A stretch of 64,000 bases of DNA, taken from NCBI RefSeq assembly GCF_031851795.1, contig NZ_CP134696.1, forward strand, positions 1,731,576 through 1,795,575, given 5' to 3'. Under the pieces are notes generated by a model. That model had not been told where the DNA came from and searched no databases. It saw only the letters and a program-made list of their open reading frames with translations. Positions 1 to 64,000 of the stretch are shown piece after piece (the stretch's first letter is position 1; the number at the start of each line of letters is the position of its first letter). Position numbers and translations under genes: made by a program. The stretch comes from Pontibacter sp. G13 (GTDB lineage: Bacteria; Bacteroidota; Bacteroidia; J057).

Positions 1-617
1 ATCAACCCTCGGTTCGAACCCAACCAAATAGACCCACTGGAATCCACATAGACCGTGTTGCATGGGGCAACAGGAAGTTTGGCAGGAATCAACTGCTCTG
101 TGACATTCCGGATTTCCAATTTGCCACTAGGCCCCTCTTTTCGGCATTCGAATACATTCACTCCACGTAGTGTACCGATCCAAAGCCGTCCATCGGAATA
201 TTTCAGATCTAGGACATGATTATTGGTGAGGGAATGCTCATTGTCGGGGTCATGGCGAAATGAGCGAAACTTCTGGGTTTTGGGATCAAACACATTCACC
301 CCACTGCCGGCCGTACCGATCCAGATATTTCCATATTCATCCTCCTCCATACACTGCACCAGATTACTGCTAATGGACGTGCTATCTCCTGCAATAGGAC
401 GATATGATTGGAAGCTGTACCCATCATATCGGTCCAAGCCATCGTTGGTGCCAAACCACATGAATCCTTTTCGGTCCTGCAAAATGCAATTGACGTCATT
501 TTGCGACAGACCGTCTTCTGTGGAGAGATGATCAAAGATAATTTCGCGAGATTGCGACCAACCGGAATTTACTCCGCTCAGTATTAGCACAGTAGCAAGT
601 AGTCTAAATACATTCAT
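1..617 (-). CDS. Reg_prop beta-propeller sensor protein, N-terminal part (runs off left edge)
   Basis: Reading the minus strand from the ATG at 617 gives an open frame to the window edge, about 205 residues. It starts with a signal peptide (MNVFRLLATVLILSG, then a cleavage region near GWSQS). The segment DHLSTEDGLSQNDVNCILQD followed by GFMWFGTNDGLDRYDG is the classic start of the periplasmic two-component regulator propeller (reg_prop) found in hybrid two-component systems and related sensors of Bacteroidota. Further blades appear as GNIWIGTAGSGVNVFDP, GRLWIGTLRGVNVFE and GSIWLGSNRG. The kinase or regulator part, if any, lies outside the window, so the output domain is unknown. It is co-directional with the sugar genes upstream and separated from them by a hairpin, so it may sense their substrate; that is inference. 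Confidence 0.85.
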   Translation of the reverse strand, partial: MNVFRLLATVLILSGVNSGWSQSREIIFDHLSTEDGLSQNDVNCILQDRKGFMWFGTNDGLDRYDGYSFQSYRPIAGDSTSISSNLVQCMEEDEYGNIWIGTAGSGVNVFDPKTQKFRSFRHDPDNEHSLTNNHVLDLKYSDGRLWIGTLRGVNVFECRKEGPSGKLEIRNVTEQLIPAKLPVAPCNTVYVDSSGSIWLGSNRGL

Positions 618-672
618 ACAGTAGCTGGAATTCCTTTTTTTGGAAAAGTCCTTTAAATCAAAGATAAGACTT

Positions 673-700
673 GCCCAGTCGGAAATCCAACCGACTGGGC
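673..700 (-). terminator. Stem-loop downstream of the SDR gene
   Basis: A perfect 10-bp inverted repeat (GCCCAGTCGG / CCGACTGGGC) with an 8-nt loop lies 25 bp after the stop of the SDR gene and before the sensor gene. The following T tract on the minus strand is weak, so termination may be partial. Confidence 0.55.
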
Positions 701-724
701 CGAGAATTCGAATTTTCTCCTGAC

Positions 725-1546
725 TCAGGCTTCCGAAATCGATTGAGCTTCTTCCTGTTGCCCAAGAAGCGCCCGATCCAAATGGACATATCCACCATCC
801 ACAAAGACATATTGACCCGTGGTATGGCCAGATCTCTCTGAAATCAAGAACAACGCAGAGTCGGAAATCTCCTCCGGACGGGTCATCCTCCCTTGGTAGG
901 GAATCGTCTTGCGAATGCCCGCAAGCGTCTCCTCTGGGTTCGGCAAAGTCTTGATCCAATTATCGTAGGCGGGAGTCCAACTTTCTGCGATGATCAAAGC
1001 ATTGACACGAATCTCATGCTTGATCAAATCGTTGGCCCATTCTCTGGTCAGTGCCAATACCCCTCCTTTTGCAGCTGCATATCCAGAGGTTCCTCCTTGA
1101 CCGGTCAATGCGACCTTGGAACCAATGTTGAGGATATTTCCCTTAGACTCGATGAGCTTGGGCAAGGCGTGTTTGACGACGAGGAAATAGCTGACGAGAT
1201 TGAGCTTCAGCGACTGCATAAACTCCTCGTAGGAAGCATCCAGTCCCGCTCCGTCATTCACCCCGACATTGTTGATCACGACGTCGATACGACCATACTT
1301 GTCGATGATCTCGTTCACGGATTTCTCGATTTGCACAGGATCTGTCACATCGGTTTGCGCAAAATGCGCGTCGATCCCGCGATCCTTCAGATTTTCCACA
1401 TACCCAAATCCACGGGCATTTCGGTCAATGATCGCAGGGATGGCGCCTTCATCTGCCAATGCCTGCAACATGGTCTCTCCGATACTGCCAGCATGTCCGG
1501 CAGCACCTGTGATCAAGACGACTTTATCTGTTAGTCCTAGGTTCAT
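725..1546 (-). CDS. SDR-family sugar dehydrogenase, L-fucose dehydrogenase-like
   Basis: A 273-aa classical short-chain dehydrogenase, predicted to oxidise an L-fucose-type aldose to its lactone in the cytoplasm with NAD(P). The Rossmann start is KVVLITGAAGHAGSIGE, the NNAG-like motif appears as NNVG, and the catalytic Tyr and Lys are in SGYAAAKGG. The C-terminus GGYVHLDRALL is typical, from memory, of SDRs next to FucP in Bacteroidota. The ATG at 1546 was chosen because it overlaps the upstream stop codon as ATGA, indicating translational coupling to the UxaB-like gene; longer frames run into that gene. Substrate is inferred from context. L-galactose, or L-galactonate as a 5-dehydrogenase substrate, are alternatives. 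Confidence 0.8.
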   Translation of the reverse strand: MNLGLTDKVVLITGAAGHAGSIGETMLQALADEGAIPAIIDRNARGFGYVENLKDRGIDAHFAQTDVTDPVQIEKSVNEIIDKYGRIDVVINNVGVNDGAGLDASYEEFMQSLKLNLVSYFLVVKHALPKLIESKGNILNIGSKVALTGQGGTSGYAAAKGGVLALTREWANDLIKHEIRVNALIIAESWTPAYDNWIKTLPNPEETLAGIRKTIPYQGRMTRPEEISDSALFLISERSGHTTGQYVFVDGGYVHLDRALLGQQEEAQSISEA

Positions 1547-2985
1547 GAGGTTTTGATTGGGGTCAATTCTTTGAGTTCTGCGTCCACCCCTCGGTCGAGG
1601 CAACGCTCCAATTGGCACATCATCGCCGACTTGAGGGAATCCGGCGCATCCATCACGGGCTTCCATGCAGGAAGGCCTAGCAGGTGTTCGATCATTTGGG
1701 CGGTATCGCCGGATTCGTGGAATTGCCACGCTTTCTTCATCCAAGCGATTCCGTCTGGATCATCGCGCAAGGGGATTTCCTTTCCGTCCATTTGACCTCG
1801 ATAAAACAAGATCAATCCCACCCAGGCCAACATGATCCGCTTGGGCCATTCGCCTGTTTTCGCATGATAATCCACCATCGTACCCATGAGGCGGGTCCGG
1901 AATTTCATCAGGGAGTTGAGGGAAATATCGAGAAGTTTGTGCTTGAGATCGGGATTGCGGAATCGTTCAAGCGTCTGCTGGACATATTCGATTCCGGCGG
2001 ATCGTTCCAAGGGCAGCGTCGGCAAGACTTCCTCTATCAGCAAATCTTGGACAAATGTAGAGAGCCCAGCATGCGACATGACGTCAGCGACCGTCTCCAG
2101 TCCCAACAAATGCCCCAAAGGTACCATCGAAGTGTGAGCGCCATTCAAGACGCGGACCTTGCGATGTTGATATACCTCCAGATCCGCCACCCATTCGACA
2201 TTGAGTTGAGGATTGAGGAAAACCAATTCCTCTTCCACCGCTTCCGGCCCTTGGATCACCCAGCTGTGGTAGGGTTCACCGACGACGATTTGCTCGTCCT
2301 TGTATCCGAGCTTTGGTGCCCAGCTTCGGGCCTGCGGTTCGGAGTATCCAGAGACGATACGATCTACCAATGTATTGCAAAAATGGTTGTGCTGTAGGAT
2401 CCACTGCTCAAAATCTTCTCCCAGATTCCACAGTCTCGCATACTGAAGAATCGCCGTCCTCAATTGTTCCCCATTCGCGGGGACCAATTCACAGGGCAAA
2501 TGGATCACCCCTTTGTTACCTGCGCCCGCAAAAAACTGGAATCGGCGGTACAGCCACCAGGTCCATTTCCCCGGAAAAGTCTTGGGAGAAGCATGGTTGG
2601 GGATGGGTTCGGCCTGAAACTCGATCCCGGATTCCGTGGTGTTGGAGATCAGGTATCGAATGTCAGTCTGCGAGGCTGTTTCGAGAAATTCCACCCAGCT
2701 ATGGTAGGGTTGGATGATCTGCGAAATACAAGTGATCGGGTGTGCCTCGTGGACAGGCATGCCGTGCTGGATGCCTTGGAGGATCACATGATAATATCCA
2801 TTGGATTGGCGAAGCCGGTCATAGTCCCCACGTTCGGTGGGTTTGACGACGACTACCTCTCCCGCGAAGTCTGTGTATTCGTTGAGCTTTTGAACCATCC
2901 ATGTGGCGAATCCCCGTAGGAAGTTGCCGCCACCAAATTGGATGACTTTGGGTGTAAACATGGGATGTCCCGTTTCCTGGTTCAT
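1543..2985 (-). CDS. Mannitol dehydrogenase-family oxidoreductase, tagaturonate reductase-like (UxaB)
   Basis: About 480 aa, matching the usual length of UxaB (about 483). The N-terminal nucleotide-binding segment is KVIQFGGGNFLRGF, and the family motif around the catalytic Lys appears as KVRVLNGAHTSMVPLG. UxaB reduces D-tagaturonate to D-altronate with NADH; other members act on fructuronate or polyols. I chose the ATG at 2985 over a GTG at 3015. The stop overlaps the start of the SDR gene by 4 bp. No uxaC is visible, so classic hexuronate isomerisation is not the obvious source of substrate. With the UxaA-like dehydratase at 5.9-7.6 kb it could route oxidised L-galactose into 2-keto-3-deoxygluconate. 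Family is secure; substrate is inferred. Confidence 0.8.
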   Translation of the reverse strand: MNQETGHPMFTPKVIQFGGGNFLRGFATWMVQKLNEYTDFAGEVVVVKPTERGDYDRLRQSNGYYHVILQGIQHGMPVHEAHPITCISQIIQPYHSWVEFLETASQTDIRYLISNTTESGIEFQAEPIPNHASPKTFPGKWTWWLYRRFQFFAGAGNKGVIHLPCELVPANGEQLRTAILQYARLWNLGEDFEQWILQHNHFCNTLVDRIVSGYSEPQARSWAPKLGYKDEQIVVGEPYHSWVIQGPEAVEEELVFLNPQLNVEWVADLEVYQHRKVRVLNGAHTSMVPLGHLLGLETVADVMSHAGLSTFVQDLLIEEVLPTLPLERSAGIEYVQQTLERFRNPDLKHKLLDISLNSLMKFRTRLMGTMVDYHAKTGEWPKRIMLAWVGLILFYRGQMDGKEIPLRDDPDGIAWMKKAWQFHESGDTAQMIEHLLGLPAWKPVMDAPDSLKSAMMCQLERCLDRGVDAELKELTPIKTS

Positions 2986-3244
2986 CTGGATTGGTTTAGC
3001 GCGTATTGAAGCCACAAAATTTACACGCTACGCCACAGACCACCAGCAAAACAGGGTTCGGCAGAACATTTGATCTATGATTTAACCCAATTGTCGTAGT
3101 CCACCGGCCCGATGACGGCTTGGCCGCCTGTATGAGCATTCCCCAAAAGGTTTATTGTCCAGAAAATGGGTCAATCCAGCCGTCAGTTTCCCCGCTGTTC
3201 ATGGGGTAGATATTTTCTCCAGATCTTTGGTCGAGCCCTTGGAA

Positions 3245-3440
3245 GATGATTTGGGCGTATCCCGGCGTGCTTGGAATGCCGGCTGATGCTTGGCCCGTGA
3301 GTCGCCGGGCCGCTCCCTTCCATGCTCACTGCGTTCGGTCTGGGATCAGGAGGCGATGGATCGCCGCCTCCTGATCCCAGACTCCTCCCGATGGTCGGCC
3401 ATTCCAGGCAGCTTACGCCCCACAGGCCATCCGCACCTTG
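3245..3440 (+). repeat. Dispersed intergenic repeat, copy 1 (hairpin subtype)
   Basis: Begins near TTGGGCGTATCCCGGCGTGC and ends near GGCCATCCGCACC. It contains a perfect 17-bp stem at 3339-3355 / 3365-3381 with loop ATGGATCGC. Similar copies lie near 11.3 and 59.7 kb (same subtype) and near 22.8, 30.8 and 34.2 kb. Each lies between genes. The stems differ in sequence but keep pairing. Confidence 0.7.
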
Positions 3441-3480
3441 GAGATCGAAGCAGGACATTTCCTTTTCAGTCCCAAAAATG

Positions 3481-3620
3481 GTGCGGCTGGCTTGTGCGGC
3501 GATAGGGATGGGAAGGTCGAGCGTCAGCGAGGTCCGAAGCCTTCAGCGGAGGACGGGAGTGATAACGGACACCTGGAACAGCCCGGCCCGGCGACTCCCA
3601 TGCCGAGACAGGAAAACCCA
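3481..3620 (-). repeat. Dispersed intergenic repeat, related variant a
   Basis: Starts GTGCGGCTGGCTTGTGCGG and continues through GATAGGGATGGGA, CAGCGAGGTCCG and GCCTTCAGCGGAGGACGGGA to AGCCCGGC. The sequence at 5187-5330 is closely similar. It looks like the opposite-orientation form of the GGGCGT...GCGG element and directly abuts copy 1, making a large imperfect inverted pair. Confidence 0.55.
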
Positions 3621-3691
3621 GTCCAGCGCGCCGGGATCGCCCTTATTCACATACATCCACCCATCCCAAAGTTGAGAGATTGCCCAGAAGT

Positions 3692-4510
3692 ATGCATATT
3701 GATTATTCCAATTTGCATCACCTCCTCAACCGCTCATTTGACCATTGCGACATGGCAGCCCAAACCATCGACGAAGTACTCTATTCCCTAGATCTGATCA
3801 TTTCCCAATCCAAGGCCGACAAAAACTCCCTGGGATATTTTGCCTCGCTCTATCGCAACGTCACCCAGCGCGTCAAGGACGAAATCACGCTCGGAGGCTT
3901 TGAGTACAATGAAAAGATGGAGCAGCTCGACGTGATATTCGCCAATCGCTACCTAGAAGCGCATGCCGCCTTCATTCAGCAAGCCCCATGTACGGCAGCT
4001 TGGCAACTAGCCTTGGAGGAAAGCCACCGCAAACGCCTCATCGTGCTCCAGCATCTGCTTCTTGGCATGAACGCCCACATCAACCTCGATCTGGGCATTG
4101 CGGCCGCGCAGGTTCTCACCGACCGCCCTTTGGAACAGTACAAATCCGATTTTTTCAAGATCAATGCGATCCTCTCCAGTATGGTGGACGAGGTGCAGGA
4201 TTCCTTGGCGATGATCTGGCCATTCATGGGATGGTTTGATCGAGTCATGAAGCGCCGAGACGAGGAATTTGCCGATTTTTCGATGGAAGCCGCACGAGAC
4301 GGCGCATGGCGAGTGGCCCATACGTACCGCAATCTTGACACTGAAGCCAAACGCCAAGCCTATCTCCAATCCCTCGATCAGCGCGTGTACATGATCGGCC
4401 GCAAAATGGCCTACCCCGCCCTTCCCATCCGATGGATGCTCAAGTTCGTCACCTGGGTAGAGAGAGGTAGTATTTCCCAACGGATCGAGTGGCTGGAAAC
4501 CGGCGGATAG
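3692..4510 (+). CDS. DUF5995 family protein
   Basis: A 272-aa protein of unknown function. It matches what I know of DUF5995: an N-terminal region with YFASLYRNVTQRVKDEI and FANRYLEAHAAF, then the signature NAHINLDLGIAAAQV and a mostly helical C-terminal half. No signal peptide or membrane segment is evident. The ATG at 3692 is preferred over a TTG at 3680. It is on the plus strand, against the direction of the flanking sugar genes, and sits inside a repeat-rich stretch that splits them, so it is probably an insertion into the locus and not part of the pathway. The last 27 nt of the gene and its flank recur, 25 of 27 identical, exactly 1000 bp downstream. Confidence 0.75.
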   Translation: MHIDYSNLHHLLNRSFDHCDMAAQTIDEVLYSLDLIISQSKADKNSLGYFASLYRNVTQRVKDEITLGGFEYNEKMEQLDVIFANRYLEAHAAFIQQAPCTAAWQLALEESHRKRLIVLQHLLLGMNAHINLDLGIAAAQVLTDRPLEQYKSDFFKINAILSSMVDEVQDSLAMIWPFMGWFDRVMKRRDEEFADFSMEAARDGAWRVAHTYRNLDTEAKRQAYLQSLDQRVYMIGRKMAYPALPIRWMLKFVTWVERGSISQRIEWLETGG

Positions 4511-4518
4511 CCCCCCAG

Positions 4519-4573
4519 CTAGATCAAGGGTTAAAACCCTTAGCTGTGGGGTGTCGCGCCTACAGCGCTTGGA
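4519..4573 (-). repeat. AAGGGTT/AGCGCTGTA element, single copy
   Basis: CAAGGGTTAAAACCCTTAGC followed by GTGTCGCGCCTACAGCGCTT. Read on the minus strand it matches the unit of the tandem array at 5530-5817. It begins within 9 nt of the stop of the DUF5995 gene. Confidence 0.6.
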
Positions 4574-4728
4574 TGGATGTTTGCCTCTCCTGAGCGCGGA
4601 GCATCCTGCCATGTGAAAAAACATTGCCTCATCCCGCAAAATTTCGACGCGGTGGCGCCTGTGCGTAGGGGAAATTTATGCGGGATCTCACGCTTCTTGC
4701 ATGCTGGGGCTTGTCTTGTGCCGAGATG

Positions 4729-4785
4729 GGCAAGGGTTAAAACCCTTAGCTGTGGGGGGGCGCGCCTACCTACAGCGCTTGAATG
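4729..4785 (-). repeat. AAGGGTT/AGCGCTGTA element, second single copy
   Basis: GCAAGGGTTAAAACCCTTAG then GGGCGCGCCTACCTACAGCG. Same orientation as the copy at 4519 and opposite to the tandem array at 5530-5817. A shared CTCCTGAGCGCGGAG segment follows both copies (near 4587 and 4872), so the pair may be a duplicated unit. Confidence 0.55.
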
Positions 4786-4817
4786 GATTTCAAGCTCCAA
4801 TCCTTTGGTTCCATCAC

Positions 4818-5013
4818 GTCATTCCCGGCGGCGATGGCCTCGGCATTTGTGAAGGCGCCGATCGGGAATCTCCTGAGCGCGGAGTATTATGCCAAGCCAT
4901 ACCCATAGGCCCCCTCGGCGATCTCCTTCAGGTGCCATGCAAGCTCAGGGAGATCCCGGATAGGGCCCCGACGCTCAAAGGCCTTGGCGAAAGCCTTTCC
5001 GGGATGACGCGGT
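4818..5013. repeat. Segment bounded by CGTCATTCCCGG inverted ends
   Basis: CGTCATTCCCGG at the left and CCGGGATGACG at the right form short imperfect inverted ends around about 195 bp of non-coding DNA, a common appearance for small non-autonomous or dispersed repeats. No second copy is in the window, so this is tentative. Confidence 0.35.
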
Positions 5014-5056
5014 GGGGTGGGCAATAAATAAACTGACTGGGAGCCGGATTACCCAC

Positions 5057-5183
5057 GGGCCTGTACACAGTCCGAAATCCGGCTCAGCCAAAATGGGAAT
5101 GGGCCCGTACACAGCCCAAAATCCGGCTCTGCCAAAGTGGGAATGGGCCTGTACACAGTCCGAAATCCAACTCAGCTAAGTAG
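5057..5183 (+). repeat. 44-bp tandem repeat, three units
   Basis: Units start at 5057, 5101 and 5145 with GGGCCTGTACACAGTCCGAA (or close variant) and a period of exactly 44 bp. The third unit is truncated and more diverged. It is non-coding. Confidence 0.8.
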
Positions 5184-5186
5184 AGC

Positions 5187-5330
5187 TTGTGCGGATGGCC
5201 TGCGGCGGCGATAGGGATAGGAGGGGCGAGCGCCAGCGAGGTCCGGAGCCTTCAGCGGAGGACGGGAGCCATAGCGGACCCCCGCATAGCCCGGCTCTGG
5301 CGGCTCATGATGCCAAGCGGAACTCATGGA
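5187..5330 (-). repeat. Dispersed intergenic repeat, related variant b
   Basis: Very similar to 3481-3620: GTGCGGATGGCCTGCGGCGG, GATAGGGATAGGAGG, CAGCGAGGTCCGGAGCC, TTCAGCGGAGGACGGGAG and AGCCCGGC occur in the same order. Confidence 0.6.
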
Positions 5331-5529
5331 GCCAGACCGCCGGAGATCGCCCATATGAATCAGAAAAAGCGAATCCCGAGCACTTTGAATCCGCTTTTTC
5401 GGTGGGTTTATCACTATGCTTAATTGTGCTTGCCTGTAAACTTGAAGGAATAGCCCACATAGGGAATCCACATGAGGTATGCGTATTCTTGGATAGAAAC
5501 CGGCGGATAGCCCCCCAAACATCCCCCCC

Positions 5530-5817
5530 AGCGCTGTAAGCGCGACATATCACAGCCAAGGGTTTCAACCCTTGACATACCAAACCCTTGGAGAAAATCC
5601 CCCACCCTAGCGCTGTAAGCGCGACATATCACAACCAAGGGTTTCAACCCTTGACATACCAATACCCTTGGAGAAAATCCCCCACCCTAGCGCTGTAAGC
5701 GCGACACAACACAGGCAAGGGTTTCAACCCTTGACATACCAATACCCTTGGAGAAAATCCCCCACCCAGCGCTGTAGGCGCGACACAACACAACCAAGGG
5801 TTTCAACCCTTGACATC
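5530..5817 (+). repeat. 79-80-bp tandem repeat, four units
   Basis: Units start at 5530, 5609, 5689 and 5768. Each has AGCGCTGTAAGCGCGACA, then AAGGGTTTCAACCCTTGACA (a small palindrome), then a spacer CTTGGAGAAAATCCCCCACC. Isolated copies of the first two blocks occur in opposite orientation at 4519 and 4729. No unique spacers and no cas genes exist, so it is not CRISPR. Frames across it are shadows. Confidence 0.85.
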
Positions 5818-5917
5818 CAAGCCCCAAACCCGTTGCCCCCCCCAACAACAAAACAGCCGACCAAGCGCTCAAAAACACTCGATCGGCTGCACGAAACAAT
5901 TTCTAACGCATGTCGGC

Positions 5918-7582
5918 CTACAACGAAATGCCCCGTTTCCACGGGATGAAGTCGTCTTGGCCCAAGATTTCGGCGCGGGTCCGGTCGCCATTGGCGACTT
6001 CGATGATTCGCTCCAAAAGCTGAGTACCAAGACTTTCGATGGTAGCCTCTCCGGTGATGATCTGGCCTGCATTCACGTCGATGATGTCGGGCATACGCTC
6101 AGCGAGGGACGTATTACTGGACATTTTCACGACGGGCGCAATCGGGTTGCCAGTGGGCGTTCCTAGGCCTGTGGTGAAGACCATGACATTGGCCCAAGAT
6201 CCCGCCAGTCCTGTGGTGGATTCCACATCGTTGCCGGGCGTGCAAAGCAGGTTGAGACCGGATTGCCGAGCGGGTTCCGTGTAGTCGAGGATATCCACGA
6301 CCGGGGAAGTTCCTCCCTTCTTGGCGGCTCCTGCGGACTTCATAGCGTCGGTGACGAGCCCGTCCTTGATGTTGCCGGGGGAGGGATTCATGTCGAATCC
6401 AGATCCCACAGCCACGGCAGCGGCGGCATAATCTTTCATGAGCTGCTTGAATCGCTCAGCGGAATCCGCCGTTTGGCAGCGCTTGACGATTTCAGGCTCT
6501 ACGCCATTTAGTTCGGGAAATTCCGCTAGAATGACGCGCGCTTTCAACGCCACGAGCAGGTCCGAGGCGTACCCCAATGCAGGATTCGCGGAGATTCCGG
6601 AGAATCCATCCGAACCTCCACATTCCAGCCCCAAGGTCAATTTGCTCAGAGGTGCAGGTGCCCGCTCCGCTTTATTGGCCTCGGTCAAGCCCACAAAGGT
6701 CGTACGGATGGCCGCTTCGATGAAGGCGACCTCGGAACGGCTTTGCTGCTGTTCATGGAAATATAGCGGCTTGCTGAATGCAGGATCGAGCTTGGCGAGT
6801 GCATCTTTGAGGATCGGAATCTGCGCATTTTGGCAGCCCAAGCTCAAAATGGTAGCGCCCGCAACATTCGGATGGGTCAGATACCCAGCCAACAGGCGAC
6901 ACAGCGTATCGCTATCCTGACGGATCCCTCCACAACCGCCATCGTGAGTCAAGAACTTGATTCCATCGACCTGCGGAAATACGCGGTCTGCTTCGGAATC
7001 TTGAGCCGGATGATGCACGGAGACATTCAGGAGATCTTCCTCGGAAGCACCTGATCGGTATGCGTCGATCATCTTGGACAAGTCAAAGCGGTCGGCAGGT
7101 TTCACCCCGTATCCGAGCGCTTCCAGCATGGTATCCTTGATGACCTCGATATTCCGATTTTCGCAGAAAACCAGCGGAATGACCAGCCAATAGTTCCGGG
7201 TTCCGACTTGGCCATCGGCACGGTGGAACCCCTCGAAGGTGCGACCCTCAAAGGCAGACACATCTGGCGCTTGCCATTGAAATGCACCCGCTTCCGCATC
7301 CACGCCATCGGTATGGTGAGAGATATTGTCGATGGTAATTCGGCTCCCGGCAGCAATAGCTTGTGTAGCCACTCCGACGGTGATTCCATACATGTAGATG
7401 GCATCTCCTGGCTGGAAATCCACCTCGGCGAATTTGTGTTTGGCAGGAATGGTTTCCTGCAAGACGACCTTCCCGCCGGGGAGGGCTACCTCCATTCCGG
7501 CAGAAAGGTCTTGCAAGGCGACAATGAGATTGTCTTCAGGGTGTACCCGCAGGATGGGGGCCCCTTGAGTGATCGATTGCAT
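5918..7582 (-). CDS. UxaA-family sugar-acid dehydratase (altronate / L-fuconate-type)
   Basis: A 554-aa cytoplasmic dehydratase with the full UxaA layout: an N-terminal SAF-like domain (about residues 8-95), then the catalytic region from about 115 with DGQVGTRNYW, THDGGCGGIRQD, LSLGCQNAQIP, LECGGSDGFSGISANPALG and SPGNIKDG. UxaA removes water from D-altronate to give 2-keto-3-deoxy-D-gluconate. In FucP-linked Bacteroidota clusters the same family is a candidate L-fuconate dehydratase. It lies 12 bp after the mutarotase gene and 24 bp (stop to start) separate that from FucP, so the three form a tight operon. Which sugar acid it uses depends on whether the cluster handles L-fucose, L-galactose or both. 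Confidence 0.85.
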   Translation of the reverse strand: MQSITQGAPILRVHPEDNLIVALQDLSAGMEVALPGGKVVLQETIPAKHKFAEVDFQPGDAIYMYGITVGVATQAIAAGSRITIDNISHHTDGVDAEAGAFQWQAPDVSAFEGRTFEGFHRADGQVGTRNYWLVIPLVFCENRNIEVIKDTMLEALGYGVKPADRFDLSKMIDAYRSGASEEDLLNVSVHHPAQDSEADRVFPQVDGIKFLTHDGGCGGIRQDSDTLCRLLAGYLTHPNVAGATILSLGCQNAQIPILKDALAKLDPAFSKPLYFHEQQQSRSEVAFIEAAIRTTFVGLTEANKAERAPAPLSKLTLGLECGGSDGFSGISANPALGYASDLLVALKARVILAEFPELNGVEPEIVKRCQTADSAERFKQLMKDYAAAAVAVGSGFDMNPSPGNIKDGLVTDAMKSAGAAKKGGTSPVVDILDYTEPARQSGLNLLCTPGNDVESTTGLAGSWANVMVFTTGLGTPTGNPIAPVVKMSSNTSLAERMPDIIDVNAGQIITGEATIESLGTQLLERIIEVANGDRTRAEILGQDDFIPWKRGISL

Positions 7583-7594
7583 GAACTGCTGCGA

Positions 7595-7936
7595 TTATTC
7601 CAACTTGAAAATTTTGTCGAGCAAGATCCACTTGACTCCCTCCGGCGCCCAAGGCAGGGCCTGCTGGAAGTCCCACATCAACTGCTCCCACTCCTGTACT
7701 TTGGGGTTGGAGGCATCTGCGGCGGCCTTGGCCTCAAAATCGAAGGTGTCATCCACCTCCATGATCATGAACATCCGGTTGCCGGTCAGATAGATTTCCA
7801 TATCCAAAATCCCTGCGCCACGAATGCTGTCTGTAATCTCCGGCCAGGCATTGCCCGGCGCGTGATACTGCTTGTACCGTTCGATCAATTCCGGATCATC
7901 CTTCAGGTCACAAGCTAGGGTATATCGGGTAGACAT
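7595..7936 (-). CDS. L-rhamnose mutarotase-family (RhaM-like) sugar mutarotase
   Basis: A 113-aa protein of the RhaM (DUF718) family, a dimeric ferredoxin-like fold that interconverts alpha and beta anomers of 6-deoxy sugars. The catalytic pair is visible as Tyr21 and His25 in RYKQYHAPGNAWPEI, with the same four-residue spacing as Tyr18/His22 of RhaM. The core GILDMEIYLTGNRMFMIMEV and the WEQLMW region are also typical. It lies between FucP and the UxaA-like dehydratase, with no rhamnose isomerase or kinase near, so the likely substrate is L-fucose or L-galactose. Confidence 0.88.
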   Translation of the reverse strand: MSTRYTLACDLKDDPELIERYKQYHAPGNAWPEITDSIRGAGILDMEIYLTGNRMFMIMEVDDTFDFEAKAAADASNPKVQEWEQLMWDFQQALPWAPEGVKWILLDKIFKLE

Positions 7937-7947
7937 GCGGGGTTCGA

Positions 7948-9267
7948 TTATTCAGAATGTGTAGTACTGTAGGACGGGACGCGGAAACCGTACAAGGCGA
8001 TTGCCACAAAGCAGCCTACGGGCATGATGTAGGAGATGAACACATTGGTTTGATCCAATAGCAATCCCTGCAATGGCGGCAACAAAGATCCCCCTGCAAT
8101 CGCCATCACGAGACCGGCAGCCCCGAGCTTGGCATCTTCTCCTACCCCTTTCAACGCCAATCCGTAGATCGTCGGGAACATCAGGGACATACATCCAGAG
8201 ATCGCCACCAAGGAGTATAATCCCACTCTACCGCCAACGCCGATGACCGGAATCAGCAATACCACCGCGCCAATCGCGAGCAACATCAGCAATCGCCCAG
8301 GCTGGAGGTATTTCAACAGGAACGTACATACAAAACGGCTCACCCCGAAGAGGACCATCGCATAGAAATTGAAGTCCACAGCTTTTGCGGCTGCTTCGGC
8401 TTCCAGCATCCCCTCGGACATCAAGACCTCCGTTCCGTAGTGAATCGTATAGGTCCAGACGGTGATCTGAGCACCCACATAGAATGCCTGTGCAATCACG
8501 CCATTGCGATAGCGGAGATTGGACCAGAGCCGGTTGAAGGTTTCGCCTACATTCAGGGTATTCGAAGCATCCTTGCCCGTCGGCATCTTGGTGAGCATGA
8601 TCAGGACGAACATCACCAAAATCACCACGCCGATCGCCACATAAGGCCCGCGTACGATGGCCAAGTCCGCCATTTTTACCGCTTCGAATTGCTCGGCAGC
8701 CATGGCTCCACGCTCTTCCGCGCTGAATTCCGCCATTTTCGCCAAGATCCATTCTTTCGCAGCCAAAATCCCCACGATAGAACCGATCGGATTAAACGCC
8801 TGTGCCAGATTCAAACGCTGCGTGGCAGTCTCATCCGCACCCATGGACAGAATGTAGGGATTGGCACTGGTCTCCAGAAAGCTCAATCCGCAAGTCATGA
8901 TGAAGAAGGAAGCACAGAATGGCCAGAACATACCCACCCAACTCGCTGGGATGAAAAGCATTCCACCAATGGCATACAAAGCCAGTCCTAGCAGAATCCC
9001 GGATTTGTAGGAATAGCGTTTGATGAAGAGTGCAGCAGGAATCGCCATGAAACAGTATCCGCCGTAAAAGGCAAACTGCACAAACGAGCTCAAGAAAGCA
9101 CTCTGATTGAAGATCGTTCCAAAGGCCTTGACCAACGGATTGGTCAGGTCATTGGCAAAGCCCCAAAGCGCGAAACAGAAGGTGATCAGCGCAAAGGGAA
9201 GCAAAAGCCCCCGAGCAATCAGGGGCGTCTGCTTTTGTTCAGTGTCCAATATTTGTTGTTGCGACAT
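7948..9267 (-). CDS. fucP: L-fucose:H+ symporter family permease (FucP-like, MFS)
   Basis: A 439-aa major facilitator of the fucose permease family, close to the 438 aa of E. coli FucP. About twelve hydrophobic segments are visible, beginning FALITFCFALWGFANDLTNP with the FucP-type N-terminus. Other recognisable stretches are YKSGILLGLALYAIGG, FLETSANPYILSMG (the conserved SANPY segment) and, in the C-terminal half, AQITVWTYTIHYG. It should import L-fucose, and possibly L-galactose, across the inner membrane. It heads the operon with the mutarotase and dehydratase; about 96 bp separate it from the GH29 gene upstream. Confidence 0.88.
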   Translation of the reverse strand: MSQQQILDTEQKQTPLIARGLLLPFALITFCFALWGFANDLTNPLVKAFGTIFNQSAFLSSFVQFAFYGGYCFMAIPAALFIKRYSYKSGILLGLALYAIGGMLFIPASWVGMFWPFCASFFIMTCGLSFLETSANPYILSMGADETATQRLNLAQAFNPIGSIVGILAAKEWILAKMAEFSAEERGAMAAEQFEAVKMADLAIVRGPYVAIGVVILVMFVLIMLTKMPTGKDASNTLNVGETFNRLWSNLRYRNGVIAQAFYVGAQITVWTYTIHYGTEVLMSEGMLEAEAAAKAVDFNFYAMVLFGVSRFVCTFLLKYLQPGRLLMLLAIGAVVLLIPVIGVGGRVGLYSLVAISGCMSLMFPTIYGLALKGVGEDAKLGAAGLVMAIAGGSLLPPLQGLLLDQTNVFISYIMPVGCFVAIALYGFRVPSYSTTHSE

Positions 9268-9363
9268 ACTTCGAGCGTAGGAGTGAACTCAGAAGCTGCT
9301 TAATGCTTCCGCCTTCGGCTGAAAACGAAAAACCTTAAACAGCTTCCTTTAAAAGATTGACTA

Positions 9364-10896
9364 TCAAGAAGCGGAGTGGGAGATCTTGATGGTGTATGCG
9401 TGGTTGCCAACGGCTTCAGCTGGAAGGGTTACCTTCAATCCTGCGTCGGTCTTTTCGAAAGCCAAATCGCCTTCGTTGCCCAACAATTCTACCGCGGAGA
9501 TTTCCATCTCGGTATCCTTCAAGCTTGTGATCAAAACCTCAGAAGACTCTGGCCATTCCATCATGATGGCGTAAAGTGCGCCTTCTTTCTGGGTGAATCG
9601 CAAGTCCTCAGCAGTGAACGCCTTGTTCTTTTTCTCTTGGTGGTGTCCGCTGGCAAACTGGGTAGGACCTTCACCGAATACATCCCAAGGACGCGTTTCG
9701 TAGATCGCTTCACCGTTTACGTTCAACCATTCGCCCATTTCCAACAATACTTCTGCCTGATCTTGAGGGATCGTACCGTCAGCTTTAGGTCCTACGTTGA
9801 GGAGCAAGCATCCATTTTTGGATACGATGTCCACCAAGTCGTGAATCAAGGTGGTAGGAGTCTTGGACTTCCAATTGGTGACATACCCCCAAGAGTTTTT
9901 GCCTACAGAAGTATCTGTCTGCCAAGGGAATTTGTGGATCTTGGACAGACGACCACGCTCGATATCCAATACATTGGAACCTTCTGGGAAGGATTCCATG
10001 GAGAAGTTTTTGGTCTGGAGGACTACGTCACGGTTCCATTCTTCACCGCGGTTGTAGTAGTAAGCAGCCAATTTCGGGTGGTATGGGCCGAATTCTTCGT
10101 TGTCGATGTAGAAGTCAAACCACAGCACATCTGGCTGGTACTTGTCGATGATCTCGGTTGTACGATCCCACCAGTGCGCCAAGAATTCTTCGTCACATGG
10201 CGTGTACTGCTCGTGAGGACGGCTGTAGAGGTCGGAGAATTCAGGATCATTGGTGTCCCATCCTTCCTTGCGGCCGTAATAGTTCCAGTTGAAGGCAAAG
10301 TGGCTGGAGGCTCCGAATTTCAGGCCTCTTGCACGAGTCGCTTCTGCAAGCTCCCCGATCACATCCCGCTTTGGGCCCATGTCTACGGAGTTCCAACGCG
10401 TCTTGGTAGATCCGTACATCGCAAATCCGTCGTGGTGCTCGGCTACAGGAATGATGTAGCGCGCGCCCGCAGATTCGAACAAATCCAACCATTCATTGGC
10501 ATTGAAATTTTCGGCCTTGAACTCCGGGATGAAGTCCTTGTAACCGAATTTGTCAGGTCCCCCGTAGGTCTCCACATGGTGGTCGTACATGGGGTTGTTG
10601 GTGTTCTTTCCTTCACCTTTTGCATTGCGGACCGTGTCGGCCTCATACATGCGGCGAGGATACCATTCGGAGCCAAATGCAGGAACTGCGTATGGGCCCC
10701 AGTGAATGAAGATACCAAACTTGGCATCGGCAAACCATTCAGGGATCTCATACTGTTGGATGGACTCCCAGTTGGCTTCATAAGTTTTTTGAGGAGTAGA
10801 GGTCGTAGTCCGACTCTCCAGATTGCATCCGGTCGCTACCAGTCCCAAAACCAGTAGCATGACCAGACGACGGCTGAGTGACGTAGGTCGGTTCAT
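9364..10896 (-). CDS. GH29 family alpha-L-fucosidase, lipoprotein
   Basis: 510 aa. A lipoprotein signal ends at Cys24 (LVATGC), so the enzyme is probably anchored in the periplasm or on the outer membrane. GH29 features are FGIFIHWGPYAVPAFGSEWY (residues 60-79), EHHDGFAMY (153-161) and DVLWFDFYID, where Asp261 fits the catalytic nucleophile. A C-terminal beta-sandwich follows from about residue 410. GH29 enzymes release alpha-L-fucose with retention, and some remove alpha-L-galactose. Next to GH117, GH2 and sulfatase genes, the L-galactosidase option deserves weight. It is likely transcribed with the downstream FucP operon. Confidence 0.92.
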   Translation of the reverse strand: MNRPTSLSRRLVMLLVLGLVATGCNLESRTTTSTPQKTYEANWESIQQYEIPEWFADAKFGIFIHWGPYAVPAFGSEWYPRRMYEADTVRNAKGEGKNTNNPMYDHHVETYGGPDKFGYKDFIPEFKAENFNANEWLDLFESAGARYIIPVAEHHDGFAMYGSTKTRWNSVDMGPKRDVIGELAEATRARGLKFGASSHFAFNWNYYGRKEGWDTNDPEFSDLYSRPHEQYTPCDEEFLAHWWDRTTEIIDKYQPDVLWFDFYIDNEEFGPYHPKLAAYYYNRGEEWNRDVVLQTKNFSMESFPEGSNVLDIERGRLSKIHKFPWQTDTSVGKNSWGYVTNWKSKTPTTLIHDLVDIVSKNGCLLLNVGPKADGTIPQDQAEVLLEMGEWLNVNGEAIYETRPWDVFGEGPTQFASGHHQEKKNKAFTAEDLRFTQKEGALYAIMMEWPESSEVLITSLKDTEMEISAVELLGNEGDLAFEKTDAGLKVTLPAEAVGNHAYTIKISHSAS

Positions 10897-11023
10897 ATTC
10901 AGTGGATATTTTGCCTGATTTGATCATAAATCGGTCGCTCAATATCCCCAATATTCACCCCTTCGGTTAGAACGTATGGTTATATTCGTTATACACCGAC
11001 TCCGGCGTACATACTTGACACAA

Positions 11024-11065
11024 GACAAATACCTCTGGATCAAATCTGAACAATTGGACAAATAC
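11024..11065. promoter_or_regulatory. Possible operator: direct repeat GACAAATAC
   Basis: Two copies of GACAAATAC, 33 bp apart (about three helical turns), lie 128-170 bp upstream of the GH29 start. A related GGACAAATG occurs at about 12917 upstream of the GH117 gene. On the minus strand they read (T/C)ATTTGTC, so they could instead be -7 promoter boxes of TAnnTTTG type. Confidence 0.25.
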
Positions 11066-11304
11066 ACGCTACCACAACCCCCTCTAATCATCTGACGGTC
11101 AAATCATCCCCTTTTTTGTACGACTGGACATTTACTCCCCCCTTCCCTTTCAAATCATTTATTCTACCCATATCTGCTAGATTATCGGCCATTTGAAAAT
11201 CTTGCATCCTATGTTTCTCCTACAGTTTCCTCCTTCCTCAGGTGTAGGGTCCAACTTCATGGCATCATCCTTGGCAATGTCAGACAATTGCTCAGTGAAG
11301 CGGG

Positions 11305-11510
11305 CAATTTGGGCGTATCCCAGCGTGCTTGGCAATCGGTTTCCTCCCAAGTGTGGGGTCGCTGGGTCGGTCCCTTCCGTGCTCGCTGGCGCTCGGTCGC
11401 AGATCCGCGGGCGATAGATCGCCGCCCACGGATCTGCGACTCCGCCTGACGGCAGCCACTTCAGGCACCTTACGCCGCCACGGACAGCCGCACATCAAAA
11501 AGGGCAGCAT
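11305..11510 (+). repeat. Dispersed intergenic repeat, copy 2 (hairpin subtype)
   Basis: Starts TTTGGGCGTATCCCAGCGTG and ends GGACAGCCGCACAT. The internal hairpin has a 16-bp stem with one mismatch at 11398-11413 / 11423-11438 and loop ATAGATCGC. The stem sequence is unlike that of copy 1 or copy 7 although loop and flanks are shared. Confidence 0.75.
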
Positions 11511-11655
11511 AAAGCCGCCCCCAACCAAAACGAATTGGTCCCAGATGTCTCTGGTCTCCTTAAGTAAACAATGGTTCCTGCTTGAGCAGAATCCTTGGAC
11601 GGAAAAGAGCAGGGCTCTTCCGCCCAAGAAATCCAACTAACAGAATATCTTTTGA

Positions 11656-12831
11656 CTAGATCGCCTTCTTTTCCTTGCGGTCGTAGCGCTTGATGAACTG
11701 CACATTGTAGGAGCGATACTGGTGCGTCAACCCCCAGCCCAAAGCTTCAATGGGGTTTTCATCACTCGCAAGGCTACGTACCAATCCCGGAGCATGTGGA
11801 CCGCCCCGGATGTGGGACTTGATCTCGAAGTTGATGCCATCCTTGGCAAACTGAAGCGTGTTGCGCTCAGGGCCATCCGTCAGGAGCATGGCAGCGATTC
11901 CGTCCTGATAAGGCCATACTGCGATCTCATGACCACTATTGGTGATCGGATTGTAGAGAGATTTCTCGTAAGGCCCTGTCAGGTTGTCCGAGATAGCTAC
12001 CCCCCATTTGATTTCACGACCACCGAAGGTAGTCCGCTCACCCATTCGCTCACCTTTGTAGTAGAGGTAGAATTTGTCTTTGTAGACTAAGAGGGTTGGA
12101 TCGTGTACTTTGTGGCTATCGAAATCGCCTTGCTCGATCACGCTATATCGATCGTTGTGGTCGTCTCCATCCCAAATACCGTTGTCGGCAGGGCTAAGGA
12201 TCGGCTCATCCAACGTTTCAAACGGTCCATACGGATTGTCTGCAATGGCCATTCCCACTTGATTCTTCACACGCTTCACATAAGGATGCTTGACGGTCTG
12301 ATACACGAGGATATAGTTGCCGTCGTGCGCCAAGATTTCTGGGGTAAATACAGAGCGGTCATCGTAGCGGCCGCGTTCTGCACGTCCTACCACCATTCCT
12401 TCTTCTTTCCATGTCCAGCCATCCTCAGAGGTCGCGTGCCAGATATCGGAGAGATCCCAAGGGAATACTTTGGCCTCCATATCTCCAGTTCCAAATCCCG
12501 CTACATCACCGGTAGACTTTGTGTAATACACATGGTAGAGTCCATCAGCCTCGATGATGGCACTTGGGTCACGACGTACCACGCCATCCTCAGGAGCCAA
12601 ATCCCCTTTCAAAGGGCTATAATTGAAGTCTACGAACCACTCTGGGCCTTGGTCGTAGTGGCGCTCCATGGCACGCTTGGAGGCAAGGCTCATGTGATCG
12701 GGATCTGAGATAGCATTGTCGCGGTAGCGTTGAGACAGATCTTCAGTTGGCGCGGAGGAAGGCACTGTACAACCAGCAGCTCCAAGGGTCGCAATCAGTC
12801 CTCCCATGACGAGGAAGCGAGAAAGGTTCAT
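11656..12831 (-). CDS. GH117 family glycoside hydrolase, lipoprotein
   Basis: 391 aa from the ATG at 12831, chosen because it gives a lipoprotein signal ending at Cys21 (LGAAGC). It matches GH117, the five-bladed propeller alpha-1,3-(3,6-anhydro)-L-galactosidases: [80 protein letters not shown] and [10 protein letters not shown]. Asp88, Asp244 and His301 fall where characterised members carry the catalytic residues (from memory). GH117 normally removes terminal 3,6-anhydro-L-galactose from agar oligosaccharides. Some clades in marine bacteria have unknown activity, so specificity is open. It shares a divergent control region with the sulfatase gene. Confidence 0.85.
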
Positions 12832-13050
12832 ATCAAATGGATTGGTCTTGTTGAGCGGTCCCAAAACAGATGTGGGACTGAATGGCTAAATTCGGGCATT
12901 CGGCCGCCTTCCAGTAGGACAAATGTTCATTTCCCTACCTGATAGCGATCAGCCCATTCTGACCAAGTCTCGGAATTGCCATATTGGGGAAATGCGGGTA
13001 CCACAAATTCAAAAACCCGCCTCAAATCCCATTACCATACGAAATTGACT
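12832..13050. promoter_or_regulatory. Divergent control region, GH117 / sulfatase
   Basis: 219 bp between two divergent start codons must contain both promoters. AACATTTG on the minus strand near 12920 resembles the Bacteroidota -7 element TAnnTTTG for the GH117 gene. No clear element was found for the sulfatase. Confidence 0.35.
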
Positions 13051-14652
13051 ATGCACTACGTCAACCATCTTCGGAGATTTTTCCTCCTTCTGGGCTGTTT
13101 GGGACTCATTTCCCTCATTTCCCTAGACTCGACTTTTGCTCAACAACCCAATATTATCTATATCATGTCCGATGACCACACCACACAGGCCATCGGAGCA
13201 TACGGCAGTAGACTGGCAGGATTGGACCCTACTCCCAACCTCGATGACCTCGCCGAAGGGGGCATGTTGTTCCATCAGGTATTCTGTGTAAACTCCATTT
13301 GTACGCCCAGCCGGGCCTCCATTTTGTCTGGGCAATATCCACAGACCAATGGGGTACTGGATCTCGATCACCATCTCCCCATTGCCAAGCAGCACCTTCC
13401 GAGAGAATTGTCCGCCCTGGGCTATTCTACCGCCATCATCGGCAAATGGCACCTAAAAAATGAACCACAGGCATTCGATCACTACGAAGTCCTACCCGTC
13501 CAAGGGAAATACTTTGACCCGAAATTCCGCAAAAAGGGCGCTGGAGACTGGCCCAAAAACCTCGTTCAATACGAAGGACATTCCACAGACATCATCACCG
13601 ATCTGACCTTGGAGTATCTCGAAAACCGCGATACCACCAAGCCCTTTTTCCTGATGCACCATTATAAGGCGCCGCACGACGATTTCGAATTCGCGCCTCG
13701 ATATGAAGACTATCTCGCTGAAACGGAAATCCCGGAACCCGCGAGCTTGTACAACCAGCCCTACTTTGGTTCTGAAGCTACAAGAGGGGCCAATGACAGC
13801 CTTCATCAATACATCGGAACCTCTGTCTCCAATCGGCACTTCCGCAGAAACTATGTCAAAATGTATGAGCTGGAAGATCTGCCAGCGGATGAGGCTACCC
13901 ACATTTCCTACCAGACCTACCTCAAGCGGTACCTCCGCTGTGTAAAAGGCGTGGATGACAATCTCGGGCGCTTGTTTGATTACCTCAAAAAAGAAGGGCT
14001 CTGGGACAATACCATCATCGTCTACACAGGAGACCAAGGGATGATGCTTGGCGAGCACGACCTCCAAGACAAGCGCTGGATGTATGAAGAATCCATGCGA
14101 ATGCCGTTTATCATGCACGTACCCGGGGAAGAAGCAGGCAGACATTCCGCTCGCTTGATCAACAATACCGACTTTGCCCCGACCCTCATCGAACTGGCTG
14201 GCGGCAAAGCTCCCGAATACATGCAAGGCATGAGTTTCGCCAAGGAAGTCCGCGGCGAGGAAATCACCGAATGGCGCACTGCCACCTACTATCGCTACTG
14301 GATGCACATGATCCACCACGAGGTACCGGCGCACTTTGGCATTCGGACGGACCGGTACAAACTCATATTCTATTACAGCAGCCACTATCTGGAAGGCGAC
14401 GCTGGCAAGGATTTTTACTGGTGGAAACAATACACGCCTGTGGGAAATATCCCTCCTGCTGCCTGGGAACTCTACGATTTGGAGCTCGACCCTCAGGAGC
14501 TTCACAATCGCTACGCCGATCCCGCCTACCAAGAGATCGTGGCTGAGCTGAAAGCCGAACTCAAACAGCTCCGAGAAGACCTCAACGAGACCGACGAAGC
14601 CTATCCCGCCATCCAACGGATCGTCGAATCGCACTGGAACGATCCCCGATAA
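13051..14652 (+). CDS. Secreted S1-family sulfatase
   Basis: 533 aa from the ATG at 13051, which gives a good signal peptide ending near STFAQQ. The formylglycine motif is intact: Cys84 in SICTPSRAS (C-x-P-S-R). Metal-site residues start at IYIMSDDH (Asp41, Asp42). Other S1 landmarks are SALGYSTAIIGKWHL, HYKAPHDDFEF and VYTGDQGMMLGEHDLQDKRW. Such exo-sulfatases remove sulfate esters from glycans in the periplasm after Cys is converted to formylglycine; no maturase gene is in the window. The neighbouring GH genes point to a sulfated algal polysaccharide. The exact S1 subfamily cannot be assigned by eye. Confidence 0.93.
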   Translation: MHYVNHLRRFFLLLGCLGLISLISLDSTFAQQPNIIYIMSDDHTTQAIGAYGSRLAGLDPTPNLDDLAEGGMLFHQVFCVNSICTPSRASILSGQYPQTNGVLDLDHHLPIAKQHLPRELSALGYSTAIIGKWHLKNEPQAFDHYEVLPVQGKYFDPKFRKKGAGDWPKNLVQYEGHSTDIITDLTLEYLENRDTTKPFFLMHHYKAPHDDFEFAPRYEDYLAETEIPEPASLYNQPYFGSEATRGANDSLHQYIGTSVSNRHFRRNYVKMYELEDLPADEATHISYQTYLKRYLRCVKGVDDNLGRLFDYLKKEGLWDNTIIVYTGDQGMMLGEHDLQDKRWMYEESMRMPFIMHVPGEEAGRHSARLINNTDFAPTLIELAGGKAPEYMQGMSFAKEVRGEEITEWRTATYYRYWMHMIHHEVPAHFGIRTDRYKLIFYYSSHYLEGDAGKDFYWWKQYTPVGNIPPAAWELYDLELDPQELHNRYADPAYQEIVAELKAELKQLREDLNETDEAYPAIQRIVESHWNDPR

Positions 14653-14768
14653 TCGTACATCTAAGCCCAATTTCCTGCTGGGGTTGCCACAAGTGGTATG
14701 ATCATGATCATTCGTGATACCCCATGCAGGGAATTCTGGGCACCTTGCCAGACAAAGAATTTACCCGC

Positions 14769-17258
14769 ATGCAGCTACACACACGCATTTTGGGCCGAGT
14801 GCCCTTTGGTTTGGTTGCGGGACTGCTTCTGGCAATGTGTCCTTGGACGACCAGCCTTCAGGCACAGTCTCCCTCCTTTCTCGATGGATGGAAATTCGCG
14901 CAAGGCGACCATCCTGAGGCCATTCAACCCCAATTTGAAGACTCCGACTGGGAGACCGTTTCCATCCCCCACGATTGGAGTATCGCAGGCCCATTTGATC
15001 GTGAAAATCCTTCCTTCTCTAGAGGTGCCTGGCTTCCTGCCGGTATCTGTTTTTACCGCAAAACGTTCGATTTGCCTATCGATGTTTCCCACAAATTGGT
15101 GAGCATCTATTTCGATGGCGCATACCGCAATGCCGAGGTTTGGATCAATGGCCACTATCTCGGAAAACGCCCCATGGGGTACATAGCCTTCGAATACGAC
15201 CTGACCCCTTATCTCCGCCCAGATAATGAACAGGTGCTGACAGTCAAGCTCGACAACTCAGCTCAGCCGGGATCAAGATGGTACTCGGGTACTGGAATCT
15301 ACCGAGAGGCATATCTGAAATTCCGCGACCCGATTCACATTCCTACTTGGGGCGCATATACCCGGACTGAATCAGCCAGCACCGACAAGGCAACGCTGTT
15401 TTGCGAAGTGCCTGTTCTCAATAGCACCAATGCTGATGCGGAGGTGGAAATTCGCACAGCCGTGATCAGCGAAACGGGCTCTACCGTAGCGCAAACACGC
15501 CAAGTGATCGGGGTAGGTGCCAATCAATCCGGAAAAGTATCCTTCAATCTGGATGTCAAAAATCCAGCACTCTGGTCCTTGGATCATCCGCATCGCTATC
15601 GGATGAATCACACACTGGTAGTGAATGGAGCCATCCGCCATACCGAATCTTACTGGACAGGCATCCGCGAGATGACCTATGATTCCGATCGAGGATTCAG
15701 CCTCAATGGAGAGTGGATGAAGTTGAAAGGCGTTTGTCTGCACCACGCGGGAGGCCCCTTGGGAGCAGCGGTCGAGCGGGCGACGATTGAGCGGCAGATC
15801 CTCAAGCTCAAGGCAATGGGTTGCAATTCGATCCGAACCGCACACAACCCATTCTCCACCGAGTTTTTTGAAGTATGCGACAGCATGGGAATCCTCGTGA
15901 TGGCAGAATCCTTCGATGAATGGCAAGTAGTCAAGGAGCCCAAAACCTTCCGTGAGAATGGCGATGGAATCCGTATCCCGGTGGATTATTATGCTGAGTT
16001 GTTTGACGAATGGGCGGATAGAGACCTCACAGACATGATTCTGAGAGACCGAAACCATCCTTCCATCTTCATGTGGAGTATCGGAAACGAGATCGAGCAG
16101 ATGCGCGAAGAATCCGGTATTGCCATCACAGCTAGATTGCAGAATATCTGCCACAGCCTCGACAATCGCCCCGTGACCAACGGAATCAATGGCTATGGAT
16201 GGGGCTCATTCCCCAACCGTGAAGCAGAAGGGGTTCTGGATGTCGTCGGCTACAATTACGCCAAGGATGCCAACTTTGTCGAAGAGCGCAAGAACTATCC
16301 CAACCGCAAAGTGATCGTAACGGAGACCACTTCTGCTCAGACCTTTAGAGCGCGTGGCAGCTATACGTTGGACACGCATTTCCCAGACAGATTGGGACTT
16401 CCCTACGAAGAGAATCCCGACACCAAGAAGTTTCTCGACAACCGGGGAGACTTTCAGGCAGGGATCGACATGTGGAAGGCCGTCAAACATCGTGACCACG
16501 TAATGGGCCATTTCATCTGGACAGGCTGGGATTACCTCGGAGAAACCATCCCCTACCCTTGGCCTGCCCGTTCCAGCTCGTTCGGTGTGATCGACTTGGC
16601 GGGATTTCCCAAGGATGGGTATTACTTCTACCAATCCCAGTGGACTCCCGAGCCGATGGTGCACATTTTCCCGCATTGGAACTGGAAAGGTCACGAAGGA
16701 AAAACCGTCACTGTCAAAGGCTTCACCAATGCCGAAGAAGTGGAAATCCTCGTCAATGGACGCACATTCGGTATTCGACTCAATGATCCCGACAGCGCTC
16801 AAATGCTCGAGTGGAAGGTACCTTATACCCCAGGCAACCTGACGGCTGTGGCCCGTGTGAACGGCGCAGAAGTGGCTCGTCAAGAAATTTATACCGCTGG
16901 CAAGGCCCGGACGGTGGAGTTTACGACTTCCACCAAACCACTCATCGCAGGTGGACGGGACCTTCGATATGTGGAAGTTCAGATCGTAGACCGAAACGGG
17001 TATCCCGTACCTGATGCCATGCATGATTTGACCTTCACCGTGGCAGGTGCCGGTAGTTTGGCGGGAGTCGGAAACGGCAATCCGCAGAGTACCCAATCCT
17101 TTGTTGCGGATCACCATCAGGCATTCCATGGCAAGGCGTTGGCGATTGTCCGATCTGGAGAGGAGTCCGGCACATTGACCCTGACAGTCAGTGCAAAAGG
17201 CCTAAAAAGACAGACATTGACTTGGGAGGTGGCGGCTCCAAAAACCGCTGAACGTTGA
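14769..17258 (+). CDS. GH2 family beta-galactosidase-like enzyme
   Basis: 829 aa from the ATG at 14769, which supplies a signal peptide (RILGRVPFGLVAGLLLAM, cleavage near SLQAQ). Order: N-terminal sugar-binding beta domain (about 35-185; DWETVSIPHDWSI), Ig-like domain, TIM barrel from about 305 with GVCLHHAGGPLG, acid/base Glu441 in MWSIGNEIEQ and nucleophile Glu520 in IVTETT. A DUF4982-like domain (VKGFTNAEEVEILVNG) and a C-terminal Big/GH2-C domain follow. GH2 enzymes of this build hydrolyse terminal beta-galactose or beta-glucuronic acid. In this setting beta-galactosidase on an algal galactan is plausible. It follows the sulfatase gene by about 116 bp, co-directional. Confidence 0.9.
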   Translation: MQLHTRILGRVPFGLVAGLLLAMCPWTTSLQAQSPSFLDGWKFAQGDHPEAIQPQFEDSDWETVSIPHDWSIAGPFDRENPSFSRGAWLPAGICFYRKTFDLPIDVSHKLVSIYFDGAYRNAEVWINGHYLGKRPMGYIAFEYDLTPYLRPDNEQVLTVKLDNSAQPGSRWYSGTGIYREAYLKFRDPIHIPTWGAYTRTESASTDKATLFCEVPVLNSTNADAEVEIRTAVISETGSTVAQTRQVIGVGANQSGKVSFNLDVKNPALWSLDHPHRYRMNHTLVVNGAIRHTESYWTGIREMTYDSDRGFSLNGEWMKLKGVCLHHAGGPLGAAVERATIERQILKLKAMGCNSIRTAHNPFSTEFFEVCDSMGILVMAESFDEWQVVKEPKTFRENGDGIRIPVDYYAELFDEWADRDLTDMILRDRNHPSIFMWSIGNEIEQMREESGIAITARLQNICHSLDNRPVTNGINGYGWGSFPNREAEGVLDVVGYNYAKDANFVEERKNYPNRKVIVTETTSAQTFRARGSYTLDTHFPDRLGLPYEENPDTKKFLDNRGDFQAGIDMWKAVKHRDHVMGHFIWTGWDYLGETIPYPWPARSSSFGVIDLAGFPKDGYYFYQSQWTPEPMVHIFPHWNWKGHEGKTVTVKGFTNAEEVEILVNGRTFGIRLNDPDSAQMLEWKVPYTPGNLTAVARVNGAEVARQEIYTAGKARTVEFTTSTKPLIAGGRDLRYVEVQIVDRNGYPVPDAMHDLTFTVAGAGSLAGVGNGNPQSTQSFVADHHQAFHGKALAIVRSGEESGTLTLTVSAKGLKRQTLTWEVAAPKTAER

Positions 17259-17270
17259 TTCAATCTTTGG

Positions 17271-17294
17271 GGCCCGGTCTTGCGTTTCCGGGCC
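17271..17294 (+). terminator. Weak intrinsic terminator after GH2 gene
   Basis: GGCCCGG / CCGGGCC 7-bp stem with a 10-nt loop followed by ATTTAATTT. It sits between the GH2 stop and the lactonase start and could reduce read-through. Confidence 0.45.
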
Positions 17295-17312
17295 ATTTAA
17301 TTTCCTGAGAAT

Positions 17313-18182
17313 ATGAATATCGTCGATACGCATTTTCACCTTTGGGACCTCGACAAACTGAGATATCCATGGTTGGATGAGGAGCCCACCCTGAATCGGT
17401 CCTTCCTGCTGGAAGACTACTACACCGCTACCGAAAATCTCACAGTGGAACAAATGGTCATGGTCCAATGTGAATGCCTGCCTTCACAAGCATTGGAGGA
17501 GGCCAAATGGATCGCCGAATGTGCCCAGCAAGAGCCCAGACTCGCGGGTATGGTAGCGTTTGCTCCATTGGAACAAGGCCGTGCTGTAGCTAGCCACCTC
17601 GATCAACTCCGCGAGATCAACCCGAATGTCGTAGGGATTCGCCGCCTGCTCCAAGGGGAACAGGACAACGCATTTTGCCTGCAACCCAGCTTTATTGAAG
17701 GAGTAGGCTTGCTAGAGCAATATGATCTCCCCTACGATCTCTGCATCAATTGGAGACATCTTCCCTACGTCTACGAATTCGCTCAACAGCTCCCCAATGT
17801 CCGTATGGTGATCGATCACATCGCCAAGCCAGATATCAAACATGGAGGATTTGACGACTGGGCAGGATGGATGGAAAAGCTCGCCAAGCTCGATCATGTC
17901 CACTGCAAACTGTCCAGCCTCGCCACAGAAGCAGACCAAGACAATTGGACCATTGACGATTTGAGGCCATACGTCGATCATGTACTGACGCACTTTGGTG
18001 TAGAGAAATGCATGTATGCCAGTGATTGGCCGGTATGCACATTGGCAGCGGATTATGAGACCTGTGTCTCTACGCTCCAAACCCTGATCGGCGGGCTGTC
18101 CGAGTCCGAACAAGCGGCGATCTTCCGCGAAAATGGTCGGGCATTCTATCGGCTGCCGGTTCAGATGGGCACCACAACTTGA
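17313..18182 (+). CDS. Amidohydrolase-2 family sugar lactonase (L-fuconolactonase-like)
   Basis: 289 aa of the COG3618 amidohydrolase family, which includes L-fucono-1,5-lactonase and L-rhamnono-lactonase. The metal-binding N-terminus is DTHFHLWD (His7, His9). Other landmarks are RYPWLDEEP, GIRRLLQGE, MVIDHIAKP with its conserved His, CKLSSLATEAD and YASDWPVC with the catalytic Asp. It would open the lactone made by the SDR dehydrogenase, giving L-fuconate or L-galactonate for the following steps. No signal peptide, so cytoplasmic. It is 54 bp downstream of the GH2 gene. Lactonase family is firm; sugar identity is inferred. Confidence 0.85.
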   Translation: MNIVDTHFHLWDLDKLRYPWLDEEPTLNRSFLLEDYYTATENLTVEQMVMVQCECLPSQALEEAKWIAECAQQEPRLAGMVAFAPLEQGRAVASHLDQLREINPNVVGIRRLLQGEQDNAFCLQPSFIEGVGLLEQYDLPYDLCINWRHLPYVYEFAQQLPNVRMVIDHIAKPDIKHGGFDDWAGWMEKLAKLDHVHCKLSSLATEADQDNWTIDDLRPYVDHVLTHFGVEKCMYASDWPVCTLAADYETCVSTLQTLIGGLSESEQAAIFRENGRAFYRLPVQMGTTT

Positions 18183-18335
18183 TGATTAGGCAAAAGCCTT
18201 CAAGACTTTTTGTTCAGCTATTTTATCAATCGCTATCCATGTAGTATGGGACAGCTGGAGTTTCCTCCCGGAAGCTTCAGCTGTTTTTGGTTGAAGATCC
18301 CAAGGATGGGTCAGTAGGAATTCTGTGGATTACAC

Positions 18336-18417
18336 AAAAAAAGGGAGCCCGTAGACTCCCTTCCCAAACCTCTCAACTCGCTATAAAATCTTGTTGTGTT
18401 TCTGTCCTGCTGTAAAG
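18336..18417 (-). ncRNA. Putative sRNA copy 1
   Basis: Minus strand: CATCTTTG box at 18425-18418, core with TTATAGCGAGTTGAGAGG, then stem AAGGGAG / CTCCCTT (18362-18341 on the minus strand) and a T8 run. Loop sequence differs from other copies (CTACGG against CAGATG) and the spacer upstream is unrelated, while the core is nearly identical. No ATG lies in the transcript start region. Confidence 0.6.
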
Positions 18418-18515
18418 CAAAGATGCTGAAAATCTGGGCAATGCTCGATAAAGCATTCAACGAAAGCATCATCATTTTCCGGATCGAAGGGCCGAAAGCG
18501 GAAACCCGCTCAGGC

Positions 18516-18600
18516 AAAAAAAAAGGGAGCCATCTGACTCCCTTCCCAAACCTCTCAACTCGCTATAAAATCTTCCTGTGCTTTCTTTCCGTGTGCATGA
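18516..18600 (-). ncRNA. Putative sRNA copy 2
   Basis: CACCTTTG box (18608-18601), conserved core, terminator hairpin at 18544-18523 and T9 run. First of the seven units at exact 203-bp spacing. Confidence 0.6.
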
Positions 18601-18717
18601 CAAAGGTGGCAAAAAACTGAGGATCAGCAGATAACGCATTCAATGAATCCATCATATTTTTCAACCATCCCGCCTGCCAACGTGCGTTCCCGAGTGAGGG
18701 CTGAGCTGCATGTGAGC

Positions 18718-18803
18718 AAAAAAACAAGGGAGCCATCTGACTCCCTTCCCAAACCTCTCAACTCGCTATAAATTCTTCCTGTGCTTTCTTTCTGTGTGCA
18801 TGA
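18718..18803 (-). ncRNA. Putative sRNA copy 3
   Basis: CACCTTTG box at 18811-18804, core TTTATAGCGAGTTGAGAGG, hairpin and TTG-T7 tail. Nearly identical to copies 4 and 5. Confidence 0.6.
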
Positions 18804-18920
18804 CAAAGGTGGCAAAAAACTGAGGATCAACAGATAACGCATTCAATGAATCCATCATATTTTTCAACCATCCCGCCTGCCAACGTGCGTTCCCGAGCGA
18901 GGGCTGAGCTGCATGTGATC

Positions 18921-19006
18921 AAAAAAACAAGGGAGCCATCTGACTCCCTTCCCAAACCTCTCAACTCGCTATAAATTCTTCCTGTGCTTTCTTTCTGTGT
19001 GCATGA
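18921..19006 (-). ncRNA. Putative sRNA copy 4
   Basis: Same module, 203 bp from copy 3; box, core, hairpin and T tail intact. Confidence 0.6.
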
Positions 19007-19123
19007 CAAAGGTGGCAAAAAACTGAGGATCAGCAGATAACGCATTCAACGAATCCATCATATTTTTCAACCATCCCGCCTGCTAACGTGCTTTCCCGAG
19101 TGAGGGCTGAGCCGCATTTGGGC

Positions 19124-19209
19124 AAAAAAACAAGGGAGCCATCTGACTCCCTTCCCAAACCTCTCAACTCGCTATAAATTCTTCCTGTGCTTTCTTTCTG
19201 TGTGCATGA
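19124..19209 (-). ncRNA. Putative sRNA copy 5
   Basis: Same module, 203 bp from copy 4; box, core, hairpin and T tail intact. Confidence 0.6.
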
Positions 19210-19326
19210 CAAAGGTGGCAAAAATCTGAGGATCAGCAGATAACGCATTCAACGAATCCATCATATTTTTCAACCATCCCGCCTGCCAACGTGCGTTCCC
19301 GAGTGAGGGCTGAGCCGCATTTGAGC

Positions 19327-19412
19327 AAAAAAAAAAGGGAGCCATCTGACTCCCTTCCCAAACCTCTCAACTCGCTATAAATTCTTGATGTGCTTTCTCT
19401 CTGTGTGCATGA
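19327..19412 (-). ncRNA. Putative sRNA copy 6
   Basis: Same module with an uninterrupted T10 tail. The box reads AACTTTG and a few core-5' bases differ (AGAGAAAGCACATCAAG). Confidence 0.6.
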
Positions 19413-19529
19413 CAAAGTTGGCAAAAATCTGAGGATCAGTAGATAACGCATTCAACGAATCCATCATATTTTTCAACCATCCCGCCTGCTAACGTGCTTT
19501 CCCGAGCGAGGGCTGAGCTGCATGTGATC

Positions 19530-19615
19530 AAAAAAACAAGGGAGTCATCTGACTCCCTTCCCAAACCTCTCAACTCGCTATAAAGTCTTCCTGTGCTTTC
19601 TTTCTGTGTGCATGA
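19530..19615 (-). ncRNA. Putative sRNA copy 7
   Basis: Same module. One substitution in the hairpin (GGGAGTCATCTGACTCCC) extends the pairing instead of breaking it. Confidence 0.6.
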
Positions 19616-19732
19616 CAAAGGTGGCAAAAAACTGAGGATCAGCAGATAACGCATTCAACGAATCCATCATATTTTTCAACCATCCCGCCTGCCAACGTGC
19701 TTTCCCGAGTGAGGGTTGAGCTGCATTTGAGC

Positions 19733-19817
19733 AAAAAAACAAGGGAGCCATCTGACTCCCTTCCCAAACCTCTCAACTCGCTATAAATTCTTGATGTGCT
19801 TTTTTCTGGTTGCGATA
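19733..19817 (-). ncRNA. Putative sRNA copy 8
   Basis: CATCTTTG box at 19825-19818 as in copy 1, with an unrelated upstream flank. The core from TTTATAGCGAG through the terminator is unchanged. This is the copy nearest the small gene at 20.1 kb. Confidence 0.6.
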
Positions 19818-20088
19818 CAAAGATGATAAAAAGCTGATTGACAGCAGGTAAAACATCCCATGCTTGAATTACACTTTTCAACTATCGTGCAGAAATTTGT
19901 CGATTCGCTTCCCTGAAAGAGGTATCATTCGCTTGGTTTCTTCCCGGGGATTTAGCTTGCCACGTGAATTGCGCTTATGCCGAACAAACAGCACAGGCCA
20001 TCCTCCTAGGTTTGTCCATCTTCTGTGGGCGAAACTTTCTATGAAAAAGTGATCAAATGTGGAAGGATTGCTTAAGGGAGAGAAAAAC

Positions 20089-20114
20089 ATTCAGGTTATT
20101 CCCGCAACCTGAAT
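20089..20114 (-). terminator. Intrinsic terminator of the small gene at 20126
   Basis: ATTCAGGTT / AACCTGAAT 9-bp perfect stem, followed on the minus strand by GTTTTTCTC, 12 bp after the stop codon. Confidence 0.7.
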
Positions 20115-20125
20115 ATCGGGCTTGA

Positions 20126-20383
20126 TCAATCCAAGGGGATCAGAGATTGACCGACGAGTTTGACTTTGCGCCGCATACTCATGAAACGTTGACTTCCAAT
20201 GGCGGAATAGTCCCAGTTCCGGCGGTCGAATTCCATCGTCAGGGCAGCTAGGAAGGCCCCTCTTGTTCCAGTCCAGCCATTGACTTCCACCTCACGGTTG
20301 AAGACTTGGACGAGGTTTTCGGAGGAATATTCCTGAAAACGAATCGCCCATTCGGCGCGGTACTGTTGGAGAAAATGAGTCAT
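20126..20383 (-). CDS. Small conserved-looking protein of unknown function
   Basis: 85 aa, not recognised by name. It is soluble and mixed in charge, with ENLVQVFNREVEVNGWTGTRGAFLAALTMEFDRR and a C-terminal MSMRRKVKLVGQSLIPLD. The pattern resembles small Bacteroidota proteins I have seen with similar SARG-type and S-AI- segments, but I cannot attach a family. A clean terminator follows it and about 190 bp separate it from the divergent AraC gene, which supports a real single-gene unit. Confidence 0.6.
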   Translation of the reverse strand: MTHFLQQYRAEWAIRFQEYSSENLVQVFNREVEVNGWTGTRGAFLAALTMEFDRRNWDYSAIGSQRFMSMRRKVKLVGQSLIPLD

Positions 20384-20576
20384 CGTGATACAATTTGTGA
20401 ATGAGCCCGACTTGTATCACGTGCTTCGTTCGCCAATCTAAAAAATGCGATGGATTTCCCCAAAGCCATTTACGGCCAGATTCTCCAAAACATAAACGCA
20501 GCCTTACATTCGGAGACATTTCACATAAAGCAATCTTGGACATTCCACTGCCTAAAGATTTTTGGTACCTTCCGCC

Positions 20577-21368
20577 ATGCGATACACGGAAATATCTCCA
20601 GTTCCCGCCTTACAGGATTTCATCCACAATTACTGGTGCTTTGAGGTATCCGGAAATGAGCCAGTCTCTTTCCCTGTGCAGCATCGTACCCTCCCGGAAT
20701 GTCAACGATCGGTAGTCCTCATTTCTCATCCGTATTATCGAGGAATCCGTATTGCAGGTCCCAGAACCGAAGCTTTTCAGTTGCCTGTATTTCCGCCAGC
20801 CGTCTTCATCGGGATACGATTCCAGCCATGGGTGATCTGGCCTTTCGAAGCGCTGAGTGGCCTTTCGCTCCTCAATGATACTGCCGATGCGCCAACCGAA
20901 ATAGCCAGTGTTTGGGATGCCGATTGGATCGGGCAAATCAAACCCGGATTCGATGACTGGGCGAGATTGCAGGAACAGACAGAAGCACTTCTGTCGGCCT
21001 TCCCGCTCCAATCGCATGCGCTCGTCCGGTATATCTGCCATTCCTTGACCCAGAAGCGACTGATCAAGGAGATTGTTGCAGATATCCCCGCCTCCACCAG
21101 AGTGATCCAACGCACCTTCAAGCAGACGACCGGCCTGACGATGAAGCAATACGCCAGCAATTTGCGGCAGCGAAAACTGTGGGAAGACATGGTCCAATCA
21201 TCCAGTGGATCTATGCTGGAGACCATCTTGGATCATGGGTATTTCGACCAATCCCACTTCATCCATGAATTCCAGCGAAGGATGCAGGTCTCCCATCAGG
21301 ATTTCCGGAAGTACCTCAATTCGATCCAAGTATCGCTGGATCTTTCGGAAGATCTCGTGCATTCCTGA
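20577..21368 (+). CDS. AraC-family transcriptional regulator
   Basis: 263 aa from the ATG at 20577. The N-terminal half (YTEISPVPALQDFIHNYWCFE, then FIGIRFQPW) is a DUF6597-like sensing domain seen in AraC regulators of Bacteroidota. The C-terminal helix-turn-helix pair spans about 165-250, with VIQRTFKQTTGLTMKQYASN and LDHGYFDQSHFIHEFQRRMQ. A TTGG at 20537 and GATTTTTG 18 nt later form a plausible promoter. It may control the secreted protein gene 64 bp downstream or the divergent small gene; no operator was identified. Confidence 0.88.
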   Translation: MRYTEISPVPALQDFIHNYWCFEVSGNEPVSFPVQHRTLPECQRSVVLISHPYYRGIRIAGPRTEAFQLPVFPPAVFIGIRFQPWVIWPFEALSGLSLLNDTADAPTEIASVWDADWIGQIKPGFDDWARLQEQTEALLSAFPLQSHALVRYICHSLTQKRLIKEIVADIPASTRVIQRTFKQTTGLTMKQYASNLRQRKLWEDMVQSSSGSMLETILDHGYFDQSHFIHEFQRRMQVSHQDFRKYLNSIQVSLDLSEDLVHS

Positions 21369-21432
21369 CGGCAACGCTCACTTTGGCGTTTTTTTACAAG
21401 ACTATCAGTCGAGGTCCTACGATCTTGCCTGC

Positions 21433-21996
21433 ATGAAACAAATCCTCACATTCATGCGAGCCTCTATTCTCACGATCCTCCTGCTCATGGTAGCCATGAC
21501 TGGTCAAGCCCAACCCCCAGCTCCCGATTATTCGGTCAAGTCCTTCTCCTTCATGATCGGCACTTGGCAAGGCGAAGGCTGGATCATGGGCAGGGACCGA
21601 ACCCGTAAAACCTTTCAGCAAACGGAAACGATCCAACCCAAAGCCAATATGCGCGCACTCCAAGTGGAAGGACTTGGCTATGCGACGGACTCCACAGGGG
21701 TAACTGACAGAGTAATCCATGACGCATTTGGGATCATCTCCTACAATCCCGCACGGGAGGGATTCACTATGCTGGCTTTCTCGGATCAAGGCGGCCGGAT
21801 GGAGTGCGATTTCAAGCAAATCGGAGATAAAAAACTTCAGTGGTCATTCATGAATCCGGGCAATGGTGGGTATGTCCGATTCACCGAAGATTTTTCCACG
21901 GAAGGTGTTTGGGTTGAATTGGGGGAATTCTCCAGAGATGGAGCGCAATGGTTCCCGTTCTTCCAGATGAAGCTCATCAGGCAAGAATCCGAGTGA
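21433..21996 (+). CDS. Secreted DUF1579-like protein
   Basis: 187 aa from the ATG at 21433, with a signal peptide ending near GQAQ. The body is predicted beta-rich: FMIGTWQGEGWI at the start, FGIISYNPAREGFTMLAFSDQGGR in the middle and WVELGEFSRDGAQWFPFFQM at the end. The G-T-W-x-G-x-G opening and overall plan recall DUF1579 / lipocalin-like domains with no known enzyme activity. It is probably co-transcribed with the AraC gene. Confidence 0.7.
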   Translation: MKQILTFMRASILTILLLMVAMTGQAQPPAPDYSVKSFSFMIGTWQGEGWIMGRDRTRKTFQQTETIQPKANMRALQVEGLGYATDSTGVTDRVIHDAFGIISYNPAREGFTMLAFSDQGGRMECDFKQIGDKKLQWSFMNPGNGGYVRFTEDFSTEGVWVELGEFSRDGAQWFPFFQMKLIRQESE

Positions 21997-22025
21997 AAAT
22001 AATCCGTAGATTTGCGGTCCTCAAC

Positions 22026-22057
22026 AGCCCGATTTTTCCGAGTGGAGAAGTCGGGCT
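22026..22057 (+). terminator. Weak stem-loop after the DUF1579-like gene
   Basis: AGCCCGA / TCGGGCT 7-bp stem with an 18-nt loop, followed by AATCATAT. Poor T tract. Confidence 0.35.
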
Positions 22058-22106
22058 AATCATATCTTGAGGCACTACCTCAGCGGAAAATTCGTATATT
22101 CCTATT

Positions 22107-22766
22107 ATGGAAAATGCAACAAAAAGACGGGTGATTCGCCTGTCCAGAAAGTTGGCTACGGGCCTGTCATTTGCCTCTTGGGGCTTGATGGCACTGAGTG
22201 CCCAGCCCCTCACCCAACAAGATTCCACCGACATTTTGGAGCAAGCTAGACTCAAGGTCATGTATTGGGAAGGCTCCCTCAACTACCTCGCAGATCCAAT
22301 CGGAAGTTCCAAGGAAGTAATCGCTCGTGCCACCTATCGGGAAGGAAGGCTCAAGCGAATATTTCGCGATGGACAGGTCGAACTCGAAAATGATCTCTCT
22401 CCGCTGGGCCTCCAAAGTCCACCCCTCGATTCGCTCCTCGCCATCGTAGACTACCTGAAAAATTTCCAGCTAGTCTACGATACCGAAGATCCAAATAGCA
22501 TCCAGTTTCGGGTCAGCAAGATTCGAGGCATACGGGTGTCGGATGACGGCATAGCGTGCGAGATCTTCTTCGAAAGGACTATGGGCGGAACCCATCTTCC
22601 TACTCCCAATGAGACGTACCCAGCCACTTTTCATTTGGCTTCGCTCATGGCAGAAAAAATAGACGGAGCGTGGCATTGCTACATCACGGGCATCCGGACA
22701 GCTACCGAAGCTGAAGAAGCCTACTACATACCGCAAGGATATAAGGAATTGATGGAAGGACAATAG
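22107..22766 (+). CDS. Secreted protein of unknown function
   Basis: 219 aa. The N-terminus has a basic stretch (ATKRRVIRLSRK) followed by a hydrophobic segment ending near LSAQP, consistent with a signal peptide. The rest is soluble, with VMYWEGSLNYL, FQLVYDTEDPNSIQF and a C-terminal GAWHCYITGIRTATEAEEAYY. No family recognised. It stands alone between the AraC pair and a dispersed repeat. Confidence 0.65.
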   Translation: MENATKRRVIRLSRKLATGLSFASWGLMALSAQPLTQQDSTDILEQARLKVMYWEGSLNYLADPIGSSKEVIARATYREGRLKRIFRDGQVELENDLSPLGLQSPPLDSLLAIVDYLKNFQLVYDTEDPNSIQFRVSKIRGIRVSDDGIACEIFFERTMGGTHLPTPNETYPATFHLASLMAEKIDGAWHCYITGIRTATEAEEAYYIPQGYKELMEGQ

Positions 22767-22787
22767 GCCAATGAGCGTTCACCATCG

Positions 22788-23017
22788 GTGCGGCTGACTT
22801 GCAGGGTGCGTGAGGGATGGGAATGGTGCGAGGTACGAGCAGTCCGAGTCTGGAGAAAAAACAGGTTCAGGGGACTGTGAGCTCAGGGGAGAATATCGGC
22901 CCAAACGAATCAAGTGACGAGGACGGAGCGCAGCGAACCTATGGATCAGCCCGACCTAGCGCAAATATGCCAATCGGAACTCCATTGCCCAACACGCTAG
23001 GGCACGCCCAAATCAGC
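22788..23017 (-). repeat. Dispersed intergenic repeat, copy 3
   Basis: GTGCGGCTGACTTGCAGGGT, GAGGGATGGGAATGGTGCGA, GGTACGAGCAGTCCGAGTCT, GACGAGGACGGAGCGCAGCG, GATCAGCCCGACC and CACGCTAGGGCACGCCCAAA occur in this order. The copy at 30818-31048 is about 90% alike at these blocks. Minus orientation. Confidence 0.8.
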
Positions 23018-23087
23018 CTCTCACTCATGCTGTGTATGCAAGCGACTGACGTATGATTTCGCTGAATGATTTGAACTACCATCTATC

Positions 23088-23125
23088 AAAAAATCCCCGC
23101 TAGTCAACCTAGCGGGGATTTTTTA
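23088..23125. terminator. Bidirectional intrinsic terminator
   Basis: AAAAAATCCCCGCTAG / CTAGCGGGGATTTTTT around a 5-nt loop. It lies downstream of the giant minus-strand gene and serves both directions. Confidence 0.9.
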
Positions 23126-23170
23126 TGAGGCTGCATTCAGCAGCTTCTGTGCAGGGAAAATCTAGCGGAC

Positions 23171-26100
23171 CTAGTTTCCTGTCAGGATCATCTTGCGTAC
23201 CATACGCTCATCACCCTGAATCAAGCGGGCGAAGTAAACGCCGGGTGCGAGATTCTCAGAGGTGAATGACACTTCGTGGATACCATTGGTCATGTCCTCG
23301 TCCACCAAATTGGCGACTACGCGACCTGTTGCGTCCATGATGGTCAACTCGGTATGTCCGCCTTCCAAGAGGAAGAAGCGAAGCTCGGTCGTCACTTCGA
23401 ATGGGTTTGGCTCATTCTGGTAGAGATGAAGAGCGCCTTGGATATTGAGGTTTTCAAACAAGATGAATGGATCATCTACAGACCCTTCGATCAAGTCCAC
23501 CTCGAACAGGTTTCCTGCTGTAGACACATACTCGATATCAGTTTTCAGATCCAGTACCTTGTATGTCACAGGCATTCCTTGCGCATGGATATTTCCGTGA
23601 ACTGGCAGGAATACTCGATATTCTCCGAGGGATTCGTCGTACTCCAACTCCCCTATTCCGCGGCATTCACCGTCCACAAAAGCACCAACCACGAATCGAT
23701 CTTCATTGATTCGCTCAAGATCTTCGAAGCCAATTTTGGCTACCACGACCATGTTGTTTTCGAATCGTTCATGATCCACGACAAACTCATTAGCCTGGCG
23801 CTGAGGATAATACAAGGTATCATCGTTGGCCAACAGGAGCTTATAAGCACTTCCGGGCTCCATCAGTTCCAAGTTGCCGTACCAAGTATTGCTGGCTCCG
23901 ATATACTCATCGAATCCAAAGATACTTTTCACCATATCTCCCGAAGTTGGAGAAAGCGAACCGAGCGCTTCTGAAGTGGTTTTTGGACGCTGAGGTTGAA
24001 AACCAATCCAATTCCAACCGGATTCCACTTCGAAAGGTGCAGGGGTAATTGCAGAACCAATCACTCTCAAGGTGTCAGGTTCACCATCGACGTACAGGAG
24101 ATAGCCCTGATTGTTGTCAATATCCTTGAGACTTCCCTTCCATTCGTACTTGCTTCCTTTGGCCTTGAACTCGGCGCTCTTACCGTCTTTTCGTTTGATG
24201 AAGTATTCTGTTTCAGAATCTTCCACATCCAGACTGTAGAGGAATTCTTCAATGTCCATATCAGCTCCTTGCACGTTGAAGGAGACCCAGTTCCAGCCTT
24301 CTTTCAGCGGAATGGTCTGCACAATTCCCTCTGGGTGAAGGATGTATGGACTGCCCAGTGTACCGAGGTTGCCTTCTTTGATAAAGTCGGGCTTCTCGAC
24401 AATTCCAAACTCCTGTCCGTCGTACGCCTGCCAATAATGGAAGGTAAGTTCATCTGGTTTAGAAGAACTGGAATTGTTGCTGTAGACTGTCATGAAAGCC
24501 ACATAGATTCCCAGATCGGCCACATACTCAAGCTGGCCTACCCCACGGATATCGCCATTGACATAGGCTGCCACCAAATCGCGGGTGTCTGTAGACAGTT
24601 GGGTATTGCCTTGGTCCAAGCTAAACTGCAAGACCATGGTCATGCTATATTCGTAATCTGAAGGATTGACCGACCAAGTAGGAGCGATTGCCAATACCGT
24701 CACGGACACATCCAAGTCGATATTTACGCCATCGACCATAGCAGTAACCACTCCATTGTAGGTACCGGGATCTAGGTCGGAATTCACCCACAGAGGAAGT
24801 TCATAGCTGCTATTGGAGAGGACAACTCCTGAGTTAGTCGTTGGAATCAGCCAATCCGGATGAGCGGTGATGGTGAATTCTTCACTGAGGTAGGATTCGT
24901 TTTTGAGAGAAGCGGCGATGACCAGTTCATCTCCTTTCAAAACAGATCTGCTAATGGATTCTGGGTCCCAGAATACTGGGCTTACACTCACTTCGAATGA
25001 CCAGATTGCAGGATACTCTTGGACATTTCCAGAGGTTCCTTCAATACCTCCAACGTACGCATGGATCAGTACTCCATCGAGCGTCGGATCGAGGAACAAA
25101 TCATCATCTGGATCGAGGATAATCGTAGTACCATTGCAATCAGCCTCGAATGCAATTTCGGTACTATCATCACTGCGAATAAGTGAAATAGAATCCGTGG
25201 CATAATCATTCAGATTACAATTGATCGGCTTGTCAAAAGTGATCGAAATGTCCTGTCCGAATCGCAAGAATCCATCTGATGGAGTTGGGGTACCAAATGG
25301 TGCCACAGAGCCACGGTCAATCACTCCGTTGTATTCGTCGGAGTAGTTCACTCCACGTCCTGATCCACAGATGGACTTCGCACGCAAGCTGTAGTTACCA
25401 TTTTCCAAGGCAGACACATCCAAAGTATCGAGGTAGAATGTCTCCAACATGCTATCCGCAGAAATGGTGATAACATCCAACCATGCTTCTCCCGGCTGCT
25501 TGTATTGCAAGGCCACTTGTTCAAGGAATGGATTGTTCAAGTCATAGCCACTGAAGGTTACAGGCAGGATGTTGTTGCTGTTTTGATTCACCAACCAGTT
25601 GTCTCCGGGATCGGTCAAGGTTACATCAGAACACTCAGTTTCGAAGGAGACGGAAATCCATGCGGTGTCTCCTTGCGTGATGGCACCATTGTTCTGCCAC
25701 AATTCGTACTCACAAGGTGGGTACATCATGATTCCAATGCGTGTATATTCAGATGCAACAGGGCCTCTTTCAACCGTCAAATAGGTCTGTACTGTCTGGA
25801 ACGCATTGATAAAGAAGGATGCTTCCTTGTGGTTGATCAACTGTCCATTCAATTTGATGATCGCTCCATCCGGGTTTGAGGTGGAGACCACGCGCACATG
25901 ATACTCACGCGTCTCCTGGCTGTTGGAGTAGTTGGTGAGATTCGCAGTGAAGACTGCTTGTCCGCCAATCGGCACGTTGAATACTTCGGGAGGCGTAATG
26001 GTGATCTCGGCAGAGTCACGTGGCTGGGTACCGGGCTCATGTGGACAGGAACTCGTACCGCTGAACACGCGGAATGCAGGAACGTCATACGCTTTGTCGC

Positions 26101-29100
26101 GAAGGATGTCGACACTGAAGAAGTCCCCAAAGTCATCGTCTTCCAAGTGGTAGGAAACGGTCCGGGAATCGGTGGTATCTACGCCAGAATCATTGGTGTA
26201 GGAGTGACGGAATTTCGCTGCTACCCCAACGGTATTATCAGACCAAGCACCTCCTTCGACAGCGAATTTACCGCCGATCTGAGTAGCTACGTCGATGAAG
26301 GAAGTATAGTCATAGGAAACAGTCCAAGTACTGTCTCTGGATTCGACTCTGTCTATGGCTGCGCCCGCGGAGAAAGAAACATTTTTGGCAGTACCGTCGG
26401 CATTGTATTCCTGCACGGCGTCTGCATTTCGGTTCTTCTCGTTGGTATCCAGAATCATCTGCCAGTTCAGTACATCGATGTTGAAGGAGTCGGCTTCATG
26501 GATATTGGTCAAGCTATCCGCAGTGGGCAAGTCCAACGCGGCCTCACGCAATACTTCCTCCAAGTATTCCAACTGAGGAATGAGGATATCGCGGATATGC
26601 TTTTCCGTGTAGACGAATGTGGTGGCAATACCCGTCGGATAGAATACCGCTTCGTCGGCGACATCTGCCAAACACTGACCCTCATCATAAGTCAAGATCT
26701 TGGCGATGGCGAACTGCTGGTTGGTGGCCTTACCGATGTAAACGTCTCCATCGTTCCCTGTGAAGATTGGATCGTCAGAGGTAGAGTACGCATCGGTAAA
26801 GGTCAAGGAGCTGGAATAGCCAGAGCGATTGAAGTTTTCGCGTCCTGCATTCAGTTCAAATACCCATTGGATACCGAGCTTGTTTTCGGAGAATGGCGTC
26901 TTGATGGCCGTACCAAAGGTCTGGTCAAAATATACTCCACCCTGTCCGGAAATCTCATAGGACTCGTATTCGAAGCCATTGAAGACGGAACCTTCCTCAA
27001 CGGTCATGTAGCTTCGGTCCCCAGGAGGGTCATGAAGGATCAAATCAGGCAATTCAGGAGAACGCGTAGAGAAGGTCGGCGCCAATTGCGCTGCTCCTTC
27101 CACCAGGCTCCAGTAATCAAATGCCTGAGATGGACGGATTCCTGCAGTGACTTTTAGGTACAACAATTTCTGGTAGGGGTGGTTGCCTCCACTCGCAAGA
27201 TTGGGGTTACCCGCTTGCATGACATATTTGGCCTTACCATCGATGACGGTCAGATCGGTCGGGGATTGTTCGCGGTCTCCCACGAAGTCATACACCCGAA
27301 TCTCCCCTTCCTCGACTGGACAGCCCGTTACGGATTCCACTACGTCAATCGCCAAGGGGTATTTTACGCCTTGTTCAGTGAAGATGTAGGGATCTCCTGT
27401 GGGGTCATTACAGAGCAACGAGACCTCGGCACCAGCAGCATCAAAATCGATGGATACGACCAGTGAGCGATAATAGATGAATTCTGCGCTAGGTTGGATA
27501 TAGGTTACGGTGGTGTCATCCGTGACCGTCACAGTTGTATCGCCGGGCAGGTAGGTGACTACTCCATCAATGGTCACGGTGTCGGGCTCGACAATCGTAA
27601 TGACGGTGTCTGAGGAAGCAATTTCAGAACTATCTCTCCCTACCAGATCGACCGGGATGATGGTATCCTTGTATTGATCCCAAGCATTGGGGTTCAAGTT
27701 CTCATTGACTACCGCGATGTCAAACTTCGTGGCAGGGAGGACGATTTCCGCAAATCCACTGGCATCGGTGGTGTAGGTAGCTGTGAACTGGTTGGGATCT
27801 TCACCCTTGATTTGGACCTTGAGCGGCACATTCACGGGATTGGAGACCGAGGTACTACATCCTCCTTGTACCAATACCTTCACGGAGTCCACCTGTGTAT
27901 TGGTGAAATCGATATTGAAGACATCCGAGGCAATATTCTCGGTACGGCTTGGGGTAGCAAATGTATGATCGAGGTATTCGACGCTGAATACATAGGTATT
28001 GGAGTCAGAAAGTGCATAACTCCAAGATCCATCTGGCAAGGTTCTGATGCCATAGTCTTGGCCATCGATCAGGATTTTGGCATTCTCCACGGTCAATCCA
28101 GTACCGATCATCTGCTGACCGGATTGCTGGAATTGGGAGTTGGGAAGATAAGATACAACCCCTGCTACCGTCAGCGCGGTAGTGTCGATGAAGTCAACAT
28201 TGGATTGGGAGTTTGCAGCTAGATCCAAAATCCGCGTCAAACTATCCGGAGTGAAACCATGCCCACTCTTGAAAGGCTTGATGACAAATTTGGCGCTATC
28301 GTAGTAATAGACATTTCTAAACTCGAAGTAGCCACCCACATCTGTCGTCTCCGTATAGGGGCTTCCATTTACGCCCGGAGCGGGTGCTTGGGTACCTGTC
28401 AACGGATCGACCAAGGATGCGGTAACCGTGATACCCTGTACTCCAGCACCTCCAGTGGACACGATGCGGCCCTTGATGATTCCGTTGGGAATCATGTGTC
28501 CTGCGTCTTTGAAGGATTCAATATCTGCACCATTGGCATTGAGGAAGGTGATCTTGTAGTAGTACAAGGCACCGGGAATCGCATCGTAGTCATTGTATGC
28601 AGTGGCATTTTTGTTCAAAATCCCCAGTTCTTCATAGCTTCCATCAACCCCCGGAGCACTACGCTCTACCCGGATATTGTCTACGACACCACCGAGAGCC
28701 GCCCAAGAGATCTTGATACGGGTCTTGAAATCACCATCAGATGCAGCAACCATCGGGTCGAGTGTCTTTCCGGTAGCATTGGTACCGGAGGAAGTGTGTC
28801 CGCCCCAATCTGTGGTATAGGTTCTTACCTGATAGTAGTAATTGGTGTTGGCATTTCGTCCAGCATCTGTGTAGGTATAGGTACTCCCACTGAGCGTGGC
28901 AATCGGATTTCCCCAACTTGCATTTTGGGAAGTTCTGCGATACACCTTGTAGCCAAGATTGGCTTCTGGGATATCCGATCCCTTGGTCCAATTTATCTTA
29001 ATTTTGTCAAGTGTCGACCCTCCTGCTTCATCCGTCGAGGCTGTCACCGTTGCGGGTGCCTTTATGGGCTGGGTACGAGCCAGAAATCCACTGGCAGATG

Positions 29101-29575
29101 CAAAGGAAAGGTCACAGTCTGCGATACAGTTGAAAATCGCATTTTCCTGACCATCCCATTCTGCATATAAGTACATCGTCTGGGAATATCCGGGACCGAC
29201 GTTCAACGTCTGGGTATTGCCGATATCAGTCGTATTGATGACTGCGGCTCGGTTGTTGTACCCCTGGACTGTACCAATCTCAAATTTGGTCAATCCATCG
29301 CCATTACAATCACAAGGGCTGCCAAAATTGGATGAGCTGGCATTCGTTGTGAATGAAGTTCGGGAAAATTTGACATAGTAGTCAGACCCTTCATCCGTCA
29401 CCGTATGGTTACCAAAAATGATATTGTTATACGAACTGGAGTAGGTCTGCGCCTGGGATTCCTGCAATCCCAGTATCATACAGAAGCAAGAAAGTAGGCC
29501 AAAAGCCCAAAGTTTGGGGATCCTAAATCGGCGGACAAGCCATAGGTATCCCTGTCGGAAATCCGATAAGTTCAT
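23171..29575 (-). CDS. Giant secreted T9SS cargo protein with FN3 and carboxypeptidase-regulatory-like domains
   Basis: About 2134 aa from the ATG at 29575, which gives a signal peptide (LWAFGLLSCFCMILGLQESQ then AQT). The N-terminal part has fibronectin-III-like repeats (YKVYRRTSQNASW, YYYQVRTY; about 170-370). Carboxypeptidase-regulatory/Ig-like segments follow (GVQGITVTASLVDPLTG, GGYFEFRNVYY). The middle is long and unassigned, with paired cysteines (CPHEPGTQPRD, CEYELW). Late segments such as IPLKEGWNWVSFNVQG and ESGWNWIGFQPQ are repeated GWNW modules. The last 80 residues (YQNEPNPFEVTTELRFFLLE ... GVYFARLIQGDERMVRKMIL) are a type A T9SS sorting domain. It is expected at the cell surface or secreted; adhesion or matrix function is only a guess. 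Confidence 0.88.
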   Translation of the reverse strand: MNLSDFRQGYLWLVRRFRIPKLWAFGLLSCFCMILGLQESQAQTYSSSYNNIIFGNHTVTDEGSDYYVKFSRTSFTTNASSSNFGSPCDCNGDGLTKFEIGTVQGYNNRAAVINTTDIGNTQTLNVGPGYSQTMYLYAEWDGQENAIFNCIADCDLSFASASGFLARTQPIKAPATVTASTDEAGGSTLDKIKINWTKGSDIPEANLGYKVYRRTSQNASWGNPIATLSGSTYTYTDAGRNANTNYYYQVRTYTTDWGGHTSSGTNATGKTLDPMVAASDGDFKTRIKISWAALGGVVDNIRVERSAPGVDGSYEELGILNKNATAYNDYDAIPGALYYYKITFLNANGADIESFKDAGHMIPNGIIKGRIVSTGGAGVQGITVTASLVDPLTGTQAPAPGVNGSPYTETTDVGGYFEFRNVYYYDSAKFVIKPFKSGHGFTPDSLTRILDLAANSQSNVDFIDTTALTVAGVVSYLPNSQFQQSGQQMIGTGLTVENAKILIDGQDYGIRTLPDGSWSYALSDSNTYVFSVEYLDHTFATPSRTENIASDVFNIDFTNTQVDSVKVLVQGGCSTSVSNPVNVPLKVQIKGEDPNQFTATYTTDASGFAEIVLPATKFDIAVVNENLNPNAWDQYKDTIIPVDLVGRDSSEIASSDTVITIVEPDTVTIDGVVTYLPGDTTVTVTDDTTVTYIQPSAEFIYYRSLVVSIDFDAAGAEVSLLCNDPTGDPYIFTEQGVKYPLAIDVVESVTGCPVEEGEIRVYDFVGDREQSPTDLTVIDGKAKYVMQAGNPNLASGGNHPYQKLLYLKVTAGIRPSQAFDYWSLVEGAAQLAPTFSTRSPELPDLILHDPPGDRSYMTVEEGSVFNGFEYESYEISGQGGVYFDQTFGTAIKTPFSENKLGIQWVFELNAGRENFNRSGYSSSLTFTDAYSTSDDPIFTGNDGDVYIGKATNQQFAIAKILTYDEGQCLADVADEAVFYPTGIATTFVYTEKHIRDILIPQLEYLEEVLREAALDLPTADSLTNIHEADSFNIDVLNWQMILDTNEKNRNADAVQEYNADGTAKNVSFSAGAAIDRVESRDSTWTVSYDYTSFIDVATQIGGKFAVEGGAWSDNTVGVAAKFRHSYTNDSGVDTTDSRTVSYHLEDDDFGDFFSVDILRDKAYDVPAFRVFSGTSSCPHEPGTQPRDSAEITITPPEVFNVPIGGQAVFTANLTNYSNSQETREYHVRVVSTSNPDGAIIKLNGQLINHKEASFFINAFQTVQTYLTVERGPVASEYTRIGIMMYPPCEYELWQNNGAITQGDTAWISVSFETECSDVTLTDPGDNWLVNQNSNNILPVTFSGYDLNNPFLEQVALQYKQPGEAWLDVITISADSMLETFYLDTLDVSALENGNYSLRAKSICGSGRGVNYSDEYNGVIDRGSVAPFGTPTPSDGFLRFGQDISITFDKPINCNLNDYATDSISLIRSDDSTEIAFEADCNGTTIILDPDDDLFLDPTLDGVLIHAYVGGIEGTSGNVQEYPAIWSFEVSVSPVFWDPESISRSVLKGDELVIAASLKNESYLSEEFTITAHPDWLIPTTNSGVVLSNSSYELPLWVNSDLDPGTYNGVVTAMVDGVNIDLDVSVTVLAIAPTWSVNPSDYEYSMTMVLQFSLDQGNTQLSTDTRDLVAAYVNGDIRGVGQLEYVADLGIYVAFMTVYSNNSSSSKPDELTFHYWQAYDGQEFGIVEKPDFIKEGNLGTLGSPYILHPEGIVQTIPLKEGWNWVSFNVQGADMDIEEFLYSLDVEDSETEYFIKRKDGKSAEFKAKGSKYEWKGSLKDIDNNQGYLLYVDGEPDTLRVIGSAITPAPFEVESGWNWIGFQPQRPKTTSEALGSLSPTSGDMVKSIFGFDEYIGASNTWYGNLELMEPGSAYKLLLANDDTLYYPQRQANEFVVDHERFENNMVVVAKIGFEDLERINEDRFVVGAFVDGECRGIGELEYDESLGEYRVFLPVHGNIHAQGMPVTYKVLDLKTDIEYVSTAGNLFEVDLIEGSVDDPFILFENLNIQGALHLYQNEPNPFEVTTELRFFLLEGGHTELTIMDATGRVVANLVDEDMTNGIHEVSFTSENLAPGVYFARLIQGDERMVRKMILTGN

Positions 29576-30213
29576 AGGGTTGAGAAATAATGATGCGTGC
29601 AAAAAAATCCTGGGTCGATTCCTCAAGGAATCGTCCTTTTCATGGTTGAGTTTCAATACAGACTGGGTGAAGGGAAACGCAATGTACGATCACCCATTCA
29701 AGACGATCATGGACCTATGGCCCGCAATTGCCTGAATAGCAATACAGGGTATGGCAAGTCATACCTGAAAAAAATCGTATATCACGCTAATAGGGAGGAT
29801 TCAATCGAATGCTCGATCCCGAATGAGCATTCCAATTGATAAAAGGTGTGGAAGGAAAAATTCCTAAGAGTTGGAAAATATGCACAATTTTCTTCTCACG
29901 TAAAAGAAAAATGTGTGCGATGTTCAATATTTAAGCAAAACTACACAAATATTCGGTAAGTATCGTCACTTATTCATTCCTTCTGGACACTTAAACGGTG
30001 ACTACCGGCAAATATTCCCCTAACAGGGCTAGAAGCCTTTTTTTTGACTATTGGTGAACCAAACTCAGCTCCAAAATCACAGACAAACAATCTGTCTGAA
30101 CAGGTGAAAATCAACACATTACATCAATCCTAACAATATTCGGGGCGGCGAAGGATTTTTTTTGGGAATTTTCCTTCTCGACAGGCAATTTCACCTAGCC
30201 TGATCTTCATGCC
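29576..30213. other. Gene-free upstream region of the giant gene
   Basis: AT-rich, with no supported gene; should contain the promoter of the giant T9SS gene and the 3' end region of the NTF2-like gene. No hairpin or confident promoter box was fixed. Confidence 0.4.
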
Positions 30214-30678
30214 CTACCCTTGAATGGGCGGTTTTCCGAGGAATCCAGCTTTCTGCTCAAATGGCAAAGCAAAATCCGAATTGTGCACCAGTGCAATTTT
30301 CCATTCAGATTCCTTGGTCAGGATAAATTGAATGGATCCATGCCGAGGAGGCAGCATATCTCCTTTCGGAGTCTGACTTCCGGTAACTCGCCATTTTGCC
30401 GAGCACATCACCCATGCAGGTCCAATCGCCCTGAAATACAAATCATCGAGTTCCAGTTGAGCATCCTTCAAAACCACCTTGAATGGAAACTCATGTTGCT
30501 CGATGATCGCTTCCTGTCCGATTGCGATCTGGCCGACCACATCCGTAAACTCTGCATCCTCCGTAAAGAGCGCTCCAAATGCCATGAGGTCCTTGCGGTT
30601 CCAGCGCTCGACAAATGCATGAATCAAATTCGTCAGAGATTCTGTCTGCGTGTCAGGTAGGCGAGTGGTGATTTTCAT
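30214..30678 (-). CDS. SnoaL/DUF4440-like NTF2-fold protein
   Basis: 154 aa, single domain. ESLTNLIHAFVERWNRKDLMAFGALFTEDAEFTDVVG is the usual N-terminal helix pair and first strand of SnoaL-like or SgcJ/EcaC proteins. The later HGSIQFILTKESEWKIALVH is the final sheet. Members include hydrolases, isomerases and proteins without known activity; substrate is not predictable. No signal peptide. It stands alone. Confidence 0.75.
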   Translation of the reverse strand: MKITTRLPDTQTESLTNLIHAFVERWNRKDLMAFGALFTEDAEFTDVVGQIAIGQEAIIEQHEFPFKVVLKDAQLELDDLYFRAIGPAWVMCSAKWRVTGSQTPKGDMLPPRHGSIQFILTKESEWKIALVHNSDFALPFEQKAGFLGKPPIQG

Positions 30679-31104
30679 GAAAAACCGGTATTGGGAAGAA
30701 TGAAAGCATTATCAAGATTACGAGTGAGTACCCATGATGCTTGAAAAGACAAAGCTACCGAAAACTTTGATAGATAAAACCAATCGCTTACAGCTATTCG
30801 TGAAGGCTCAAATAAACCGTGCGGACGGCCTTGCAGGGTGCGTGAGGGATGGGAATGGTGCGAGGTACGAGCAGTCCGAGTCTGGAGAACATACAGGTTC
30901 AGGATGACTACTTGCCCAGAGGAGCATCACCTGCCGAGCCCCATGAAATGACGAGGACGGAGCGCAGCGAACCCATGGATCAGCCCGACCCAGCGCGTAA
31001 ATACCAAGCGAATACCTTTTGCCAAGCACGCTGGGGCACGCCCAAATGATCCGTATCGCTCCATCCATCGCAGACCTCATCCCCATGTGGCTGCTCCGGT
31101 TTCC
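30679..31104. other. Gene-free region with dispersed repeat
   Basis: Almost entirely occupied by dispersed repeat copy 4 (30818-31048). The first 140 bp should carry the NTF2-like promoter. Confidence 0.55.
30818..31048 (-). repeat. Dispersed intergenic repeat, copy 4
   Basis: Shares with copy 3 GTGCGG, TTGCAGGGTGCGTGAGGGAT, GGTACGAGCAGTCCGAGTCT, GACGAGGACGGAGCGCAGCG and GCACGCTGGGGCACGCCC in the same order and orientation. The central third differs. Confidence 0.8.
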
Positions 31105-31794
31105 TTAACGATGTTGTTGCAAGAGCCATTCCCAGACCTCGGGATTGTGATAGGTTGTATCCCATACATTGTGGCCCATGCCTTCGTAGGCAGTAAATCG
31201 GATATTGGGGTTGGTGGGCATGATTTCATCCAATATGTAGTGAGACTTCCAGATTCCGACTATGTCATCGTCCGTCCCATGAAACACCCACATCGGCAGG
31301 CTGTCCAGCTTGTGGAAGGTCTCCACAGGGCGATTGGCGCCGCCGCAGATTGGCATGATGGCGGCAAACCGATCCGGATATCTGAGCGCCAAATGCCAGG
31401 TCCCGTAGCCTCCCAAGCTCAAACCCGTCACATAGATTCGGTCGGGATCAATGGGATATTCCGCTTCCATCTGCTCGATCAATTTGAGCAAGCTCCGCTC
31501 TTCCCAATCCTTGCCGGGAGAGCATTGGGGCGCCACTACCAGAAAGGGAAACTCATGATCCGGTCGCATAAAGGGGAGATCTTCGTGACCAATCTGTGAT
31601 ACCTCCTTGCCTCGGCTCCCACTTCCATGCAGAAACAAGAGCATGGGAATCGGTTCCTCATCTATTTGTTGAGGAGGATATACCAAGAATCGACTGTATC
31701 GCAGGTCATTCAGGGCAAATGGGATCATCACGAGTCCAAATGCCAGCATCCCTCCAGCGAGGATCAATGCCCACCGAAAGAGTTTCTTCAACAT
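31105..31794 (-). CDS. Membrane-anchored or secreted alpha/beta hydrolase (esterase-like)
   Basis: 229 aa from the ATG at 31794; the first about 30 residues (FRWALILAGGMLAFGLVMI) form a signal anchor. The alpha/beta-hydrolase core shows the oxyanion motif LLFLHGSGSRG, the nucleophile elbow GLSLGGYGTW, an acid in FHGTDDDIVG and the catalytic His in GMGHNVWD. It resembles dienelactone-hydrolase/prolyl-oligopeptidase-type esterases often called putative phospholipase or feruloyl esterase. Substrate unknown. Confidence 0.82.
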   Translation of the reverse strand: MLKKLFRWALILAGGMLAFGLVMIPFALNDLRYSRFLVYPPQQIDEEPIPMLLFLHGSGSRGKEVSQIGHEDLPFMRPDHEFPFLVVAPQCSPGKDWEERSLLKLIEQMEAEYPIDPDRIYVTGLSLGGYGTWHLALRYPDRFAAIMPICGGANRPVETFHKLDSLPMWVFHGTDDDIVGIWKSHYILDEIMPTNPNIRFTAYEGMGHNVWDTTYHNPEVWEWLLQQHR

Positions 31795-31935
31795 GATGGA
31801 GATTTTAGGAAAAGGTACAGAAAATCCATTGATTGCCAGCAGCAAAGCCTCCTTGTAGTTTACACCGCCCCCCTTCCCAGCAGGCTTTGAACAGACCTTC
31901 CTACCTTGAGTTATGGAAAGACCAAATTGACCTCA

Positions 31936-33678
31936 ATGAAACCCACATTTCTCTCTCTCGCAATCCTCAGCTTCCTGTTGGCCTGCCGACCGGCCCCCAA
32001 ACAATCCGCGCCTCCCAGTCAAGCGAGCATCTTTGGGGCGAAGCCCGCGCCTGCCATGTGCGGGCCGATCACCTCTGACCGTGCATGGTACGATGAAAGC
32101 ACACGCGCTCCGCTGTTTGAAGGAATGGGCCCTTTGGAATTCCCGGTGACCACCACCAAGGAGCTTGCCCAGCAGTATGTCAATCAGGGATTGGTGCTGG
32201 CTTATGGATTCAATCACGCCGAAGCTGCGCGGTCCTTCCACTATGCCACCTCCTTGGACCCGACCTGCGCCATGGCCTATTGGGGCTATGCGTACGTCCT
32301 CGGCCCCAACTACAATGCAGGGATGGAACCCGACAACTTTGATCGGGCCTACGAAGCCATTCAACAGGCTGTGAGGCTTTCTGATGACTATGCCGACGAA
32401 CGAGAGCGGGACTTGATCGCTGCGATGGCTACACGATATGTGGCAGATCCGCCCGAGGACCGCACCGAACTGGATGCAGCCTATTCCGCATCCATGAAGG
32501 ACCTCCACGAAAAATACCCAGAGGATCCCGACATCGGCACCATGTACGCAGAATCCATCATGGACCTACACCCTTGGGATTTATTTGATCAAGAGACGGG
32601 CGTCCCTAGACCGTGGACAGGAGAGATCATGCAAGTGCTTGAGGAGACACTCGACCAGCATCCCGATCACTGCGGGGCGCATCACTTCTATATTCACGCG
32701 GTCGAGGCATCTCCTCATCCTGAACGGGGGATTCCGAGCGCTCGTGCATTTGACAATGATCTGGTACCCAATGCTGGCCACCTTGTCCACATGCCCTCCC
32801 ACATCTACATCCGCACAGGTGACTACCATGCAGGTACGGAAGCCAATATTCGCGCCATCGAGGTCGATAGCACGTATGTCGCCAATTGCCATGCTCAAGG
32901 CGCATATCCCCTTGCCTACTTTCCGCACAACCAGCATTTCCTAGCTGCCACGGCTACGCTGGAAGGAAATCAACAATGGGCGCTCAGTGCTGCAGATGCC
33001 GTATCTGAAAATGCCAACCGCCAACTCATGCGCGAGCCCGGTTGGGGAACCTTGCAGCACTACTACGCCATTCCCTATTACGTGTATCCCAAGTTCGCCC
33101 AATGGGAGGAGATCCTTAAGATGGACAACGAAACGCCCAACCTCCCCTATCCTACCGCGATGTACCAATATGCACGAGGATTGGCCTACTTGCACCAGGA
33201 CAGTATGGCCAAGGCCAAGCAAGCATGGGAGCAGGTACACTTGATCGCCCAAAATCAACAACTTCGAGATGTCACGATTTGGGACATCAACACCGTCTAT
33301 GATCTAGTCCAGATCGCCGACAAGGTGCTATTCGGGCAGATTCTCGCTCAAGAAGGCGACTACAAAGCCAGCATCGCCGTCCTACAGGAAGCGGTCGAAA
33401 TCGAAGACCAGCTCAATTACAACGAGCCGCCCGATTGGTTCTTCTCTGTGCGACACGTACTGGGGGATGTGCAGCTTCAAGCCGGGAAATATGACGATGC
33501 AGCCGAGACCTTCCGCCAAGACCTCGAACGTCTACCCAAGAATGGATGGGCACTGAACGGGCTCGTCATTGCCTATGGACACCTAGATGCACCCGAGCTT
33601 CAAAAGGGCGCCCAACGCGAATTCCAAGAGGCTTGGAAACATGCCGATGTCGAGTTGGAGGGAGCGAAGGTTCAGTGA
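31936..33678 (+). CDS. TPR-repeat lipoprotein
   Basis: 580 aa from the ATG at 31936, with a lipoprotein signal ending at the Cys of LSFLLAC. Tetratricopeptide-like helices are spread along the protein (YVNQGLVLAYGFNHAEAARS, FHYATSLDPTCAMAYWGYAY, IAVLQEAVEIEDQ, AGKYDDAAETFRQDLERLPK). Conserved blocks such as HPDHCGAHHFYIHAVEAS and AGHLVHMPSHIYIRTGDY occur in a widespread family of uncharacterised TPR proteins; the many histidines there could bind metal. It is followed after 52 bp by a HAD-like gene on the same strand. Confidence 0.82.
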   Translation: MKPTFLSLAILSFLLACRPAPKQSAPPSQASIFGAKPAPAMCGPITSDRAWYDESTRAPLFEGMGPLEFPVTTTKELAQQYVNQGLVLAYGFNHAEAARSFHYATSLDPTCAMAYWGYAYVLGPNYNAGMEPDNFDRAYEAIQQAVRLSDDYADERERDLIAAMATRYVADPPEDRTELDAAYSASMKDLHEKYPEDPDIGTMYAESIMDLHPWDLFDQETGVPRPWTGEIMQVLEETLDQHPDHCGAHHFYIHAVEASPHPERGIPSARAFDNDLVPNAGHLVHMPSHIYIRTGDYHAGTEANIRAIEVDSTYVANCHAQGAYPLAYFPHNQHFLAATATLEGNQQWALSAADAVSENANRQLMREPGWGTLQHYYAIPYYVYPKFAQWEEILKMDNETPNLPYPTAMYQYARGLAYLHQDSMAKAKQAWEQVHLIAQNQQLRDVTIWDINTVYDLVQIADKVLFGQILAQEGDYKASIAVLQEAVEIEDQLNYNEPPDWFFSVRHVLGDVQLQAGKYDDAAETFRQDLERLPKNGWALNGLVIAYGHLDAPELQKGAQREFQEAWKHADVELEGAKVQ

Positions 33679-33730
33679 GCTTTCACACTGATGGCCCAAC
33701 CCCCGATATGGACATGGGCACTTTGGGTGC

Positions 33731-34180
33731 ATGAGCATCAGCTTTGATTTGGATGGATTATTGATCGCGTACCGCGAAGAATTTCCGGTGGAACCCCTTA
33801 CGAGGCTCCGCCGGTTTGTCTGTCTAGAACGGCTCAGGGCAGGCACGATTGCCCTATTTCGACGCTTGCAGCATCAGGGCCACACAATCGGAATCTACAC
33901 CACCTCGCTTCGGTCCGAGGGCCGTATTCGTTGGATTTTCGCTTGTCATGGATTGAGTCTTGGCCGAGTGGTCAATGGCTCCCAAAGCCAGCGAATGCTC
34001 CGAAACCAGAGAGTTCACGCCTCCAAATATCCGCCTGCTTTCGGATTTTTGTTCCACATCGATGATTCCAAAGGAGTGGCGCAGGAGGCCATGACCTGGA
34101 CATTCAAAGCCCTGATCATCGCTCCAGACAACTCAGATTGGACAGAGCAAGTATGGCAGTTTGTTCAATCGGTAAGCTAA
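33731..34180 (+). CDS. Small HAD-like hydrolase family protein
   Basis: 149 aa. The four HAD signatures are present in order: FDLDGLL (Asp6, Asp8) as motif I, IYTTSLRS as motif II, a Lys in ASKYPP as motif III and HIDDSKG as motif IV. The chain lacks room for a large cap domain, so it is a minimal phosphatase-type fold. Substrate unknown. Confidence 0.7.
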   Translation: MSISFDLDGLLIAYREEFPVEPLTRLRRFVCLERLRAGTIALFRRLQHQGHTIGIYTTSLRSEGRIRWIFACHGLSLGRVVNGSQSQRMLRNQRVHASKYPPAFGFLFHIDDSKGVAQEAMTWTFKALIIAPDNSDWTEQVWQFVQSVS

Positions 34181-34612
34181 TCATCAGGACGTCCCCCGGC
34201 GTGCTGGGCACATATCTATCTCTTGACCTTCATTCGCCGGGGCGGGCTATTCAGGGGTACGCTGGCGCTTCCGTCCTCAGCTGAATCCATCCAAACTCTA
34301 CCATCTTGCGGGATTCCGATCATCAGTTCCCCGCCTAGCCGGATTGCATCAGCTACGGACCGCTCCCGAGGTCGCGCCCTTTCTATCCCTGACGCCGCCG
34401 CAGACCAATCGCACATTTCACGGCTTCTCCAACCTCTAATGAAACCCTCATTTTCAGAGAGTTGCAATTTCATCCTCCCCCATTTCTAGTGTCGATATTT
34501 TTCGTTTTTCGCCATGAAAGTATTCGTAGAACTGACTCAATAGGGATAGAACGGATCACTTCAGATCCATGTGCAAACCATTTCCTTCTCACTTCACTTC
34601 TATCCTTTCGCC
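34181..34612. other. Gene-free region with dispersed repeat
   Basis: Contains dispersed repeat copy 5 (about 34190-34430) and about 180 bp that should include the promoter of the next gene. Confidence 0.5.
34190..34430 (+). repeat. Dispersed intergenic repeat, copy 5 (diverged)
   Basis: GGACGTCCCCCGGCGTGCTG opens it. GCCGGGGCGGGCTATTCAGG, GCTGGCGCTTCCGTCCTCAG, GGTCGCGCCCTTTCTATCCC and GCCGCCGCAGACCAATCGCA follow. It keeps the block order of the family in plus orientation but is more diverged than copies 3 and 4. Confidence 0.6.
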
Positions 34613-35278
34613 ATGAGAAAAAACCTGATTATCAGTGGAATCATGTTGGCGTTGATTTCGGTATCCTGCTATCTCTGCCAAGCCCAGACATTTACCACAT
34701 TTGACAAGCAGTACCGCTACTACTATGGTACGATGTCAAAGGCAGAAAATTCCTATTATCGATTCTATGTACCTGCCAATGAGGTTGGTGTGCTCACCCT
34801 CAAAACTAAAACCTTTGGAAGCGATTTTGATGTGTATGCATACAGCTCTTCCAATATGGCCTATTCGCTTGGTAATAGCCGAAGCGGAGGGTTGGAACCA
34901 GAACTGTTAATTTTACCTGTGGAAAGTTCTGGGAGATGGGTATACGTCAAGATCCGCAATGATGGGACTTCAGGGCAATATCACTTTTATGCCCACACGG
35001 TCAATGTAGAAGAGAAATTTTACCAAGCCCTCTTTGTAGCCTTGTTAGAGGGGATTCTGTCTACCGAAAATGACGTCGACAATAGGAATATTTCTCGGGG
35101 CATCAATGTCGCCTCTTCCCTTTTGTCCAATGCCAGTTTGGGAGATGCCTCGCGAAGTTTCATTCTGAATGAGATCACCAATGCATTGAGGGAAGAATTC
35201 GGATATGGAGCGGTAGCTGGGTTTGTGGTCAGTTTTGTTGTCTCCTACTATGACGACATCCTCAAGAATGTCTGGTAG
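34613..35278 (+). CDS. Secreted protein with PPC-like N-terminal domain
   Basis: 221 aa from the ATG at 34613, with a signal peptide ending near CQAQ. Residues about 30-130 (YYRFYVPANEVGVLTLKTKT, FDVYAYSSSN, GRWVYVKIRNDGTSGQYHFY) look like a bacterial pre-peptidase C-terminal (PPC) beta-sandwich. The C-terminal 90 residues are helical (FYQALFVALLEGILSTEND) and unassigned. No catalytic domain, so it may bind carbohydrate or protein in the envelope. Confidence 0.68.
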   Translation: MRKNLIISGIMLALISVSCYLCQAQTFTTFDKQYRYYYGTMSKAENSYYRFYVPANEVGVLTLKTKTFGSDFDVYAYSSSNMAYSLGNSRSGGLEPELLILPVESSGRWVYVKIRNDGTSGQYHFYAHTVNVEEKFYQALFVALLEGILSTENDVDNRNISRGINVASSLLSNASLGDASRSFILNEITNALREEFGYGAVAGFVVSFVVSYYDDILKNVW

Positions 35279-35309
35279 TTATGTCTCGTAGTTTCGTACA
35301 ACGCTAGCA

Positions 35310-35354
35310 ATTGCCTAGTCCAAAGGAGGGGAACGGGCCCCAAGACTAGGCAAT
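35310..35354. terminator. Stem-loop between convergent genes
   Basis: Perfect 11-bp inverted repeat ATTGCCTAGTC / GACTAGGCAAT with a 23-nt loop between a plus-strand and a minus-strand gene. No long T tract. Confidence 0.5.
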
Positions 35355-35387
35355 CGCTCAAGCGTAAAGTCTGCCCCAGCTAGCAGC

Positions 35388-36518
35388 CTATTGCTTCATC
35401 CAAGATGTATTCAGCAATACCTTCCCCCGACCATACACACGCAACCCATATTGACCCACTGGCAATCCTTCCACTTTGAGTCGAGTGACTCCTGATTGCA
35501 CCGGGACCAGCTTACGATCCCATACCAGTCTACCCGCTAGATCATAAATTTGCATCTCCACCGTCTCATATTCAGCGGGAATTCCACCTATCTGCAAAAG
35601 ATGGTGGGCAGGATTGGGAAATAGATACAGGGAATATTCAGCATCCGTCCAGTCGCTTGATAAGGTGATCTGCATCGGGAAGATGATCCGTCTGAGCAAG
35701 TTGGAGGTGTTCTCGGAGATGTACAGGGTATCGCCCGTGGGACTCGCTGCCACACCGTCCGGGCTGGTGAATTGCGCTGAATCGAGGGCTCCATTCGTTT
35801 CGCCCATAGCCCCCGTCCCGGCGAACATGGATACAGTTCCATCCTCCGCTACCTGATAGATCCGATGATGGCCCGTGGCCGCGACATACAATCCGCCACG
35901 CGCAAAATCCATAAATCCAATTGGGGTATCTGGGATCGTCGCCAGCAGTTCTTTGGCTCCCGGAGCAGTGAGTCGATAAATTCTCCCAGTATTGAGGCTC
36001 GCGACATGCAAGACACCCAAGGTATCGAATGCCAATCCGACCGGTTGTCCCAGACCAGAGGCAAAAGTGTCCTCCATGCCGCTCGGCGTAAATCGGGAGA
36101 CCGTTCCATCGCCATAATTACTCACATAGAGATTGCCCAAGGAATCAAAAGCCACATCTGCAGGCTGATTGAGTCCATTGGCAAATAGGGTCCAGTTTCC
36201 AGCAGTATCTAGCCAACTGACCATTCCCCCGCCGAATTCAGCGACAAAGAGTCGGCCCTGTGCATCGAAGGCCATCCCGGCAGGTCGCAACAATCCCTGC
36301 GCGAAAAGAACGCCCGTTCCATCAGGCGACAATTTGTGGATGCGATCCCCATTGAAGCCCGTCCCAAATAGATCGGAGGCATAGATGGTTCCATCGGGCG
36401 CGACCAGCACGCCATTGTTGAATCTCGGGGAAGGTCCCGCCACGGTTTCGACGATTTGGGCCTGTAGGGAGGATTGGGCCAGCATCAGGCCCATGCAAAG
36501 TACAAACAAACGCTTCAT
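35388..36518 (-). CDS. Secreted NHL/SMP-30-type beta-propeller protein with T9SS sorting domain
   Basis: 376 aa from the ATG at 36518, with a signal peptide ending near LQAQ. Repeated blade motifs: FDAQGRLFVAEFGGG, FDSLGNLYVSNYGDGTVSRF, FDTLGVLHVASLNTGRIYRL and MDFARGGLYVAATGHHRIYQ, each about 45 residues, build a six-bladed propeller. The C-terminus (LYLFPNPAHHLLQIGGI ... GQYGLRVYGRGK) is a type A T9SS sorting domain. Possibly a lactonase or binding protein; no catalytic residues stand out. Confidence 0.85.
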   Translation of the reverse strand: MKRLFVLCMGLMLAQSSLQAQIVETVAGPSPRFNNGVLVAPDGTIYASDLFGTGFNGDRIHKLSPDGTGVLFAQGLLRPAGMAFDAQGRLFVAEFGGGMVSWLDTAGNWTLFANGLNQPADVAFDSLGNLYVSNYGDGTVSRFTPSGMEDTFASGLGQPVGLAFDTLGVLHVASLNTGRIYRLTAPGAKELLATIPDTPIGFMDFARGGLYVAATGHHRIYQVAEDGTVSMFAGTGAMGETNGALDSAQFTSPDGVAASPTGDTLYISENTSNLLRRIIFPMQITLSSDWTDAEYSLYLFPNPAHHLLQIGGIPAEYETVEMQIYDLAGRLVWDRKLVPVQSGVTRLKVEGLPVGQYGLRVYGRGKVLLNTSWMKQ

Positions 36519-36729
36519 GCAGATTGAGTTTGGAGAGTTCGGGCACACCGAACTCATGAGAAGTAAGGGAGGATGAAAGCGTTAGGTGCTGCAACATGTG
36601 ACATTCGCAGTCGCCTGAAACCACATGAATGGGTGGATTGGGGAATTGGCAATTTTGGCGGGGCTGCTTCCTGAATGATCAGATCTAGCTATTGCAAGCA
36701 CACATCTCGGAATTGGCTCCCGTGAAAAA

Positions 36730-37227
36730 TTACAACCTCACAAAAACCAGATACACATGGGCAGTATGTACGACCACAAAACAGATCGACAAGCCCATGA
36801 ATAACCAGACCAATCCCCTGAATCTCGGTATGATAGGCCTGCTCAGCATGGCAATTCCCACCAACCAAATCAACGGGGTATAGGCAGGTGCCAGCATTCC
36901 CCAGACGCCTTGACTCCAGACACTCGCCGGAAAGATCATTTGTACGGACCAAGCGAGGAAATACACTGCCACCCCGATCAAATACATGCTCCAACCCTTG
37001 AGACGGGCCTCTTTCCAGCTTCGAAATACCATCAGGGTCGGCAACGCGAAAATGGCGATTCTCAACCCATGCTCCATCGTCACCATGAGGCTGGGAATGT
37101 CGTGCCAAAACACTTCAGGCTGATAGGGTCTCGGCAACCAATGGGCAAATAATACATTCCAAATCAGGATCGGAATGAGCAGCCAAAAACTGTTGGATCG
37201 AATTATACGAATCAACGAGGAAGACAT
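36730..37227 (-). CDS. Polytopic membrane protein of unknown function
   Basis: 165 aa from the ATG at 37227, with about five hydrophobic segments: FWLLIPILIWNVLFAHW, IAIFALPTLMVFRSW, MYLIGVAVYFLAWSVQMIF, YTPLIWLVGIAMLS and LVWLFMGLSICFVVVHTAHV. No family recognised. A hairpin terminator of the gene upstream lies about 90 bp before it. Confidence 0.65.
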   Translation of the reverse strand: MSSSLIRIIRSNSFWLLIPILIWNVLFAHWLPRPYQPEVFWHDIPSLMVTMEHGLRIAIFALPTLMVFRSWKEARLKGWSMYLIGVAVYFLAWSVQMIFPASVWSQGVWGMLAPAYTPLIWLVGIAMLSRPIIPRFRGLVWLFMGLSICFVVVHTAHVYLVFVRL

Positions 37228-37316
37228 GATGTCGGCATTTGAATCGCAAAAATGTCTGCTATGCAGCAGGTTGCCAACAACTTTCGATGGGGTCGGCGAT
37301 GACAAAAATCCACAAA

Positions 37317-37350
37317 AAAAGATGCCTCGACAGTAGCAGAGACATCTTTT
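37317..37350 (-). terminator. Terminator of lipoprotein paralog A
   Basis: AAAAGATG / CATCTTTT stem extended by CTC/GAG, with a T-rich tail on the minus strand, about 50 bp after the stop at 37400. Confidence 0.7.
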
Positions 37351-37399
37351 GAACGATTTGTTTGCACGCAGGCACGTTCACTTTCTGAATGCAATGTGA

Positions 37400-38530
37400 T
37401 TAGCGGACTCTACCACCACCTGTGTTGTGGCGAACCATTTTTCCACCTTTTTTGATGACATTGCCACCTTGATCAAGCTGCTCACCATCACCGCCGTCTT
37501 TGAATTCAAAGCCGCCGTTGACATTGATGGAACTGTTGCTTCCACGGAAATAAGCGTACAGGAAGGAGAATTTGCCGTCGCCATCTGGATCGTCGTCAAA
37601 TGCAATCTTCTTGTAAGTTCCCCAAGCGTTTTCAGCATCGTACTTGTCAGCGGTCTTGGTCCAGCTCTTGTGAGTACCGATGTAAGTATCGATGTCACCA
37701 GATTCACTCATTCCCTGAATGACATACTGATTTTCACTTGGCAGGTAATCAAGGCTGATAACAGAGGTCAAGCGGTCTCCTTTGAGGCCCACAAAGTTCT
37801 TTCCTCTGTCGAAGTAAGGCTTGTTGGAGAATTCTCTCAGACCATTGGTCGCTACAATTCCATTGCTGTAAATATAGGCGTAGATTCCCTTGAATTTGCC
37901 GTTGTTGTTGCGGCCATCATCGAATGCAGCAGCCTGATAGGTGCCCCATGCGTTTCCAGCGTCACGACCGTTGGACAATTTGGTCCAAACCTTGGATTTG
38001 CCACCGTAATAGGTGTCTACTGCACCAGAAGCAGTTTTTCCGGTGATCACCCAGTAGTCCTTGGATGGCACGTAATCTAGTTCGATGAATTCCACCAAAC
38101 GATCAGCCCCAGTACCTACATAGCCCTTTCCAGAATTGAAGCGAGGTTTACCATAAAATTGATAACCTCCGTTCGTAGCTACATACCCATTGTGGCTAAA
38201 TGCAAATAGGAAATCCCCATTCGTAGTGTTGAAAGATGCGTCATACAACGTTCCCCAAATGTTGTTGGTTCCGTACTTGTCCTCCAGTCGGGTCCAACTA
38301 TTCTTGGTGCCGTAGTAGACAGCGCGAGCATTGTTGTTGTCAAAGCCAGAAATCACATAGTAGTCCTGACCTTGGAGATAGTCAAAATCAATGACTGAGG
38401 TCAAATAAGGGGTAGATCCACCGCCTCCGAGTGCAGACTCATCTGGAGAAACGAGCTCTTTTTCGCAGGCAGTCAATCCCAAAATCATAGCTCCAGCCAT
38501 GATCAGGCGAGTTGGTTTTAAGGATAACAT
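37400..38530 (-). CDS. Three-repeat lipoprotein, paralog A
   Basis: 376 aa from the ATG at 38530; lipobox ILGLTAC. After a short linker (EKELVSPDESALGGGG) come three homologous units of about 95-100 residues. They share LTSVI(S/D)xDYL, Y(V/W)I(S/T/Q)G, a YYGTKNSWT-like block, NAWGTY and a NGxxATNG-FxxKPxF-GKxFVG end. The C-terminus is a gly-rich basic tail (GGNVIKKGGKMVRHNTGGG). The third unit and tail are almost the same as in paralog B. Unknown function; probably an envelope or surface protein. A TAGTTTTG box at 38567-38560 upstream fits the Bacteroidota -7 element. Confidence 0.8.
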   Translation of the reverse strand: MLSLKPTRLIMAGAMILGLTACEKELVSPDESALGGGGSTPYLTSVIDFDYLQGQDYYVISGFDNNNARAVYYGTKNSWTRLEDKYGTNNIWGTLYDASFNTTNGDFLFAFSHNGYVATNGGYQFYGKPRFNSGKGYVGTGADRLVEFIELDYVPSKDYWVITGKTASGAVDTYYGGKSKVWTKLSNGRDAGNAWGTYQAAAFDDGRNNNGKFKGIYAYIYSNGIVATNGLREFSNKPYFDRGKNFVGLKGDRLTSVISLDYLPSENQYVIQGMSESGDIDTYIGTHKSWTKTADKYDAENAWGTYKKIAFDDDPDGDGKFSFLYAYFRGSNSSINVNGGFEFKDGGDGEQLDQGGNVIKKGGKMVRHNTGGGRVR

Positions 38531-38871
38531 GTAAGTTAAATTTGGAAAATGTATAACTTCAAAACTAACACCATTTGACAAAAATTTAAATACTCAATTT
38601 GAGGATATTGCGAACCTTACTTAACCATAAATAAAACGTCTTGATATTCAATTACTTTTACAACTATTATTTTAAACGATGTATAGTTCACAATATATAC
38701 TAACACCAAAAGCATGATTATTGAATATATATGCACATTGAAGTACTTCGCAAAATATCAAATCCATAATGTACCATGATCTGGTTCGAAGTTCCCACTC
38801 AACCATCGGCAGGCGTATTCCCATCGTTTCACATTTTTCGGTAATTTGGAAGTCTGAATCATAACCATCCG
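38531..38871. promoter_or_regulatory. Divergent control region, paralog A / DUF2927-like gene
   Basis: 341 bp, strongly AT-rich. TAGTTTTG on the minus strand at 38567-38560 is a candidate -7 box 30 bp before paralog A. No gene. Confidence 0.45.
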
Positions 38872-39573
38872 ATGAACATGTTTCGGTTTACCCTTTTGAT
38901 GTCCACGTTCCTGTTTCTTTTAGGGAGCTGCAAACCCGACCCAGTGGAGCCCGAGCCTTGCATCGTCTTCACAGGCACTCCCTCTCAAGCGGAATCCACC
39001 TTTTTGGATATTTGTTTTGGCAATGAATTTGGGGAAGATCATGAATATCTCCGAAAATGGGTGGATGATATCCAGATTTATTTACCCAATTCCCACCCAG
39101 AACTGGAAGAAACCCTGGACTCTGTAATCATCACACTCAATAGCTTGAGCGAATCGATCCAATTGCACCGAGTTTCGGATTCCGCGGAATCGAATCTCAT
39201 CCTGCTGATCGGCTCCAAACTTACCTATTCAGATGTATATGAGCCGCAGGCGGCAGATTTGATCTCGGACAATTTTGGGCTATTTTCTGCTACGTGGAAT
39301 CGGTATACCTTTGAAATCAGTCATGGGACGGTCTGCATTGATATTGAGCGAGAGAGTGATCTAGCTTGCCTTCGCCATTTACTTCGTGAAGAATTGACGC
39401 AGGTATTGGGGATGATGAACGATGCATCCCCTGATCCCGCATCCATTTTCCATCCCATTTATCAATGCACCCCCAGCTATCGAGCAGAAGACTTGGCGAT
39501 GATCCAGACTTTCCTCTCGGATGAACTTTCAGCAGGGATGTGTCGCCAAGCTGTCTGGGAAGCGATTCAATAG
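38872..39573 (+). CDS. DUF2927-like lipoprotein
   Basis: 233 aa with a lipoprotein signal ending at the Cys of FLLGSC. DIQIYLPNSHPELEETLDSV and the C-terminal LRHLLREELTQVLGMMNDA fit the pattern of DUF2927, a poorly known zincin-like family in which the usual HExxH-like site appears as REELTQ here. A metalloprotease role is therefore doubtful. It is on the plus strand between two minus-strand paralogs and is followed by a terminator. Confidence 0.68.
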   Translation: MNMFRFTLLMSTFLFLLGSCKPDPVEPEPCIVFTGTPSQAESTFLDICFGNEFGEDHEYLRKWVDDIQIYLPNSHPELEETLDSVIITLNSLSESIQLHRVSDSAESNLILLIGSKLTYSDVYEPQAADLISDNFGLFSATWNRYTFEISHGTVCIDIERESDLACLRHLLREELTQVLGMMNDASPDPASIFHPIYQCTPSYRAEDLAMIQTFLSDELSAGMCRQAVWEAIQ

Positions 39574-39577
39574 AAAA

Positions 39578-39601
39578 AGCCCCAACCTGACGATTGGGGC
39601 T
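39578..39601. terminator. Terminator between convergent genes
   Basis: AGCCCCAA / TTGGGGCT 8-bp stem, loop CCTGACGA, 5 bp after the DUF2927-like gene's stop codon. It may serve both that gene and paralog B. Confidence 0.6.
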
Positions 39602-39674
39602 AAGCATTGCGACAAATAGAATCTGGGTAAATGACCAGATACTCATGCCGATATCTTAAATCATTTCGAAAAAC

Positions 39675-40811
39675 CTATTCGCGGACTTTTCCGCCACCTG
39701 TGTTGTGGCGTACCATTTTGCCGCCCTTCTTGATGACATTGCCGCCCTGATCGAGCTGCTCTCCGTCTCCTCCATCCTTGAATTCATAGCCACCATTGAC
39801 ATTGATCGCTCCTTGGTTGGTACGGAAGTATGCATACATGAAGGAGAACTTGCCGTTTCCGTCTGGATCATCATCAAATGCAATCGCCTTGTAATCCCCC
39901 CATGCATTTTCAGCGTCGTATTTGTTGGCAGTTTTTGTCCAGCTTTTGTGCGTACCAATGTAGGTATCGATATCGCCAGACTCGCTCATTCCTTGGATTA
40001 CATATTGATTTTCGCTAGGCAAATAGTCCAAGCTGATAACTGAAACCAAACGGTCGCCTTTGATGCCGACAAAGTTTTTTCCAGTATCGAAATATGGCTT
40101 GTTGTAGAATTCACGGAGGCCATTAGTCGCTACGATGCCATTGTTGAAAATGAATGCATAAATCCCCTTGAATTTGCCGTTGTTGTTGCGGCCATCATCG
40201 TAGGCAGAAGCTTGGTATGCACCCCATGCTTTTCCTGCATCGCGGTTGTTGTTGAGCCTAGTCCAGCTTCCGGGCATTCCGTAATAGGTATCCAATTCAC
40301 CTGATGCGGTCTTGCCATTGAGGACGTAGTAGTTTTTGGAAGGGACATAATCCAATTCCACAAACTCTACGAGCTGATCGGCTCCGGTACCTACTGGTTC
40401 GAGCGTAGGTCCGAAATTGACTTGCCCACCGGTGAATTGTCCCGTGTTCGTTACCAAAGCGCCTTTGTAATGAAAAGCAAAGACGAAGTTTCCAGTCCCA
40501 TCGAACTCTGCTTCATACGTGCTATCGCTGCAGGTACTTAGCATGGAGATGTTGCTAGGAACTTGAATGCTCGTCCAATTATTCTTCGTACCGTAATAAA
40601 ACGCAGGGTTCCCAGTGTTGTCCAACCCAGAAATGACATAGGCATCCAGTCCAGTCAAGTAGTCCAAATCGATCAGAGAAGTCAAGTAAGGGGTTCCACT
40701 TCCTCCTCCGAGTGAGGTTTCATCTGGAGAGACCAATTCCTGCTGGCAGGCCGTTAGTCCCAAAGCCACGGCTCCGGCAAGGAACCATGAGGAGCGAGTT
40801 TTCTTAAACAT
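39675..40811 (-). CDS. Three-repeat lipoprotein, paralog B
   Basis: 378 aa; lipobox ALGLTAC. Same plan as paralog A: linker QQELVSPDETSLGGG, three homologous units, then the gly-rich tail ending GGGKVRE. The second and third units match paralog A closely (SLDYLPSENQYVIQGMSESG is the same in both), while the first unit is well diverged (for example WTSIQVPSNISMLSTCSDS). The uneven similarity suggests partial gene conversion or selection on the C-terminal part. Function unknown. Confidence 0.8.
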   Translation of the reverse strand: MFKKTRSSWFLAGAVALGLTACQQELVSPDETSLGGGSGTPYLTSLIDLDYLTGLDAYVISGLDNTGNPAFYYGTKNNWTSIQVPSNISMLSTCSDSTYEAEFDGTGNFVFAFHYKGALVTNTGQFTGGQVNFGPTLEPVGTGADQLVEFVELDYVPSKNYYVLNGKTASGELDTYYGMPGSWTRLNNNRDAGKAWGAYQASAYDDGRNNNGKFKGIYAFIFNNGIVATNGLREFYNKPYFDTGKNFVGIKGDRLVSVISLDYLPSENQYVIQGMSESGDIDTYIGTHKSWTKTANKYDAENAWGDYKAIAFDDDPDGNGKFSFMYAYFRTNQGAINVNGGYEFKDGGDGEQLDQGGNVIKKGGKMVRHNTGGGKVRE

Positions 40812-40844
40812 GAAAATAAATATTTTTATGAACTTTCAACATTA

Positions 40845-40852
40845 CAAATGTA
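40845..40852 (-). promoter_or_regulatory. Candidate -7 promoter box of paralog B
   Basis: TACATTTG on the minus strand, an exact match to TAnnTTTG, 34 nt upstream of the start codon. The -33 TTG element is not at the expected distance. Confidence 0.45.
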
Positions 40853-41340
40853 GTACTATATGACATTTTTCTATCTGATCAATTCCGAAGTAACGATTTT
40901 CGGAAACAAAAACAACCACACAATACACTGAAAAAAAGCACCTTAAGTCATAAAATCCATTTAGACGTCAAAAATAACCATTCATACCTCTGCATTCTAT
41001 TCCACAGATTATACATACCGATCAAACGTACCAACATACAAATCAAATCAGTATTCCGACAACTCATGCTATCAGTTTCAATGAGATACTTCTACGGATT
41101 CATCCGTAATATTTCGAGGATCATGGTCGTTGACAGCCTTTTCTGACTAAGATACCTGAGCCATTTGCGAAGCTTGAGGTTAGGCATAGCATGATGGTAT
41201 TGGCCGCAGCCACCCATTATCTCTTACAATAACTATCTCTGCCATAATCCGATCAGTCGAAAAACCTGGTGTTGGTTCGATTCACCTATCCATTAGCTCC
41301 CAAATCACCCAAAAGAATGAAAACGGGTTCACCTTAAAAC

Positions 41341-41374
41341 ATCGGGCTTGCCCCCAAGAGGAGGCAAGCCCGAT
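41341..41374 (-). terminator. Strong stem-loop after the Omp28-like gene
   Basis: Perfect 12-bp stem ATCGGGCTTGCC / GGCAAGCCCGAT with a 10-nt loop, 22 bp after the stop codon. Confidence 0.75.
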
Positions 41375-41396
41375 AAGAGATATGGGTTTGGTAGAA

Positions 41397-43742
41397 TTAC
41401 TCCACCAATACTTTGGCAGTTTGTACGACCGGTCCGCCTACAACCTGTACCAAGTACATGCCTGTCTGAAGCGCAGAAAGGTTCACCTCGATGGCTTGCT
41501 CTCCGAATCCAGCTTCCAGTGCAGCACTGTGCACCAACTGACCAGACAAGTTGAATACTTGAAGGCGAGTTCCCTCTGTGTAAGTAACCGTGAAGACTCC
41601 TTGGTTCGGGTTCGGATACACACCGAGCTGCGCAGCTTCGAGGATTTCCTCGTCGATAGCGGTTGTGGTTGGATCACCGAATCCTTCTACGCCTGCAACG
41701 TTTCCATTGGCTTGGTCGATAAAGGCCATGTAGTAATCGCCTTGGCTATCAATCAAGAGTCTTTGGCCGATTGCAGCGTCAGTGAAGCCTTGAAGCCCAA
41801 CAAACTCCCAAGAAGTTCCATTGTACAATTTCACGGAAGTACCGTTTCCAGACTTGGAGTCTTGGTAGCCAACTACAGGCCATCCACCGGGGTGAGCATC
41901 CAACGTAACGGTATTGGCAATACTATCAGCAACATTGGCACCGATCTGTACCCAAAGTCCAGACATCAGCTGGTATACATTCAGCTCACGCATGGTGGTG
42001 TTCAACATAGCGGTGTAGATAGATCCATTGTCACCGATCGCGATATCGTGGTCGCTAAGTGTGCTCACGTTATCGGCTACTTCCATGCCACCAACTGGCA
42101 TCCAGACAACACCGTTGTATTGCAATACCTGAGAGCGCAGATCCAAGGCAGAAGCGCCGAAAGCGTGCATGATGTATGGAGTTCCATCAGGAGCAATCTC
42201 AACCTGAGGAAGGCTCGTGCGAGTTCCGTTGGAGAATGAACCGTTTCCGACAGTATTCCAAGAGATTCCGTTGTAGCTTTTACACATACCGGAGTAGTTG
42301 CTGCTCCAGTCGACGTACACGATATACAGCGTTCCGTCTGGTGCGAAAGCCATTTCAGGGTTGCCACCATTGCCGATGGTTCCACCGATTTTGTTGTAGT
42401 TGCCGTTGTTCAACGCGTGAACCTCAAGACCCCCTGTAGTCAGGGTAGAGATGTACACCAATCCGGCAGGAGAGACAGCCATGGTGGTGTGCAGGGCGTT
42501 ACCATTGAGGTTACCTCCCTGATCTACCCAAGTACCATTTTCGAACTTCATGACCTTCACCTTGTTGGTGTTGTCCACATAGGAGAGGTACTTGTTGCCC
42601 ATCTGATCCTCTTCCAAGTCGATCGCATTCGCAGTGCTTGGAGAGATAGCAGGGGTACCGATTGGATACCAGTCGCGAATCGCATTCAAGGTGAATGTCT
42701 GGGACTCGGTAGTGGTTCCGTCATTGGCATCGATGGTGATGGTGTAGGTACCTTCCATGGTAGGCATTCCGGAAAGGGTCGCAGTACCATCCAAGTTGGT
42801 GGTCAACGTCAACCATGCTGGCAATCCCGAAGCAGAGTAGGTGACGTCGTCGAGGTTGGCATCATAGGTTTCAACTTTGTAGTTGTAAGGTCCATTGATC
42901 GCAGCGTTTACATCTGGCTGCGTCAAGAAGATCGGCGCAGCATTGGTGGAACCGTGCATGTAAGGGCTCAAGTTGGCATTCAAGATCTCGCCAGTGGCTG
43001 CATTGGCCAAGTAAGCAACGCCATACACGAAGTCAGAATCAAACTCCGCAGGGAGGGTGTACTCAAACGTGTTGGTCTGCTGGGAATTGGCAGAGATCGT
43101 TGGGGGCAAGCTGTTCGCTTCACCACCAAATGGAGTCAACAATGCACGAGCGACATGGCTATAGATCATGTCTTCGGCAGGGACTGGGTTGGGCTTGTTT
43201 TCCCATCCGTACATGGGGCCCAAGCTTCCGCCAGCATAGTAGTTGGCTTGGTCGTATCCACTACCCGTTGGGCGGATGGCATCCTCCAAGACAATCATTC
43301 CTACGCGGTAATCACCAGACACAGACTGAGCGAAGTCAGTGGTCACGGTGAAAGTCGCCTTGCGCGTACCGGCATTGTAGGATACTGCCACAGAGATGTC
43401 AGCAGGGGTAGAAGCGCTCAGTCTGCTGACGACGTTTGAGGTCCAGCTACCGGTGCTGACGCCCAAATTCACGCGGTCAATGTGAGCAGATGGAAAACTG
43501 GAGAAATTGGCTCCAGCAGTGTAGCTAGGGATGTAGCTATCAAATGGATCTCCTTCGTGAACTTCGATGGCAATCACCTGATCAGGGTAGTCCTTGAGCA
43601 GGTTTTTGACAACTTCAATTCCTCTTGGACAGAATCCGCACCACGTTCCAGTACCTTCTTCCAGCAATACGCGCTTGGTTTGGGCTTGGAGGGCGGTGGA
43701 AGTAATCAATACTCCCATCAGTAGGGTCAATAGATGTTTCAT
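41397..43742 (-). CDS. Omp28-like thioredoxin-fold protein fused to a T9SS sorting domain
   Basis: 781 aa with a signal peptide ending near LQAQ. Residues about 22-250 form an Omp28-related region with a redox-type motif (EEGTGTWCGFCPRGIEV; CGFC). Then comes a putative Ig/cadherin-like segment (SGLPAWLTLTTNLDGTATL, SGMPTMEGTYTITIDANDG) at about 300-360. A propeller-like repeat region follows (MGNKYLSYVD, GTLYIVYVDW, GTPYIMHAFG). The C-terminus (GVYPNPNQGVFTVTYTEG ... TGMYLVQVVGG) is a type A T9SS sorting domain. Likely secreted or surface-bound; whether the CxxC is active is unknown. Confidence 0.88.
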   Translation of the reverse strand: MKHLLTLLMGVLITSTALQAQTKRVLLEEGTGTWCGFCPRGIEVVKNLLKDYPDQVIAIEVHEGDPFDSYIPSYTAGANFSSFPSAHIDRVNLGVSTGSWTSNVVSRLSASTPADISVAVSYNAGTRKATFTVTTDFAQSVSGDYRVGMIVLEDAIRPTGSGYDQANYYAGGSLGPMYGWENKPNPVPAEDMIYSHVARALLTPFGGEANSLPPTISANSQQTNTFEYTLPAEFDSDFVYGVAYLANAATGEILNANLSPYMHGSTNAAPIFLTQPDVNAAINGPYNYKVETYDANLDDVTYSASGLPAWLTLTTNLDGTATLSGMPTMEGTYTITIDANDGTTTESQTFTLNAIRDWYPIGTPAISPSTANAIDLEEDQMGNKYLSYVDNTNKVKVMKFENGTWVDQGGNLNGNALHTTMAVSPAGLVYISTLTTGGLEVHALNNGNYNKIGGTIGNGGNPEMAFAPDGTLYIVYVDWSSNYSGMCKSYNGISWNTVGNGSFSNGTRTSLPQVEIAPDGTPYIMHAFGASALDLRSQVLQYNGVVWMPVGGMEVADNVSTLSDHDIAIGDNGSIYTAMLNTTMRELNVYQLMSGLWVQIGANVADSIANTVTLDAHPGGWPVVGYQDSKSGNGTSVKLYNGTSWEFVGLQGFTDAAIGQRLLIDSQGDYYMAFIDQANGNVAGVEGFGDPTTTAIDEEILEAAQLGVYPNPNQGVFTVTYTEGTRLQVFNLSGQLVHSAALEAGFGEQAIEVNLSALQTGMYLVQVVGGPVVQTAKVLVE

Positions 43743-43985
43743 AAGCTGGGTTCATTAACTAATCCCTATATTATTAATATTTTGGCACTATTAAATAATT
43801 TTTACTGCATTTCGTTCTATTCATTTCCACAAATCGCACATTTTACAGACCCAAAATCACCCATTACTGTCCCCATTGCCCGATTTTCGCTTATGGTCAC
43901 ATAAAAAACTTTCGAAAAGCGAATTATGAGCCGATTAAGCCAATTGAAGTTTTCTTACCCTTTATCTATTTCCAAAAACAAAAGC

Positions 43986-44019
43986 AACCGAACCCCCTGA
44001 GTAATCAGGGCATTCGGTT
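43986..44019 (-). terminator. Terminator of the 524-aa lipoprotein gene
   Basis: AACCGAA...CCTGA / TCAGG...TTCGGTT inverted repeat about 20 bp after the stop codon. Confidence 0.6.
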
Positions 44020-44038
44020 AACATAGAATTCATTTTGT

Positions 44039-45613
44039 CTACTCGAGATTGCGGATGGCTTTGGCAAGCAATTCCGATTTCGGAGAAAATGGAATCTCAA
44101 GCAAAGAAACTTCTAAAGCTTGGGTGGTGTATTTTTGGTGCAATAGAATCAACGTTTCCTTCAAGTTACTTGGCGCACTACTTCTATCTCCATTGAAATA
44201 ATCTTTGATTTCTTGGGGAATGACCTGAAAATCATCTGCCAGAATCAGCTTGATTAATTCAATAATATCCGGACAAGTCATCGTACCCACTACTTGGGAT
44301 AAATCATCGATGTCGGTCACTGCATTGTAGGCATTGCATTCACCTTCATTGGGAGGCCAATGTTCTAGATAGTCTTGACAGGAGATGGTATTCCAAGGCC
44401 TGATGTCATCACGTTTATGAGCAAAGTAATTGGGTTCCCGTAAATCCAACAATCCATCCACACCGCACAAGTTGGGAGAAGATTTGTCTGGAGTACCTGC
44501 GGCAATTCCAGCGGAGATCAATTGGCCATCGGAATCATAGGTACATTGCTGGCCAGCAGCGCCGAATTCATCCGGAAGCCAACGGACCTCAAAGCTCGCG
44601 CCATAATGATAGATTTCCAGAGACGCCGGTTTCCCGCAATCCACCCATTCCCCAGCAGGTTCCGTCGTCGCTCCACGGGCAACTGCATCCGAATAGGAAC
44701 AGGGACAATCCGGAAGGGAACGGTACCAATTCGAACTTGTAGGAAGGCCTCCACCTCCAGCACTTGGACAATAGACCTGATACTCCCAAGCCGTTCCTCC
44801 ATCGAGACAGCCAAACATATACACCTCCACTTGACGGCCCACGGTTGGATCATATTCGAAGGAAATGGTCTTGGAATGTCCCCTATACCCATCTCCGGGG
44901 ACCACCTGTGAACATCTTTTGGCTGCGGGAAGGGCATTTTCTTCCAGCGTTTCATTGGCGGAAGTGTAAATCCATTCTCCAGCGTAACGGATATCCACAC
45001 GATCTGGGACAGAATAAGTGTCGAAATAGACATAGGCAGTGCCTGATTCGCCCCCTAGATCATAGGAACCTACATGAATTCCGTCATTGCCACGTACAGC
45101 TGGAGGCAATTGCCCGAGATCACAGTAGTCTTCGACTTGATTGACCAATACTTTCAGCTCCCGTGACTCACTGACTTCGGAACCCCAATAGAGGCAATAG
45201 GAAATCTGAAAATCTCCAGGTAACACGTTGGACGGAATCAAGATGGATACAATCTGGCCACTCTGGGTCCCATCATCCAACGGCACCTTCCAGTAGTTGG
45301 CACTGCCTTCGACTTGCAGGTAAACCCCCTCCACTTCAATTCCTCCCGAGAAGATAAAGGGCAGGAATAGGATACTGTTGTTGGAGACAGTGGCCTGATT
45401 TTGATAATCTGTGATGACGACCGCCGAGGAATTGGGCCTAGGTGCATCCCCTTCAAAATTGGCACCAGCAATCCCCAAATGCGTGCTGAGCTTGGTAGGC
45501 TGTGAGGAAGGATCGATCACATCGTAAGGCGCACGGCTGTCAGCTTCAGGTTTCACGCAACCTGAAATCACCCAACACAGAACGCATGCTGAGAGTAGGA
45601 AAATTTGTTTCAT
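44039..45613 (-). CDS. Large lipoprotein of unknown function
   Basis: 524 aa with a lipobox ending at the Cys of WVISGC. The N-terminal 150 residues read like a beta-sandwich (NNSILFLPFIFSGGIEVEGV). A middle domain (GSYDLGGESGTAYVYFDTYS ... PDRVDIRYAGEWIYTS) resembles a carbohydrate-binding or LCCL-like beta domain. A cysteine-rich stretch (CGKPASLEIYHYG, QQCTYDSDGQLISAGIA) and a helical C-terminus follow. No family could be named. It follows the beta-barrel gene by 28 bp, so the two probably form an operon. Confidence 0.72.
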   Translation of the reverse strand: MKQIFLLSACVLCWVISGCVKPEADSRAPYDVIDPSSQPTKLSTHLGIAGANFEGDAPRPNSSAVVITDYQNQATVSNNSILFLPFIFSGGIEVEGVYLQVEGSANYWKVPLDDGTQSGQIVSILIPSNVLPGDFQISYCLYWGSEVSESRELKVLVNQVEDYCDLGQLPPAVRGNDGIHVGSYDLGGESGTAYVYFDTYSVPDRVDIRYAGEWIYTSANETLEENALPAAKRCSQVVPGDGYRGHSKTISFEYDPTVGRQVEVYMFGCLDGGTAWEYQVYCPSAGGGGLPTSSNWYRSLPDCPCSYSDAVARGATTEPAGEWVDCGKPASLEIYHYGASFEVRWLPDEFGAAGQQCTYDSDGQLISAGIAAGTPDKSSPNLCGVDGLLDLREPNYFAHKRDDIRPWNTISCQDYLEHWPPNEGECNAYNAVTDIDDLSQVVGTMTCPDIIELIKLILADDFQVIPQEIKDYFNGDRSSAPSNLKETLILLHQKYTTQALEVSLLEIPFSPKSELLAKAIRNLE

Positions 45614-45641
45614 GTCTTTGAATTGGGAATAGGTGAAATCA

Positions 45642-46454
45642 TCAAGTACCGGGAATGGAAATGGAAGTTGGATCGAATACGTAGCCGATCACCAGACCTA
45701 TCCCCAGATTATGGACAGGTGCAGCGCTCGCCAATATGTTGTGGGAAAAAGTGCTGTAGAGGCGGGCGTTGAACTGGTCATTGATCTGATACCGGAGTGC
45801 CAATGAAGCTGATGGAACAAACCCCCGATTGTAGGCAGGAAGGCGAATCTCAGATCGTGCTTCATCTGTAGACAATTGCTCACTTCGTGCACCATTGATG
45901 CGTACTTCTCTGTCAAATCGGGAAAGGACCCTGACTGAAGAATCTCCAGAAAAACTGGCCATTACGCCTAATTCGAAGGAAAACGCCCCAGCTGTATGAA
46001 CTGTCACCCCCAACGGAATCTCCACGGTTTTCTTTTTGATCTTGTACACCTCGGTGATGTACTCATCATATTGAAAATCCGGATCATGGTAGGAATAGGT
46101 GGTCCGGACCCGATAACCTTTGCTGACGAATTGCAGACCCGCATTCAGGGAAAGGGACTCTGACCATTCGTAGTTGCACCTGAATCCCAACAAGCCGGAA
46201 ACCATCGGTGTGATGGAACCTTCATAGTCGTAGTTGATAAAACTAGGATTCTCTTCTTCAGAGTAGGGTTCTCCGAAGGCAGAAACCCAAGGGCCCAAGG
46301 CGATCTGGGTGACTGGTCCAGCATACACCTCGAATTCAAATGGAGAATTCTGGGCATTGGGTTGGGCTTTGAAAGCCAATTGCTGAGCCCCTAGCCATGC
46401 GGGAAAGGCACAGATTCCCGACAGGAGCCATAGGCCCAAAAGATGTCTTTTCAT
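45642..46454 (-). CDS. Outer-membrane beta-barrel protein
   Basis: 270 aa from the ATG at 46454, with a signal peptide ending near LGAQ. Alternating strands and aromatic girdle residues indicate an outer-membrane barrel of the PorT/OmpA-like type: LLGFRCNYEWSESLSLNAGL, FVSKGYRVRTTYSYHDPDF, SASLALRYQINDQFNARLYS and a final NLGIGLVIGYVFDP. It precedes the 524-aa lipoprotein by 28 bp. Confidence 0.75.
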   Translation of the reverse strand: MKRHLLGLWLLSGICAFPAWLGAQQLAFKAQPNAQNSPFEFEVYAGPVTQIALGPWVSAFGEPYSEEENPSFINYDYEGSITPMVSGLLGFRCNYEWSESLSLNAGLQFVSKGYRVRTTYSYHDPDFQYDEYITEVYKIKKKTVEIPLGVTVHTAGAFSFELGVMASFSGDSSVRVLSRFDREVRINGARSEQLSTDEARSEIRLPAYNRGFVPSASLALRYQINDQFNARLYSTFSHNILASAAPVHNLGIGLVIGYVFDPTSISIPGT

Positions 46455-46574
46455 GAATTTGGGAGGTTGAATGGAAAGATGATGGCAGGCAAGGATCAAT
46501 CTGGATATTCTCTGTCTGTATGGATCAACAAGGACCAAAAACATCACCATCATTTCTACCCCCAAAAGACAGGG

Positions 46575-46619
46575 AAGCCTCGCCTTTCCTCCTCTGTTTC
46601 AAGGAAAAAGGCGAGGCTT
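46575..46619 (-). terminator. Terminator of the bestrophin gene
   Basis: AAGCCTCGCCTTT / AAAGGCGAGGCTT 13-bp stem, about 37 bp after the stop codon. Confidence 0.65.
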
Positions 46620-46655
46620 ACATTGGTGGAGCCCCCCAAAAAGGGGTGGAGACCC

Positions 46656-47717
46656 TTACATCTGGACATGATTGTGATCTGGGAATTGGGAGGGAATAAG
46701 GTCCGCCGACTCGTCCAGCATCTGGCGAATGTCGATCTCAATCCCTCTAGCAATTGTCGAAATCGGCACATCATTCGCAGTCCCCTCGAAGGGATTTTCC
46801 CCTACACGCCCAATCCGCTCCATCGTATGAAAAACCCAGGAGACAATCCCGATGAAGGGTACAGACAACCACACAAAATGGTCTCCGATGATGGGAAAGA
46901 GGCCGGAGATATGTTCCCCGATTTTGGCAAATTCAGGGACTACGCCAAATGGCAGGAGAATGAGGAAAATCCATACGAAATAGTAGCCCAATGAGGCATA
47001 CTGACGTGGATAGGGGAAATTCTTGATCCGCTCAGATTTCCCTTGGAGGGTGAACAGCTCCTCCAACACATTCTCCAAATTCAGGAAGGCAAAATCCCAG
47101 ATCAGGCCTTGCTCCTTCAGGATTCGTAGATGCCTAGATTGAAGATACAGCAAAGCTGTCGCCTTATTGCCTTTGCTCATGACATGGTGCCGCTCCTCTG
47201 GAGAAAGATAGAGGTAGAGGTCATCATCGAGGCTCGTCACTCGCTCGGGAATGTAGATGGAGCTGGACCACTCACGATTGGTGACGTGTTGGTCAAATAC
47301 CTCCCATTCGCGAGATTGGCGCATGGCATGTCTGAGCGCAGTCAGCCAAGCTACATGACGATAAATCAGGATTCGTTGGGCTTCTTTGACAGACTCTGGA
47401 CCAAGGGGCAATTTGGCATATTCATCCGAAACCATGTCTTGAACCTTCATCCCAAAAGTTCGGGAGGTGTTGACAATTCCCCCCCAGATTTTCCGGGCTT
47501 CCCAAATTCGTCCGTAAGCGGCATTGTTCTGAAAGCCAATAATGAAGGCTACAGCGGTACCAATGACCGCGAGGGGTGTCCAAGGAACTTTGAGAAATGT
47601 ATACCCGAGGATTTCATACAGAATGGTGACCAATAGCCCAAACAAGAGGAACATCAAGGTTTCCCAGCGCGTCCAAAGGGCCATCTCTTTGACGGAATAC
47701 CGCTTTTTGGTAAGCAT
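46656..47717 (-). CDS. Bestrophin-family (UPF0187) ion channel
   Basis: 353 aa, the typical length of bacterial bestrophins, which form pentameric anion or cation channels in the inner membrane. The family core VIGTAVAFIIGFQNNAAYGR followed by IWEARKIWGGIVNTSR is unmistakable. Transmembrane segments include WETLMFLLFGLLVTILYEIL and YASLGYYFVWIFLILLPFGV. The C-terminal GENPFEGTANDVPISTIARG is also diagnostic. Stands alone with its own terminator. Confidence 0.93.
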   Translation of the reverse strand: MLTKKRYSVKEMALWTRWETLMFLLFGLLVTILYEILGYTFLKVPWTPLAVIGTAVAFIIGFQNNAAYGRIWEARKIWGGIVNTSRTFGMKVQDMVSDEYAKLPLGPESVKEAQRILIYRHVAWLTALRHAMRQSREWEVFDQHVTNREWSSSIYIPERVTSLDDDLYLYLSPEERHHVMSKGNKATALLYLQSRHLRILKEQGLIWDFAFLNLENVLEELFTLQGKSERIKNFPYPRQYASLGYYFVWIFLILLPFGVVPEFAKIGEHISGLFPIIGDHFVWLSVPFIGIVSWVFHTMERIGRVGENPFEGTANDVPISTIARGIEIDIRQMLDESADLIPSQFPDHNHVQM

Positions 47718-47860
47718 TGCAAGCTGATAGTTGGAGGTTCGAGGTGAGAATTCCCCAATTGCCTCCGCATTCGAAGCTTGAGCGCAATTGGGAAAAGCTC
47801 CTTAAATATAGGAAAGCCCTTGAAATACAGCGCGCTTTCTACCTTCCATGCCTGTAAGGC

Positions 47861-48163
47861 TCAGTCAAACTCCCCGCGGGCCCATTTCTCCTGCAAGGCT
47901 TTGTATTCCTCGATAGGCTCGCAAGTCATCCAATTGATTGCATGTTTACGGCAAGCCCGGATGTGAAATATGAGTCCAATCAGCGGATGTCCTACAATGA
48001 AGAGTAAACTCCAAGGGCCCCAGAAATGAGCGATTACTCCCGAAATGGACAGGTAAAACAGGAATTTTCCGGGGATCTTCCATCGAGGTTGGACATATTT
48101 TCCGGCGTGCAAAAATCCGAGCATCCAGATCCCGGAGGCGATCAAGAGGTACATCCAAGGCAT
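47861..48163 (-). CDS. Small membrane protein of unknown function
   Basis: 100 aa from the ATG at 48163; a longer start at 48202 would overlap the upstream epimerase gene by 26 bp. Three hydrophobic stretches are visible: MYLLIASGIWMLGFLHA, FLFYLSISGVIAHFWG and LLFIVGHPLIGLIFHI. The tail KHAINWMTCEPIEEYKALQEKWARGEF is soluble. Likely co-transcribed with the epimerase gene. No family recognised. Confidence 0.68.
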   Translation of the reverse strand: MPWMYLLIASGIWMLGFLHAGKYVQPRWKIPGKFLFYLSISGVIAHFWGPWSLLFIVGHPLIGLIFHIRACRKHAINWMTCEPIEEYKALQEKWARGEFD

Positions 48164-48176
48164 ACGTAGGGCAGGT

Positions 48177-49142
48177 TTAGGAGGAAATTTTGAGGGCTTC
48201 AAGCCCCTGAGCGACCTTTACGATCGGGCGGTAACCAAGTTCCCGTTTGGCCTTGTCAATGCGAATAACGCAATTTTTGGCCATGAGGCAGGCAGCGAAA
48301 TAAGTGATCGGAGGGGCTTGCTTTCGTTTGGCGAGTCGGTAGGCTATGTCGGCCATTCTGGCAGCGGGAAGCACCGCCCAACTTGGCAGGGATTTCTCGG
48401 GAGGTTCGATCCCTTGGGTATGGAGGAGTTCCGTAAGGAAATACTTTTGATCCACCAATTCTCCATCTGTTATGAAGTAAATCTCTCCGGGAGTGCCTTT
48501 TTGAAGCATCAGCTTGAGGCCATGGACGAGGTTGTCCACATGGGTCGGACTGTTCAGCGCCTTGCCCTTGTCCACCCACACGAAGGTTCCCGCTTTGACA
48601 GCATCCACCAATGCGGGAAGGATGGTCTTGTCTCCGGGTCCCCAGACAAATCGCGGTCTTAGCACCATCGTCTCGAATACGCCCGGAATATTGGACTGAA
48701 CCACCAGTTTTTCCGCCTCGCGTTTGGTCTCGGAATAGAAGAAAGGGGTCCGTTTGGGATAGGGAGTTCGTTCGTCGATTCCCATCAGATGACCGCCATT
48801 CATCAAGACTGCCTCTGTACTGATATGGATAAATTTCCGGACACCAGCCACTTGGGCGGTTTTGAGCAATTGGCGGGTCCCCTCGACATTCGTTTGCCAG
48901 AATTGCTTGTGCGTTCCCCAGTCATCGACCATCGCAGCGGCATGAATCACACAGTCCGCAGGGGCAAGGTCTGTAGGCCTTACCTGTCCAAGCGCACATC
49001 TCACGGGCGTAAATCCCATTCGTTCAATCCGGGCAGCGGAAAGCTGAGATCGCGCCATGGCATGAATCTCGTGTTCCTTTCCCAGCGAACGGGCAATTGC
49101 GCCGCCAATGAATCCCGAAGCCCCGGTGATAAACATTCGCAT
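48177..49142 (-). CDS. NAD-dependent epimerase/dehydratase (extended SDR)
   Basis: 321 aa. The cofactor motif is FITGASGFIGGAIA (GxxGxxG) and the catalytic Tyr/Lys are in FYSETKREAE. VIHAAAMVDDWG and NVEGTRQLLK are typical of the NAD-dependent epimerase/3-beta-HSD-like branch. The reaction cannot be read from sequence; candidates are sugar nucleotide or sterol-like alcohol oxidation. The small membrane gene follows directly. Confidence 0.85.
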   Translation of the reverse strand: MRMFITGASGFIGGAIARSLGKEHEIHAMARSQLSAARIERMGFTPVRCALGQVRPTDLAPADCVIHAAAMVDDWGTHKQFWQTNVEGTRQLLKTAQVAGVRKFIHISTEAVLMNGGHLMGIDERTPYPKRTPFFYSETKREAEKLVVQSNIPGVFETMVLRPRFVWGPGDKTILPALVDAVKAGTFVWVDKGKALNSPTHVDNLVHGLKLMLQKGTPGEIYFITDGELVDQKYFLTELLHTQGIEPPEKSLPSWAVLPAARMADIAYRLAKRKQAPPITYFAACLMAKNCVIRIDKAKRELGYRPIVKVAQGLEALKISS

Positions 49143-49198
49143 AGGTCGTGATTGGAGATAGGATCTGGCCTACGTGATCCGCAGGCCAGATCTTGAGA

Positions 49199-49432
49199 TT
49201 AGGATTTCATCCAACCCAACAAGCCCCGTTTTTTGGGGGAAATGTTGAATCCTGCCCCTTGTACCAACTCCATGACAGAATCAGCAGTCAAAGCTCCCTC
49301 AACAGTCAATATCTTGTCAGGATGGGCAGTATCCACCTCCCATTGCTCGATTTCCTGCACCTGATCCAGTACAGGCTTCACTTTGGCGATACAACCGCCG
49401 CAGTTGATATTGGTTTTGAAAGTATGTTTCAT
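49199..49432 (-). CDS. HMA-domain heavy-metal (copper) binding protein
   Basis: 77 aa, a single ferredoxin-like heavy-metal-associated domain. The metal motif is NCGGCIAKVKPVL (CGGC in place of the usual MxCxxC). Strand pattern EQWEVDTAHPDKILTVEGAL fits CopZ-type chaperones. It lies 75 bp downstream of a copper ATPase gene, supporting a role in passing Cu(I) to or from that pump. Confidence 0.85.
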   Translation of the reverse strand: MKHTFKTNINCGGCIAKVKPVLDQVQEIEQWEVDTAHPDKILTVEGALTADSVMELVQGAGFNISPKKRGLLGWMKS

Positions 49433-49507
49433 TGTTCAAAAGATGTTTGAACATCAAGTTACGGAATCCTCGCAAGATGGATGACGTCCCTCAAGACTTT
49501 TGTCCAC

Positions 49508-51631
49508 TTACTTCAACCGTTTGACTCGAAGTCGCAGAGAATTCCCAATCACCACGACATCGGAAAGCGCCATCGTAGCAGCCGCCAAAGCAGGGATGAG
49601 ATATCCCAGTGCTGCAAACGGAATCGCCACGGTGTTGTAGAAAAACGCCCAGAAAAGATTCTGACGAATGGTCACAACAGTATGGTGGCTGATTTTGTGC
49701 AGCTCCTCGAGTCGCTCCAGATCTTCATTCAACAGCACCACCTCGGAAGCCTGAATGGCTACCTGTGTAGCTTTTCCCAGGGATATCCCGACTTGAGCCC
49801 GAGCCAGGGAAGGGGCGTCATTGATGCCGTCTCCCACCATCACGGTGTTTTGATCTTGGGACCAAGCTGTGATCCGCTCCAATTTCTCATGCGGCAGTTG
49901 CTCGGCAAAGACCGAGTCAATCCCAAGGGAATCCGCGACCCGTTCACAAGAGGCCCGTCGATCACCACTAAGCATGACAGGGGTAATGCCTTTGCTTTTG
50001 AGGTAGTAGATCAAATTCGCAGCGCCCGGCCTAATTTGATCCTGCAGATCCAAGCTGGCCCACAATTGTCCATCTTTGAGTAGGTATAGACTGTGGCTCA
50101 AATCCTCAGTCAACCCCTCGGCAATCCGGAAACTCCCAAGTTGGTATTGGCTGCCATCAGGTCCAACTGCATGCATACCCACTCCTTTCATCTCCTTGAC
50201 CTCACGCATCTGGGCGGCATCCACCATCGGCCAAGCTTGTGCCAATGACTGAGCAATCGGATGGGTGGAATACAACTCGATTCCCTTGATTACAGCTTGG
50301 ACGGCCATTTCCTCGCCCGAAGGTGCCTGCAATTCTGCCACTTCAAAAGCGCCCGTCGTCAGGGTACCCGTTTTGTCGAAAACCCAAGTCTGCGATTTGT
50401 CCAGTTTCTCCAATGTGCGCCCTCCTTTTATCAAGAGGCCCAATTTGCTTGCACGACCAATTCCGACAATGACAGCAGTCGGTGTCGCCAATCCCATCGC
50501 ACAAGGACAGGCAATAACCAGCACTGCAATACTTTGCAACATGGCAGCTCGCAACCCCAAGTCAAAGCCCCAATAGGCCAAGATGAAGGTCAAGGCAGAA
50601 ATTGACAAAACCACGGGAACGAAAACTGCACTAATCCTATCCGCCAATTGCTGGATATCGGGTTTGTCGGCCTGTGCTTGCCTGACCATCCGGATGATTT
50701 GGGAGAGCACGGTTTCCTTGCCGATGGCCTTTGCTTCGATTCGAAGGTTTCCGGAAACGAGGATGGTACCTGCGACCACAGAATCCCCCATAGACCGATC
50801 CACAGGAAGGCTTTCGCCCGAGATCATGGATTCATCCAATGTGGCTTCTCCTCCCGCAATGATGCCATCCACCGGAATCTGATCTCCGGTGTTGATTTGG
50901 AGTAAGTCGCCTACTTTCACGCGTTGCGCGGGGATGGTTTCGAGCGTTTCCCTCCCTGATTCATCCATCGTAATTCTCCTGGCAGATTTGGGCTGGAGAT
51001 GTACCAGATCCTTAACTGCACTCGTGGTCTTCTTGACGGCGCGATGCTCCAGGACATTTCCCAACAAAACCAGCGAAATGATACTCGCAGCGGTCTCATA
51101 GAACATGTAATCGGGGCCTAGTCCCATGACCGTACCGTACAAGCTATATCCATAGGCAGACAACGCACCGATGGTAATCAGCACATCCATATTGGCTACG
51201 CCCGACCTCAGAGAAGCGAGACCAGAACGGCCAAAGTGGTACATCCCCATGAGAAAGACAGGGGTGGACAATGCCAATTGGACATTCGGGTTGTGAAGCC
51301 AATGCCAAGACACGAACATGTGCAGAATCAGCGGGATGGTGAAGATGATGGAAAGGCCAAACAGCCATTCAATCTTGCTGAATCCTCCTGCTTCGTTGGG
51401 ATCGTGGACTACCTGAAACCCCAATTGGGAAATTCCCTTCTCTAGATCTTTGAGGGATTTTTCGGCTCTATTGTCAAAGCTGACGATTCCGCTACTGAAA
51501 TCCACGGATACGGATTCCATCCCCGCCTGCTGTAAATATCGCTCCACGCCCAAGGCACAGTTCGTACAAGTCATCCCCTGCACGTTCATCTCCACATGTT
51601 GTGTGGGGGTCAATGTATGAGTTGTATCCAT
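49508..51631 (-). CDS. copA: Copper-exporting P1B-type ATPase (CopA)
   Basis: 707 aa, one N-terminal HMA domain (GMTCTNC, Cys22 and Cys25), eight predicted membrane helices and all P-type signatures. These are the actuator loop SGESLPVDR, the transport-site CPC in IACPCAMGLATP, phosphorylated Asp in FDKTGTL, an HP motif in YSTHPIAQSL and the hinge MVGDGINDAP. The membrane YNT (AFFYNTVAIPFAA) and MxxS signature (MALSDVVVI) indicate a Cu+-ATPase. It pumps Cu(I) out of the cytoplasm. The small HMA protein follows. Confidence 0.95.
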   Translation of the reverse strand: MDTTHTLTPTQHVEMNVQGMTCTNCALGVERYLQQAGMESVSVDFSSGIVSFDNRAEKSLKDLEKGISQLGFQVVHDPNEAGGFSKIEWLFGLSIIFTIPLILHMFVSWHWLHNPNVQLALSTPVFLMGMYHFGRSGLASLRSGVANMDVLITIGALSAYGYSLYGTVMGLGPDYMFYETAASIISLVLLGNVLEHRAVKKTTSAVKDLVHLQPKSARRITMDESGRETLETIPAQRVKVGDLLQINTGDQIPVDGIIAGGEATLDESMISGESLPVDRSMGDSVVAGTILVSGNLRIEAKAIGKETVLSQIIRMVRQAQADKPDIQQLADRISAVFVPVVLSISALTFILAYWGFDLGLRAAMLQSIAVLVIACPCAMGLATPTAVIVGIGRASKLGLLIKGGRTLEKLDKSQTWVFDKTGTLTTGAFEVAELQAPSGEEMAVQAVIKGIELYSTHPIAQSLAQAWPMVDAAQMREVKEMKGVGMHAVGPDGSQYQLGSFRIAEGLTEDLSHSLYLLKDGQLWASLDLQDQIRPGAANLIYYLKSKGITPVMLSGDRRASCERVADSLGIDSVFAEQLPHEKLERITAWSQDQNTVMVGDGINDAPSLARAQVGISLGKATQVAIQASEVVLLNEDLERLEELHKISHHTVVTIRQNLFWAFFYNTVAIPFAALGYLIPALAAATMALSDVVVIGNSLRLRVKRLK

Positions 51632-51800
51632 CAGGTATCAAAGTTTGGTCGGGGACTTGCCTTTTTTCCTAAAACCCAACAACAACGCGTCATTCCACGG
51701 CAAGCCCCTTCAAACAAATATACGGAGTCAGGTTACAGCGCAAAACCCTTTTGATCAATCTCAGGCATGCCTTTTCCCCCTTCCGCCAGTCAATTTTCTT

Positions 51801-51808
51801 TACCTTTG
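51801..51808 (+). promoter_or_regulatory. Candidate -7 box for the DUF1573 gene
   Basis: TACCTTTG, an exact match to TAnnTTTG, about 85 nt upstream of the start codon. No TTG was found at the ideal -33 distance. Confidence 0.45.
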
Positions 51809-51892
51809 AAGTGTGCTGTTTTTTTACCTAATATTTTAGTTGTTTCTGAACGGGTAATTTCCCTTTTTAGCGACTGACAAATTCAACGATTT

Positions 51893-52633
51893 ATGAAACA
51901 ATTGACTGTATACTTGACCGCCTTTCTGATGGTAGGCGTAGTGGCGGTTTCTTCCGTCTCTGCTCAGACCGAATCCGACATCAATGTCAGCAAGGAATTG
52001 AAGAAAGTGTTGAAAGAGCTTCCTGCCGATGCGCAAATGGAAGTATTGGAATATGCGAAACGCAAGCAGAAAGCGTTGGCTCGCCTAGAAGAGCGCAAAG
52101 CCCAACAACGCGCCAAATTGGATGCTGCTGTAGCTGAACAGCAAGCGCGTACCCAGCAGTCTGTGACCACTGCACAGCCCAAACAAGGTCAGCAGCTGAA
52201 TCTCAATCAGGACAGAACCAGCAATGTGACCATCCCTAATCCTGCCAACGCTCAGACTCCTGCGCGTCCGCCATACCTGGAAGAGGCAGAGAGCATGACC
52301 GCTACCACCGTTGAGTGGGGAGAGACCATGCACAAGTTTGGAAAGGTTGTGACTGGCACCAAAGTGAACCACACTTTCAAATTCAAAAATACTGGTGACC
52401 AACCGCTGAAGCTCACCCGTGTGAAGGCTTCCTGCGGATGTACCACCCCAAAATGGACCAAAGAAGAAATCGCTCCCGGCGAAGAAGGAATCATCGAGGT
52501 GACCTTCAACACTTCCGGTAAGTCTGGTCCTCAGCGCAAAACCGTTACCGTAACTGGAAACTTCGAGCCCATCAACATGGTGCTTCGTATCCAAGGAGAA
52601 GTAACGCCTAAAGCTCCTGCTTCTACCAACTAG
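51893..52633 (+). CDS. Secreted coiled-coil protein with DUF1573 domain
   Basis: 246 aa with a signal peptide ending near VSAQ. Residues about 30-85 are strongly helical and charged (EYAKRKQKALARLEERKAQQ), a likely coiled coil. A Gln/Asn-rich linker (about 90-130) leads to the C-terminal DUF1573 beta-sandwich, with WGETMHKFGKVVTGTKVNHT, FKFKNTGDQPL and the signature KASCGCTTPKW. DUF1573 is a HYDIN/ASH-like Ig domain common in Bacteroidota envelope proteins, function unknown. Confidence 0.85.
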   Translation: MKQLTVYLTAFLMVGVVAVSSVSAQTESDINVSKELKKVLKELPADAQMEVLEYAKRKQKALARLEERKAQQRAKLDAAVAEQQARTQQSVTTAQPKQGQQLNLNQDRTSNVTIPNPANAQTPARPPYLEEAESMTATTVEWGETMHKFGKVVTGTKVNHTFKFKNTGDQPLKLTRVKASCGCTTPKWTKEEIAPGEEGIIEVTFNTSGKSGPQRKTVTVTGNFEPINMVLRIQGEVTPKAPASTN

Positions 52634-52654
52634 TCTTGGTTGAAGCTAGCTTCA

Positions 52655-52695
52655 AAAAACTCAGGCTGCCTGAAACAGGCAGCCTGAGTTTTTTT
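52655..52695. terminator. Bidirectional intrinsic terminator
   Basis: AAAAACTCAGGCTGCCTG / CAGGCAGCCTGAGTTTTTTT around AAA. Convergent genes on both sides. Confidence 0.92.
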
Positions 52696-52724
52696 AGAGG
52701 CTATCGAAGGAAATTGATATGGTA

Positions 52725-54893
52725 TCAGGGGATCTGCACCAATTCCGTCATGATCTGGCCACCGGATTCCACACGGACAATATACAATCCCGACGCCAAA
52801 GGCTGCCTGATGGCAATTTCCTGGTACTCTGCGCCAAAACGATCGAAGCTCCCCGCCAGCAATTCCTGTTGCTGGAGATTCCACAACGTCCATTTGGCAG
52901 ATTGCTGACCGATCATCCCCCAGATTCGGATGCGCTTTTGGCCCGCCAGATACGCTACTCGCATGTCGAAAGCAGGTCCATCCACTGAGCGAACCGTCGT
53001 ATGTGCAACGCCCATTTCATCAGTCCAACTCAGTCTCACCTCACCGCTCAGTGGAGCGCCTGAAGGAAAAACACCTTCCCGATCAACTCCTCCAACCGAA
53101 GTAGGCAATTCACCCAATGGGAGAAATGTCTCCTCCTCAGAAGCCCGAAACTCCACGTTCACAGGGGCGGAAGAAAGGCTGTGGGGGAACTTGGCTTTAA
53201 TTTCGAGGGATTCCTGATTCCATGAAACCGACACATCGGAAGGCTGCTGGTGATGCGGTCTCGGCGCCAGCGAGGCGCCAATGTCCCCTCCTTGAAATGG
53301 ATGGGTCTTGAGGAAAAAGTCATAAGGTCCCAATTCCCATTCGAAGCGCTTCGCCACGGGAAATGCAGCTCCCTTGAGGGGGGATTCAATGCTGAGTTGG
53401 TAGGCATCGAGTTCGTGAAGCTTGTCGGGATTTCCGACTGTCCCGCCGTTTCCTACGGAATTGAACCTTGGATTCACCACCATCCCGTAAGGTTTGTTTC
53501 GATGGATTTCCTGCGCTTTCTGCTTGCGCCACTGCGAAAGTTGGGCATAGACCGAAGCTCCGTGAATGATCTGGAGATCACCGTTTTGGGTAAAATAGTC
53601 ATTGGACAAAAACCACACTCCGGCATTCTCTGGGCCGATATCCACGGTAGGCAAATTGCCTTTCACCCAAAAGACATTGTTGACGACCCGAATATTCTGC
53701 ATGCCGCTTTTGAGCAGCTTGAAGGCCGTAGGTGTTCCCTGATTGGCAGGGCTCATGTACACCGTGTTATGATAGATCGCTACATCGGAAAGCGTCCCAC
53801 GGCCCTTCCAGAGGTGAATTCCTCCATAGCCATTGGCACGTCCATCATTTTCACTGATATTGAAGCGCAGGGCGGCATTTCTCAACGGCCGAGCGCCATC
53901 GTACTCTGCGATCAAATAGCCTGCTCCGTCATTGTCATGGGAGTAGCAATACTGAATGACACAATCGCGGCATCCACCATCCAGGTCAAATCCGCCTCCG
54001 TCTTTGCCTGATCCAGTCTGGTTGTGATGAGATTCGCAGGATTGAATGACACCTTCCCGAGTATCCCAGAGCCAGATTCCCACGGGACCCCCACCCTGAA
54101 ATCGATTGTCTCGGCCATTTTGATAGGCAATGGAACGTTCAATAATCGCCCCATCCGTATTTCCGATAACGATCCCACTTCCAGTGTGTGCTTGGGTTTT
54201 GCCTAATTGGCCATAGTTTCGGTAAGATTCGCAGTGTCCGATATATGCCTGCCGAAATGCGTACTTGGTCCCAGACCGGACCTTTCCACGTAGCTCGATC
54301 CCATGATCGCCGTTGTCGTGCGAAACACAGCCTGTAATCCGGATATCTTCGAAAGCGGCCTCGGCTTCATCCTCCTTGGCATAGACCGTGATGCCTCCAC
54401 GATTGAATCCGGAAGCTTCTACGCCTTCGATCCGAATATGCGCCAGATACGTCTGAGACACACTTTCGCGATAAAACAGGATGCCATGTCGATCATTGTC
54501 CGAGCGGCCGTCTCCCACGATGATCAAGTCCCGGATCTCAAATCCTGCGCCATTGAGGACTTCGATCCCCGAAAGCTTCCCCGCCTCAATCTTGGCCTTT
54601 CCCTTGCCATAGCTTCCGATGATGATGGGATTGGAACGGGTGCCAATCCTTGGCGGTGCGAAAACGAGATTGCCCCGAAAGGTAGCGCCTCCTTCGAGCA
54701 GGATTTCATCCCCCGGCTCGATCATTTGCGATTGAACCCGAGCGAGGGTCTTCCAGGCAAGGTCGCGGCTCGTACCCGGACGGTCATCGTTGCCCGATGG
54801 ACTGACGTAATAGGTCGTACCCATAGCGAGTGAACAAATGCCCATCCAGAGACCTACGAGGACTCCTTTCTGGAGCAGATTTACAGCGTGCAT
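52725..54893 (-). CDS. Secreted right-handed parallel beta-helix protein with T9SS-type C-terminus
   Basis: 722 aa from the ATG at 54893, with a signal peptide (VLVGLWMGICSLAMG). TYYVSPSGNDDRPGTS and the GDEILLEGGATFRG segment are the usual opening of pectate-lyase-like beta-helix proteins. Many parallel-helix rungs follow (about 100-480: GIEVLNGAGFEIRDLIIVG, ITGCVSHDNGDHGIELRG, CVIQYCYSHDNDGAGYLIAE). After a linker, the end (LYIVRVESGGQIMTELVQI) resembles a T9SS sorting domain. A polysaccharide lyase or glycan-binding role is possible; catalytic residues are not certain. Confidence 0.82.
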   Translation of the reverse strand: MHAVNLLQKGVLVGLWMGICSLAMGTTYYVSPSGNDDRPGTSRDLAWKTLARVQSQMIEPGDEILLEGGATFRGNLVFAPPRIGTRSNPIIIGSYGKGKAKIEAGKLSGIEVLNGAGFEIRDLIIVGDGRSDNDRHGILFYRESVSQTYLAHIRIEGVEASGFNRGGITVYAKEDEAEAAFEDIRITGCVSHDNGDHGIELRGKVRSGTKYAFRQAYIGHCESYRNYGQLGKTQAHTGSGIVIGNTDGAIIERSIAYQNGRDNRFQGGGPVGIWLWDTREGVIQSCESHHNQTGSGKDGGGFDLDGGCRDCVIQYCYSHDNDGAGYLIAEYDGARPLRNAALRFNISENDGRANGYGGIHLWKGRGTLSDVAIYHNTVYMSPANQGTPTAFKLLKSGMQNIRVVNNVFWVKGNLPTVDIGPENAGVWFLSNDYFTQNGDLQIIHGASVYAQLSQWRKQKAQEIHRNKPYGMVVNPRFNSVGNGGTVGNPDKLHELDAYQLSIESPLKGAAFPVAKRFEWELGPYDFFLKTHPFQGGDIGASLAPRPHHQQPSDVSVSWNQESLEIKAKFPHSLSSAPVNVEFRASEEETFLPLGELPTSVGGVDREGVFPSGAPLSGEVRLSWTDEMGVAHTTVRSVDGPAFDMRVAYLAGQKRIRIWGMIGQQSAKWTLWNLQQQELLAGSFDRFGAEYQEIAIRQPLASGLYIVRVESGGQIMTELVQIP

Positions 54894-54973
54894 GTTGCGT
54901 GAGATTTGGAACAATATTCCCCAAAGTCCATCTTCGGGATAATTGTTCTCAAGCATCATTCCAAACTATCCAA

Positions 54974-55810
54974 TCAGGAAGAAACCCCAGAGGCCGTCGT
55001 CTCTTGCTGGGATAAATTCCCATTTTCTCCTGTCACACGGAGCAGCCAATTGAAAAGATTGGGGAAGAAACGATTCACATAGGCAAATAACGCCATCATG
55101 GGAGGCTTGACAACGGTCTTGCGACGACTCTTGGACATCTTGACCAACACTTTGCCACAGTCTTCCTCGGACATGGTCTTCACCAGGGCACTTACAATCT
55201 TGGGGATGCGTTGCTCACTGATGGGATTATTGGCAAAATAAGGAGAGCTCACCTTCCCGAAAATGGCGATGGAAATATCGACCGGCATGCCGTAGGTATC
55301 CGCTTGAAGCGCTTTGGCAAGCCCCAACATGGCCCATCTCGCTGGAATGTAGCCAGTAGCTCCCGGAAAGTTGAAGTAGCAGGCGGCAGAATTCACGATG
55401 ATCATCTGTCCCGATCCACGCTTACGCATCGCCTCAAAAAAAGCATGGCAGGTGTGGGCAGTCGCCAGATATGGGGATGCCATCGTGTCCCGGTAGTGTT
55501 GAGGATTTGCTTCCGAAAGGGACAGCCACTCCCCTGCCCCAGCACTGTTGATGATCAAATCGGGGACCCCTACTTCGGCCATGATCTGTTTGGCAGCAGC
55601 GTGGGCCTCATCCGGATCAGTCAAATCTGTGGAATAGGTATGTACCTTGGCTCCGGTCTGGCGGATTTCGTCAGCGGCATCGGCAAGCTTTTGGGGGTTT
55701 CGAGCCTGAATGATGATCTCGGCACCTAGACGGCCAAATTCAATCGCGGCGGCTTTTCCGATCCCGCTGGAGCCTCCTGTAATCAGGATCAATGAAGGAG
55801 TAGTAGACAT
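54974..55810 (-). CDS. SDR-family oxidoreductase with YxxxR active-site variant
   Basis: 278 aa from the ATG at 55810. TGGSSGIGKAAAIEFG is a perfect classical cofactor motif and NSAGAG stands for NNAG. The active-site region reads IIVNSAACYFNFPGATGYIP then ARWAMLGLAKALQAD, so the catalytic Lys is Arg (Y-x-x-x-R). ARWA-type SDRs do exist, so this may be a normal feature of the branch. The C-terminus carries an amphipathic membrane-like stretch (MMALFAYVNRFFPNLFNWLL), recalling lipid-acting enzymes such as ketosphinganine reductases. Substrate unknown. Confidence 0.82.
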   Translation of the reverse strand: MSTTPSLILITGGSSGIGKAAAIEFGRLGAEIIIQARNPQKLADAADEIRQTGAKVHTYSTDLTDPDEAHAAAKQIMAEVGVPDLIINSAGAGEWLSLSEANPQHYRDTMASPYLATAHTCHAFFEAMRKRGSGQMIIVNSAACYFNFPGATGYIPARWAMLGLAKALQADTYGMPVDISIAIFGKVSSPYFANNPISEQRIPKIVSALVKTMSEEDCGKVLVKMSKSRRKTVVKPPMMALFAYVNRFFPNLFNWLLRVTGENGNLSQQETTASGVSS

Positions 55811-55948
55811 GGAGATTCGATTTTCAGTCAGATTGAATCCCCAATATCGGTAATTTCCAGAGCATGCAAAAACCAACACCATTGCAACTGATCATGAGCT
55901 GGTTAACGGCACCCCCGTAACCAATCGGATGCTCCCCAATAAAAAAAC

Positions 55949-55976
55949 TGCCTCCACACATTCATGCATGGAGGCA
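55949..55976 (-). terminator. Intrinsic terminator of the LolA-like gene
   Basis: TGCCTCCA / TGGAGGCA 8-bp stem, 12-nt loop, followed on the minus strand by a T run (A run at 55941-55947 on plus). Confidence 0.8.
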
Positions 55977-56004
55977 ATTGATCTATGTCCAAATGGGACA
56001 AATC

Positions 56005-56727
56005 TTAGTTGTCGGAAGACGGCATATCGAATTCCGCATCGGCGACATCGTCATTCAGGGTCACCTTATCCAATTTCAGAACCGTAACAACCGTTCCGGC
56101 CGAAAAGGTATTCACAGAAAAAGGAATCCACACGTTATCGACTTCTGTATATTCTTCAAATACGATTTTGACTTCTTGGGTGCTGCCCATTGCCTCCACG
56201 GTTGCGAAGGTCATCATTCTCAAGCCTGTTTTCACATCGAAGAATTGTCGAGAGGTAATGCCATCGTTGGTGACCGAAAGGACCTCGTACTTATCCCCGT
56301 CGATGGTCTCCTTGCCCACATACTCCACTGTGACTCCCCGTCCTTCAATATCCATCAATGGATCCAGAATGCGCTGATTGCCAAACTGCTTCAACTGCTC
56401 TTCAGGTAGTTCGGTGGGTGTGGTAGATCCCATCATGGGATTGATCGTCCAACCTACCTTGCCATTGTAAGCCTGAACGATTTCCTGCCCCATGACAGAC
56501 ATGGTAGTTTTCACCATATGGGGTTGTTTCTGGATCACCTTGATCGGGAAATCCATCCCCTGCATTTTCATACTACCTTCAGTGGTCACGGTATGAATAC
56601 CTTCCCAAGTGTCTGCACCGCCAACTGCTTCGATGTAGGCAGCGATTACTTTCTCCGCTTTTTGAGCTTGCACGGACAGGGACATGGCCACCAAGGCAAG
56701 CAGTACGAAAAGGGATCGTTTCATCAT
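56005..56727 (-). CDS. Secreted LolA/outer-membrane lipoprotein-sorting-like protein
   Basis: 240 aa with a signal peptide ending near VQAQ. KVIAAYIEAVGGADTWEGIH is the usual opening of a large group of Bacteroidota proteins with a LolA/LolB-like fold. The body has TTEGSMKMQGMDFPIKVIQK, YNGKVGWTINP and VFEEYTEVDNVWIPFSV, alternating strands that make a half-barrel. Probably a periplasmic lipid- or lipoprotein-handling protein; it is not a classical LolA. Confidence 0.78.
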   Translation of the reverse strand: MMKRSLFVLLALVAMSLSVQAQKAEKVIAAYIEAVGGADTWEGIHTVTTEGSMKMQGMDFPIKVIQKQPHMVKTTMSVMGQEIVQAYNGKVGWTINPMMGSTTPTELPEEQLKQFGNQRILDPLMDIEGRGVTVEYVGKETIDGDKYEVLSVTNDGITSRQFFDVKTGLRMMTFATVEAMGSTQEVKIVFEEYTEVDNVWIPFSVNTFSAGTVVTVLKLDKVTLNDDVADAEFDMPSSDN

Positions 56728-56922
56728 CTAGTTATGGTTTCGTTGTTGAGTAATTTGAACAATCTACCCAAACCAGACGAGAAGAAAGGGCCATCCGTCT
56801 TAAAATTATCCTCCATTCTCTGCCAATTGATCCAAAAGACAGATTAGTGGCGGAGGATTTCAGACGAATGTCGATGCTTCACATTGACGCAGGGTATTGA
56901 ATCCGGCTTGGCTTTTTCAAAT

Positions 56923-58209
56923 TTAACGGTTGTAGGGATATTCGCTGATCCAATGAAAGCCGCGATTCATCAGGAGGAAATCCGATTTCTGCTTCTTCCG
57001 AAGGTATAAATCCAGCGTGTCCGGACCATAAATCCCAGACCATTGGACGTGTGCAGAATCCAAATCCACCGCCGTAAAGGTCCCGAACAAGGTGGTATCG
57101 CTGCGATCCGTCATCGTAATGGAATTCGCCGTCGAGTCAAACTCCGTCGTAAACCGCAATCGCCGAGCCTGCATATCATAAGCTGTAGCATATCCTTCCC
57201 ATTCGATCGAAATCCGCATCCACCGGGTAGTGTCGGTCATCAAAGGAGGAATCGTGTCCTGATTTCTCACGAATGTCTCCACCTCGTATAGGCCATGCAA
57301 CGGGGCTTGAGGTTTCTTGGAACCATAGGTGTATTGCGCTTGGTAGACTTCCACCGATCCCCAACCGAGGGCATAGCCCAGAATCAGCACCTTGACGACC
57401 AATTTGCTGATGCGCATCCATTTTTGGGGAAATGTCGGGGCGATCATTCGAGGCAATGCCACCGCCTGTCCACTCAAGAAGAAATTCCAAATCCGCTTAC
57501 CGTCCCGCAACAGCAGAAACAGGGACATGGTGACAAGCGTCGTGGAAATGATCTTCACAGGCACGTCGAAGAAGAAGTTGATGGCCATGACATTCGCAGC
57601 GACCCCGAGTGTGATGCATGCGCCCAAAGTAGCGGTACGGCGGAACAGCAACAGTCCTGCAGCACATTCTGCCACGCCCATGAAGAGGTTGTATCCTTTG
57701 GAGAATCCCAAAAAGGTCCATGCCAGGCCCATCGGCGAGGAATCTCCATACGCCTGTGGCAATCGGTAGAATCCGGGCTGGGGAAATTGTAGCTGGATCA
57801 CCTTGACCATGCCGTATTGAATCAGCATCAATCCCACATAATAGCGGATCGCCACGGACAGCCAATAATACAGTTTGCGGTAATCCTGTGATTGACGGTC
57901 GACCAAACTCCAAATGGTCGCGCCCAATACCGCCAGCAGAAAGTAGCAGAGGATCAGCAGGTAATCATAGGTCGTGTCGCCGCTGCCATTGGTGAATACC
58001 GTGATTTCATAAGGCACTTGGAATACATGTTCAGCCAACCACGGGATCAATTGGTGAAGCCATTCGGTCGGATAGTGCATCAGCACGTCCCAGAATGGAT
58101 AGGCCCCGTTGTTGGAAAAGGCGATCAACAACAGGAAGAAAATCATGGAAAACCGGAATCCGATCTTCTGGAAAGGACTCCACGGTTCGTAGAGCGAGGT
58201 CGAGGTCAT
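56923..58209 (-). CDS. DoxX-like polytopic membrane protein
   Basis: 428 aa. A membrane domain with several helices (FSMIFFLLLIAFSNNGAYPF, YLLILCYFLLAVLGATIWSL, FMGVAECAAGLLLFRRTATL and GACITLGVAANVMAINFFFD) carries the DoxX-like core. A C-terminal soluble domain of about 120 residues (WMRISIEWEGYATAYDMQAR, DSAHVQWSGIYGPDTLDLYL) is predicted beta-rich. Members of this group are often simply called DoxX-family proteins; function unknown. Confidence 0.75.
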   Translation of the reverse strand: MTSTSLYEPWSPFQKIGFRFSMIFFLLLIAFSNNGAYPFWDVLMHYPTEWLHQLIPWLAEHVFQVPYEITVFTNGSGDTTYDYLLILCYFLLAVLGATIWSLVDRQSQDYRKLYYWLSVAIRYYVGLMLIQYGMVKVIQLQFPQPGFYRLPQAYGDSSPMGLAWTFLGFSKGYNLFMGVAECAAGLLLFRRTATLGACITLGVAANVMAINFFFDVPVKIISTTLVTMSLFLLLRDGKRIWNFFLSGQAVALPRMIAPTFPQKWMRISKLVVKVLILGYALGWGSVEVYQAQYTYGSKKPQAPLHGLYEVETFVRNQDTIPPLMTDTTRWMRISIEWEGYATAYDMQARRLRFTTEFDSTANSITMTDRSDTTLFGTFTAVDLDSAHVQWSGIYGPDTLDLYLRKKQKSDFLLMNRGFHWISEYPYNR

Positions 58210-58287
58210 GAGGTTGCGTTTGAAGATGAATGGGCCTCTGGGAGTGTGCCAATGGCCCTTTCAATGAATGCTTCAGACAAATTTCCC

Positions 58288-58890
58288 TCAAAACTCATGC
58301 TTGCCGACAATCAGATAGACGATCCCGAGATGCACAAATGCCCCCAGATCGCGGCCGCCAATTTGAGACTCACGGTGGATATTGCCCCGGATGGGACCTT
58401 GCCAAGTGAAGGTAGGTTGCACATCCATACTCAATCGTGAAGACAGACTCAGGCGCGCAAATCCGGATGCGGTATATCCCACCATGCGATTCGTCAGCTC
58501 AAAGAAATCCTGATCATAGGACTCATTTACATAGCCGATCCCGAAATTGTAGCCGAGCTCCCAAGCGACAAAGCGATGCTTGCGTTCCAACAAGAGGGAG
58601 GTAGTTGTCGCCTCCAAATGACTGACCGTCAATACGGGGCCATTGGTTTCGTAGTGATCCACCTCAAACTGCTGGAAGCGGAGAACCAGGCCAAATGGGC
58701 CTTCCTCGGGATGAAAAGCCACCTCCATCCGGCTTGAGAAGGGAATCTGATAGGGATTGGCGCCATTCGCAGCGCGGCTCTGCAACCAGTATGGGATGCC
58801 GGTACCGATGCCCAACGAGGCGGATAGAGTCTGTGCCCGCATCCCCAAAGGCAACAACATCAGGCAAGCGATGATACAAGTGTTTTTCAT
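58288..58890 (-). CDS. Secreted beta-barrel-like protein of unknown function
   Basis: 200 aa from the ATG at 58890, with a signal peptide ending near MRAQ. Alternating beta strands run to the end (MEVAFHPEEGPFGLVLRFQQ, FVAWELGYNFGIGYVNES, SRLSMDVQPTFTWQGP, GAFVHLGIVYLIVGKHEF), suggesting a small outer-membrane barrel. About 78 bp upstream of the DoxX-like gene on the same strand. Confidence 0.68.
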   Translation of the reverse strand: MKNTCIIACLMLLPLGMRAQTLSASLGIGTGIPYWLQSRAANGANPYQIPFSSRMEVAFHPEEGPFGLVLRFQQFEVDHYETNGPVLTVSHLEATTTSLLLERKHRFVAWELGYNFGIGYVNESYDQDFFELTNRMVGYTASGFARLSLSSRLSMDVQPTFTWQGPIRGNIHRESQIGGRDLGAFVHLGIVYLIVGKHEF

Positions 58891-59020
58891 GGCTGGAGTC
58901 AGGGTTGGACAAGCACCCACTAGACCAAGGCTGGCAAAGGCGCGCACATAATTACAGAAGGCAGTTTATTTTGCCAAACAGAAAGAAACATTGGCAGTTT
59001 TCACTGGTCAACGGGATCGC

Positions 59021-59521
59021 CTACCAGTATTCGTAATCTTCCAAATGGAGAAAATACCCTTGCTCATTCTTTTGGGCGTAGCAAGCGAAGTTCTCCACCT
59101 TTCCACCGACGTATTCTACCACCCCATTCAACTCCCAAGCGGGAGCACCGTTCAGGTTGGTTTCCCGAAATTGACGGAATTGCATGAAACGGATGCCCTC
59201 CAAACCGATGATTGAAGGCTCCCCAGAAGGCTCCTCTGAAGTCTCGCTATACCCAGTTAAGCCAAGCCGATACAGGAGTTCTTCAAACATATCAGACGAT
59301 TCTGGATCCTGCTTCTGAGAATCAAACACTCCATACAGATACATTCCACTCCGTTGAGAGACTTCGTGCTCGATATGCTCCAGATACAAGGTCAATTCAT
59401 AGGAGACTTCCTGCTCGATTTCGGAGATGGGCAGCCAATCATGCTGAGCCGATACATAGGAAGGCGCCAGCATCAGGAAACCAGCGATCAGGGATAGGAA
59501 TTGGGTGGAATGAAATTTCAT
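59021..59521 (-). CDS. Secreted protein of unknown function
   Basis: 166 aa with a signal peptide ending near VSAQ. Acidic body (EIEQEVSYELTLYLEHIEHE) and a C-terminal beta segment (WELNGVVEYVGGKVENFACY). No family recognised. Single gene. Confidence 0.62.
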   Translation of the reverse strand: MKFHSTQFLSLIAGFLMLAPSYVSAQHDWLPISEIEQEVSYELTLYLEHIEHEVSQRSGMYLYGVFDSQKQDPESSDMFEELLYRLGLTGYSETSEEPSGEPSIIGLEGIRFMQFRQFRETNLNGAPAWELNGVVEYVGGKVENFACYAQKNEQGYFLHLEDYEYW

Positions 59522-60067
59522 GGTAAGGGGGATTACTTAAAATGCCGAACGAACAAAACATTGGCGATGAATGGATAATTTAACGCTTATCATTCATTTT
59601 AGCCAAGGGAAATATTTTTTCATCCATTGGAGCGGAACCTGAGAGGAAATATGGATGGATTGGGGGTGCCTCGGCATGCGAGGAGTCATGCCATTGCTTG
59701 AGATTCGATTCGCCGAGTCAGTCCCTTACGTGCTCGCTGATCGCTCGGTCTCGGATCTAGGGGCGATAGATCGCCGCCCCTAGATCCGAGACTCCTCCTA
59801 TCGGAGTCCACTCCAGGCACTTCACCCCACACAATCCTGCCGCACATTTCTGAAGGTTTGCAGCCCTTTCCGCCAACATTTGTCTCCTTCGTACCATTCA
59901 TCCAAAAGACATATCCTACCTTTTCACTCCTTGACACAGGCGCATGAAACCCATACTTTTATGTGAAAATATGTGTGTCAGGAACATTCAGACCATCCCA
60001 TTTTTCAGCTTCTCACGCTCGAAAGGACCAACCGCCCGGGAGATGAGCCCCGCTGAAAAAGCAAGCA
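59522..60067. other. Gene-free region with dispersed repeat
   Basis: Contains dispersed repeat copy 6 (59664-59855) and an AT-rich part before the LPP20-like gene. Confidence 0.55.
59664..59855 (+). repeat. Dispersed intergenic repeat, copy 6 (hairpin subtype)
   Basis: GGTGCCTCGGCATGCGAGGA opens it and CTGCCGCACATT closes it. It has a perfect 18-bp hairpin at 59748-59765 / 59775-59792 with loop ATAGATCGC, the same loop as copy 2. Confidence 0.75.
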
Positions 60068-61873
60068 ATGAATCCAACGATGAATAACATTTCACTCGCT
60101 ATTGGCTATATGGCCATCTTCTGCCTGTGGGCATTTCCGACTTTTGGACAAGCCCCCAGCTGGATCGAATACCAAGGCCGAGAAAGCCTTTTTCCAGAAT
60201 CGAGGTATGTCGTGGGATTTGCCTCGGGCTCCCTCCAAAAGAAGGTTCCCGTGGAAGACCAGCTCCAATCGCTTCAGGAAGTCGCCCAGCGAAGCCTGAC
60301 CCAAGCCATCCAAACCAAAATCGTCTCCAAAGCCGAATATGAGCTCGAAAATATCAATGCCAATTCCTCGGAGAGATTCCTCTACCAGAGTGCCTCTGAG
60401 TCCGAGGTCAAACTAGCCGGATATCAAACCGAGCGCTTCTACGATAAACGCGGAAAGACGCTCTATGCGATCGCCTACGTGGAGATTGAGCCGCTCATCG
60501 CCTACCATGAATCCCAAATCAATCAAGGCGTAGAACAAATCAAGGCCAAGCTCACCGAAGGCAAACAGCATGAATCTACCCAGCAGGCCGCTTTGGCAAT
60601 GATTTCCTACTATGGATGCAAACCCATCCTCCAGGAACTTCAAGGCTCCCAATTGGTCCTGATGGCCCTCGATCCTGCTCGGGACGCGGCCAAGGAAACA
60701 CGCGCGTTTGCCTCACTCGCAGCACAAGTCGATCAATCCATCGAATCGCTCCAACAAGTTCCCGCGCACAATCTGCACGATCTGGCCGAAAGGATCGCCA
60801 TCGCCTGTAGCCTCCAGATCGCCCAACTGGAAGCTCCGATGAGCATGGGAGAAATTTCCTTCGAGAAGACCGGGCAGCCCAGTGAGTTTTCCAAGCGGCT
60901 TTCTGCGGAATGTCAGCAGACCCTCAAGCAGAATGCAGGATTTGATTTCGCCGAAGGCTCTGCCATCGCCTTCCAAGGAAACTACTGGCTGGAAGGCGAC
61001 CAAGTGAAGGTCTACGGCCAAATCGTGAATAGCCAGACCGGGGCGGTATTGGCGCAGGGAGATGGGAGACTACCCCAACAGTGGGTGAACCAGCAAGGAT
61101 GGGCGCTGGTACCGAGTTTCTATGCCAACCTTCAGGCGCTCCCGGCACTAAAGCTAGATGTCACAGCCCCGAGCTTTCCGGTGAGTACCATGGATCAAAC
61201 CGAATTTCCCATTATCGCCCAAGTATCCAAAACCGCTGGACAATCGGTCGATATGGAGATATTCAACAACATTCCCATTCGCATCAACAACCTCGCTTCG
61301 ACCCTGGACCTTCCCATCGCTTGGACGAATGAGAAAGGGAAGGCCATGCTCTACACCCCAGATTTGAAGCCTTCCGCCCAATCCTACCTGCTGGTGGCTG
61401 AGATTGATCTAGCGAAATGGTTCGAACTGGAAGCGGATGATCCCTATCTGCAACAGCTTCTGGAAAACGAGAAGATCCCCCAATCCAAATTCATGCTGAA
61501 GATCTCGGGCCCCAAGGTCATGCTCGAATCCAACGAGCTGGGGACCGACTCGGACATGGTGGCTTCTGCCCTGAAAAAGCTGTTTGGCGAACAAGGCAGC
61601 ACCTTTACACAAAATTTGGACGAGGCACACTACGTCGTTCAGATCGAAGGCTCATACCGAGATGGAGCGCCATTTGGGTCCATCCATTTTGCCTATGCAG
61701 ATGTGAATGTCACCGTCATCGACACCCGCCACGGGGAACAGCAGGCCCGCTCCTTTTCAGATGTGAAAGGAGCCGGAAAAACCTATGAAATCGCTCGGGT
61801 CAAGGCCTATCAAGAAGCGGGAAACAAAGCCGCCATGTGGGTGCGGTCATTGCTGTTTTCAAGAGTGAAATAA
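60068..61873 (+). CDS. Secreted LPP20-like envelope protein
   Basis: 601 aa with a signal peptide ending near FGQAP. The N-terminal part (APSWIEYQGRESLFPESRYV, then VAQRSLTQAIQTKIVSKAEY and GKTLYAIAYVEIEPLI) matches the LPP20 lipoprotein family layout. The middle has DLAERIAIACSLQIAQ and a short beta domain. The C-terminal region (FTQNLDEAHYVVQIEGSYRD ... VNVTVIDTRHGEQ ... AGKTYEIARVKAYQEA) recalls the curli-assembly/LPP20-type domain. Lipid anchor not seen (no lipobox). Function unknown. Confidence 0.75.
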   Translation: MNPTMNNISLAIGYMAIFCLWAFPTFGQAPSWIEYQGRESLFPESRYVVGFASGSLQKKVPVEDQLQSLQEVAQRSLTQAIQTKIVSKAEYELENINANSSERFLYQSASESEVKLAGYQTERFYDKRGKTLYAIAYVEIEPLIAYHESQINQGVEQIKAKLTEGKQHESTQQAALAMISYYGCKPILQELQGSQLVLMALDPARDAAKETRAFASLAAQVDQSIESLQQVPAHNLHDLAERIAIACSLQIAQLEAPMSMGEISFEKTGQPSEFSKRLSAECQQTLKQNAGFDFAEGSAIAFQGNYWLEGDQVKVYGQIVNSQTGAVLAQGDGRLPQQWVNQQGWALVPSFYANLQALPALKLDVTAPSFPVSTMDQTEFPIIAQVSKTAGQSVDMEIFNNIPIRINNLASTLDLPIAWTNEKGKAMLYTPDLKPSAQSYLLVAEIDLAKWFELEADDPYLQQLLENEKIPQSKFMLKISGPKVMLESNELGTDSDMVASALKKLFGEQGSTFTQNLDEAHYVVQIEGSYRDGAPFGSIHFAYADVNVTVIDTRHGEQQARSFSDVKGAGKTYEIARVKAYQEAGNKAAMWVRSLLFSRVK

Positions 61874-61892
61874 CCTCTATCTCCCTCAAACC

Positions 61893-61924
61893 AAGGAGCC
61901 GCTCTGAGATCAGAACGGCTCCTT
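61893..61924. terminator. Intrinsic terminator between convergent genes
   Basis: AAGGAGCCG / CGGCTCCTT stem with a 14-nt loop followed by GTTCGTTTG. It lies between the LPP20-like gene and the aminotransferase gene. Confidence 0.8.
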
Positions 61925-61942
61925 GTTCGTTTGTATCCCCTT

Positions 61943-63313
61943 CTATCTCCAGCTGGCAAGCCCTGCCCGAATCGCGTCCACGATCTGATCAATTTCATCC
62001 CGGGTGATGATCAAGGCGGGTTTGAGGTTCAGGATATTCCCCTGAATCAGCTTGAAGGATACGCCTCGCTGAAGACAGGAATTCATGACGTGATGTGCAG
62101 CTTCGGTGGCCCGTTCCTTGGTCTTTCGGTCCTTGACGAGATCCAAAGCCAGATTCAAGCCCAATCCCGTGACTTGTCCGATGAGGGAAAATTCCTCCTG
62201 AAGGGCCAGCAATTCCTCCCGAAAATAGGTACCCAATCGGGCTGCGTGCTCCACGAGTTTTTCCTCCTCCACTGTATGTATCACGGCCTTAGCGACAGCG
62301 CTACAAATCGGGCTCTTTTCATGGGTAAAATGTCCGATCGACCGATGTTGCAGCACATTCAATTCTTGGCGTCCGATGATTCCCGCAAACGGCACCACTC
62401 CCCCACCGAAGCCTTTCCCGACCACTAGCATGTCAGGCGTCACAAAATGTTCGCAGGCAAACATCTTTCCGGTTCGCCCAAAAGCCGTGTAGATTTCATC
62501 GAAAATCAGCTTGATGCCATGATCTTGGCAGATTTGCTGGACGCGTTGCCAATAGGTTTTCGTCGGCACGGTGGAGTTGTAGAAAATCGGCTCGGTAATC
62601 CATGCAGCGACATCTGGGTTCGCGGCAATCTGTGCTCGCGCCTGCTGAAGATAGGCTTCATCTATTTGATCCTGATCCTCGAATCCCCAAGGATTGCGGT
62701 AGTAATCCGGCAATTCCAGATGCAAGGCACCCGGCATCATCGGCCCCAGTCCTTCCTGAAAATGTGGGTCTGCTCCGATAGAAATCGCCTGAAATCCAGC
62801 CCCATGAAAGGTTCCCGCATAGGAAATCGTCTTCCATCGCCCCGATACATGCTTGGCTAGCATCACAGCCATCTCGATCGCTTCCGACCCGCCCGGACAG
62901 AAAAGCACCCGCTCCAGGCCATCCGGCGTGATGTCCACCATCTTTTCCGCCAATTGGACCGCAGGATCATTCGTGAATCTTCGAGGCGCAAAAGATAGCC
63001 CAGATTCCAGTTGAGCCTTCATCGCAGAGAGCACCCGCGGGTGGTGATATCCAACCGTATGGACGCCATTGCCATGCAAATCCAATAACCTGCGCCCATG
63101 CCCATCGATCAGATAGGCTCCGTCTACACCAGTTACAGTATTGAATACCGGTGTGGATAGCGACTGATGATAAAAAACTTGAGCATCTCGGTTCAACAAA
63201 GCTTGAACTCGCTCATTTTGAGGCTGTCCAGATTGGAGCGCCCGTATATCTTCTCCTTGATTGACTGCCATCTGAATGGGATTGATCGTTTGTTTCAAGG
63301 CAAATGACATCAA
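61943..63313 (-). CDS. Class III PLP enzyme, PbfA-like (hydroxy-aminoethylphosphonate ammonia-lyase)
   Basis: 456 aa fold-type I aminotransferase-like protein. YHQSLSTPVFNTVTGVDGAY, LLDLHGNGVHTVGYHHPRV, FAPRRFTNDPAVQLA, VLFCPGGSEAIEMAVMLAK and the Asp in IFDEIYTAFGRTG match, from memory, enzymes named (R)-1-hydroxy-2-aminoethylphosphonate ammonia-lyase (PbfA), which form phosphonoacetaldehyde. The PLP Lys is in VVGKGFGGG. An ordinary class III aminotransferase is the main alternative, since no other phosphonate gene is in view. A terminator lies directly after it. Confidence 0.78.
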   Translation of the reverse strand: MMSFALKQTINPIQMAVNQGEDIRALQSGQPQNERVQALLNRDAQVFYHQSLSTPVFNTVTGVDGAYLIDGHGRRLLDLHGNGVHTVGYHHPRVLSAMKAQLESGLSFAPRRFTNDPAVQLAEKMVDITPDGLERVLFCPGGSEAIEMAVMLAKHVSGRWKTISYAGTFHGAGFQAISIGADPHFQEGLGPMMPGALHLELPDYYRNPWGFEDQDQIDEAYLQQARAQIAANPDVAAWITEPIFYNSTVPTKTYWQRVQQICQDHGIKLIFDEIYTAFGRTGKMFACEHFVTPDMLVVGKGFGGGVVPFAGIIGRQELNVLQHRSIGHFTHEKSPICSAVAKAVIHTVEEEKLVEHAARLGTYFREELLALQEEFSLIGQVTGLGLNLALDLVKDRKTKERATEAAHHVMNSCLQRGVSFKLIQGNILNLKPALIITRDEIDQIVDAIRAGLASWR

Positions 63314-63638
63314 TATTTACCAATACTCAATTATTTGGACATAAATTTAACAAATAGTTAAAATTGATTCTCATGATCATCCATTTTCCTCTACATTGAT
63401 TCGAATACGCCAAATAACATAAACTCATCTTGGCACGCTCGCGGTTACAAATTATCTCATACAGGATCTAGAAGATTATGAATCCTTGAATAATCGGGCA
63501 AAAAATTGACATTATATCAACATTTTGCCTAGCTTACATAAATACTTCGATTCTAAAGAAAAGACAACAACCAGAACTAACTTAGTTTCAAAAGCTCAAT
63601 ACATCCGATCTCATCGCCCAAACCAGACTCAACTACTT
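63314..63638. other. Gene-free divergent region
   Basis: 325 bp of AT-rich DNA between divergent genes; should hold both promoters. A TTGAC at about 63506 precedes an ATTTTG, but spacing is not conclusive. Confidence 0.4.
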
Positions 63639-64000
63639 ATGAACCTGCGATATTTTTTGAAGCCCCATATTTGGGGCTGCTATGCATGGCTCGTACTTTT
63701 CAACCTGCTTCCTACCTCCTTGTTGGCAGATCAAGTCATCATCTACCAACAACCTGTACCCAATCACGGGCACAAGGAGATCTCCAACCTCGAATCAGGC
63801 CACAGAGCCCAGCAGGAGGACATTCTCCAAAACACCCAATCCATTCAAGGACTTTCTGACACCCTCCTCCAAATGGAGTCAGCGTTGAATGGCTCTATGG
63901 AGCAGTTCCAAACCGAGGTGGAGTCAGAAGTAGGCAGCATTCAGACTGCCACTGAGCAAAATTATGAACGAATCGAGCGGATCAATCAACACGAGGTCCA
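63639..64000 (+). CDS. Secreted or membrane protein with coiled-coil, N-terminal part (runs off right edge)
   Basis: The frame from the ATG at 63639 is open to the window edge (about 120 residues). It starts with a signal peptide or anchor (IWGCYAWLVLFNLLPTSLLA), then a polar stretch (DQVIIYQQPVPNHGHKE) and a helical, Gln/Glu-rich region with regular heptads (SDTLLQMESALNGSMEQFQT, EVGSIQTATEQNYERIERIN) that looks like a coiled coil. The domain beyond is outside the window, so no function is claimed. Confidence 0.7.
   Translation, partial: MNLRYFLKPHIWGCYAWLVLFNLLPTSLLADQVIIYQQPVPNHGHKEISNLESGHRAQQEDILQNTQSIQGLSDTLLQMESALNGSMEQFQTEVESEVGSIQTATEQNYERIERINQHEV

Follow-up and report, generated by a model that had tools for sequence, protein, structure and literature searches.

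A tandem array of eight short modules in Pontibacter sp. G13 (Bacteroidota) belongs to a family of 16 members in that genome, which probably encodes lineage-restricted, trans-acting base-pairing small RNAs (sRNAs) of ~45-55 nt that end at a terminator and have been amplified locally in tandem. The array occupies positions 18336-19790 on the minus strand of the window, the 64-kb stretch of DNA analysed here. Its module cores start at 18369, 18551, 18754, 18957, 19160, 19363, 19566, and 19769 (plus-strand numbering), with one core-to-core interval of 182 bp followed by six of exactly 203 bp; this agrees with the first-pass annotation, which had described eight minus-strand copies, seven of them at 203-bp spacing. 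Tandem Repeats Finder places the 203-bp repeat at 18514..19837 on the minus strand (period 203, 6.5 copies, 94% matches). The conserved core of that annotation was also recovered, as the 18-mer TTATAGCGAGTTGAGAGG is present in all eight copies; with up to three mismatches allowed, the window held 8 occurrences, all exact, with 0 expected from 100 shuffles. Behind the hairpin of each array copy stands a run of 7-10 T, as expected for the terminator that had been annotated.

The modules, defined as the core plus terminator span of covariance model R1, were all detected by cmsearch on the minus strand. Five of them were part of the model-building set: module 1 at 18336..18390 (82.4 bits), module 2 at 18518..18572 (84.1 bits), module 3 at 18721..18775 (81.7 bits), module 6 at 19330..19384 (83.5 bits), and module 7 at 19533..19587 (81.5 bits), the last with a single stem change in the alignment, from G-U to A-U. 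Modules 4 (18924..18978), 5 (19127..19181), and 8 (19736..19790, the first along the minus strand) were outside that set and scored 81.7 bits each.

Eight further members are dispersed over the genome (7.67 Mb, three contigs). Four of them cluster in a 2.3-kb stretch (C1:5684389-5686675), and the other four stand singly at C1:5604770, C1:5737641, C1:6218162, and C3:60723, in each case by both pattern search and covariance model. Pattern search (up to 3 mismatches) and model R1 agree on the 16 members; the former gave 22 places, from which six without a hairpin by eye were discarded. The exact 18-mer AGTTGAGAGGTTTGGGAA is present in 13/16 members, and L039, on contig C3 (93 kb), still scores 41 bits even though it was left out of model R1. 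In the interval L051:10690-12734, this member lies ~1.4 kb from a ParA-type gene, and it has an unrelated terminator stem; the contig may be a plasmid. A weak model match on the plus strand at L052:8352-8385 (21.9 bits, model positions 20-55), ~590 bp behind member L041, is possibly a decayed copy of the family.

To delimit the conserved unit, ten members with mostly unrelated flanks were compared, namely array copies 1 and 8 together with the eight dispersed ones. Across the block TAGCGAGTTGAGAGGTTTGGGAA (-5..+17) their pairwise identity averaged 0.94; the mean was 0.61 at -9..-6 and across the hairpin at +18..+36, and 0.25-0.33, near chance, in the flanks at -100..-10 and +45..+95; a few member pairs with common flanks reach 0.54-0.88 identity upstream. 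The conserved unit is ~45-55 nt, shorter than the ~85-nt transcript proposed in the first-pass annotation. That all 16 members keep core and terminator while most flanks have diverged to near chance strengthens the small-RNA reading, and a multi-copy small-RNA system, whose transcription we infer, is the best explanation of the data and in our judgement a probable one. The earlier proposal of a multi-copy regulatory RNA is retained to that extent and now covers 16 members genome-wide. Selection on the family is suggested by the likeness of paralogues within one genome, for which gene conversion could be another cause.

The array copies themselves contribute less to this argument. Among copies 3-7, the core (-5..+28) has 0/34 polymorphic columns as against 19/169 elsewhere (P = 0.026). 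Other block bounds gave 1/46 (-9..+36, P = 0.042) and 1/42 (-5..+36, P = 0.064), and comparing copies 2-7 instead gave P = 0.068; the downstream spacer of copy 2 is non-homologous. Since the array copies are recent, this within-array rate signal is weakly significant, and the conservation argument is carried by the dispersed members, not by the near-identical array copies. Copies 1 and 8 had been annotated as units in which the surrounding DNA had diverged around a retained box, core, and terminator. Core and terminator are indeed kept, with 91% and 100% identity to copy 3, respectively, over -9..+36, and ungapped identity upstream drops to 13-51%. Gapped BLAST with the core included nevertheless still finds alignments for both copies, one covering 145 nt of the query with 74% identity and the other 171 nt with 82%, so the ungapped figure understates their relatedness. 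The array has probably grown by unequal crossing-over of the 203-bp unit. Of the two functions offered for the multiplicity at first pass, dosage is the likelier one for the near-identical modules within the array, ahead of copy-specific differences; variants were found among the dispersed members L039, L041, and L042.

All 16 members have a T-run of at least five. In the eight members that were folded, each RNA consisted of a single-stranded 5' part followed by a 3' hairpin, with z from -1.2 to -4.7. L039 retains a strong hairpin with an unrelated 13-bp stem, while the altered stem of L042 gives a fold modestly better than shuffles (27/200 as good). In alignment A4, from which L039 was excluded, 0 stem pairs had both partners changed, so covariation adds no independent proof and the structural evidence comes from L039 and L042 with their divergent stems. 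These features also bear on a rival reading of the family as a REP-like DNA repeat or the remains of a transposon, dispersed and with no RNA function. In its favour, the members are multi-copy and intergenic, other repeats surround the cluster at 5684-5687 kb, and similar sequence (GAAGCTG.TTGGG.GGGC) is found downstream of both L035 and L036. A repeat origin is nonetheless improbable, as hairpin and T-run point in one direction in all members, conservation stops sharply at mostly unrelated flanks, the stem of L039 is different, and no transposase was seen by eye in the neighbouring ORFs of dispersed members.

The array could also be read as a repeated small protein, since an ORF reaching 72 aa runs through its copies. 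In array copies 1-7, frame 0 is open with an ATG; copy 8 has an alternative start instead (80 aa), and an ATG is also found in the dispersed members L035, L036, and L037. However, coding is very improbable because frame 0 lacks a start in L038, L039, and L042; L034 and L041 have an alternative start only, and no single frame both stays open and has a start in every member. The lengths and ends of frame 0 vary, L042 has a stop at +11, and the terminator falls inside the ORF.

The gene neighbourhood of the array consists of a convergent amidohydrolase gene (17313..18182, plus strand; PF04909, 156 bits) on one side, and on the other an 85-aa ORF without a Pfam match (20126..20383, minus strand) and an AraC-type regulator gene (20562..21368, plus strand; HTH_18, DUF6597). 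The array ends toward the convergent amidohydrolase gene and has the AraC-type regulator nearby, and is therefore not the leader of a downstream gene. An AraC gene also adjoins the 5684-kb cluster, but its domain make-up is unlike that of the array-side regulator. Dispersed members sit between long ORFs, with L034 and L035 overlapping a 109-aa mechanical ORF, and no neighbour gene common to the dispersed members was evident by eye in the flanking long ORFs. The four-copy cluster (L048:8300-11400) is set among other short repeats, with recurrent peptide-like frames in the ORF list. The window also contains a second tandem array at 5526-5827 on the minus strand, with a period of ~79 bp; three of its copies score 38-47 bits for Acido-Lenti-1 (Rfam RF01687), which exceeds the gathering score.

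A TTTG box had been annotated at a fixed 75-76 bp before the hairpin. The constant TTTG of the array lies 59-60 nt ahead of the stem, with a second TTTG at 69 in copies 2-7. It occurs at about the same place in the dispersed members L037 and L042 and is absent from the 70 nt upstream of 4/8 dispersed members, and so is not family-wide. Each member was scanned with the pattern TTTG-N17-23-TAnnTTTG and scored against shuffles. The score was clearly over shuffles in 2/16 members (L041, L042) and borderline in L037 (6% of shuffles); the best match in L041 sits 30 nt upstream. A -7-like box ends 5-7 nt ahead of the A of AGTTG in L034, L036, L037, and L042. Promoter elements are unrecognisable in most of the 16 members, with no clear consensus among them. 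A -33 box is one possible reading of the array TTTG, although no -7 box at a suitable spacing from it appeared in the scan.

Taken together, we propose that every module encodes a short sRNA acting in trans. Its transcription would begin close to TAGCG, a position suggested by the conservation boundary rather than by a promoter, and would proceed through a single-stranded stretch of ~20-25 nt, UAGCGAGUUGAGAGGUUUGGGAA, to the intrinsic terminator, yielding an RNA of ~45-55 nt. The single-stranded 5' part would be the conserved functional element and is presumed to serve as an antisense seed on mRNAs, while the hairpin would provide termination and stability. The tandem array would raise dosage, and the dispersed copies, at other intergenic sites with mostly different upstream sequence, could supply the same seed RNA in differing circumstances. 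A candidate partner is an RNA-binding protein of the RRM type, encoded at C1:6456458, which is the one match to PF00076 (83.7 bits) in the genome. The same RRM match, the high copy number, and the presence of GAGG and GGGA in the conserved single-stranded core would also suit a protein decoy, in which the purine-rich core would bind and titrate away an RNA-binding protein to an extent fixed by copy number. Near-perfect conservation spans 23 nt, however, and most single-protein motifs are shorter than this; we consider a decoy rather improbable and trans-acting base pairing the likely mode of action.

The array and seven loci with dispersed members had no Rfam match at the gathering score, in line with the earlier statement that no known RNA family could be linked to the array. 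BLAST against 60 relatives matched 2 genomes, the first being that of Pontibacter sp. G13 itself and the second giving one 29-nt match (E = 9e-4) in the spacer part of the query. Pattern search of 13 genomes from the same family gave ten matches outside Pontibacter sp. G13, all without core plus hairpin by eye. The covariance-model search suggested at first pass was extended to 395 genomes of the class, with the best 14 candidates per genome scored, and recovered 14/16 members of the Pontibacter genome. At E<=0.001, 112 genomes (Pontibacter sp. G13 included) matched the model; among the rows listed, many cover its terminator part alone and others positions 1-55. Among the at most 14 candidates scored per genome, no convincing homologue emerged in the class. 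The best match in another genome, L093, scored 37.4 bits, and the weakest member of the Pontibacter genome 41 bits.

To evaluate such matches, 29 fetched loci from other genomes were compared with the core. As good a likeness was found in 0/200 shuffles for L107, in 1.5% for L104, and in at least 6% for the other 27. L107 (1501-1547) has AGGTTTGGGAAGG ahead of its hairpin, and L104 (1501-1561) has TTTGGGAAGGGAG and more. L107, L104, L093, and L094 begin near the stop of open frames of 494, 96, 295, and 500 codons, respectively, with the stop lying from 17 nt before to 2 nt after the match start; given this position at gene ends, they were taken as ordinary gene terminators. L107 and L104 had been selected by the model for likeness, and their resemblance to the core reflects either chance under that selection or distant relationship.

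No exact match to GCRARTTGAGAGGTTWGGGAA was found in genome contigs of 84,980 species, from which neighbours of the Pontibacter genome are possibly missing, and there were 0 exact matches to GAGTTGAGAGGTTTGGGAA in viral contigs. The blastn matches listed for plasmids and phages cover the terminator half (query 27-52, E 0.03-1), except for one phage row (query 19-51, 85.7%, E 0.09). A class-wide pattern, TTTTCATAG-N6..14-AGGTT, was present in 198/295 genomes but was rejected as evidence of homology, as control counts were often similar; many of its matches look like start codons (ATGAAAA) read in reverse complement. Within the searched scope, the family looks restricted to the Pontibacter sp. 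G13 lineage. The RNA appears new in sequence as far as searched; repeated sRNA genes are already known as a kind.

Among known systems, the closest in layout is FopS (RF04319), whose dispersed loci likewise carry a conserved single-stranded 5' part directly before a terminator hairpin (PMC11697453). FopS, a family of the Bacteroidaceae, has 14 copies in Bacteroides thetaiotaomicron and 12-15 in other Bacteroides, and its RNAs pair near the start codon to repress SusC translation (PMC11697453). Both families have a dozen or more paralogues per genome, 16 in the present case, and Pontibacter sp. G13 is of the same class as carriers of RF04319, in which four loci used as positive controls (L144-L147) score 73-79 bits. 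Membership in FopS was rejected: the best RF04319 score in the Pontibacter genome was 20.5 bits against a cut-off of 56, at a place away from the family loci, and RF04319 gave no row at E<=10 over 18200-20000. The FopS R1' seed, TATTAGATTTAAGGTTAACAAA, and the core described here, CGAGTTGAGAGGTTTGGGAA, have in common only CATAG (4/16 members) and AGGTT (15/16). FopS promoters are canonical (PMC11697453), while clear promoters were found here in 2/16 members. The main text on FopS (PMC11697453) does not use the word "tandem", and half of the present members are tandem. FopS is bound by the RRM protein RbpB, and the Pontibacter genome likewise has a single RRM match, a candidate partner. Bacteroides have been described as lacking obvious Hfq and ProQ (PMC7366714).

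Modules of the form TTTTTTCATAG-N9-10-AGGTT with an apparent hairpin and no Rfam match were seen in other Bacteroidota (L137, L173, L140, L148, and L149, at position 1501), L137 and L173 being two similar copies within genome G085. These modules may be further FopS-like sRNAs. At L143:1387-1533, a match to the Rfam family BTnc231 (RF04180) overlaps an TTTTTTCATAG...AAGGTT module.

Among the matches listed from the open-access literature, none described sRNA genes arrayed in tandem in a member of the Bacteroidota. LhrC of Listeria monocytogenes has C-rich anti-Shine-Dalgarno loops, unlike the purine-rich core described here. By description, the family resembles LhrC in its multi-copy siblings, LhrC1-7 (PMC11697453). 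The arrangement of the array is best likened to NsiR1 of Nostoc sp. PCC 7120, a ~60-nt sRNA with 12 tandem copies, of which the seven central ones are identical and the five peripheral ones diverged (PMC9045159). The array here has the same geography of identical centre and diverged edge, with several direct tandem copies that each have their own terminator. NsiR1 differs in being cyanobacterial, in having individual promoters with a known motif, and in having one copy antisense to hetF (PMC9045159). GibS of B. thetaiotaomicron is similar by description, with a conserved and unpaired 5' seed that base-pairs with mRNAs at their start codons, but is 145 nt long with two more hairpins ahead of the terminator (PMC7366714).

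As a special case of the small-RNA explanation, the seed may act like that of FopS, pairing at the starts of SusC-type transporter mRNAs and blocking their translation. The FopS-like layout of a single-stranded seed followed by a terminator in a dozen or more copies is consistent with such uptake control, and 29 SusC genes over cut-off are present in the genome. CATAG is found at the 5' edge of four dispersed members (L034, L036, L038, L039) and is complementary to CUAUG as a start context, just like TTTTTCATAG in the FopS query consensus; all eight array copies, however, read TTTATAG and have no CATAG. Pairing was analysed in an exploratory manner. In ungapped stacking of the 23-nt core, 28 SusC starts averaged -14.6 and 137 others -13.2 (Mann-Whitney P = 0.0027; 28 of the 29 SusC genes, with start codons re-chosen and L209 left out), a difference matched by 1.7% and 2.7% of shuffled seeds. 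By RNA duplexfold, in contrast, SusC starts did not stand out from the rest, with P = 0.58 for the array seed and 0.18 for the seed with CATAG. The SusC mean alone was matched by 5.7% of dinucleotide-shuffled seeds (two values, 5.7% and 1.7%), and over all 166 starts of a further analysis, itself suggestive for SusC, the real seed was no better than shuffles (13/40 lower). The best single site, L181 at -22.2, was matched by 65% of 200 shuffled seeds among 165 starts and by 16.5% of 200 among the 28 SusC starts only. CTATG is enriched at SusC starts (8/28 vs 8/137 others), but the comparison is confounded because SusC starts were called more accurately: TATG itself occurs in 20/28 as against 30/137.

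Complementarity to SusC starts is thus weak and method-dependent; SusC is one possible target class, and FopS-like control of uptake by this seed is doubtful. Near-matches to the core in the genome were not commoner than those to the reversed pattern, and no compelling mRNA target emerged from the near-match search or the three pairing analyses. One site with 1 mismatch in 16 (C1:1894457), internal to a gene that resembles transketolase by a motif, was rejected as within chance by estimate.

To our knowledge, the sRNA biology of Bacteroidota beyond Bacteroides is little explored. The 16 very short RNAs predicted here, with their conserved 23-nt core, offer a simple experimental entry point to most of the family. 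The family also bears on why bacteria multiply sRNA genes, whether for dosage or for separate control of identical seeds. A more ambitious and doubtful proposal is that it forms an independent second network of the FopS type, in which 16 copies of a seed RNA, half of them in tandem, would together with an RRM protein set the translation of many SusC-type transporters. If this is true, multi-copy "seed plus terminator" RNAs would be a recurring solution across Bacteroidota, with a seed of its own in each lineage.
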